A stretch of 33,711 nucleotides of DNA from Candidatus Poribacteria bacterium (lineage in GTDB: Bacteria; Poribacteria; WGA-4E; WGA-3G): the NCBI GenBank assembly GCA_021295735.1, contig JAGWBU010000083.1, positions 1-33,711 on the forward strand, written 5' to 3'. Position 1 is the stretch's first letter. Each line of letters opens with the position of its first letter. The notes under the pieces are model-generated. The model was not told the origin of the DNA and searched no databases. It was given only the letters and a program-made list of their open reading frames with translations. Both the position numbers and the translations under genes were made by a program. Below, one piece after another: positions 1 to 33,711 of the stretch.

Positions 1-432
1 CCATGTTTTTTATTTTTCATCTGATCACAATAACACATCCAAAAAATAAATGCAAGAACAATCATATTAATATGGTATAATATAAGTATGAAAAAACATA
101 ACCGATCCCAAACACATAAACAACCAGATACCCTAAAAATCGTAAACAACTATTAAATGCAAAGACGCCAACGCAAAACTTATCAAAATAAATATGGACA
201 ACAAGAGGAAAAACGTGTGCCTCAATACAGATGAGAAATATCAAAAATAAAATTTTTCCAAAATAAGAAAAATTCCTATAAACTTATACAGAGACTGGTT
301 TTATAGCCAATTTAAAAAAGTTGCCACGGTATGGAAAAAGTTACCGTATGGTAACTTTTTAAGTAAGAGCAATCTCCGAATCTCGACTTGACGACTGAAA
401 CGAATAAAAATCCGAAAACTGAATGGTTCTGG
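1..432. other. AT-rich region with no convincing gene
   Basis: This stretch is very AT-rich. It has one 60-codon open frame on the minus strand (62-244), which is hydrophobic, low in complexity and without a clear ribosome binding site, so I do not accept it. A partial direct repeat (AAAAAGTTGCC near 316 and AAAAAGTTACC at 335) leads into the hairpin listed separately. I see nothing else. Confidence 0.5.
335..360. terminator. Perfect 11-bp hairpin, possible bidirectional terminator
   Basis: AAAAAGTTACC (335-345), loop GTAT, then GGTAACTTTTT (350-360). The A-rich and T-rich ends mean it could terminate transcription in either direction. It lies upstream of the promoter of the first operon and would insulate it from upstream transcription. 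The stem is AT-rich and weak, so a repeat-derived palindrome is also possible. Confidence 0.4.
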
Positions 433-576
433 TGTTCCAAAGGGTGTGTAAATATTTGGTTACATAGGTTCAATTTGCAATGATTACGCGGCGTTTTCCA
501 CTGTAGGGCGGGGTCCCGGCCCCTACAATAGGAGTTGTGCGGATTTCTACAAAAACTTTACACACCCTGTTCCAAA
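433..576. mobile_element. Miniature transposon-like element (MITE) with 9-bp target duplication
   Basis: The element proper is 442-567 (126 bp). Its ends are perfect inverted repeats GGGTGTGTAAA (442-452) and TTTACACACCC (557-567). Immediately outside both ends is the same 9-bp direct repeat TGTTCCAAA (433-441 and 568-576), the structure expected of a target-site duplication. The inside carries no gene but a GC-rich hairpin (502-527). An 8-9 bp duplication with GGGTGTG-type ends is reminiscent of IS256-like elements, but that family call is inference. A related element sits at 23541-23874. Confidence 0.75.
502..527. repeat. GC-rich hairpin inside the MITE
   Basis: An imperfect palindrome opens with TGTAGGG and closes with CCCCTACA around a GGGGTCCCGG centre. 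A similar TGTAGGGGCGGGTCTCC string occurs near 10881, so it belongs to the dispersed hairpin repeats of this genome. Confidence 0.5.
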
Positions 577-583
577 TAAATGA

Positions 584-612
584 TTGACAAAGACGACTAT
601 AGCCTGTAAAAT
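584..612 (+). promoter_or_regulatory. Sigma70-type promoter for the thuA-like operon
   Basis: Perfect -35 TTGACA (584-589), 17-bp spacer, -10 TAAAAT (607-612). This predicts a leader of about 100 nt before the start at 718, containing a small GTCAGAC/GTCTGAT hairpin. It would drive the five-gene operon to 6128. Confidence 0.65.
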
Positions 613-717
613 TATATTCAAAAGGCATAATTGAAACACATGTTGTCAGACTTCCATTTGTCTGATTGCAGGTATGTAATGGTAATGACCATGTTTTTCA
701 ATCATTAAGGAGTATAT

Positions 718-1521
718 ATGTCAACAAAAACGCGAATTGTTTTCGTCGCAGGAAGTGCAAGTCATGGTAGTGGTTCGCATGAGCATCCGGGTGGATGTGC
801 CTTCTTAGCAGATCAGTTGAACGATGCTGTCGACGGTATGGAGGCAGTCGTTCATCAGGGATGGCCAAAAGATCCGACAATTTTATCTAATACAGATGCA
901 ATTATAGTTTATTCAGACGGCGGTGGTGGACATCTTAGCATTCCTCACCTTGACCAGATTTCTGCATTAACAGCACAGGGTATGGGATTGGCGATGCTCC
1001 ACTATGCAATTGAAGTGCCGAAAGGTGAACCAGGAAATTGTTTTTTAGATTGGATAGGCGGGTATTTTGAAACACATCTCTCTGTCAATCCACATTGGAC
1101 AGCAAAATTTACGGCTTTTCCAGAACATCCCGTAACACGCGGCTTGATCCCGTTTTCATTGGATGATGAATGGTATTATCACATGCGGTTTCGTGATAAT
1201 ATGCAAGGTGTAACCCCTTTGTTGAGTGCTATAGCGCCAGAGTCAACACTGCAGAGACCCGATGGCCCTCATAGCGGTAATCCTCATGTTCGCGCATCCG
1301 TTGCAAAAGGTGAACCGCAGCATTTGGGGTGGTGTGTAGAACGTCCGGACGGCGGACGCGGATTTGGATTTACCGGTGGACATTACCATAAGAATTGGGG
1401 TGATGACAATCTCCGTAAGTTTATCCTTAATGCTATCGCTTGGACAGCAAAGGTAGAGATTCCTGAAGATGGTATATCTACACCGACACCGACAGAAGTA
1501 GCGTTGAATTCGTATTTGTAA
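718..1521 (+). CDS. ThuA-like domain protein
   Basis: 267 residues, starting at an ATG with AAGGAG six bases upstream (707-712). The N-terminus RIVFVAGSASHG, the DAIIVYSDGG strand and the GMGLAMLHYA segment, plus the C-terminal GFGFTGGHYHKNWGD, follow the glutamine-amidotransferase-like ThuA fold (trehalose utilisation family). The amidotransferase catalytic triad is not clearly kept, as is usual for ThuA. No signal peptide is seen, so it is probably cytoplasmic. It is first in an operon with a PhyH oxygenase, which suggests sugar or osmolyte catabolism; substrate unknown. Confidence 0.8.
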   Translation: MSTKTRIVFVAGSASHGSGSHEHPGGCAFLADQLNDAVDGMEAVVHQGWPKDPTILSNTDAIIVYSDGGGGHLSIPHLDQISALTAQGMGLAMLHYAIEVPKGEPGNCFLDWIGGYFETHLSVNPHWTAKFTAFPEHPVTRGLIPFSLDDEWYYHMRFRDNMQGVTPLLSAIAPESTLQRPDGPHSGNPHVRASVAKGEPQHLGWCVERPDGGRGFGFTGGHYHKNWGDDNLRKFILNAIAWTAKVEIPEDGISTPTPTEVALNSYL

Positions 1522-1587
1522 TGGTGAGATTTTAGTTATTCCATAGATGATGTAAACAGAAGAACGGTGCTATCTCAGGAGACAAAC

Positions 1588-2442
1588 ATGGATCAGGAAC
1601 AACTTGATTATCTTTTTGATCTGCAAGGATATTTAATTTTAGAGAATGCGATTTCAGAGGAAGACCTGAATAAGATAAACGAATGGATTGACGCGCATTG
1701 GGCTTACGTTGAAGAACCGTGGGAACCCAATTCCGAGGATAGACGTATTCCTCGCTGGATCGGCAATATTGAGACACATACCTATAATATCGAAAATGGT
1801 GTCAATTTCCAGAATATCATTGAGGGTGGGGATGTATTTGAAAAGTTAATTGACCATCCTGCGTGGATAAATCTGGTTCGGAAATACATCCATGAGGTTA
1901 ATGGCGTTTCTATCCATGAGAATTTTCTGAACGTGCGCGGTCCCGGTGGTTTTATCCACATCCACTGCGGAGGACATGTGCCGTTGAGTTATCTGACATT
2001 CCGTCAGATCAATACTGGTGAATGGTTGGTAGGACAGATTAATGTCCTGATGGCACTCAACGACATCGGTCCGGGAGATGGTGCACCTGTGCTAATCCCT
2101 GGCAGTCATAAATGTTCTGAGATTCACCCGCGTTTGAAACACGATGGAAAGGGGATAGTTTATGACGGTTATAGCGGCAAGCCTGCAGGGACAGCCTTCG
2201 CAACGCAGGAGGTGCATCTCAAGGCGGGGGATGTGGTAATGTTCACAGATGCAATCACGCACGGTTCAGCAGAACGGACAAATCCTGGGTATCGTCGGTC
2301 AATTGTCTATCGCTATTCTCCAAAGTATGTTCGTGAACGTTTTGATTATCCGCATTCAAATGAGTTGTTGGCACGTCTGACTCCCGATCAACGCAAGATT
2401 ATCCAACCGAATGCACCGCGAAGACCGCCACTTGTTGCGTAA
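1588..2442 (+). CDS. Phytanoyl-CoA dioxygenase (PhyH) family protein
   Basis: 284 residues from the ATG at 1588, chosen over an in-frame GTG at 1567 because AGGAG lies just upstream of the ATG. The family comprises Fe(II)/2-oxoglutarate oxygenases with a double-stranded beta-helix. The segment GPGDGAPVLIPGSHK (about 161-175), the distal FTDAITHGS (His225) and the following RRSIVYRY (Arg237) fit the family. The usual proximal HxD pair is replaced by His124-Ile-His126 in GGFIHIHCGG, so metal binding may be altered. It sits between the thuA-like gene and argH in one operon. Substrate unknown. Confidence 0.82.
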   Translation: MDQEQLDYLFDLQGYLILENAISEEDLNKINEWIDAHWAYVEEPWEPNSEDRRIPRWIGNIETHTYNIENGVNFQNIIEGGDVFEKLIDHPAWINLVRKYIHEVNGVSIHENFLNVRGPGGFIHIHCGGHVPLSYLTFRQINTGEWLVGQINVLMALNDIGPGDGAPVLIPGSHKCSEIHPRLKHDGKGIVYDGYSGKPAGTAFATQEVHLKAGDVVMFTDAITHGSAERTNPGYRRSIVYRYSPKYVRERFDYPHSNELLARLTPDQRKIIQPNAPRRPPLVA

Positions 2443-2454
2443 TATTCTGACAAT

Positions 2455-3969
2455 ATGAAAACTCCACAAAAAACGCTTTGGGGCGGACGTTTTAGCACAA
2501 GCCTCACCACAGAAACAGTTGCTTTCACACACTCCATTGAGGCAGATACCCGCCTCATCGCATACGATATCTGGGGAAGCCAAGCACATGCGATTATGCT
2601 TGCACGGCAAGAAATCATCTCCAATACTGATTTACGAGAGATTTTGCGATGGCTCCGTAAGGCAGAAGAGGATTATCAAATCGGCAACTTCACCCTTGAC
2701 CCGAATAAAGAAGATGTGCACATGAACGTTGAGTCTTACCTGATTGAGAATGCTGGACGTGAATTTGGAGGAAAACTCCACACTGCTCGTTCTCGCAATG
2801 ACCAGGTACTCGTAGATGCACACCTCTATATTCGGGATGAGATTCTGAATATCCAGCGTGGCATCTCTACGTTGTGCGATGCGTTTTTAAGCATTGCCAA
2901 AGAACATGTTGCCACCGTCATGCCCGGCTATACACACACACAACATGCGCAACCGATCAGTCTCGGTTTCTGGGCTACCGCTCATGTTAGCATGTTCCTA
3001 AGAGACCAGAAGCGGCTGCAGGCTGCTTACGAACTCGCCAATATGAACCCGCTTGGTGCGTGTGCCTTAGCTGGCACGACCTTCCCAATTGACCGACATC
3101 TGACAACAGAACTGCTCGGTTTTGACACCCCACATGAACATGCACTTGATGTTATCAGCAGTCGAGATTTTATTGCAGAAACCCTCTTCGCGTTGTCGCT
3201 TGTGATGGCGAATCTTTCTCGGATCAGCGAAGAAATTATCTATTGGACAACTTACGAATTTGGGATGGCAGTGCTTGACGATGCGTATAGTTCAGGAAGT
3301 TCTATCATGCCTCAGAAGAAGAATCCAGACATTGCCGAACTCACGCGGGGACGCACAGGACGCGTCTACGGGGCGTTATTAGACTTGTTGACGAACCTTA
3401 AAGGCTTACCGATGGGATATAACCGCGATTTTCAGGAGGATAAACCGCCACTTTGGGAGGCATTTGATGTTGTAAAGGCTTGCCTCGGAATACTTCCCGG
3501 ACTTCTCAAAACCACAGATTTTAAGACAGAACGGATGGCTGAATTGGTAAATGCTAACTTTGCTACAGCGACAGAGTTAGCGAATTATCTCGTTAGAGAA
3601 CATCAAGTCAGTTTTCGGGAATCCCATGAGATTGTAGGATGGCTTGTGGGAGAATTAGTGCGTCAAGAAAAGACGTTCACTGAGTGGGAGTTAACCCAAG
3701 CACTTTTGAAACAAAAAGATATTGACATACCGATTTTACAACTGAAACAGATACTGGATGCGGAATTGGCGCTTCAGAATAACCAGAGTCTCGGTGGCAC
3801 TTCGCCAGCAGAAGTTTCTCGGATGATAGATAGTTTTGAAGAACAATTGAATGCAATTGCAATGCGTATCTATACCTGCCAGACGCAAATTGAGGATGCA
3901 CACCAAGAAACCCACCGAATAGTTGACGAAGTATTGGGTGATTCAAATGTTCCTACGCAAGGAGGATAA
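2455..3969 (+). CDS. argH: Argininosuccinate lyase
   Basis: 504 residues. Catalyses the last step of arginine synthesis, cleaving argininosuccinate to arginine and fumarate in the cytoplasm as a tetramer. The start WGGRFS, the HTARSRNDQV segment and the signature GSSIMPQKKNPD (from residue 281, holding the catalytic serine loop) are all present. It is longer than the typical 455-470 residues, with extra sequence after about residue 400 and a hydrophilic tail. It starts 12 bases after the PhyH stop with no strong ribosome site, suggesting coupling. Its tail contains the ribosome site for pyrF. Confidence 0.97.
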   Translation: MKTPQKTLWGGRFSTSLTTETVAFTHSIEADTRLIAYDIWGSQAHAIMLARQEIISNTDLREILRWLRKAEEDYQIGNFTLDPNKEDVHMNVESYLIENAGREFGGKLHTARSRNDQVLVDAHLYIRDEILNIQRGISTLCDAFLSIAKEHVATVMPGYTHTQHAQPISLGFWATAHVSMFLRDQKRLQAAYELANMNPLGACALAGTTFPIDRHLTTELLGFDTPHEHALDVISSRDFIAETLFALSLVMANLSRISEEIIYWTTYEFGMAVLDDAYSSGSSIMPQKKNPDIAELTRGRTGRVYGALLDLLTNLKGLPMGYNRDFQEDKPPLWEAFDVVKACLGILPGLLKTTDFKTERMAELVNANFATATELANYLVREHQVSFRESHEIVGWLVGELVRQEKTFTEWELTQALLKQKDIDIPILQLKQILDAELALQNNQSLGGTSPAEVSRMIDSFEEQLNAIAMRIYTCQTQIEDAHQETHRIVDEVLGDSNVPTQGG

Positions 3970-3973
3970 AAGA

Positions 3974-4687
3974 TTGAGAAACAGATTAATTGTCGCATTA
4001 GATACCGACGACGGTGAAGATATTGATTGGCTATCTGGAACGCTTATAGAGTTAGTGCCGTGGGTTAAAATCGGTTTTCAAGCATTCAGTACCCTTGGAA
4101 CTGAGTCTTTTCCCTGGCTCAGTGGAAGAGGTCATCTAATTTTTCTTGACCTGAAGTTTCATGATATACCGAATACGGTTGCACGAGATGTCGGCACGAT
4201 GACAAAACACGGTGCACACATGATTAACATGCACGCCTCCGGTGGGCTTGAAATGATGCAAGCCGCAAGGTTCAGTGCTGATGATGCTGCGGACGATGCA
4301 GGAATTCCGAAGCCAATTCTTCTTGGCGTAACAATTTTGACGAGTATAGATGAGCCAGGGTTTAAGTCAAGCTTCGGTTCAGAACGGCAACTGACTGAAC
4401 AAGTGGTTTTTCTTGCAAAGCAGTCTAAAGAAGCAGGTTTAGACGGTGTTGTCGCATCGCCTCTGGAAATTGAACCGATACGGAAAGCATGCGGCGATAA
4501 CTTTCTGATTGTCACACCGGGTATCCGTCCGAAATGGGCAGACCCAGGAGACCAACGCCGTATTACAACACCCGCGGAGGCGATTAACCGTGGCGCTGAT
4601 TTTATCGTTGTCGGCAGACCGATTATTGAAGCGGAAGACCCGTTAGAGGCTGCCGGAAAAATTTTGGACGAAATGAGAGGCATGTAA
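3974..4687 (+). CDS. pyrF: Orotidine 5'-phosphate decarboxylase
   Basis: 237 residues. Last step of UMP synthesis, OMP to UMP plus CO2. I choose the TTG at 3974 because a perfect AGGAGG (3960-3965, overlapping the end of argH) is placed 8 bases upstream and the length then fits the family. The catalytic set is visible: Asp10, Lys32 and the hallmark DLKFHDIPNT (Asp59, Lys61, Asp64). The phosphate-binding end VVGRPI is near the C-terminus. It follows argH by 4 bases and precedes the sulfatase-fold gene by 4 bases. Confidence 0.96.
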   Translation: MRNRLIVALDTDDGEDIDWLSGTLIELVPWVKIGFQAFSTLGTESFPWLSGRGHLIFLDLKFHDIPNTVARDVGTMTKHGAHMINMHASGGLEMMQAARFSADDAADDAGIPKPILLGVTILTSIDEPGFKSSFGSERQLTEQVVFLAKQSKEAGLDGVVASPLEIEPIRKACGDNFLIVTPGIRPKWADPGDQRRITTPAEAINRGADFIVVGRPIIEAEDPLEAAGKILDEMRGM

Positions 4688-4691
4688 CATT

Positions 4692-6128
4692 ATGAACATT
4701 GTTTGTATCTGTTTAGACACGTTTCGAGCCGACATCATCGGCGAAGGCAAGAAATATAGCCACGTGCAAACGCCCAACCTTGATGCGTTTGCATTGGAGA
4801 GTGTGCGTTTCACAAGGGCATTTGGAGAAGGACAACCGACGCTTCAGGTGCGCCGTGGCAACTTTACAGGAATGCGGAGTTTTCCGTGGAAATATAACTT
4901 TGATCGGCGTGGACACTGGCATCACGCACCCGGTTGGCATAAGATTCCACCAGAGCAAGATACCATCGCCGAAGTGCTTTTAGAGCGCGGTTATTTGACT
5001 GCTCTTATAGCAGACACGTACCACATGTTCAAACCGACAATGAATTTCTCACGCGGATTCGCCCATTTCGATTTTATCCGTGGACAAGAATCGGACAATT
5101 GGCATAGTGGTGATCCGAGGTTGGTTGAGGGCATCCTCCGCAACCATGTCCGTGAACCGATCAATTGGCAACGCCATGTAGGACTTGTGAACTATTTACT
5201 ATCGCAACGGCATCGGAAATCGGACGATGACTATAGTTGTGCACGCGTTTTCCGTGCAGCAGCTGATTGGCTTCAAGATAATCACACCGTCGGCCCATTC
5301 TTCTTATGGGTAGATAGTTTCGACCCGCATGAACCTTGGGATCCCCCAAAATCCTACGCAGATATCTATCTTCCTGACTATTCTGGCAAGGATTTTATCA
5401 CACCCGGTAGTGCAAACGAAGGTGGAGGACCTACTGCGGAGGAACGTGACCGAATTGAGGCACTCTACCTTGGCGAAGTGACGTTCGTTGATAAATGGGT
5501 TGGTGTATTATTGGATAAAATTGAGCAGCTAAATATCCGTGATGAGACGCTTATTGTGGTGATGTCTGACCATGGCACGCAGCTTCGCGACCACGGAAGT
5601 TTCGGCAAGGGTGCAAACAAGTTGCATCCATTCAATACGCAACTAAACTTGATGATTCGGCATCCAGAAGGACCTCATGACAAAGATATTTCAGCGTTTG
5701 TGCAGAACCATGATCTAATGCCGACACTACTAAATCTTGTTGGTATTCCGTGCAGTTGGACGGATGGTGAAGATATGTGGCAACTCGTTACACAAGAAAA
5801 AGCGTCCCTCCGCGAACGAATTATCAATGGGTGGGCAGGTTTTGCAACGGGCAATGCTGTGGGACGCGTTAGTGTGCGCGACAACCGTTGGAACTTCTGC
5901 ACTTCGGTCGGTTATAAAGACGAAAAAGGTGATCAACTTTTTGATGTTAGGAATGATCCGGAAGAAAAAGAGAATGTTGCGAGTGATCATCCTGAAGTTG
6001 TAGCAGATCGAAGGCGAGATGTAGAGGCGTTGATAGGGCAAACGTTGCCCGGACATTTCATTGAGGTGTGCGATCCTGGGCATGCACCAATGCGGGTGTG
6101 GCTGCAGAATAAGTTGGCAGAGATGTAA
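4692..6128 (+). CDS. Sulfatase-fold hydrolase with Thr at the nucleophile position
   Basis: 478 residues of the alkaline phosphatase/sulfatase superfamily. N-terminal metal site LDTFRAD (Asp9), TPNLDAFA, and C-terminal metal site MSDHGTQLRDHG are kept, as is the DPHEPW segment. The Cys/Ser-x-Pro-x-Arg motif that becomes formylglycine in true sulfatases is replaced by Thr50-Leu-Gln-Val-Arg54 (PTLQVRRGNFTG). With no Cys or Ser to convert, it is unlikely to be a classic sulfatase and may be a Thr-nucleophile phosphodiester or phosphotransfer enzyme. No signal peptide, so cytoplasmic. Last gene of the operon. Confidence 0.85.
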   Translation: MNIVCICLDTFRADIIGEGKKYSHVQTPNLDAFALESVRFTRAFGEGQPTLQVRRGNFTGMRSFPWKYNFDRRGHWHHAPGWHKIPPEQDTIAEVLLERGYLTALIADTYHMFKPTMNFSRGFAHFDFIRGQESDNWHSGDPRLVEGILRNHVREPINWQRHVGLVNYLLSQRHRKSDDDYSCARVFRAAADWLQDNHTVGPFFLWVDSFDPHEPWDPPKSYADIYLPDYSGKDFITPGSANEGGGPTAEERDRIEALYLGEVTFVDKWVGVLLDKIEQLNIRDETLIVVMSDHGTQLRDHGSFGKGANKLHPFNTQLNLMIRHPEGPHDKDISAFVQNHDLMPTLLNLVGIPCSWTDGEDMWQLVTQEKASLRERIINGWAGFATGNAVGRVSVRDNRWNFCTSVGYKDEKGDQLFDVRNDPEEKENVASDHPEVVADRRRDVEALIGQTLPGHFIEVCDPGHAPMRVWLQNKLAEM

Positions 6129-6143
6129 TAAAATTTATTGTAG

Positions 6144-6165
6144 CGCAGGGTCTCTATACCCTGCG
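6144..6165. terminator. Hairpin after the operon
   Basis: CGCAGGG (6144-6150), loop, CCCTGCG (6159-6165), a perfect 7-bp stem 16 bases past the sulfatase-fold stop. There is no T-run behind it, so it may be a stability hairpin or a dispersed repeat instead of a terminator. Confidence 0.4.
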
Positions 6166-6213
6166 ATTACCAATTTGACCAAAGACTCAACATTCTAAAA
6201 ATGTATTGGTATT

Positions 6214-6346
6214 TATAGTAAATTTTACAATTAACTTTACATGTCATTCAGCGCGCTTACAAAGCACCAACCCAATGCTGAACGTGTGGACGGCACGCGG
6301 AGCGTGCCTGCTACCATGTGTAAATATATTTTTATATTGCACTATA
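6214..6346. mobile_element. TATAGT-ended palindromic element, copy 1
   Basis: 133 bp. The left arm 6214-6243 begins TATAGTAAATTTTACAATTA and ends TTTACATG; the right arm 6315-6346 reads CATGTGTAAA and ends GCACTATA, the imperfect inverse. It ends 4 bases from the WD40 gene's stop. Its core carries the hairpin GGCACGC-gga-GCGTGCC (6292-6308). The TA-type ends resemble IS630/Tc1-like MITEs; that family assignment is inference. Copies 2 and 3 are at 23569-23665 and 32105-32276. Confidence 0.6.
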
Positions 6347-6349
6347 ATT

Positions 6350-8317
6350 TTATCTGCTTAGAGGTTTTTCTAAATCCCAGATCAGAATTGATCCGTCATA
6401 ACTTCCACTGACGAGGGATTTGCCATCCCGTGAAAACGCAAATTTTGTTGGCAGTCCCGCATCACCTGTACGGAATTCGTGGCGAAGTGTTCTTGTGTCT
6501 ACATCCCAAAGACGAATTAAACCTCCATGGTATCCGCTTACAACTGTTTTACCATCAGGTGAAAACTGCAGAACTTGAGGGCTGCCCCTTGCTTGAATAA
6601 AATCACCAATGTATTGATGCGTATCTGTATCCCAAATCAGCAATGTGCCATCCGATTGACCAGTAATGAGTATACTGCTATCCGGTGAAAATGCAAAAGT
6701 CGTGACGGCGCCATTAGAATCCAAAGTCAGTGGAGTTTTCTGCTGTTTGTCAAGGTCCCATAGGTATGCTATACCATCTTTGCTTCCACTCGCAAATTTT
6801 TTGCCATCCGGTGAAAATGCGACATCATTGACGTTTTCAGTATGTCCATCAAGTTCAGTGAATAATCGACGGTTCGGAACATCCCATAATCTGACTTTGC
6901 CTTTCCAGTGGCCGCTTGCGACAATTTTATCATCAGGCGAGAATGCCAATGCTGTAACAAAATTGCCGTCTTTTTTCATGGGTTCGTAGAAACGCTGCTT
7001 TTCCATATCCCATATCCTAACTTCACCCCAACATCCTGTCGCAGCAATCTTCCCATCGCTGGAGAATGCTGCTGCAAAGGCAAGCCAAGGTTGTTTTGTA
7101 TGTCTAAGCTGTTCTGTATTCGTCTCTAAATTCCATACTCTTATTACACCGTCAAATGAACCAGAATACAACATTTTTCCATCAAAGAACTTTAATGCCT
7201 TTACTGAACCTGTATGCCCTTGTATCGTCAGTATTTCTTCTCCGGTTGTAACATCCCACACCTTTGCTGTTCCATCTTGGCTTCCGCTTGCAAGTCTTTT
7301 ACTATCTGCTGTCCAGTCTAACCCTTTAACAGGAAGCGTATGTCCCATTAGAGTACGGTCCACCTGTTTATTATCTATTTCCTTCTTTTTATCACCTGTA
7401 AGAGAACGTAAGACACTTGGTAACGTAGGTTTCTTGTCACCGTTATCTGTTTCTTGGCTGGAAAGATCAAAATCCCATAAGATGATTTTGCCTCCTGTAT
7501 CCCCACTGGCGAAAGTTTTGCCATCGGGTGAAAAAGTGATGGCTTCAACATTTCGTGTATGTCCTTTGTATTCAGATAATTCATCTCCTGTTTCAACATC
7601 CCAAGAGAAAAGTTTTGTTTGTCCGCCGACAAGTGTTTTGCTATCTGATGAGAAAGCCAAAGTCCAGGCGCGACTATTATTCAAAGTATGTTGGAGTTCT
7701 CCAGTGGACGCATCCCATAAAAATACTGTGTCTCTGCCAGCACTTGCAACCGAGTGTGCGTCTGGTGAAAGTGCTAATCCGTTAAAAAGAGACTCTTGTG
7801 GCCCAATGAAGTGGAACATCTCGCGTCCCGTAGCAACTTCCCACATGTGATATTCAACACTGCGGTACCAACTGGCGCAAGCAAGCATCGTGCCATCCGG
7901 TGAAAAAACTAATGCTTTTACTCTGCCTACATCTTGTTTTAAGACAGAAACACGTTCACCAGTGGTTGTATCCCACAGTTCAACAGCACCCCCGAGGACC
8001 CAATTCCCCAGTGCAAGTGTTTTGTTATCTGGCGCGAAGGCAATAGTATTTGCAGTCTGTACCCCGCGTGGTTGTACTTTTAAAAGTGTAATTTCTGCAC
8101 CGGTGTGCGCATCATAGATCCAAACTCCAATGTCAGATGCAACTGCCAAACGGGAACCATTCGGTGAAAATTTTACATCATTTATTTTTCCTTTTCCAAG
8201 CCGCACCATTGCCCCTTGCGGTAAGTGCCATTGTGTATAATCCTGAGTTAATCCTATTGATAGAAATGTACTCGTAGTTAGTAGCAGTAGAATGTTGAGA
8301 AATACAATTTTTTTCAT
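6350..8317 (-). CDS. Exported WD40 repeat protein, 14 repeats
   Basis: 655 residues. It begins with a signal peptide (MKKIVFLNILLLLTTSTFLS, then an Ala-free region ending near GLTQ), so it is exported. After that I count 14 WD40 units of the form AFSPDGK..ASGS.DG.I.LWD, enough for two seven-bladed propellers. Units 6 and 7 are separated by a lysine-rich insert (about 300-325, SLTGDKKKEIDNKQ). There is no catalytic domain; it probably binds proteins. It stands alone, with the Gfo/Idh gene divergent on its upstream side. The start at 8317 follows CTATTAGGAGCC, giving an AGGAG ribosome site on the minus strand. Confidence 0.92.
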   Translation of the reverse strand: MKKIVFLNILLLLTTSTFLSIGLTQDYTQWHLPQGAMVRLGKGKINDVKFSPNGSRLAVASDIGVWIYDAHTGAEITLLKVQPRGVQTANTIAFAPDNKTLALGNWVLGGAVELWDTTTGERVSVLKQDVGRVKALVFSPDGTMLACASWYRSVEYHMWEVATGREMFHFIGPQESLFNGLALSPDAHSVASAGRDTVFLWDASTGELQHTLNNSRAWTLAFSSDSKTLVGGQTKLFSWDVETGDELSEYKGHTRNVEAITFSPDGKTFASGDTGGKIILWDFDLSSQETDNGDKKPTLPSVLRSLTGDKKKEIDNKQVDRTLMGHTLPVKGLDWTADSKRLASGSQDGTAKVWDVTTGEEILTIQGHTGSVKALKFFDGKMLYSGSFDGVIRVWNLETNTEQLRHTKQPWLAFAAAFSSDGKIAATGCWGEVRIWDMEKQRFYEPMKKDGNFVTALAFSPDDKIVASGHWKGKVRLWDVPNRRLFTELDGHTENVNDVAFSPDGKKFASGSKDGIAYLWDLDKQQKTPLTLDSNGAVTTFAFSPDSSILITGQSDGTLLIWDTDTHQYIGDFIQARGSPQVLQFSPDGKTVVSGYHGGLIRLWDVDTRTLRHEFRTGDAGLPTKFAFSRDGKSLVSGSYDGSILIWDLEKPLSR

Positions 8318-8472
8318 TTTCTGGCTCCTAATAGGGATCTATTTTAGAGATATAGATTATTATGTTACTTAATTTACCACGCTGTTTCTCTGAAAACAAG
8401 ATGTATTTACATATTATATCGTATCTTTTTTCGTGTAAACATGTTGGAAGAAGAGAGGCAACCAAAAACTGC

Positions 8473-8501
8473 TTGCAATATATCCGATCAAATTGTAAAA
8501 T
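8473..8501 (+). promoter_or_regulatory. Sigma70-type promoter for the Gfo/Idh gene
   Basis: -35 TTGCAA (8473-8478), 17-bp spacer, -10 TAAAAT (8496-8501). The -10 is identical to that of the promoter at 584. The leader to the start at 8539 would be short, about 30 nt, containing CAGGAG. Confidence 0.55.
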
Positions 8502-8538
8502 ACGCACAAGTTTTACGAACTTTCAGGAGAATCTCTAA

Positions 8539-9489
8539 ATGCTAAAAGCAGGATTTATTGGTGCTGGAGGACGCAGCCAAGGTGCACATTATCCGAGTGT
8601 CAACCGTCTTGAAGAAGATGTTGAAATGTCCGCAGCGTGCGAACTTGACGAAGGCAAACTCGCGCAGGTCGCGCAAAAATATGAGTTTCCGCATACGTTC
8701 ACAGACCATCATAAGATGTTGGATACAATGGATTTAGACGTTGTTTATTGTGTGATGAACGAGAAATGGATTTTGCAACCAGCGTTAGACTGTCTGAATG
8801 CGGGAAAACATATATTTATTGAAAAACCGCCGGGCGCAACGAGCGATGAGACACAACAATTATTGGAAGCAGCCGTCGCCAACGATGTCTACTGTATGGT
8901 CGGCTTTCAACGGAGATTTGCCGCTGTCACACGCGAAGCGATGCGCCGTGTCGCAGAAAAAGGCCCCGTCTCATTAGCAGTCACAACATTTAACAAGCAG
9001 ATGATCGGTGGTAATAGAGAATTTACCACAACGCTTTGGAATGATGTCTGTCACGTTGTTGATTTGCTCCGTTATATGGCAGGTGGTGAACCAGTTGAAG
9101 TTACAGCACATCGCGACATTTTTGGTGCTGAACAACGCAATTTTTACACCGCTTATGTCCGTTTTGATAATAATGTCACAGGTGTTGTTTTCGGTAATCG
9201 TGCATCAGGTGGACGTGTGCTGCGCTCTGAGTTGCATGGTGTCGGTATCGGATGTTACATGAAAATCCCCGAAGAAATCGAAATTTATGAGAACAACAAT
9301 AGGCATGTAATGGGAGGTTGGGAAGTTGATGGTGTTGACCAGCGCGATTCGCCAAGTTACGAAGGTGTGCTTACAATGCACCAACACTTCGTTGACTGCG
9401 TCCAGAACAAAAAAGTTCCGCTTACTGATCTCCGTGATGTCATTCATTCTATTCACCTTGTTGACCAAATAGAGGGTCCCTTACCTTAG
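8539..9489 (+). CDS. Gfo/Idh/MocA family oxidoreductase
   Basis: 316 residues. NAD(P)-dependent sugar or cyclitol dehydrogenase family. The N-terminal Rossmann motif is GFIGAGGRS (5-13), the conserved EKPPG follows at 95-99, and the C-terminal alpha/beta domain contains VCHVVDLLRYMAGGEPVEV, where the DxxxH-like catalytic region usually lies. The ribosome site is CAGGAGA. 24 bases separate it from the second PhyH gene, with which it forms a two-gene operon, suggesting sequential oxidation of one substrate. Substrate unknown. Confidence 0.9.
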   Translation: MLKAGFIGAGGRSQGAHYPSVNRLEEDVEMSAACELDEGKLAQVAQKYEFPHTFTDHHKMLDTMDLDVVYCVMNEKWILQPALDCLNAGKHIFIEKPPGATSDETQQLLEAAVANDVYCMVGFQRRFAAVTREAMRRVAEKGPVSLAVTTFNKQMIGGNREFTTTLWNDVCHVVDLLRYMAGGEPVEVTAHRDIFGAEQRNFYTAYVRFDNNVTGVVFGNRASGGRVLRSELHGVGIGCYMKIPEEIEIYENNNRHVMGGWEVDGVDQRDSPSYEGVLTMHQHFVDCVQNKKVPLTDLRDVIHSIHLVDQIEGPLP

Positions 9490-9513
9490 AAGAAAATTAG
9501 GAGGACTAAAAAG

Positions 9514-10377
9514 ATGCTTGATGAACGCCATCTCCAGCATCAAATCACTGACGAACAGCTCTGTGCGTTAAATGCAGACGGATATTTCACCGTTGAAGAC
9601 GCACTACCTTTGCAACTTGTTGTCCAGTTAGAGCAACGAGTTGACGCTATCTATAAAACACATTTAGATGCTGAATATGACCCATACACCAAAAAACGGA
9701 TGACACCACACGACAACTTTTTCTATCCGAATTTTCTTGGTAAAGACCAAATCTTTGTCAATGTTTTGGATTGGTATAAAACCTTTCCAAAAGTATGGGG
9801 TATTTTGGGATGGAATATCTACTCTTACCATAGTCATTTTATTATTACACCGCCACGACCCGAATCTTTACGCGGTAAAACGTCACCACTCGGTTGGCAT
9901 CAAGATAGTGGTCGTGTTAACATTGAGATAGAGAGTTCGCCTCGCCCACGTCTATCAATCAAAGTTGTCTATTGGCTTTCAGATTGCTCAGAGTCGGGAC
10001 GCGGAAATTTTTATGTTATTCCAGGAAGCCATCTGTGGGATACATTTGAACGACCACAAGACGGTTCGGTCCCTGAAGGTGCTACTGCCGTTTGTTGTAA
10101 ACCGGGTGACGCTGTCTTTTTTGATAGACGTATATGGCATGCGCGTAGTCAAAATGATTCGAACATCACACGGAAAGGGCTTTTTTACGGATACGGATAC
10201 CGATGGTTACGCAGTAAAGACGATATGACGATCCCTTCAGGCTTATTTGAACAAAACGATCCGATCCGACAACAACTTCTTGGAGGCGGCACCAATGCCA
10301 ATGGACATTTTTCTCCAAAGGATGTGGATGTGCCTTTGAAGGTCTGGCTTGAAGAGAAAGGTGTTATCTCAATATAA
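9514..10377 (+). CDS. Phytanoyl-CoA dioxygenase (PhyH) family protein, second copy
   Basis: 287 residues with a strong AGGAGG ribosome site. Unlike the first copy, it keeps the canonical facial triad: His129-Gln-Asp131 in LGWHQDSG, distal His209 in RRIWHARSQN, and an arginine (about 220) for 2-oxoglutarate. VIPGSHLWDT matches the family. It is therefore likely an active Fe(II)/2-oxoglutarate oxygenase. The two PhyH proteins in this window are only distantly alike. Substrate unknown. Confidence 0.9.
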   Translation: MLDERHLQHQITDEQLCALNADGYFTVEDALPLQLVVQLEQRVDAIYKTHLDAEYDPYTKKRMTPHDNFFYPNFLGKDQIFVNVLDWYKTFPKVWGILGWNIYSYHSHFIITPPRPESLRGKTSPLGWHQDSGRVNIEIESSPRPRLSIKVVYWLSDCSESGRGNFYVIPGSHLWDTFERPQDGSVPEGATAVCCKPGDAVFFDRRIWHARSQNDSNITRKGLFYGYGYRWLRSKDDMTIPSGLFEQNDPIRQQLLGGGTNANGHFSPKDVDVPLKVWLEEKGVISI

Positions 10378-10383
10378 CACCTT
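10358..10383 (+). terminator. Hairpin spanning the second phyH stop codon
   Basis: AAGGTGTTAT (10358-10367) and ATAACACCTT (10374-10383) form a perfect 10-bp stem with a 6-base loop. The TAA stop (10375-10377) lies inside the second arm. No T-run follows, so intrinsic termination is uncertain. Confidence 0.4.
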
Positions 10384-10468
10384 GACATTATATCAAGTCT
10401 GTGGTATGCTTTAATCGCATCGTGGGCGCAAGGGGGCTACCACTCCCTGCCTACGGTGTTTCCACCTC

Positions 10469-10492
10469 TTGTAGGAGGGGTTTTAAACCCCG
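10469..10492. repeat. TTGTAGGAG-led hairpin, copy 1
   Basis: TTGTAGGAG (10469-10477) followed by GGGG-ttttaaa-CCCC and CGA. The same lead sequence precedes different stems at 10544 and 20169. Confidence 0.5.
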
Positions 10493-10543
10493 ATAAACGC
10501 TTGGAGTTCGTAGTCGTGCAATTCATGGCACCTCTTACATTTC

Positions 10544-10569
10544 TTGTAGGAGCGCTTTGTAAGCGCGAT
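10544..10569. repeat. TTGTAGGAG-led hairpin, copy 2
   Basis: TTGTAGGAG followed by GCGCTT-tgt-AAGCGC and CGAT. The upstream CTTACATTT is shared with copy 3 at 20169, where the stem is quite different (CGACC/GGTCG). Confidence 0.5.
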
Positions 10570-10577
10570 GCATAGTA

Positions 10578-10600
10578 GCCAGCGCGCTCCGCGTGCTGGC
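10578..10600. repeat. GGA-loop hairpin
   Basis: GCCAGCGCGC-tcc-GCGTGCTGGC, ten pairs with one G:T wobble. Read on the other strand the loop is GGA, as in the hairpins at 6292-6308 and 11273-11289. Confidence 0.5.
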
Positions 10601-10758
10601 CGTCGCGCCTTTTGTGGAAGCACTTTAGTAAGAAGCGCGCGATATATTGTTGTTGAAAACGGTTCACACATCAGTATAAATTCGTTTTCAATAATACAGA
10701 GTGATAAAGTTTGTAGGTTGGGTTGGGTAGAGTTTGCGAAACCCATAAATCAACGCTA

Positions 10759-10815
10759 TGAATGCCTTTATGGCATTCAGCCAAATCAACGCAGCATGCG
10801 CGTATGGCATGCTGC
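10759..10815. repeat. Two adjacent hairpins joined by the CCAAATCAACGC linker
   Basis: TGAATGCC-tttat-GGCATTCA (10759-10779), then the linker GCCAAATCAACGC, then GCAGCATGC-gcgtatg-GCATGCTGC (10791-10815). The same 9-bp second stem recurs at 23727-23763 with a different loop. Confidence 0.6.
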
Positions 10816-10900
10816 GGGCGTCAATTTAAGGATTTATTTCAGGTTTCACACATTTTAACCCAAACAACACCGGAACCCAATTGTAGGGGCGGGTCTCCGG

Positions 10901-11060
10901 TGAATGCCAAAAGGCATTCATACCCGGTGAATGACTAAAGACGAATGCGCTTGGTAGAATACGCTTTTGGTATTCTACATTTTGGTGCCCGCCAGTTGTT
11001 TGAATACATCAGCAATGGCGGGGCACAGAGACCCCACCAAATGCCAAAAAGCGCATTTGG
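10901..11060. repeat. Three more variable-stem hairpins
   Basis: TGAATGCC-aaaa-GGCATTCA (10901-10920), GTAGAATAC-gcttttg-GTATTCTAC (10954-10978) and CCAAATGC-caaaaagc-GCATTTGG (11037-11060), the last running directly into CGTTGATTTGGC. The stems differ, but the loops and adjacent pairs resemble CCAAAAGCG or its complement. Confidence 0.6.
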
Positions 11061-11363
11061 CGTTGATTTGGCCCTACAAGGTGTGCCAGGATTTATCCCC
11101 TAAATTGACACCTATGGGGGTAGAGTTTGCGAAACCCAACCTACTTATAACTAATGTAAGAGGCGCAATGAATTGCGCGACTACAAACGCTGATATTCTT
11201 AAAATCCGCGAAATCTGTGTAATCCGTATCATCTGTGATTCAGACAACAAAATCCAACACAAAGAGGTTGACGGCACACGGAGTGTGCCTACTACTTTTA
11301 ATCGCACATCTAAATCGGTTATTTATAAACTACCGTATTAAAACCAATTATTGAGGTATAAAA

Positions 11364-12380
11364 ATGTTTCAAAACCTATCGATTCAATCTATTGGGGTTG
11401 CACTGTTAATAGCAGCGCTTATGATTCCATTAGCTTTAGCGGAGAATGAAGTGGAAAAACCGAAAGAACTTAAAGTGGGCATGATAGCCCCAGATTTTAC
11501 GTTGAAAGATGAAACCGGGACCGAACGTAGTCTCAGTGAATTCTTAGGAAAGAAAAGCGTTGTCCTCGCCTTTTATCCGAAAGACTTTACCGGTGGCTGA
11601 ACAGCCGAACTCCAGTCGCTCCGGGATAAATTGAGCGACATAAAAGAAACCGAAACTGTCTTGTTCGGTGTCAGTGTAGACAACGTTGAGTCGCATAAAA
11701 AATTTAAAGAACAAGAAAAGTTCGGATTTTCATTGTTGGCTGATACTGAATTTGAGGTAAGCAAGCAGTACAGCGGGGTTATGGAAAGGTTTAACGCTTC
11801 AAAACGGACGACTTTCATTATTGATAAGGCAGGATATATCCGTGCAATTGATAAAAAAGTCAAAGTGCAGACGCATGGTGAAGATGTTGTAAAACTGCTT
11901 AAGAAAGCACTGCCAAAAATAGAAGTTGGGCAGCCTGCTCCCGATTTTATCGCCAGGGATGGCGCAGGAAAAACACACCAACTCAGCAAGTTACAGGACA
12001 AAAAGAACGTGGTTTTAGCGTTTTATCCGCGTGATTTTGGGCGTGGCTGAACGGCTGAAGTTTGCTCGCTCCGTGATGAGTCGAGTAGTTTTGCTGAACA
12101 GGATGTCCAGGTCTTTGGGATTACTATCAATGATGCTGAGTCACATCAGAAATTTTCGAAAGAAAATGAACTGAATTTTCCACTGCTGATGGATACAGAA
12201 AAGAATCTTGCCTTACTCTTTGGTGCTGCTGCAGAAAAATCCGACAAACGTTTCAAGCGCTTGACGGTAATCATTGACAAAGCAGGAAAAATCGTGAAAA
12301 TTGACAAAGAGGTCAATCCAAGCACACACGGGTCAGATTTAGTGGATTTCTTCAAAACCGTTGATGCGTCAAAAGAATAA
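11364..12380 (+). CDS. Exported tandem peroxiredoxin, double selenoprotein (TGA read as Sec at residues 79 and 229)
   Basis: 338 residues if the in-frame TGA codons at 11598-11600 and 12048-12050 are read as selenocysteine. A signal peptide (LLIAALMIPLALA, cleavage likely after residue 26) precedes two AhpC/TSA (BCP-type) peroxiredoxin domains, about 36-185 and 187-335. In each, TGA falls exactly on the peroxidatic Cys: FYPKDFTGG-U-TAELQSLRD and FYPRDFGRG-U-TAEVCSLRD. Frame and homology continue past both codons to the TAA at 12378. A hairpin begins 15 bases after each TGA. Domain 2 keeps a Cys five residues later (Cys234), the BCP resolving position; domain 1 has Gln84 there. Expected role: thiol-dependent peroxide reduction outside the cytoplasm. 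A pseudogene with two stops is the alternative, made unlikely by the placement. Confidence 0.88.
11598..11639 (+). promoter_or_regulatory. Candidate bacterial SECIS element 1
   Basis: After the TGA (11598-11600), GTCGCTC (11615-11621) pairs perfectly with GAGCGAC (11633-11639), leaving an 11-base loop CGGGATAAATT with the early G residues typical of SelB-binding hairpins. The stem starts 15 bases past the TGA. It lies inside the coding sequence, as bacterial SECIS elements do. Confidence 0.65.
12048..12085 (+). promoter_or_regulatory. Candidate bacterial SECIS element 2
   Basis: After the TGA (12048-12050), CTCGCT (12065-12070) pairs with AG-t-CGAG (12079-12085, one bulged T), with loop CCGTGATG. 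The stem starts 15 bases past the TGA, the same distance as in element 1, and the string CGCTCCGNGAT is shared. Part of that identity is explained by the conserved SLRD codons. Confidence 0.5.
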
Positions 12381-12383
12381 TTG

Positions 12384-12995
12384 ATGACACGTAAGACTTT
12401 CTCGGCATTTCCTGCTTGGGTTGCTTTGGGAACTTCTGTAATTTTTAGTCCGTTTATTGTACCGATTGTAACGGCTATATTTGTTGTCCAAAAACATGCG
12501 ACTACAAATCAAGAAGTGATGCTTTGGCTTGCAATTGTGGCAACATTTGTTACGGTGCTACCGATATTGGCAATAGTTTTGCTATTTCGGTTTTCGAAGG
12601 TGAGTAATTTACATCTCCGTGCCAAAGAAGAACGACTAATACCGCTCTGCTTCACGTTAGTCAGCATGATTATAGGAACCATAATCCTTTACAAGATTGG
12701 GGCAAGTTCCAAGATCATTTGGGCGTGCATAGCTTATATTGTAAATAGCGTTGTGTTTTCTGCTATTACACCACTATGGAAAATTAGTTTTCATACCAGT
12801 GTTACAACCGGCTGTATAATGGTCTTAGTGTTCCTTGTAAATTCTAATTTAGTGTGGCTTTTTCTTCTTGTTCCACTTATAGCATGGGCAAGGGTTTACC
12901 GTGAACGTCACACACCTCTTCAAACGGTCATCGGCACGCTGTTAGCAATTGTTAACACGATGCTTGTTTTTTATTTTCTACCGATTTCTGGATAA
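12384..12995 (+). CDS. Multi-pass membrane protein, possibly PAP2-like phosphatase
   Basis: 203 residues from the ATG at 12384 (an in-frame TTG at 12381 is less likely). It starts 3 bases after the peroxiredoxin stop without a clear ribosome site, so translational coupling is likely. About six hydrophobic segments are visible. KISFHTSVTTG and ARVYRERHTPLQTVIG look like the reduced second and third motifs of the PAP2 superfamily (the SGH-like and SRxxxxxH-like parts), but the first motif KxxxxxxRP is not evident. Function therefore uncertain; lipid or isoprenoid phosphate metabolism is one possibility. Confidence 0.75.
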   Translation: MTRKTFSAFPAWVALGTSVIFSPFIVPIVTAIFVVQKHATTNQEVMLWLAIVATFVTVLPILAIVLLFRFSKVSNLHLRAKEERLIPLCFTLVSMIIGTIILYKIGASSKIIWACIAYIVNSVVFSAITPLWKISFHTSVTTGCIMVLVFLVNSNLVWLFLLVPLIAWARVYRERHTPLQTVIGTLLAIVNTMLVFYFLPISG

Positions 12996-13045
12996 AGTTC
13001 GTTGGTCGGGTTAAGGTGAAGAAAGTCAAATATAGTTGTTTCACA

Positions 13046-13861
13046 CTATGGAACATTCAATGACGTTTTAATTAAAGGTAGTAGATTATCCCAGTCACAT
13101 TGTAAGCAAAAATAATTACTTTCACCGATACGTTTTACTTCGCCATTACATTCAGGACAACTTGTGAGACGCTCAGTTTCATCAATATCTGTTTCAGATA
13201 ACGGTGGAAACATCAGCAGTTGTCCTATTGGCAGAGCAGGTTCTCGACTGGCGATATGTTGTTGCACAGCTTCAATTACCTCTTGTGCATTTAAATGGAG
13301 TGGTGGTGGTGCATTTTCTGTCAGATCAATAAAGCTGCTCCGGTAAAATCGAATGGTCTCAGCATCATTGACGCGACGCATGAACACCGTAAATTTACAT
13401 GGGGCTACCAAAAAAGCAGAAGAATCTAATATGTGGTGCTTCGCGCTTAAAGAAAGTTCATAGCCACCATATTCAAAGATGGAATTGCCTTGGTCCATCC
13501 AAATAGTATCTGGAGTATTCTGAAACACCTCATGGAGTTCATACGAACGAGTGACCGACAGAATTAAGACGTATCGCTGATACGGATACTGTGATAGAAG
13601 TTCAACTGGCAGAAAAGCTTGGGGTTCAGAAATTTGTTGGAGAAATGTTGTAAATGCTTTATATGCTGCTTCCTCAGCCCTTCGTAAAACCGAAAGATTC
13701 TGTCTCTGAAAGTTGAGCGTACGCCCCTCCGACTGTGAAATCGCTGCCTCACTGATGTAAAGTTCTGTTTGGACATCAACGTCTACAGTGCTATTTAGAC
13801 TACTGGGAATATGGAGACGCTGCACCGATTCTTCAGTGGTTTTGAGGACAAAAGGTAACAT
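13046..13861 (-). CDS. Uncharacterised protein with C-terminal zinc ribbon
   Basis: 271 residues; I do not recognise the family. The C-terminus carries CPECNGEV...YFCLQCDW (about 236-258), two CxxC knuckles of a zinc ribbon. The first 235 residues contain no motif I can name; a polar beginning is followed by alternating hydrophobic strands, with no signal peptide or membrane span. The gene stands alone between the membrane protein (convergent) and yebC (divergent). Ribosome site weak (CGGATT). Zinc ribbons of this kind often bind nucleic acid or protein, but that is a guess. Confidence 0.7.
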   Translation of the reverse strand: MLPFVLKTTEESVQRLHIPSSLNSTVDVDVQTELYISEAAISQSEGRTLNFQRQNLSVLRRAEEAAYKAFTTFLQQISEPQAFLPVELLSQYPYQRYVLILSVTRSYELHEVFQNTPDTIWMDQGNSIFEYGGYELSLSAKHHILDSSAFLVAPCKFTVFMRRVNDAETIRFYRSSFIDLTENAPPPLHLNAQEVIEAVQQHIASREPALPIGQLLMFPPLSETDIDETERLTSCPECNGEVKRIGESNYFCLQCDWDNLLPLIKTSLNVP

Positions 13862-13953
13862 AGCAATCCGTTTTACACCGTAAACTTATAGATACAGCAA
13901 TTGTAACACATCCCGTTTTTCTGTTCAACCCAAAATCCTTATCTACATTTTAT

Positions 13954-13982
13954 TTGTATCTTCTGCTGCTATGTGCTATACT
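13954..13982 (+). promoter_or_regulatory. Promoter for the yebC-ruv cluster
   Basis: -35 TTGTAT (13954-13959), 17-bp spacer, -10 TATACT (13977-13982), about 100 bases before the yebC start. It fits sigma70 spacing and could drive yebC through yajC. Confidence 0.5.
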
Positions 13983-14084
13983 ATTTATAGGCGTTACGCC
14001 AACTATATATCTTCGGTTTTCGTATGTCCCTGATGCATACCAAGCTTTATTCCATTGAACTGAAATTAAGAAAGGACACAGATT

Positions 14085-14831
14085 ATGTCAGGACACTCTA
14101 AATGGTCAACAATTAAACATAAAAAGGCGGCAAACGATTCTAAACGTGGCAAACTTTTTTCCCGGTTAATTAAGGAAATTACGGCTGCCGCACGTCTTGG
14201 TGGTGGAGATGTTGATATGAATCCCCGCCTTCGTACCGCAATTTCAACAGCAAAGTCAAGTAACCTTCCTAATGATAACATTGAAAAGGCGATTCTTCGT
14301 GGCACTGGCGAGCTTGAAGGAGAATCTTTAGAAGAAGTCGTCTATGAAGGATACGGGCCCGGCGGTGTCGCGCTCATAATAGAGGTGATAACTGACAACC
14401 GTAATCGTACCATTGCCGCCGTTCGACATGCGCTGAGCAAGTTTGATGGTAGAATCGGTGAACGCGGATGTGTCGCATGGGGATTTGATAAATGCGGACT
14501 CATCGTTGTTGATGCAGATAGCATTGATGAAGAAGAGTTGTTTATGGTCGCTGCAGATGCTGGTGCTGAAGATTTAACACCCTTGGAAGGGACTATTGAA
14601 ATTATCACACCATTCGAACAGTTTGATAACGTCGTCACTGCTATTCAATCCACTGACGCAACCATTCAATTAGCAGAAATCAGCATGATTCCTCAAAATA
14701 CCGTTAAACTTGAAGGTAAAGAGGCAGAACGTATGCTACGACTCATGGGGACGTTGGACGAACTGGACGACGTGCAGAAAGTTTACGCTAACTTTGACAT
14801 TCCAGACGATATCCTTGAAGCAGCAGCGTAA
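14085..14831 (+). CDS. yebC: YebC/PmpR family protein
   Basis: 248 residues, full family length. The start MSGHSKWSTIKHKKAANDSKRGKLFSR is the family signature, followed by NLPNDNIEKAI and GGVALIIEVITDNRNRT. Family members act as transcription regulators (PmpR) and, as shown for some, relieve ribosome stalling; which applies here cannot be told. Ribosome site AAAGGA. It lies 18 bases before ruvC, an arrangement common in bacteria. Confidence 0.96.
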   Translation: MSGHSKWSTIKHKKAANDSKRGKLFSRLIKEITAAARLGGGDVDMNPRLRTAISTAKSSNLPNDNIEKAILRGTGELEGESLEEVVYEGYGPGGVALIIEVITDNRNRTIAAVRHALSKFDGRIGERGCVAWGFDKCGLIVVDADSIDEEELFMVAADAGAEDLTPLEGTIEIITPFEQFDNVVTAIQSTDATIQLAEISMIPQNTVKLEGKEAERMLRLMGTLDELDDVQKVYANFDIPDDILEAAA

Positions 14832-14849
14832 TTACAGGATCCATTGTTA

Positions 14850-15350
14850 ATGATTATTCTTGGGATTGACCCCGGTATTGCAAATACAGGTTACGGTATC
14901 GTTCAATCCAACGCAAGCCGCGTCCAACCACTTCACTTCGGAAATATCCAAACCAGCTCAAAAACTGTATCAGAGAAACGTTTAAAAAAAATATATGATA
15001 CTGTAACCGAATTGATTGCCCAGTTTGACGTAGAATCCGTAGTACTTGAAGATGTTTTCTTCAACAAAAACGTTAGCAGTGCGTTTAGCGTTGGCGAAGT
15101 AAAAGGGATAGTAAAATTGGCAGCGGTGAACATAGGAACTCCTGTGGCAACCTATACACCATTACAAGTTAAACAATCTGTCGTTGGGTACGGGAAAGCA
15201 ACAAAGATTCAGGTACAAAGAATGGTTCAGGCACTACTTAAACTTAAAGAATTACCACAACCCGACCACGCTGCTGATGCTTTAGCTGTCGCAATTTGTC
15301 ACGCCCGTTCCCACAAAATGATCCAACTGCGACAAAAATATGAAAAGTAG
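14850..15350 (+). CDS. ruvC: Crossover junction endodeoxyribonuclease RuvC
   Basis: 166 residues from the ATG at 14850; AGGA lies 10 bases upstream, and an in-frame TTG at 14844 is the alternative. It resolves Holliday junctions with RuvAB. Acidic active-site residues are visible: Asp7 in ILGIDPG, Glu67 in VVLEDVF, and the C-terminal PDHAADALAVAICHA with Asp139 and Asp143. Length matches the family (160-175). Confidence 0.96.
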   Translation: MIILGIDPGIANTGYGIVQSNASRVQPLHFGNIQTSSKTVSEKRLKKIYDTVTELIAQFDVESVVLEDVFFNKNVSSAFSVGEVKGIVKLAAVNIGTPVATYTPLQVKQSVVGYGKATKIQVQRMVQALLKLKELPQPDHAADALAVAICHARSHKMIQLRQKYEK

Positions 15351-15383
15351 ATTTCACTAAACGCTGAAAGGAAACACATCAGC

Positions 15384-15980
15384 ATGATTGCTCATGTAAA
15401 AGGAACGCTTGCCTATATAGGTACAAAAGAGGTAGTCGTAGATGTGAACGGTATCGGCTATTTAGTTGAAGTTGCTGAGCGAACACTCAGCGGATTACCT
15501 GCCATTGGCGAACCTGTTACGTTTTATACCTACTATAACCAAAATCGGGAAAATGAAATTAAACTTTACGGGTTCACTTCACGAGACGCTCTCAAAATGT
15601 TTGAAATGGCACTCACCGTCAAAGGCGTTGGTCCGGCACTTGCACAAAATATAGTTACAAGACTATCACCTTCACAATTCCAACAAGCTGTTCTTAAAGA
15701 AAACATGGCAATTTTAATGCGAGTCCCTCGGTTGGGTAAAGAACTCGCGCAGCTTATCGTCCTAAAGCTGAAAAGAAACATCGCCAAAATCAAATTAGAA
15801 GAAAAAGTTGACGTTGACGGCGTAGGTTCAACGCATCAAGAAGTTATTAATGTACTGGTTAACCTTGGAGCATCAGAACTTGAGGCTGAACAAGCGGTAG
15901 AAAAGGCGCAAGAATCTCTTGGTGAGAATGCTGAGCGTGATGCGCTGGTGAAGGAAGCACTCCGATATATCCGAAATTAA
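15384..15980 (+). CDS. ruvA: Holliday junction branch migration protein RuvA
   Basis: 198 residues. N-terminal OB fold beginning MIAHVKGTLAYIGTKEVVVDVNGIGY, then tandem helix-hairpin-helix motifs (MALTVKGVGPALAQNI and MRVPRLGKELAQLI), then a flexible linker and the C-terminal domain that binds RuvB. Ribosome site GAAAGGAAA. Directly between ruvC and ruvB. Confidence 0.97.
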   Translation: MIAHVKGTLAYIGTKEVVVDVNGIGYLVEVAERTLSGLPAIGEPVTFYTYYNQNRENEIKLYGFTSRDALKMFEMALTVKGVGPALAQNIVTRLSPSQFQQAVLKENMAILMRVPRLGKELAQLIVLKLKRNIAKIKLEEKVDVDGVGSTHQEVINVLVNLGASELEAEQAVEKAQESLGENAERDALVKEALRYIRN

Positions 15981-16075
15981 TCTTTTTATTATCACAGATA
16001 ATGTGAATTTTGCTAAAATGCAAAACACACTTTAAAACGAAACTGTTATGAACATCCTTATGTCAGGACAACAAA

Positions 16076-17116
16076 ATGGATAAATTTGATATTCATGATA
16101 ATAGTGAAGATGATTTTGGGTACAGCCTACGTCCAGAAACTTTAGATGAATTTATCGGACAAGAAAAAGCCAAAGAACAGCTTCGTATCCACATTGACGC
16201 TGTAAAAAGTAGACGTGCTGCAAAAAGTAAGCGTACTGTAAAAAGTAAGGATTATGTGTTAGAACATGTCCTCCTCGTAGGTCCCCCAGGGTTAGGTAAA
16301 ACCACGCTTGCCAAAATCATTGCTAATGAATTCGGAACGAATTTCAAACAGACAATCGGTCCGGCACTGGAACGTCTTGACCTCGCCTCAACATTGACCA
16401 GTCTTGAAGAAGGTGATATTTTATTTATTGACGAAATCCACCGAATGAAAAGGATAAGCCAAGAATCACTGTACCCTGTCCTTGAAGAATTTGAACTCGA
16501 TCTGGCTATTGGTCAAGGACCCGGCTCAGATGTTGTACAAGTTGACATTGCACCTTTCACTCTGGTGGGTGCAACAACGCGTGAAGGCATGCTTGAAGGG
16601 CCTTTTCGCACCAGAATCGGAATTTACATACATCTTGATTACTACACACCTGAAGATATCCAGCAAGTCATCCGTATCAACAGTGCAAAACTCAATATTA
16701 AAATAGAAGAAGACGCAGAATACGCTTTAGCACTGCGCGCACGCGGCACTATGCGAATTGCTAATAAACTCCTTGCTAACGTCAGAGACTATGCCCAAGT
16801 TAAAAGTGGTGGTGTTTTGACGCTTGATGTTGTAGAGGAAGCATTGGAATTCTTCGGTATTGATGAAAGAGGTTTTAACGCTCAAGATTATACTTACTTT
16901 CGTGTATTGATTCAGAATTTCAATGGTCGTGCTGGGCGTAAAGCACTCGCTATCGCACTCAGCGAAGATGAACGAACAATAGAAGAAGTTTATGAACCCC
17001 ATTATATTAAAGAGGGATTCCTGAAACCTACACCGAGCGGACGTGTCGCAACTGAAGCAGCTTATGAATACTTCGGATATCCGATAAGCAAACATCCAAC
17101 GCTTTTTGACTTATGA
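16076..17116 (+). CDS. ruvB: Holliday junction branch migration helicase RuvB
   Basis: 346 residues, AAA+ motor of the RuvABC complex. Walker A GPPGLGKT at 69-76, Walker B and DEIH around 115-122, sensor VGATTREGML, and the C-terminal winged helix ending FLKPTPSGRVATEAAYEYFG. Between the helix DAVKSRR and the first core strand is a short lysine-rich insert, with KSK repeated at 50-52 and 56-58, absent from E. coli RuvB. It is the only gene in the window ending in TGA. Ribosome site CAGGA, 8 bases before the ATG. Confidence 0.97.
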   Translation: MDKFDIHDNSEDDFGYSLRPETLDEFIGQEKAKEQLRIHIDAVKSRRAAKSKRTVKSKDYVLEHVLLVGPPGLGKTTLAKIIANEFGTNFKQTIGPALERLDLASTLTSLEEGDILFIDEIHRMKRISQESLYPVLEEFELDLAIGQGPGSDVVQVDIAPFTLVGATTREGMLEGPFRTRIGIYIHLDYYTPEDIQQVIRINSAKLNIKIEEDAEYALALRARGTMRIANKLLANVRDYAQVKSGGVLTLDVVEEALEFFGIDERGFNAQDYTYFRVLIQNFNGRAGRKALAIALSEDERTIEEVYEPHYIKEGFLKPTPSGRVATEAAYEYFGYPISKHPTLFDL

Positions 17117-17173
17117 CCTTTCTCAAATTTTCACATTTCATTCCGATTATCTCCTTATTCTTTATTGCAAAAT

Positions 17174-18202
17174 ATGAAACTCGCAGATTTTGATTATGAA
17201 CTACCACCAGAACGCATTGCACAAATACCGTTAAAGCATCGTGACGCGTCACGACTCTTGGTTATTGATCGAAACACACGGGAGTTTCATCATACACAAT
17301 TTTCACAGATAGGAGAATTTTTACCAAACCGCTCACTGTTAGTTTTGAACGACACAAAGGTGATCCCCGCGAGGTTAATCGGAAACAAAAGAGAGACTGG
17401 TGGAAAAATTGAATTACTTCTTATTCAAGAAAAGGAACAGGACACATGGGAAGTCCTCGCGAAACCTCGTAGAAGCCTGAGAGTGGGAACGAAGTTAGTA
17501 TTCGGTGATGGTATTTTGAAGGGAAAAGTCTTAGATAAACCTGACACAGGAAATTGCATCGTCCATTTTACCTATAATGCAACATTTTCAGAAGTTATTG
17601 CTGAAATAGGGATGACACCTTTGCCGCCTTATATTCGCCGTTCACCGAACGAAGAAGATAAGATGCGCTATCAGTCGGTTTATGCTTCTACAGAAGGTGC
17701 AATTGCCGCGCCAACAGCAGGCTTGCACTTTACGCCAGAGTTGCTTGAAGAATTGAGAGGCAATGGTATACAAACGGTAATGCTAACGCTGCACGTGGGA
17801 ATAGGGACATTTCAACCGGTTAAGGTAGAGAACGTCCAAACCCACAAGATGCATGCTGAATTTATACGCCTTGCTGAGACAGAAGCAAAACAAATTCGCA
17901 AGGCACGCGAAGCGGGTACAAAAATTGTTGCTATCGGCACAACGGTAGTAAGGGCACTCGAAACCGCTGGTGCGGACAGAACAATAAAACCTTTTAGTGG
18001 GTATAGTGAACTTTTTATTTATCCCGGTTATCAATTTAATATCGTAGATGTATTGCTTACCAATTTTCATCTACCCAAATCAACATTACTAATGCTTGTA
18101 AGTGCCTTCGCTGACAGAATTTTAATACAGAAAGCTTATGAGGAAGCACTGTTACATGAATACCGATTTTTCAGTTACGGCGATGCAATGCTAATTCTAT
18201 AA
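17174..18202 (+). CDS. queA: S-adenosylmethionine:tRNA ribosyltransferase-isomerase QueA
   Basis: 342 residues from the ATG at 17174 (an in-frame TTG at 17165 would add MQN). It transfers the ribosyl moiety of SAM to preQ1 in tRNA, making epoxyqueuosine. MKLADFDYELPPERIAQ, LLVLNDTKVIPARL, AAPTAGLHFTPELLE and the terminal YRFFSYGDAMLI are family signatures. In many genomes tgt follows; here yajC comes next, so tgt must be elsewhere. No clear ribosome site is visible. Confidence 0.97.
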   Translation: MKLADFDYELPPERIAQIPLKHRDASRLLVIDRNTREFHHTQFSQIGEFLPNRSLLVLNDTKVIPARLIGNKRETGGKIELLLIQEKEQDTWEVLAKPRRSLRVGTKLVFGDGILKGKVLDKPDTGNCIVHFTYNATFSEVIAEIGMTPLPPYIRRSPNEEDKMRYQSVYASTEGAIAAPTAGLHFTPELLEELRGNGIQTVMLTLHVGIGTFQPVKVENVQTHKMHAEFIRLAETEAKQIRKAREAGTKIVAIGTTVVRALETAGADRTIKPFSGYSELFIYPGYQFNIVDVLLTNFHLPKSTLLMLVSAFADRILIQKAYEEALLHEYRFFSYGDAMLIL

Positions 18203-18221
18203 AAACAGAAGGAGAAATATT

Positions 18222-18533
18222 ATGGCTGAAGGTGGCTCTTTAATGAGTTTGCTTTTTATGATTGTCCCTCTGATACTTATCATGTATTTTCTGATGTTTC
18301 GCCCCGAACAGAAGAGACGAAAAAAGCATCAGAATATGCTTGAGAATCTATCAAAGGGCGATGAGATCGTAACCAATGGTGGGTTGCACGGGAAAATTCT
18401 CGGTCTCAACAACGATAAGAAGTTTATTTTACTCTCTATCGGTGAAATAAACAATCAGGAGGTTAAAGTTCAAATATCGCTAAGTGCTGTTGCCTTTCTC
18501 AAAAAAGGTGGAGAACTTATTGAAGGGGAGTAG
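18222..18533 (+). CDS. yajC: Preprotein translocase accessory subunit YajC
   Basis: 103 residues. One membrane segment (about 8-27, LLFMIVPLILIMYFLMF) then the family hallmark RPEQKRRKKHQNMLENLSKGDEIVTNGGLHGKI. It associates with SecDF in the inner membrane. AAGGAG ribosome site. No secD or secF follows; instead the cluster ends by overlapping the convergent cupin gene by 17 bases. Confidence 0.96.
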   Translation: MAEGGSLMSLLFMIVPLILIMYFLMFRPEQKRRKKHQNMLENLSKGDEIVTNGGLHGKILGLNNDKKFILLSIGEINNQEVKVQISLSAVAFLKKGGELIEGE

Positions 18534-19161
18534 AATGTGTTATCAATAGCTGATAGCACTCACCTTCGTAGGTTATCAAACGCGCGCGGGTTTTTTCTGG
18601 CAACACAAGTAGATCATTGTTGTGCAGAACGATTCGCGCTGTTTTCTTTGCAGAATCAATAATTTTTAACGTTGCGGCCCCTTTTTCGCCCTTGAATCGA
18701 TAGAAACAGATCGCTTCTCCAATCATTTCAACCGAACTGTTGTTTTCTATGATGCGAAGTTGGTAATCTACCTGAGTTTTTATCTTCTCTGCTTCTAAAA
18801 TGATGGCTGCTGTATCTTTGTGTGATGATGTCTTACAAATTGCTATCTCAACCTTGTCCGACTGAGTAAGAACTTCATAAGTCGTGTGGTGCGGAATATA
18901 GGCAACACATGCATCTCCATCAAAAACATCTGCGCGCTCACCTAAAATCCCATTCGCCTTGTTACCGTTATGACCTACCAATAGCGTGCATTGCCCTTCT
19001 AATGCAATCAAGCCTACTTCACAATCATCAGAGTGATCAAAAAATGTTGATTCGGGGGCAAGATTGAGAATGCCGAACTGCAGATTTGTGATGTCTAACT
19101 CGCCAGGGTTTATTAGGTGAGTGTATCCTTCAGCAGTTGAATAATGCTTAGACATTGGCAT
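18517..19161 (-). CDS. KduI/IolB-like cupin protein, short
   Basis: 214 residues from an ATG at 19161, which overlaps the maf stop (a second ATG at 19155 is equally possible, a TTG at 19170 less so). The N-terminal two thirds resemble 5-deoxyglucuronate isomerase IolB: NLAPESTFFDHSDDCEVGLIALEGQCTLLVG, LGERADVFDGDACVAYIPHHTTYEV and VEIAIC. The family is usually about 260-270 residues with two cupin halves; here the second half is short and diverged. Inositol catabolism is possible, but other iol genes are absent. Translationally coupled to maf. Confidence 0.7.
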   Translation of the reverse strand: MPMSKHYSTAEGYTHLINPGELDITNLQFGILNLAPESTFFDHSDDCEVGLIALEGQCTLLVGHNGNKANGILGERADVFDGDACVAYIPHHTTYEVLTQSDKVEIAICKTSSHKDTAAIILEAEKIKTQVDYQLRIIENNSSVEMIGEAICFYRFKGEKGAATLKIIDSAKKTARIVLHNNDLLVLPEKTRARLITYEGECYQLLITHSTPLQ

Positions 19162-19744
19162 CAGATTCAAATTCCATTAATTGTTCAACAAGACTCGCCA
19201 ATGGAAGTCCGACAACGTTGAAATAACACCCTTCAATCCGTTTCACAAACGCTGCCCCGCGCCCTTGAATTCCGTACGCTCCGGCTTTATCCGCAGCTTC
19301 TCCACTGTCAATATAGGCAACAATCTCTGAATGGCAAAGTTCTCTAAATTGGACGTTTGTCACTTCTACCCAGGTTTTTTCTCTTTGTAATTTAGCATCA
19401 ATTACTGCGACACCGGTTACGACTTTATGGCAGGTGCCACTAAGGCGAGTCAACATTTCCTGAGCATGTATCGTGTTCTTCGGTTTGCCAAGGAGTTCAT
19501 TTTCCAATGAAACCAAAGTGTCAGCACCAATAACAATCCCTTCGGTATGGTACTCTGCCACTGATCTTGCTTTCTGGAGAGCAAGTTCTTGGGTCACTAC
19601 TTCAGAGGTTGCATTTTTGTTTGATGTAATTTCTGGTATGTTGCTGGGGAATATCTCAAATTTCAACCCAATTTGAGATAATAGATCGGCGCGGCGCGGG
19701 GAAGCAGAAGCTAAGATGAGCCGTGGAAACTTCAACATAGACAT
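19148..19744 (-). CDS. maf: Maf family nucleoside triphosphate pyrophosphatase
   Basis: 198 residues. Hydrolyses non-canonical or pyrimidine nucleoside triphosphates to monophosphates. LILASASPRRADLLSQIG (about 9-26) is the substrate-binding signature; GADTLVSLENELLGKP and SGEAADKAGAYGIQGRGA complete the active site. Middle gene of a three-gene minus-strand operon with the 91-residue protein and the IolB-like cupin; its stop codon overlaps the next start. Confidence 0.95.
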   Translation of the reverse strand: MSMLKFPRLILASASPRRADLLSQIGLKFEIFPSNIPEITSNKNATSEVVTQELALQKARSVAEYHTEGIVIGADTLVSLENELLGKPKNTIHAQEMLTRLSGTCHKVVTGVAVIDAKLQREKTWVEVTNVQFRELCHSEIVAYIDSGEAADKAGAYGIQGRGAAFVKRIEGCYFNVVGLPLASLVEQLMEFESDANV

Positions 19745-19751
19745 GGTACTG

Positions 19752-20027
19752 TTATTTTAGGCAATACCATTGAGCGCTGTTTCTATCCTGAATCTGCAAT
19801 AGTTCCGCGTCTATTAATTCAGTGATGCCTTTATCAATCTCTGTTTTTGAAAATCCGACTTTTGAGAGAAGCTCATCGCGATTCGGTGTTTGGAACCACT
19901 CTGATTTTTCAAGAGAATCTGATTTTCCTCGAAAAACTTCCAGAGCACTATAAAGCCGCAAAGTTTTTGCAGAAAGTCCAACGAGTGGGTTTATATTAGC
20001 GTAGAATTCAACTGATTGTGTTTGCAT
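19752..20027 (-). CDS. Small protein, possible winged helix
   Basis: 91 residues, family not recognised. It has a good GAGGGCGG ribosome site and ends 7 bases before maf. The pattern NRDELLSKVGFSKTEIDKGITELIDAELLQIQ followed by QWYCLK reads like a helix-turn-helix with a winged beta-hairpin, as in small DNA-binding proteins. No cysteine pairs or membrane segment. It might regulate its operon; this is inference from fold-like pattern only. Confidence 0.65.
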   Translation of the reverse strand: MQTQSVEFYANINPLVGLSAKTLRLYSALEVFRGKSDSLEKSEWFQTPNRDELLSKVGFSKTEIDKGITELIDAELLQIQDRNSAQWYCLK

Positions 20028-20168
20028 TTTTCCGCCCTCAATAACTATAGATTACCTGGTACATTAGTAATAACGCCTTTATCAAAAAATTGGTTACAAA
20101 AATATAACTTTGTACAGAATATTTGCCAATTCTGTATTGTAGTTGCACAATTCACGCGTCCTTACATT

Positions 20169-20195
20169 TTGTAGGAGCGACCTCCTGGTCGTGAC
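20169..20195. repeat. TTGTAGGAG-led hairpin, copy 3
   Basis: TTGTAGGAG then CGACC-tcct-GGTCG and TGAC. It shares CTTACATTT plus the lead sequence with the copy at 10544, but the stem is unrelated in sequence. Confidence 0.5.
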
Positions 20196-20205
20196 ATATT
20201 TCCTA

Positions 20206-20249
20206 ATCCACGGAATCTACGTAATCCGACAAATCTGAGATTCAAACAA
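20206..20249. repeat. 44-base dispersed repeat
   Basis: Begins ATCCACGGAATCTACGTAAT and ends GAGATTCAAACAA. It matches the repeat at 11204-11247 at roughly three quarters of positions without gaps. The end is related to the GTGATTCAGACA string that also forms the inverted repeat at 23362-23495. Confidence 0.55.
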
Positions 20250-20284
20250 TTACCAATTACTTACACCTCATCTTAAAATCGGAC

Positions 20285-20313
20285 TTGACAAAAATGTTTG
20301 CATAGGGTAAAGT
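20285..20313 (+). promoter_or_regulatory. Promoter for the DegT-family gene
   Basis: Perfect -35 TTGACA (20285-20290), 17-bp spacer, -10-like TAAAGT (20308-20313). The transcript would start about 30 bases before the ATG at 20350, which has GGAG upstream. Confidence 0.5.
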
Positions 20314-20349
20314 ATCACAAATCCTGATATTGGCAAATGGAGAGTAAAG

Positions 20350-21609
20350 ATGTCAGAGCGTTTAGCAATAGATGGGGGAACACCTATTATCGCGGAACCG
20401 ATTCCAGGGGGAATGCACGGACCGAGTGTCATAGACGAACGTGAAATTGATGCTGTTACAGAAGTCCTACGAAGTGGAAAACTCTTTAGATTTGTTGAAA
20501 ATTCTAATGTAGCCGCCTTTGAGCAAGAAGCGGCAGCACGTCTCGGTGTCAACCATGCTTTGATGGTGAATTCCGGCACATCGGCTATCATCTGTGCACT
20601 CACAGGCGTAGGCATTGGTCCGGGTGATGAAGTTATTTTACCCGGCTATACCTTTATCGCAACTGCAGCTGCTATCGTCGGCGTTGGGGCGATTCCCGTC
20701 ATTGCAGAAATCGACGATTCGCTGGGATTGGATCCAGCTGATGTAGAACAGAAAATAACACCACACACCAAAGCAATTTTACCTGTTCACATGCAGGGTG
20801 TGCCGTGTCGTCTTGAAGCAATTCTGGAGATCGCACAAAAGCACAATCTCAAAGTTGTTGAAGATTGTTGCCAATGTGTAGGCGGACAGTATAAAGGGAA
20901 ATATGCTGGTACTTGGGGCGATGCAGGTGCATGGAGTTTAAACTACTTCAAGATAATTACGTGTGGGGAAGGTGGTTTAGTGTTTTCTGATGATTACGAC
21001 ACTTATGAACGTGCCGCGTTTGCTTCTGAACCCGGTCTCCCAATGTGGATGAGCGATTCCGAATGGCAAAACAAACCATTCTCTTGTCAAACCTATCGAC
21101 CTGGCGAAATTTTAGGCGCTATTGCACGCGTGCAGCTCTCAAAACTGGATGATATTCTGGGACATACGCGTCAGCTTAAAAAGGCGTTTATTGCTGAACT
21201 CTCTGAAAACCCAAAAGGGTACATACGCCAACATGTAGATGATCCAAGCGGAGAGTGTGGCATTAGTGCCGCGATTATCGTGCGCGACGTAGAACTCGCC
21301 AAAAAGTATACCGAGGCACTCAGAGCAGAAGGATTAGGTGCAGGCACCGCCTATAACGAAGGTTTCCCTGACAGACATATTTTTACCTATTGGGATTCCA
21401 TTCTGTTTAAGCATTCACCGAACGAGGCAGGTTACCCGTGGAGTGACCCGCGATACAAAGGAAATGTTGAATATTCGCGGGAAATGTGTCCAGAAACGCT
21501 TTCTATTCTCGGTCGTGCGTTAAGGTTTGGGTTTAACGTAAATATGCAGGAGGATCATACACGGTTAATGGCAGCCGCTATCAATAAAGTTGACGATGCC
21601 CTGGGATAA
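20350..21609 (+). CDS. DegT/DnrJ/EryC1/StrS family aminotransferase
   Basis: 419 residues, PLP-dependent fold type I. MVNSGTSAIICAL (phosphate contact), DEVILPGYTFIATAAAI, VEDCCQCVGG (the usual EDxAQ region, with Cys where Ala is common) and the PLP lysine Lys201 in NYFKIITCGEGG are visible. Family members aminate keto-sugars or make cyclitols. The start LAIDGGTPIIAEP is common among DegT proteins of uncultivated bacteria acting on sugars. It is a single gene; substrate unknown. Confidence 0.92.
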   Translation: MSERLAIDGGTPIIAEPIPGGMHGPSVIDEREIDAVTEVLRSGKLFRFVENSNVAAFEQEAAARLGVNHALMVNSGTSAIICALTGVGIGPGDEVILPGYTFIATAAAIVGVGAIPVIAEIDDSLGLDPADVEQKITPHTKAILPVHMQGVPCRLEAILEIAQKHNLKVVEDCCQCVGGQYKGKYAGTWGDAGAWSLNYFKIITCGEGGLVFSDDYDTYERAAFASEPGLPMWMSDSEWQNKPFSCQTYRPGEILGAIARVQLSKLDDILGHTRQLKKAFIAELSENPKGYIRQHVDDPSGECGISAAIIVRDVELAKKYTEALRAEGLGAGTAYNEGFPDRHIFTYWDSILFKHSPNEAGYPWSDPRYKGNVEYSREMCPETLSILGRALRFGFNVNMQEDHTRLMAAAINKVDDALG

Positions 21610-21637
21610 AACAGCGTTCAAGTTGAGCCTCTAAGCA

Positions 21638-22405
21638 TTATTGGATAGAGGTTGAGATAATATCAGTGCGTCTTGAGATTTCAACAAATCCTAACTTTTG
21701 TGCAGTCCGAAGCGAAGCAACGTTTTCTGCACCGCAACTCCAGACAGGAACCTTGCCAATAGCCTGAATCTGTTGTGCAACGAGAGATGCAGCTGAGGTA
21801 GCATAGCCCTTTCCTCGCCATTCCTCTAATGTGAATATACTTATACCACCATGCAAATCCGTGTGGGCATAAGTACGGGCAATAGAGACAATGCTATCGT
21901 TCACAATTGCAGCAGCAACGAGACCATCTGTTAATACCTCTTGAGGTGTTTGAAAAGAGTATCCCTGAACTCCCGCTGAAGCCTTTGCTAAATGTTCTAC
22001 ATCTGCCAAAGTTAATAATCGAACCTCCTCATTAGAATAAGGACAAACGGGCTTTAATAGAGCTTGATGGATTTCAACATTATACTTAATAGATATGCCT
22101 GTTTTTGCTGTTAAATATTGCCCAAGGGTTTCGGCATATACTGGGTCAACGTTGATAATGAGACGTTCCAAACCTGTCTGAAATTCTAACAAATGCCACA
22201 AAGCATCTACGTTTGTAGCAAAGCAGAACGCATCATCATCATAAAACGTATCAATAACTAAAGCAGCGGTTATGTGTGGAAGATCACCGAAGACATAAGC
22301 ACGACACATCCCCTGTTTCAGACAGTCTAAAACATTCAACGTTCTCGGCGTATCACCGATAACATCTGCTAAAATAAGACATTCTTCAGGTGTTAGTTTT
22401 TCCAT
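21638..22405 (-). CDS. GNAT family N-acetyltransferase
   Basis: 255 residues. The C-terminal half is a GNAT domain: FTLEEWRGKGYATSAASLVAQQI carries the acetyl-CoA loop (R-G-K-G-Y/A) and CGAENVASLRTAQKLGFVEI is the motif B end. The N-terminal half (to about 120) is diverged and resembles the substrate-side domain of GNAT-acetyltransferase/FR47-like proteins. It diverges from the MBL gene with only 26 bases between starts. Substrate unknown. Confidence 0.87.
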   Translation of the reverse strand: MEKLTPEECLILADVIGDTPRTLNVLDCLKQGMCRAYVFGDLPHITAALVIDTFYDDDAFCFATNVDALWHLLEFQTGLERLIINVDPVYAETLGQYLTAKTGISIKYNVEIHQALLKPVCPYSNEEVRLLTLADVEHLAKASAGVQGYSFQTPQEVLTDGLVAAAIVNDSIVSIARTYAHTDLHGGISIFTLEEWRGKGYATSAASLVAQQIQAIGKVPVWSCGAENVASLRTAQKLGFVEISRRTDIISTSIQ

Positions 22406-22431
22406 TGTTTTGATGAAAGGATTATTTGTGA

Positions 22432-23226
22432 ATGAAGATTACGATTTTGGGTTCAGGTACTTCAACAGGTGTACCTGAGTATAAATGTGAGTGCGAAACT
22501 TGTCAAGATTCTATGCAGGTTGGGTCAAAAAACTATCGCACGCGTTCGTCTGTACATATTGAAAAGGATGGAAAACATCTCCAATTTGACCTCGGTCCAA
22601 ACTTCATGGATCAAATTAATCGGAATAAGATTGAATGGATAGATGCAGTCATCTTTACGCACTGCCATGCAGACCATATCAGTGGAACAAACGACATCGT
22701 AATGCCGTGCCGAAAACAGCGGATGGATATGCCTATCTACGGTCCCGAACAGACAATTGAGATTCTGCAACGCAACTTTTATTATATGTTTACCAAAGAA
22801 ACGTTCCAAGGCGGCGGTGTAGGACACTTACTACCGAACGTTGTTGATGGCAGGTTCCAATTGCACGGTTTTGACATCACACCTATTCCAGTAGAACATG
22901 GAAACGTTGACACATACGGCTATCGAATTGACAACTTCGGGTACATACCAGATATAAAACTATTACCAGAAACATCGCAAGCATTGCTGGAGGGGATAGA
23001 GGTTTTAGTAATTGATGCCTTAAGTTTCAACCCGGGACATCCAACGCATCAATCGGTTGGACAGGCATTGGAGATTAGTGCAGCCTTACAACCGAAAGAG
23101 ACCTATTTTACGCATATTATGCACCGACTTGACCATCGGTATTTCAAGGAGCAGTGCGCGGAGCAGAACATTGAACTCCCCGATAACGCCTACCTCGCCT
23201 ATGATGGACAAGTGATTATGTTGTAA
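22432..23226 (+). CDS. PhnP-like metallo-beta-lactamase-fold hydrolase
   Basis: 264 residues. Start MKITILGSGTSTGVP, a cysteine cluster Cys19-x-Cys21-x2-Cys24 like the structural zinc site of PhnP, the metal motif THCHADH (His77, His79, Asp81, His82), VEHGNVDTYGYRI and the C-terminal THIMHRLDH. PhnP is a cyclic phosphodiesterase of phosphonate breakdown; many relatives outside phn operons have unknown substrates, and no phn genes are here. AAAGGA ribosome site. Confidence 0.9.
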   Translation: MKITILGSGTSTGVPEYKCECETCQDSMQVGSKNYRTRSSVHIEKDGKHLQFDLGPNFMDQINRNKIEWIDAVIFTHCHADHISGTNDIVMPCRKQRMDMPIYGPEQTIEILQRNFYYMFTKETFQGGGVGHLLPNVVDGRFQLHGFDITPIPVEHGNVDTYGYRIDNFGYIPDIKLLPETSQALLEGIEVLVIDALSFNPGHPTHQSVGQALEISAALQPKETYFTHIMHRLDHRYFKEQCAEQNIELPDNAYLAYDGQVIML

Positions 23227-23361
23227 TACCAAATTAACGGGATTTGTTTCATTTTTCTGGGTAGACAGCGCGCTTACATGAGGATTAAAAATATATTTCG
23301 GTAATTTCTAACGATAGACATCTTGTTTTATCTTTTTCTTGTGTGAGGTTCATTATCTTGT

Positions 23362-23495
23362 TGTCTGAATCACGGAAGGCACGGAGTTCACGGAAGTCCT
23401 TTCTATTCATTTATGTTTCTTCTCAGCAGAAATAGTAATGAAACGGAAATGCTTCTGCGTCTTCCGCGTTCTCTGCGCCTTCCGTGATTCAGACA
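23362..23495. repeat. 35-base inverted repeat, 19 bp perfect
   Basis: TGTCTGAATCACGGAAGGC (23362-23380) is perfectly inverted at 23477-23495; the pairing extends imperfectly to 35 bases on each side (to 23396 and from 23461). The GTGATTCAGACA end is shared with the repeat at 11204-11247. Confidence 0.65.
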
Positions 23496-23568
23496 GAAAA
23501 GGGATATCAAAGCGCGCCTACAAGTTGAAGCAAGTTAATTGAGGGGTGTGCATAAATAATTCCGATGT

Positions 23569-23665
23569 TATAGTAAAACCTATAATTAATGGGACACTTC
23601 TATTGTCTATTATCTTTCCAAGACAAGTTTATCAAAGTGTCCCAATAATTTCAAAGTTCACTATA
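23569..23665. mobile_element. TATAGT-ended palindromic element, copy 2
   Basis: 97 bp, almost entirely inverted repeat: the left arm 23569-23599 starts TATAGTAAAACC and ends GGGACACTT; the right arm 23635-23665 starts AAGTGTCCCAATAATT and ends TTCACTATA. Nested within the element at 23541-23874. Confidence 0.7.
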
Positions 23666-23726
23666 AATATGTGCTTAAAGGTAGTCCGCACACGCCGTGG
23701 GTTTCCGTCCACAAGTTCAAAGAGGC

Positions 23727-23775
23727 GCAGCATGCCACACGGCGTTGATTTGGCGCATGCTGCGTTGATTTGGCA
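23727..23775. repeat. GCAGCATGC hairpin with GCGTTGATTTGG in the loop
   Basis: GCAGCATGC (23727-23735) and GCATGCTGC (23755-23763) are the same stem as at 10791-10815, but the 19-base loop now contains GGCGTTGATTTGG, and a second GCGTTGATTTGGCA follows. Confidence 0.55.
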
Positions 23776-23915
23776 GTGAATTGCGCGACTACAAACGGCA
23801 TTTCTATAAATCAAGCGGCGCCTGGCGTCTGTCCCTGTCTGTGTTGATGCGCCAAATATTTATGCATACTCCTCAGTTAATTTGGTATAATTAGTTTGCA
23901 GTTATCGGTTAAAGC

Positions 23916-23959
23916 AATCAACACCGAATACCGTAAGCGGATTCGGTGTTGATTTTTGG
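23916..23959. terminator. Strong hairpin between convergent MBL and efflux adaptor genes
   Basis: AATCAACACCGAAT (23916-23929) and ATTCGGTGTTGATT (23941-23954) form a perfect 14-bp stem around ACCGTAAGCGG, followed by TTTGGC on the plus strand. It lies between two genes transcribed toward each other and probably ends both. Its loop and GTTGATTT arms resemble the dispersed hairpin family, so it may be a recruited repeat. Confidence 0.6.
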
Positions 23960-24000
23960 CAAACGAAAATCGTTTCAGCAATTACAGTAATATCTATTCT

Positions 24001-25881
24001 TTATCTTCCCCAACCCATCTGCGGTCTTTGTCGCCGTTGTAGGATGACTCGGTCACCCTCAGTGATTCCGCTTTTGACGATTACAACTGTTTCGTTTTGC
24101 ATGCCAGTTTCAATAGGTGTTTCAATGCCTTTGCCGCCGTTGTCTAACATGACAAACTTTCCTTTTGAAACACTTACCTGCGCTTGAACGCCATCAGCTT
24201 TCTTTTCATCATTGACTAAGAGTGAGACAGTTGCGGGCCCGGGGATAATACCGCGTTGCGAAGCATCCAAGGCGATTGTAACGCTACCATTTCCAACGCT
24301 TTCAACGGTTCCGTTAAATGTTTTCTCACTGATAGTCTGCATAGCAACCGGTTTTCCTACTTTGAAAGGTGACGTGTTTCCTACCTGAGCGACAACGGTA
24401 GCAGAATTCTTGTTAATTACAGCATCAATGGGGATCAACAATACGTTCTTTTCTTCGTAAGTAATGATGTCAACATCGGCACTCATTCCAGGGCGGATGT
24501 CATGAGCTGTATCAACTACCTCTATCATCACCTCAAACGAGATAATGTTATCTTGCTGTCGACCACTTTGGGAAATCTCATACACCTGACCGTTAAACCT
24601 TTTTGTTTGAAAGGCATCAATCTTGATATCTGCAGCTTGACCCTCATCAAGCCGTTCCATATCAACTTCGTTGATAAAGGTTTTGACAACCATTTTTGAT
24701 AGGTCCGCAATGGTCATAATCGGTGGACTCTGCGAAAAAGCTGAACGTCCAGATGTTACAATCTCACCCTGTTCTATCTCAAGTTGCGTAACAGTGCCGG
24801 ACATAGGTGCTTTAATTACCGTCCAAGCAAGTCGTTCATCCTGATTCTTCAAGCTACTTTGCCGGCGAAGGAGATTGGCATCGGAACTGACTCTGGATTG
24901 TTCCGTCAACAATTTCTCATTATTAATTGTTAATTGAAGTTCCTGCAACTGTGTTTCGGCATTATCCAAACGAATTTGACTCTCCTCTTCCGCCTTAGCG
25001 CGCGTTTTTTTAAGGTGTCCAAGGTTTAATTCTTGGTATTGCAACTGTGCTTCACGCGTCTTAATAGCTGTTTTACGTGCTTGAATGGTACGCTCTTGTG
25101 ATTTGATGGTTTGTTTCTGCGATTCCACCCGTTTAGTCGCATTTTTGTATTGTGAGTCTGAACTGGCATGCCGAGATTCAGCGTCTTCTAACGTCTTTTT
25201 GGAAACCAATTCTTCCTCAAAAAGGGATTTATTTCTTTCAAATTCTGACAAGGCAGTGTCCAATGCAACCTTTGCAGATTCAAGCGATGTTTCATATTCT
25301 GCAAGTGATAACTTCGCTTGCTCAAGTGAAATTCCTGCCTGCTCCAAAGCAATCTTATCTTGTTCTAACGAATTCTTTGTTGCCTGGATGTCGGTTTCAG
25401 CTGAGCTTATCCGTGTTAACGATTCCGCTTTGGTTGTTTCAAGACTGGCTTCAGCGATTTTAACAGCAGCTTTTTTCTGCGTAAGATCGCTGTTTAAACG
25501 TTCTTTTTTGAGTTCTATATTTAATTCTGACTGCATTAACTGTGCTTCAGCTGCTTTAACATCCGCCTGAGCCTGTTTCTGTTCCTCTACATATATTTTG
25601 GGGTCAAGCTCAACCAAAATATCGCCTTCTTCAACGGGATCGCCATCATTGACGTGGAGTCTAACGACTTCCCCTTCAACGTTGGATTTTACTTCTACAT
25701 CAATGAGTGGTTCTAAATTGCCGGTCGCTCTGATAGTCATTCGGAAATCACCGAGTTTGACAATCTCAATTTTGGGTGCAAGTGCTGGGTCAACTCCGTT
25801 TTTGCCACGACTAAGTACAACCCATCCTACCGCCCCAATAAGAACGACAATGATAGCAACAGTAATAATTAACTTTTTCAA
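24001..25881 (-). CDS. HlyD/MacA-type efflux periplasmic adaptor
   Basis: 626 residues from a TTG start at 25881, supported by a perfect AGGAGG 8 bases upstream. An N-terminal membrane anchor (IITVAIIVVLIGAVGWVVL) precedes the first lipoyl half (VEVKSNVEGEVVRLHVNDGDPVEEGD), then a coiled coil of unusual length (about 90-340), the second lipoyl half (VIKAPMSGTVTQLEIEQGE), and beta-barrel and membrane-proximal domains. Typical MacA is about 370 residues, so the hairpin is roughly doubled. It would bridge an inner-membrane transporter to an outer-membrane channel. Distal gene of the permease array. Confidence 0.92.
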   Translation of the reverse strand: MKKLIITVAIIVVLIGAVGWVVLSRGKNGVDPALAPKIEIVKLGDFRMTIRATGNLEPLIDVEVKSNVEGEVVRLHVNDGDPVEEGDILVELDPKIYVEEQKQAQADVKAAEAQLMQSELNIELKKERLNSDLTQKKAAVKIAEASLETTKAESLTRISSAETDIQATKNSLEQDKIALEQAGISLEQAKLSLAEYETSLESAKVALDTALSEFERNKSLFEEELVSKKTLEDAESRHASSDSQYKNATKRVESQKQTIKSQERTIQARKTAIKTREAQLQYQELNLGHLKKTRAKAEEESQIRLDNAETQLQELQLTINNEKLLTEQSRVSSDANLLRRQSSLKNQDERLAWTVIKAPMSGTVTQLEIEQGEIVTSGRSAFSQSPPIMTIADLSKMVVKTFINEVDMERLDEGQAADIKIDAFQTKRFNGQVYEISQSGRQQDNIISFEVMIEVVDTAHDIRPGMSADVDIITYEEKNVLLIPIDAVINKNSATVVAQVGNTSPFKVGKPVAMQTISEKTFNGTVESVGNGSVTIALDASQRGIIPGPATVSLLVNDEKKADGVQAQVSVSKGKFVMLDNGGKGIETPIETGMQNETVVIVKSGITEGDRVILQRRQRPQMGWGR

Positions 25882-25995
25882 AACCTATTCCTCCTATAAT
25901 GTTTGGAAGGTGTATAACAAACGGACACCCCGAAAATATAAACTGTCTGAAATCCATAGTCCTATCTGTCCGTATGTTTAACCATTCATAATGAT

Positions 25996-27312
25996 CTAAT
26001 CCGTTCTAAGTGCTTCAACAGGTGTGAGTTTTGCCGCCTTGTGTGCAGGGTAAAGCCCAAAAAACACGCCAATAGCGACAGATACAAGCAAAGCAATGAA
26101 CATTGTTTCAAATGAAATAACTGAAGGCCAGTTACTGCCTTCCCACACAAACTTGGAAATGAGTGCAGCAGTGCCTTGCCCCATAAAAACACCTAAAATT
26201 GACCCAAGAATTCCTCCCATTAAAGTTAGAACGGATGCCTCAATCAAGAATTGCGTTATGATGTCGTTGAAGGTTGCGCCGAGTGCTTTACGCAGTCCAA
26301 TTTCTTTCGTGCGGTCAGTTACGGATACGAGCATGATATTCATCACACCGATACCTGCAACCATCAAAGCAATCCCCGCTATACCGCCCATTAAGGCTTT
26401 CATGACTAAACCAACTTTATTGGCAGTTGCCAATTCCTCTTCGGCCGTCCAATAGTTATATTCCTCGCCTGTGTTGTTGTGTATTCTACCTAAAATCTGT
26501 TTTGAATCCGATATTGCAAGCGGAATTGTGTCTATGTCTACAGCTTCGACGCGAATCCGTTCAACATCTTGGCGCCCTTTAAAACGTTCTTGGAGTGTAG
26601 TTATCGGAATGATGAACCTATCATCCCAACCGGTAGTGTCCATGGCATCGCCCTTCTCTTCCATCACACCGATGACCTTAAGGCGCACCTCATATAGTCC
26701 ACTCTTACCCCGCCAATAAGTAGGTCGAGAAGCTTTTATCTCTTTCCCAACCGGGTCTTGATTGAGAAATACCTCTTCCGCAATTTTAGAACCGATCACA
26801 GCAACGCTGCTGGCAGCTTCTACCTCATCCGCGTTGAAAAATCTACCGCTTGAGGTGTACCAGTTGTGCGAACGATCATACCCAGCTGTTGACGCAACAA
26901 TTCGGGATTCTTTCTTACGTCCTTTGTAGCTCACGCTCCAGCCTGGCATATCATCTTCTGCAACCACATCAACGATACCGCGTGCATTCTTTAAGATTTC
27001 AAAAGCATCATCTGTTTCCAAATGCTCAGCGCGGTTTCTACGCCAACGACTCCTGCCTCTGACAGCTTCACCTGCTGCTCGACTTAATGTACCTGATTGC
27101 TTATCCCAATCATCTTTATAGATTTCAACAATCTTTGTGCCGCCAGTCCGTTCAATCTCTCGTAATACCATAGCCGCGGAACCGTCACCAACAGACACCA
27201 TACTGACGACAGAACCAACGCCGACAATTATTCCTAAAATTGTCAGGCTGGAGCGGAGCGGGTTTCGTCGCAAACTGGTGATGCCTAAAATAACACATTC
27301 AAATAAGTTCAT
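25996..27312 (-). CDS. MacB-type ABC transporter permease (438 aa)
   Basis: N-terminal membrane helix within SLRRNPLRSSLTILGIIVGVGSVVSMVSVG, a periplasmic MacB-type domain (about 45-285), then three FtsX-type helices with the conserved NIMLVSVTDRTKEIGLRKALGA, ending in the typical PVEALRTD. There is no ATP-binding domain, unlike MacB itself, so a separate ATPase is needed. AGGAGG ribosome site; 12 bases after the next permease in the transcript. It is the most diverged of the four permeases. Confidence 0.93.
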   Translation of the reverse strand: MNLFECVILGITSLRRNPLRSSLTILGIIVGVGSVVSMVSVGDGSAAMVLREIERTGGTKIVEIYKDDWDKQSGTLSRAAGEAVRGRSRWRRNRAEHLETDDAFEILKNARGIVDVVAEDDMPGWSVSYKGRKKESRIVASTAGYDRSHNWYTSSGRFFNADEVEAASSVAVIGSKIAEEVFLNQDPVGKEIKASRPTYWRGKSGLYEVRLKVIGVMEEKGDAMDTTGWDDRFIIPITTLQERFKGRQDVERIRVEAVDIDTIPLAISDSKQILGRIHNNTGEEYNYWTAEEELATANKVGLVMKALMGGIAGIALMVAGIGVMNIMLVSVTDRTKEIGLRKALGATFNDIITQFLIEASVLTLMGGILGSILGVFMGQGTAALISKFVWEGSNWPSVISFETMFIALLVSVAIGVFFGLYPAHKAAKLTPVEALRTD

Positions 27313-27324
27313 TTAGACCTCCTC

Positions 27325-28626
27325 TTACTCAGTGCGGAGTGCTTCTATCGGGGAAAGGGCGGACGCTTTTAGTGCAGGATAGAGTCCAAAAGAGATACCA
27401 ATCAACGCAGAAAATGAGACGGAAATAATAACCCACTGCATAGAGATGACTGAGGGCCAATCCGGCACCATCTTGACGATCTTCACAGCAAGAAGTGCCA
27501 TACCTTCGCCTGCGAGATAACCTATCCCAACACCGATAGCACCACCTATAATGCACATCACAATTGACTCTATAAGAAACTGTAGCATAATATCTAAGCG
27601 TTTAGCGCCAAGTGCTTTCCGAAGACCGATTTCACGCGTGCGTTCACTAACTGCTACCAACATCATATTCATTATTCCAATACCACCGACAAGCAGCGAA
27701 AAACCTGCAATGCTACCCAATGCAATTTTTATCACTTTACTAATTTTATCTAACTGCGCCATACCTTCACGCATATCTCTGAGACTGAAGAAATCATCCT
27801 GATTCTTATGGCGTGTTCTCATGACTGCTTTCACCTCTTCTATTGCTTTCGGAACATCGTCAACGGTGTTGGCGTGAACAGATAACATTACAATGTGATC
27901 GTTACCGGTAAAACGCTCTTGTGCCGTTGTGATGGGGATGAAAACCATATCGTCAAGGTTCCATCCGAATCGAAGACTTCTGCCACGGCCTTCCATCGTT
28001 CCCACTACGGTAAAACGTTCAGCGATCCGGACATGATCCCCTCTGCCATATCTATCAAATCTGCCTCCACCTCTACCGATTTTGATTTCCTCGTTCATAG
28101 GAGATCTGTTACCGAATAGGTTAAATGCAACCTCAGTGCCTAAAACACAAACTTTCGCTTTGTTTTCAATATCCTCATCGGAAATAAAACGTCCTTCCTG
28201 AATTTTCCAGTCCATCGCTTCCGAAAATGAGGAATTAACACCATTATAACCGCTGCGAGTTTCAGACCCATCATTAGTTTGAATCTGGACACCCCGCCAT
28301 TCTGGAATTCTGGGGACAACAACCTTCACCGATGGACATTCCGCCTCAATAGCTAATACGTCTTCGTACTTGAAATATTCGTTGCTACGGTTCGGCATCC
28401 AACGACTTCCAACTCGCTTGTAGCTGCTGCGATACATTGTGAATTGGTTGACACCACCCAGTTTTTGTGCATCTTGTAACACAATTTCTTTAGCACCATC
28501 GCCTATTGAGATCATCGCAAGCACAGAGGCAACACCGATGATAATACCAAGCATTGTTAGCAACGATCGCAGTTTATTGCTACGAATTGCAGAAACCCCA
28601 ACGGATAATCCCTCAAATATGCGCAT
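27325..28626 (-). CDS. MacB-type ABC transporter permease (433 aa, paralogue A)
   Basis: One of three close paralogues of identical length (with 30606-31907 and 32289-33590). N-terminal helix AIRSNKLRSLLTMLGIIIGVASVLAMISIG, periplasmic domain, and the FtsX block GGIGIMNMMLVAVSERTREIGLRKALGAK, ending SPIEALRTE. GGAGA ribosome site. With the 438-residue permease and the adaptor it forms a downstream transcription unit, now separated from the other paralogues by the TcmP pair. Confidence 0.93.
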   Translation of the reverse strand: MRIFEGLSVGVSAIRSNKLRSLLTMLGIIIGVASVLAMISIGDGAKEIVLQDAQKLGGVNQFTMYRSSYKRVGSRWMPNRSNEYFKYEDVLAIEAECPSVKVVVPRIPEWRGVQIQTNDGSETRSGYNGVNSSFSEAMDWKIQEGRFISDEDIENKAKVCVLGTEVAFNLFGNRSPMNEEIKIGRGGGRFDRYGRGDHVRIAERFTVVGTMEGRGRSLRFGWNLDDMVFIPITTAQERFTGNDHIVMLSVHANTVDDVPKAIEEVKAVMRTRHKNQDDFFSLRDMREGMAQLDKISKVIKIALGSIAGFSLLVGGIGIMNMMLVAVSERTREIGLRKALGAKRLDIMLQFLIESIVMCIIGGAIGVGIGYLAGEGMALLAVKIVKMVPDWPSVISMQWVIISVSFSALIGISFGLYPALKASALSPIEALRTE

Positions 28627-28929
28627 TTCTTGTCTCCAAAGACTTATAAAAAGATTAAACTTTCATGCCTTGTAATTTAGACAGAAAAAAGCAGATAAGG
28701 TTCGGACAATTAGAAAAAGGTGAGAATACTATCTCCTTCCTTATTTGCCAAGAGTTTAATGATGTTATTTGGAACACAATTATGCTATTTTTGACGTTTT
28801 AATTAGAAAAAAGGTTTATTGTAAAGTGAATGTGATTAAATTGTGTATAAAACTTATTTGACAAAATTCAACGAAAACTGGTATAATGTGATATAGTGAT
28901 AATTTGTTTAACTTAAATCGGGGAGCAGG
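28627..28929. other. AT-rich divergent intergenic region
   Basis: No gene. It separates the minus-strand permease from the plus-strand TcmP gene and is clearly more AT-rich than its surroundings. It holds the consensus promoter at 28858-28887; a promoter for the permease on the other strand must also lie here, but I cannot place it. Confidence 0.6.
28858..28887 (+). promoter_or_regulatory. Consensus sigma70 promoter for the TcmP pair
   Basis: TTGACA (28858-28863), 18-bp spacer, TATAAT (28882-28887): both hexamers are perfect. It is the strongest-looking promoter in the window, about 40 bases before the ATG at 28930. Confidence 0.75.
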
Positions 28930-29838
28930 ATGAATACTATTGGTCAGAGTTTTGGTGGAAACTGGACAGAGCAAAAGTTGGATTGTGTGCGGAAATATCT
29001 GAAAGCTTACACAACGATTATGAATAAGCAGCCATTTAAATTTGCTTATATAGATGCCTTTGCAGGAACTGGCTATCGTGAACTCATGCTTGATGAAGAT
29101 GAAAGTGAAACATTATTTCCAGAACTTGACTCTCAAGAGGTAATCAACTTTCGGCAAGGTTCGGCACGTAATGCTCTGGAAGCAGAACCGCCGTTTGAGA
29201 AATATATTTTTATAGAAGAAGATAAGGAAAATTACTCCGAACTGGAAAAACTCACCGAAGAATTCTCTAAAAAAAATATTGAGTGTAGACGTACGGATGC
29301 AAATGAATATTTGACTGATGTTTGTAATAAGAATTGGGAACAACATCGGGCGTTAGTATTTCTCGATCCATTTGGTATGCAGGTAGAATGGAAGACAATA
29401 AAATTAATTGCCGACACACAGGCTATTGATTTATGGTTACTTTTCCCAATTGGCACCGTCAACAGGTTGCTAAAAAGGAATAGTGATATTCGTCAGTCTA
29501 TACGGGAAAAACTAAACCAATTTTTGGGTGAAGAAGGTTGGTATAAGGTGTTCTACAAACTGGCTTATGAAAATTCACTATTTGGTGAAGTTGAGCGATG
29601 GGAAAAAGTTGGTAATATATTTACAGAAATTGAACAATACTTCATGAAGCGACTACAAGGAATTTTTGCCGGTATAGCAACTAATCCGCTTTCTCTACGT
29701 AATTCAAAAAATGTTCCATTGTACCTGTTGTGTTTTGCAGCTGGGAATCCAAAAGGTGCCCCAATTGCAGTTAAAATTGCAGAAGACATCCTTTTAAAAG
29801 AGTTGTGCCAAGGATCCTCATTACAACAGTTAGATTAG
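28930..29838 (+). CDS. tcmP: Three-Cys-motif partner protein TcmP
   Basis: 302 residues. The TcmP family is defined by its pairing with three-Cys Gp37/Gp68-type proteins, as here. The N-terminus WTEQKLDCVRKYLKAY is typical. YIDAFAGTG (about 40-48) resembles SAM-binding motif I, and FLDPFGMQVEW (about 145-155) resembles a methyltransferase motif IV of the DPPY type, so a methyltransferase-like fold is likely. Ribosome site GGGGAG close to the ATG. 21 bases separate it from the partner gene. Biological role not established. Confidence 0.88.
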   Translation: MNTIGQSFGGNWTEQKLDCVRKYLKAYTTIMNKQPFKFAYIDAFAGTGYRELMLDEDESETLFPELDSQEVINFRQGSARNALEAEPPFEKYIFIEEDKENYSELEKLTEEFSKKNIECRRTDANEYLTDVCNKNWEQHRALVFLDPFGMQVEWKTIKLIADTQAIDLWLLFPIGTVNRLLKRNSDIRQSIREKLNQFLGEEGWYKVFYKLAYENSLFGEVERWEKVGNIFTEIEQYFMKRLQGIFAGIATNPLSLRNSKNVPLYLLCFAAGNPKGAPIAVKIAEDILLKELCQGSSLQQLD

Positions 29839-29859
29839 AATTTCCATAAGGAGCAATAA

Positions 29860-30600
29860 ATGGCAACCTTATCTTCAAAAATCGAATGGACTGAATCTAC
29901 TTGGAACCCTGTGCGCGGCTGTACTCGTGTATCTGAAGGGTGTAGGTTTTGTTACGCTGAACGCATTGCAGCACGGTTTTCTGGTAAAGGCTTGGCTTAC
30001 GAAGGTTTTGCAAAAAACACTAAAGCTGGACCACAATGGACACATAAAGTTGACCCTATTCGCGCTTTACTTAATGAACCATTAAAATGGAAAAAACCCC
30101 GCCGAATTTTTGTTAACTCTATGAGTGATCTGTTCCATGAAGAGATCAAATTGGATTATATTCAAGAAGTTTTTTCTGTGATGGAAGAGGCGAGTTGGCA
30201 TAAATTCCAAGTTTTGACAAAACGAGCATGGCGGCTTTTGGAATATAGTCCGAAGTTGCCGTGGCCTTCGAACGTTTGGATGGGGGTTAGCGTTGAGGAT
30301 AACCGCGTGATGGATCGGATTGACGATTTACGTCAAACGGGTGCGAAAATTAAATTTCTTTCGCTTGAACCACTTATTGGTCCTCTCCCGCATTTGGATT
30401 TGAGTGGTATAGATTGGGTTATCGTGGGTGGAGAGTCTGGTCCCGGTGCCCGCGAAATGAAGGAGGAATGGGTTGTTGACATCAAAGACCAGTGTGAAAA
30501 AGAAAATGTGTTATTTTTCTTTAAACAGTGGGGTGGCACGCGCAAATCAAAAACGGGTAGAGAGTTGGATGGACAAACTTATGACGAAATGCCAGGATAA
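29860..30600 (+). CDS. Phage Gp37/Gp68-type (DUF5131) three-Cys protein
   Basis: 246 residues. MATLSSKIEWTESTWNPVRGCTRVSEGCRFCYAE carries Cys21-x6-Cys28-x2-Cys31, the three-Cys signature thought to bind an iron-sulfur cluster. MSDLFHE, VLTKRAWRLLEY, WMGVSVED and VIVGGESGPGAREM are all typical of the family, which is frequent in phages. AAGGAG ribosome site. Its stop lies 5 bases from the stop of the convergent permease at 30606, so any read-through makes antisense RNA to the permease. Confidence 0.92.
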   Translation: MATLSSKIEWTESTWNPVRGCTRVSEGCRFCYAERIAARFSGKGLAYEGFAKNTKAGPQWTHKVDPIRALLNEPLKWKKPRRIFVNSMSDLFHEEIKLDYIQEVFSVMEEASWHKFQVLTKRAWRLLEYSPKLPWPSNVWMGVSVEDNRVMDRIDDLRQTGAKIKFLSLEPLIGPLPHLDLSGIDWVIVGGESGPGAREMKEEWVVDIKDQCEKENVLFFFKQWGGTRKSKTGRELDGQTYDEMPG

Positions 30601-30605
30601 GGAAT

Positions 30606-31907
30606 TTATTCAGTACGCAATGCCTCAATAGGTGAAAGTGAAGACGCTTTTATTGCTGGATATAACCCAAAAGAGATACCGATTAACGCTGAGAACGATA
30701 TTGAAATCAAAACCCATTCTGTTGAAACAACCGAGGGCCATTCAGGCACAATTTTGGCGATTTTAACAGCGAGAAGTGCCATTCCCTGCCCAGCAAAGAC
30801 GCCCAGACCAATTCCTATCAGCCCTCCCAAACCACACATCACAACTGCTTCCATTAGGAATTGAATAAGAATGTCAAATCGTTTTGCGCCCAGAGCCTTC
30901 CGCAGTCCTATTTCACGCGTCCGTTCGCTGACAGCAACCAGCATCATGTTCATAATACCGATACCACCGACAAGCAGCGAAAAACCAGCAATACTACCCA
31001 ACGCTATCTTAATCACTCTGCTGATTTTCTCCAACTGCGCCATACCTTCACGCATATCAAAGATTCTGATGAAATCATCTTGGTTCCTGTGCCGCTTGCG
31101 GATGACTGCTTTTACTTCTTCTATTGCCTTCGGAACATCTTCAACAGTGTTTGCATAAACGACAATATCCTGTATCCGATCATCGCCAGTAAAACGTTCT
31201 TGCGTGGTTGAAAACGGCATAAAGACAAGACCGTCGTAACTCCAACCAAATCGGAGACTTCTGCCTCTTGGTGTCATTGTTCCTACAACCGTAAAACGTT
31301 CGGTTGATCGCTTGCGGTCCCTACGGCCGTATCGGTCATAACGTCCGTCACCTTTTGCGATTTTTATTTCCTGGCCGAGCGGAGATTTATCACCGAATAA
31401 GTCAGTTGCAATCTCATCTCCAAGTACACAGACAGTCGCAGCATTTTCCACATCTTCATCAGAAATAAATCGTCCCTCTTGAATTTTCCAGTCCATTGAA
31501 GTATGATAGGTAGCATCTACACCATTATATCCAGCACGGGTTTGCGTGCCTCCTGCAGCTTCAATTAACGCACCTCTCCATTCTGGAATTCTTGGGGTCA
31601 CTGCCTTCACGGACGGACATTCAGCCTCAATTGCCAACACATCGTCGTATTTCATGTACTCGTTACTACGGATTCTAACCCATTGCGATCCTACCCGTTT
31701 ATACCATGTGCGATAGATAGTAAACTGGTTTGCCCCTCCCAGTTTTTGAGCATCACGCAAAACAATCTCCTTCGCACCATCACCGATTGAAATCATTGCA
31801 AGCACAGACGCAACGCCGATGATAATCCCAAGCATTGTTAGCAATGATCGCATCTTATTAGAGCGAATGGCGGTGATCCCGACAAATAGTGCCTCTATCA
31901 ATTGCAT
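30606..31907 (-). CDS. MacB-type ABC transporter permease (433 aa, paralogue B)
   Basis: Same architecture and length as paralogue A: helix AIRSNKMRSLLTMLGIIIGVASVLAMISIG, periplasmic domain with GYNGVDATYHTSMDWKIQEG, FtsX block and SPIEALRTE end. GGAGA ribosome site. Visibly closer to paralogues A and C than to the 438-residue permease. It is separated from paralogue C by a 381-base gap holding a mobile-like element. Confidence 0.93.
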   Translation of the reverse strand: MQLIEALFVGITAIRSNKMRSLLTMLGIIIGVASVLAMISIGDGAKEIVLRDAQKLGGANQFTIYRTWYKRVGSQWVRIRSNEYMKYDDVLAIEAECPSVKAVTPRIPEWRGALIEAAGGTQTRAGYNGVDATYHTSMDWKIQEGRFISDEDVENAATVCVLGDEIATDLFGDKSPLGQEIKIAKGDGRYDRYGRRDRKRSTERFTVVGTMTPRGRSLRFGWSYDGLVFMPFSTTQERFTGDDRIQDIVVYANTVEDVPKAIEEVKAVIRKRHRNQDDFIRIFDMREGMAQLEKISRVIKIALGSIAGFSLLVGGIGIMNMMLVAVSERTREIGLRKALGAKRFDILIQFLMEAVVMCGLGGLIGIGLGVFAGQGMALLAVKIAKIVPEWPSVVSTEWVLISISFSALIGISFGLYPAIKASSLSPIEALRTE

Positions 31908-32288
31908 TTTATTCTCCGAAAATTTTAAGATATTGACAATATATAAAAATTTTAGACACCTGATGGCAAGCGTGCTTTGTAAACATAACGATCTACAATT
32001 GCAATTAATGTGTTGAAATTCAATCTTGTTTTCAACTTTAGACGTGATTATAAAAATAGGTTTATTGGGATAGGTTCAAGGTGTGGAATATATTTGAATT
32101 CTTTTATATTGAAATTCATAATTATTTGGACATTCTGTTCTTATGCGGATTTCAAACACACGGTAAATGTCCGAGGCGACAAGTCATGGTGAATACCATA
32201 CGCGTATTCGCCCAAGTGCGCTTGGCGTTGATTTGGCAATGAATAAAATGTCCAGTTATTTTTCGATTTTACTATAAACTGATAGTAC
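31908..32288. other. Intergenic region between permease paralogues
   Basis: No gene. 31908-32104 is AT-rich with nothing I can name, though it should contain the promoter of paralogue B if that gene is not co-transcribed with C. 32105-32276 is the palindromic element listed separately. Confidence 0.55.
32105..32276. mobile_element. TATAGT-ended palindromic element, copy 3
   Basis: 172 bp. Left arm 32105-32134 (TATATTGAAATTCATAATTA, ending GGACATT) and right arm 32247-32276 (AATGTCCAGTTATT, ending TTTACTATA) pair at 22 of 30 positions. The core carries GAATAC-catacgc-GTATTC (32191-32209), CCAAG-tgcg-CTTGG (32212-32225) and GCGTTGATTTGGCA, which are hairpin repeats also found in the 10.4-11.4 kb island. 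Confidence 0.65.
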
Positions 32289-33590
32289 TTATTCTTTTCG
32301 TAGGGCTTCAATAGGGGAAAGCATAGATGCTTTGATTGCTGGATACAATCCAAAAGATATTCCGATTGCAGCGGAAAATAATACTGAAATCAAAACCCAC
32401 TGTGCAGAAACAACTGCAGGCCATTCAGGCACAATTTTAGCGATCTTAACTGCGATAACTGACATGCTTTCACCAACGAAAATACCTAAACCGATACCTA
32501 TAATTCCGCCGACTGCACACATTGTAATTGACTCAATGAGAAATTGAAACATTATGTCAAGTGGTTTTGCGCCGAGTGCTTTCCGCAAACCGATCTCACG
32601 CGTGCGCTCTGTTACTGCAACTAACATCATGTTCATAATGCCAATACCGCCAACAAGCAATGAAAAACCTGCGATACTACCCAATGCGATTTTAATCATC
32701 TTGCTTATTTTTTCCAGCTGCCGTATGCCTTTCCGCATCTCATAGATTTTGACGAAATTGTCTTCGCCTTTATGCCGGCTGCGGATCACTTCTTTTACTT
32801 CTCGAACTGCATTAGGAACATCCTCAACAGTGTTTGCGTAGACCACGATTTCTTGAATCTTATCATCACCAGTGAAACGTTCTTGAGTGGTTGTTATCGG
32901 AAAAAAGACCATGCTATCAAAACTCCAACCGAATCGCAGACTTCTACCTCTTGGCATCATTGTGCCTACAACCGTGAACCTTTCGGTTATACGTCTACTA
33001 CGCCTCTTTCCCCGATGATCATAATATCTTACACGCCGGGCCATTTTTATCTCCTGCCCAAGCGGTGATTTGTTGCCAAATAGATCGGTTGCCACCTCAT
33101 CGCCAAGCACGCAAATTTTGGCTGCGTTTTTTACGTCTTCATCTGTAATAAATCGTCCATCTTGCAGTTTCCAATCCATTGCAGTTTTAAAAGATGAATC
33201 TACACCGTTATATCCAGCACGGGTTTCAGCACCACCAGGGGCTTGGATTAATATTCCTTTCCAATCTCGTATCCTTGGGGTGACATCACTCACCGTGGGA
33301 CATTCCGCTTTAATGGCAAGCACATCGCCGTAGTTTAGATATTCCTTTGTGCGGATTGGGATGTTGTGTTTTCCAAGTTTTTTCTTTGACCTGCGGTATA
33401 AAGTGAACTGGTTCGCACCACCGAGTTTTTGTGCATCTTGCAGGACAATCTCTTTTGCGCCATCTCCGATAGCTATCATTGCAAGCACTGCCGCTATACC
33501 GATTATTATGCCAAGCATCGTTAGTAACGAACGCATCTTGTTGGCACGTATCGCGGCGATTCCAATGGATAGCCCTTCAATTAAACTCAT
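32289..33590 (-). CDS. MacB-type ABC transporter permease (433 aa, paralogue C)
   Basis: Third of the close paralogues. Helix AIRANKMRSLLTMLGIIIGIAAVLAMIAIG, periplasmic domain with a basic segment MARRVRYYDHRGKRRSRR, FtsX block with LVAVTERTREIGLRKALGAK, end SPIEALRKE. The ribosome site is weak (GAGAAG). It is the first permease transcribed in this window; upstream sequence looks like the end of an insertion element, so it may have its own promoter within 33591-33640. Confidence 0.93.
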   Translation of the reverse strand: MSLIEGLSIGIAAIRANKMRSLLTMLGIIIGIAAVLAMIAIGDGAKEIVLQDAQKLGGANQFTLYRRSKKKLGKHNIPIRTKEYLNYGDVLAIKAECPTVSDVTPRIRDWKGILIQAPGGAETRAGYNGVDSSFKTAMDWKLQDGRFITDEDVKNAAKICVLGDEVATDLFGNKSPLGQEIKMARRVRYYDHRGKRRSRRITERFTVVGTMMPRGRSLRFGWSFDSMVFFPITTTQERFTGDDKIQEIVVYANTVEDVPNAVREVKEVIRSRHKGEDNFVKIYEMRKGIRQLEKISKMIKIALGSIAGFSLLVGGIGIMNMMLVAVTERTREIGLRKALGAKPLDIMFQFLIESITMCAVGGIIGIGLGIFVGESMSVIAVKIAKIVPEWPAVVSAQWVLISVLFSAAIGISFGLYPAIKASMLSPIEALRKE

Positions 33591-33630
33591 ATAAACTTCT
33601 CAACTTTCGCATATCATTACACAAAATACG

Positions 33631-33711
33631 TGTGTCATAGGTACCCACTACCTAAAGGTAGGGGCTTGTGCTTCCTTGCGACTGCGGTTTTCGCTTAGCG
33701 TCCACCGTCTT
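33631..33711. mobile_element. Probable end of an IS200/IS605-type (TnpB) element, cut by the window edge
   Basis: CCCACTACC-taaa-GGTAGGGG (33644-33664) followed by CTTGTGCTTCC. On the minus strand this reads GAAGCACAAGCCCCTACC, loop, GGTAGTGGG, TACC, TATGACAC, which resembles the right end of IS605/IS1341 elements and the 3' end of the TnpB guide RNA. The coding part would lie to the right, outside the window. The call rests on remembered similarity only. Confidence 0.5.

Follow-up and report, generated by a model that had tools for sequence, protein, structure and literature searches.

Insertion sequences of the IS200/IS605 family recognize hairpins and insert next to a fixed 5' flanking target, in one orientation and without target duplication. 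Cyanobacterial small dispersed repeats, reportedly described by Elhai and others in 2008, are said to be very small, mobile, and found within other repeats. GTAG REPs are high-copy intergenic palindromes with GTAG 0-2 nt before the stem; their families differ by complementary stem changes, and matching repeats flank RAYT genes (Di Nocera 2013, PMC3733652; Quentin 2018, PMC6006769). CGTC-tagged REPs are palindromes with an unpaired tail and without a known dedicated transposase, and REPs have also been credited with RNA roles such as termination and mRNA end protection (PMC3733652). REPINs are short and mobile palindromes whose paired region shows compensatory changes (Bertels and Rainey 2011, PMC3116915).

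The window (the whole 33,711-nt stretch of DNA analysed here) comes from a Candidatus Poribacteria MAG of 5.07 Mb in 230 contigs (completeness 93.5%, contamination 5.6%), in which runs of N often adjoin repeats. A dioxygenase gene and a peroxiredoxin gene flank a cluster of hairpins (Table 1). The hairpins listed in the original prediction have the named arms, with pairing close to that described, and they occur at a much higher density than chance would give: within 960 bp surrounding the finding there are five perfect stems of at least 8 bp, where about 0.1 would be expected (Poisson P ~1e-7). DNA folding gave z values of -2.5 to -10.9 for most window hairpins; the 11037 element scores z = -1.8 because its 5' arm can pair alternatively with its own tail, and the 6-bp hairpin at 32191-32209 does no better than shuffles in its 50-nt context (z -0.9). 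Six hairpins with related loops had been described as having six different stems; all are paired, but those at 10759 and 10901 have an identical stem, leaving five different stems among the six. All three GGA-loop hairpins (6292, 11273, and 10578) and all three TTGTAGGAG-led hairpins (10469, 10544, and 20169) are present, with the small corrections that 10578 contains one G-T pair and that the outer (foot) pair of 20169 is G-T. The pattern GCGTTGATTTGG has 203 copies genome-wide, versus one for the reversed pattern, and this copy number rules out chance or terminators as the source of the hairpins. A literature search on Poribacteria and palindromic repeats returned nothing on point. The original list mixes two kinds of element, GTAG-tagged REPs and a GTTGATTTGG-tailed unit.

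Table 1. Repeats and hairpins in the window (window coordinates).
Feature	Position	Strand	Sequence, structure, and basis
GTAG-tagged REP, GGA-loop	6292..6314	-	minus strand reads GTAGCAGGCACGCTCCGCGTGCC; folding
GTAG-tagged REP	10469..10491	+	TTGTAGGAGGGGTTTTAAACCCC; read directly and folding
Decayed REP, GTAG-TC-GCGCAAT type	10510..10534	+	GTAGTCGTGCAATTCATGGCACCTC; intact family found elsewhere in genome analysis
GTAG-tagged REP	10544..10566	+	TTGTAGGAGCGCTTTGTAAGCGC; read directly and folding
GTAG-tagged REP	10575..10604	+	GTAGCCAGCGCGCTCCGCGTGCTGGCCGTC; read directly and folding
GGGTAGAGTTTGCGAAACCCA repeat, left part of a host repeat split by the two units that follow	10725..10745	+	
Tailed unit, variant tail GCGTTGATTTA	10746..10780	-	stem TGAATGCC/GGCATTCA at 10759-10779
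Tailed unit, AGC/GCT stem	10781..10816	-	arms CGCAGCATGC/GCATGCTGCG; hairpin 10790-10816, tail 10781-10792
GTAGGGGCGGGTCTC host REP, left half	10882..10899	+	right half TGCCCGCC resumes at 10986
Nested insert in GTAGGGGCGGGTCTC host REP	10900..10985	+	hairpin 10901-10920, arms TGAATGCC/GGCATTCA; hairpin 10954-10978, arms GTAGAATAC/GTATTCTAC
Tailed unit, 35 nt, between AGAGACCCCA and CCCTAC of host REP	11037..11071	+	CCAAATGCCAAAAAGCGCATTTGGCGTTGATTTGG; hairpin 11037-11060, arms CCAAATGC/GCATTTGG
Second GGGTAGAGTTTGCGAAACCCA repeat	11118..11138	+	
GTAG-tagged REP	11156..11189	-	minus strand GTAGTCGCGCAATTCATTGCGCC; empty target site at 11165/11166
GTAG-tagged REP, GGA-loop	11273..11295	-	minus strand reads GTAGTAGGCACACTCCGTGTGCC; folding
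GTAG-tagged REP, GAGCGACC family flanking C121 RAYT	20169..20193	+	
Tailed unit, AGC stem, in host REP of 11156	23728..23773	+	loop retains tail of a deleted nested unit
Tailed unit with nested GAATAC/GTATTC hairpin	32179..32236	+	nested hairpin 32191-32209; host site GAGGCG / CAATGAAT as in the 11156 REP

The peroxiredoxin gene (window 11364-12380, plus strand) encodes 338 aa with two tandem AhpC/TSA domains. It probably specifies a double selenoprotein with two predicted selenocysteines, since two in-frame TGA codons are read through at catalytic-cysteine positions (FYPKDFTGGU, FYPRDFGRGU). The first TGA is kept in 12 related loci, with a TCGCTC/GAGCGA hairpin after it, and on contig C204 the genome has selB and, adjacent to it, a weak tRNA-Sec-like match. 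Four adjacent ORFs of 433-438 aa on the minus strand (25996-33590) cross-match in DNA, and the two that were scanned are MacB/FtsX-type permeases.

GTAG ranks first among the 256 tetramers preceding perfect hairpins (130 of 9043, 7.6-fold). The TTGTAGGAG-led and GGA-loop hairpins carry the tag 0-3 nt 5' of a perfect stem, the latter on the opposite strand (GTAGTAGGCACACTCCGTGTGCC), and both agree with published descriptions of GTAG REPs (PMC3733652, PMC6006769). The genome has six Y1 genes, and the RAYT-type genes on contigs C121 and C132 adjoin GTAG-tagged repeats, although the C121 copy is broken by a stop. RAYTs flanked by their own repeats were found in both of these cases and in relatives at loci L293, L294, L297, and L299, where single RAYT genes are each flanked by a REP family with a constant tag and a different stem; the expectation that RAYT/Y1 genes would accompany the repeats was thus borne out for the GTAG kind. 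The gene-specific stems at these four loci are GTTCGGTT, GGCGCGTTT, GGCGAGGTT, and GGTGCGAT, with several copies each, and the sets are good material on the joint change of enzyme and stem specificity. A long inverted pair of GAAATCAACGGTATGAACGCC units precedes an IS200-like gene at a further locus (L301, G012:C51); the pair sits within a palindromic repeat of the gene's flank.

The tailed unit is 33-35 nt long, with a stem of 7-8 bp, a CAWAMGC-like loop, and a 3' tail of 10-11 nt that reads CGTTGATTTGG or, before CTCC, CGTTGATTCA. It has no GTAG, and its left neighbours are CCCG, GGCG, and TTGG. The junctions are readable because units sit inside other repeats; counts of junctions and of ORF locations come from a sample of 1.57 Mb of the 5.07-Mb genome, and junction and stem tallies are of copies rather than independent events. 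The host GAGGYG^CAATGAATTGCGCGACTAC (also GAGGYG^CAATGAATTGCG), which is a GTAG REP read backwards, is empty in 48 cases and filled in 15, nine of them with exactly 34 nt. A second host, AGAGACCCCG^CCCTAC, is empty in five cases and filled in four, always with 35 nt, and AGTCCCG^TAGGGACG is empty and filled in five cases each. The window itself provides an empty site (11156-11189) and filled sites (23728, 32179, and 11037). A regular expression for the GTAGGGGCGGGTCTC host matched no filled case, though filled cases are visible by eye; variation in the junction base explains the miss. A single hairpin of 33-36 nt occupies most filled sites, orientation is identical in 31 of 31 inserts across four host repeats, and there is no target duplication beyond one shared G in units starting with A. 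CG is the left neighbour of 59 of 77 tailed units but makes up 4.9% of genome dinucleotides; most of the units without CG follow the TTGG of a preceding unit and therefore form 34-nt tandem arrays. The unit is also inserted in its own loop; the site is ATACG^CGCAT and the insert, 35 nt long, starts GGGAATGCC, and shortened remnants of such inserts occur in three related copies, including the one at 23728. ORFs of at least 150 codons make up 79% of the sample, yet they contain just 8 of the 118 copies sampled. Filled sites, empty sites, and their junctions together demonstrate that the tailed unit has inserted.

None of the described systems corresponds fully to this unit. Unlike GTAG REPs (PMC3733652, PMC6006769), it lacks GTAG, has the 3' tail, forms tandem arrays, and makes exact single-hairpin insertions. 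The unpaired tail and the lack of a known dedicated transposase are shared with CGTC-tagged REPs, but the tail is CGTTGATTTGG and a CGTC tag is found at neither end, which rules out that label. REPINs are similarly short and mobile with compensatory stem changes; however, the REPIN unit is an inverted doublet while the tailed unit is one hairpin, so that its size rules out this label as well. The resemblance to cyanobacterial small dispersed repeats, in being small and nested, is by description only, and the host phylum differs. The hairpin, the single orientation, and insertion on the 3' side of a short, fixed target that is not duplicated are common to the tailed unit and the IS200/IS605 family, but no transposase gene lies within or beside the unit. 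Among the matches listed from GTDB species genomes, 68 of 71 stretches are from Candidatus Poribacteria, for a pattern with 18 fixed bases that should give a handful of chance matches. Pattern searches found the unit in 18 of 18 genomes of the genus (2 to 143 copies per genome) and in 0 of 42 from other genera, while the reversed control pattern had 0 matches in relatives. The tailed unit is genus-restricted.

In 75 distinct tailed units, picked without regard to the outer pairs, 94.5% of cells are paired, compared with 83.0% in shuffles and at most 59% when partners are slid by 1-3 columns, and 74 both-side changes are observed against 15.9 in shuffles. Pairing is therefore kept while stems change, as had been proposed. 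The outer triplets are of the types CAA/TTG, AGC/GCT, TGA/TCA, CGA/TCG, and AGA/TCT, complementary in 54 of 67 copies in the source genome and 55 of 61 in relatives. The remaining 13 of 67 are mispaired and several join the arms of two subfamilies, so stems decaying without compensation, the outcome that would contradict the original prediction, do occur in part. The AGC/GCT stem has 65 exact copies in the source genome, 11 in the sister genome G003, and 0 in the 16 other genomes of the genus; this stem is new, having arisen in a single lineage and multiplied there. At the 10 loci with flanks matchable between species, no shared orthologous copy with a changed stem was found; the element is absent from the other species, including in a pair with 95-97% flank identity. 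This comparison leaves out L119 (motif inside a coding region) and L252/L177 (a record matched to itself), and the single locus flagged as shared is a different cluster. In eight relatives the cluster interval holds other sequence, from 72 bp upwards, with different hairpins or none. Compensation of one hairpin in place is consequently not supported: stems differ because separate subfamilies were inserted, and no single hairpin was observed to change and then be mended. In L250 (G005), the interval matching window 10476-11358 has an ORF (VYVYYFPTHRQNAVSKGKSSWECKIGQT...) in place of the hairpin cluster; its product presumably resembles a GIY-YIG/T5orf172 protein.

The hairpins are likely to be non-autonomous REP-type mobile palindromes of two overlapping populations, which built up between genes in a genus of Poribacteria and landed in each other, with only foldable copies being copied. 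Under this reading, the GTAG-tagged REPs would go with RAYT transposases, and each insertion of the tailed unit would place one hairpin on the 3' side of CG, always in the same orientation and without target duplication. Pairing would persist because copies unable to fold are not propagated, and new stems would arise by stepwise paired changes and then spread as subfamilies. Of the two options originally offered, selection on structure or copying of hairpins, what survives is that folding is apparently needed for copying, while compensation in place was not seen. Template switching at quasi-palindromes is an established mutation process in which one arm is rewritten from the other, independently of transposition, and it could account for both-side changes far above those in shuffles. 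It is nevertheless an unlikely source of these stems, since no orthologous hairpin has both arms changed, the elements are absent at the comparable loci, mispaired arm-swapped copies persist, and the five stem types can be connected by changing one pair at a time, with G-T intermediates like CGA/TTG, a pattern that fits ordinary substitution under selection. Even less probable is that pairing is maintained by selection on RNA folding for a role in place, such as termination or mRNA end protection: copies are almost wholly intergenic and stems contain G-T pairs, as such a role would allow, but an Rfam search of the window gave no match, the eight relatives have different or no hairpins in the same interval, and the exact target rule, single orientation, and nested and tandem copies indicate insertion.

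Within the mobile-palindrome reading, the fixed 5' neighbour, one orientation, lack of duplication, and hairpin dependence suggest that copying would proceed via single-stranded DNA by an HuH/Y1 (RAYT-like) enzyme in trans. The enzyme for the tailed unit is probably a RAYT that works in trans or one that has meanwhile been lost, which is judged the most likely arrangement. A RAYT partner bracketed by tailed units was not encountered among the six Y1 loci of the genome and the same-genus Y1 loci read; G002 and G015 have no Y1 match at 1e-5 despite 13 and 16 tailed-unit copies, and copy number has no evident link with Y1 gene number across genomes. A more tentative proposal, possible though doubtful, is that the GTTGATTTGG-tailed unit is a separate hairpin-only mobile class of ~34 nt, a single-hairpin mover that is recognized through its fold and its tail and that a non-RAYT enzyme integrates 3' of CG. 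The tailed unit could instead be what is left of a REPIN or an IS200-like element, dying out after the loss of its transposase gene and now spreading only by repeat recombination. No partner gene was found, and arm-swapped and partly deleted copies reflect recombination and slippage; however, one stem subfamily reached 65 copies in one lineage and exact 34-nt inserts in unrelated host repeats are beyond repeat recombination, making this distinctly improbable.

Clean empty and filled sites are seldom to be had, which has kept open the question of how REP-type palindromes spread. Dozens of both, with exactly readable junctions, come from this one genome, together with a target side that is fixed and a stem subfamily that only two genomes have; it is therefore directly testable how large the moving unit is and whether it must pair.
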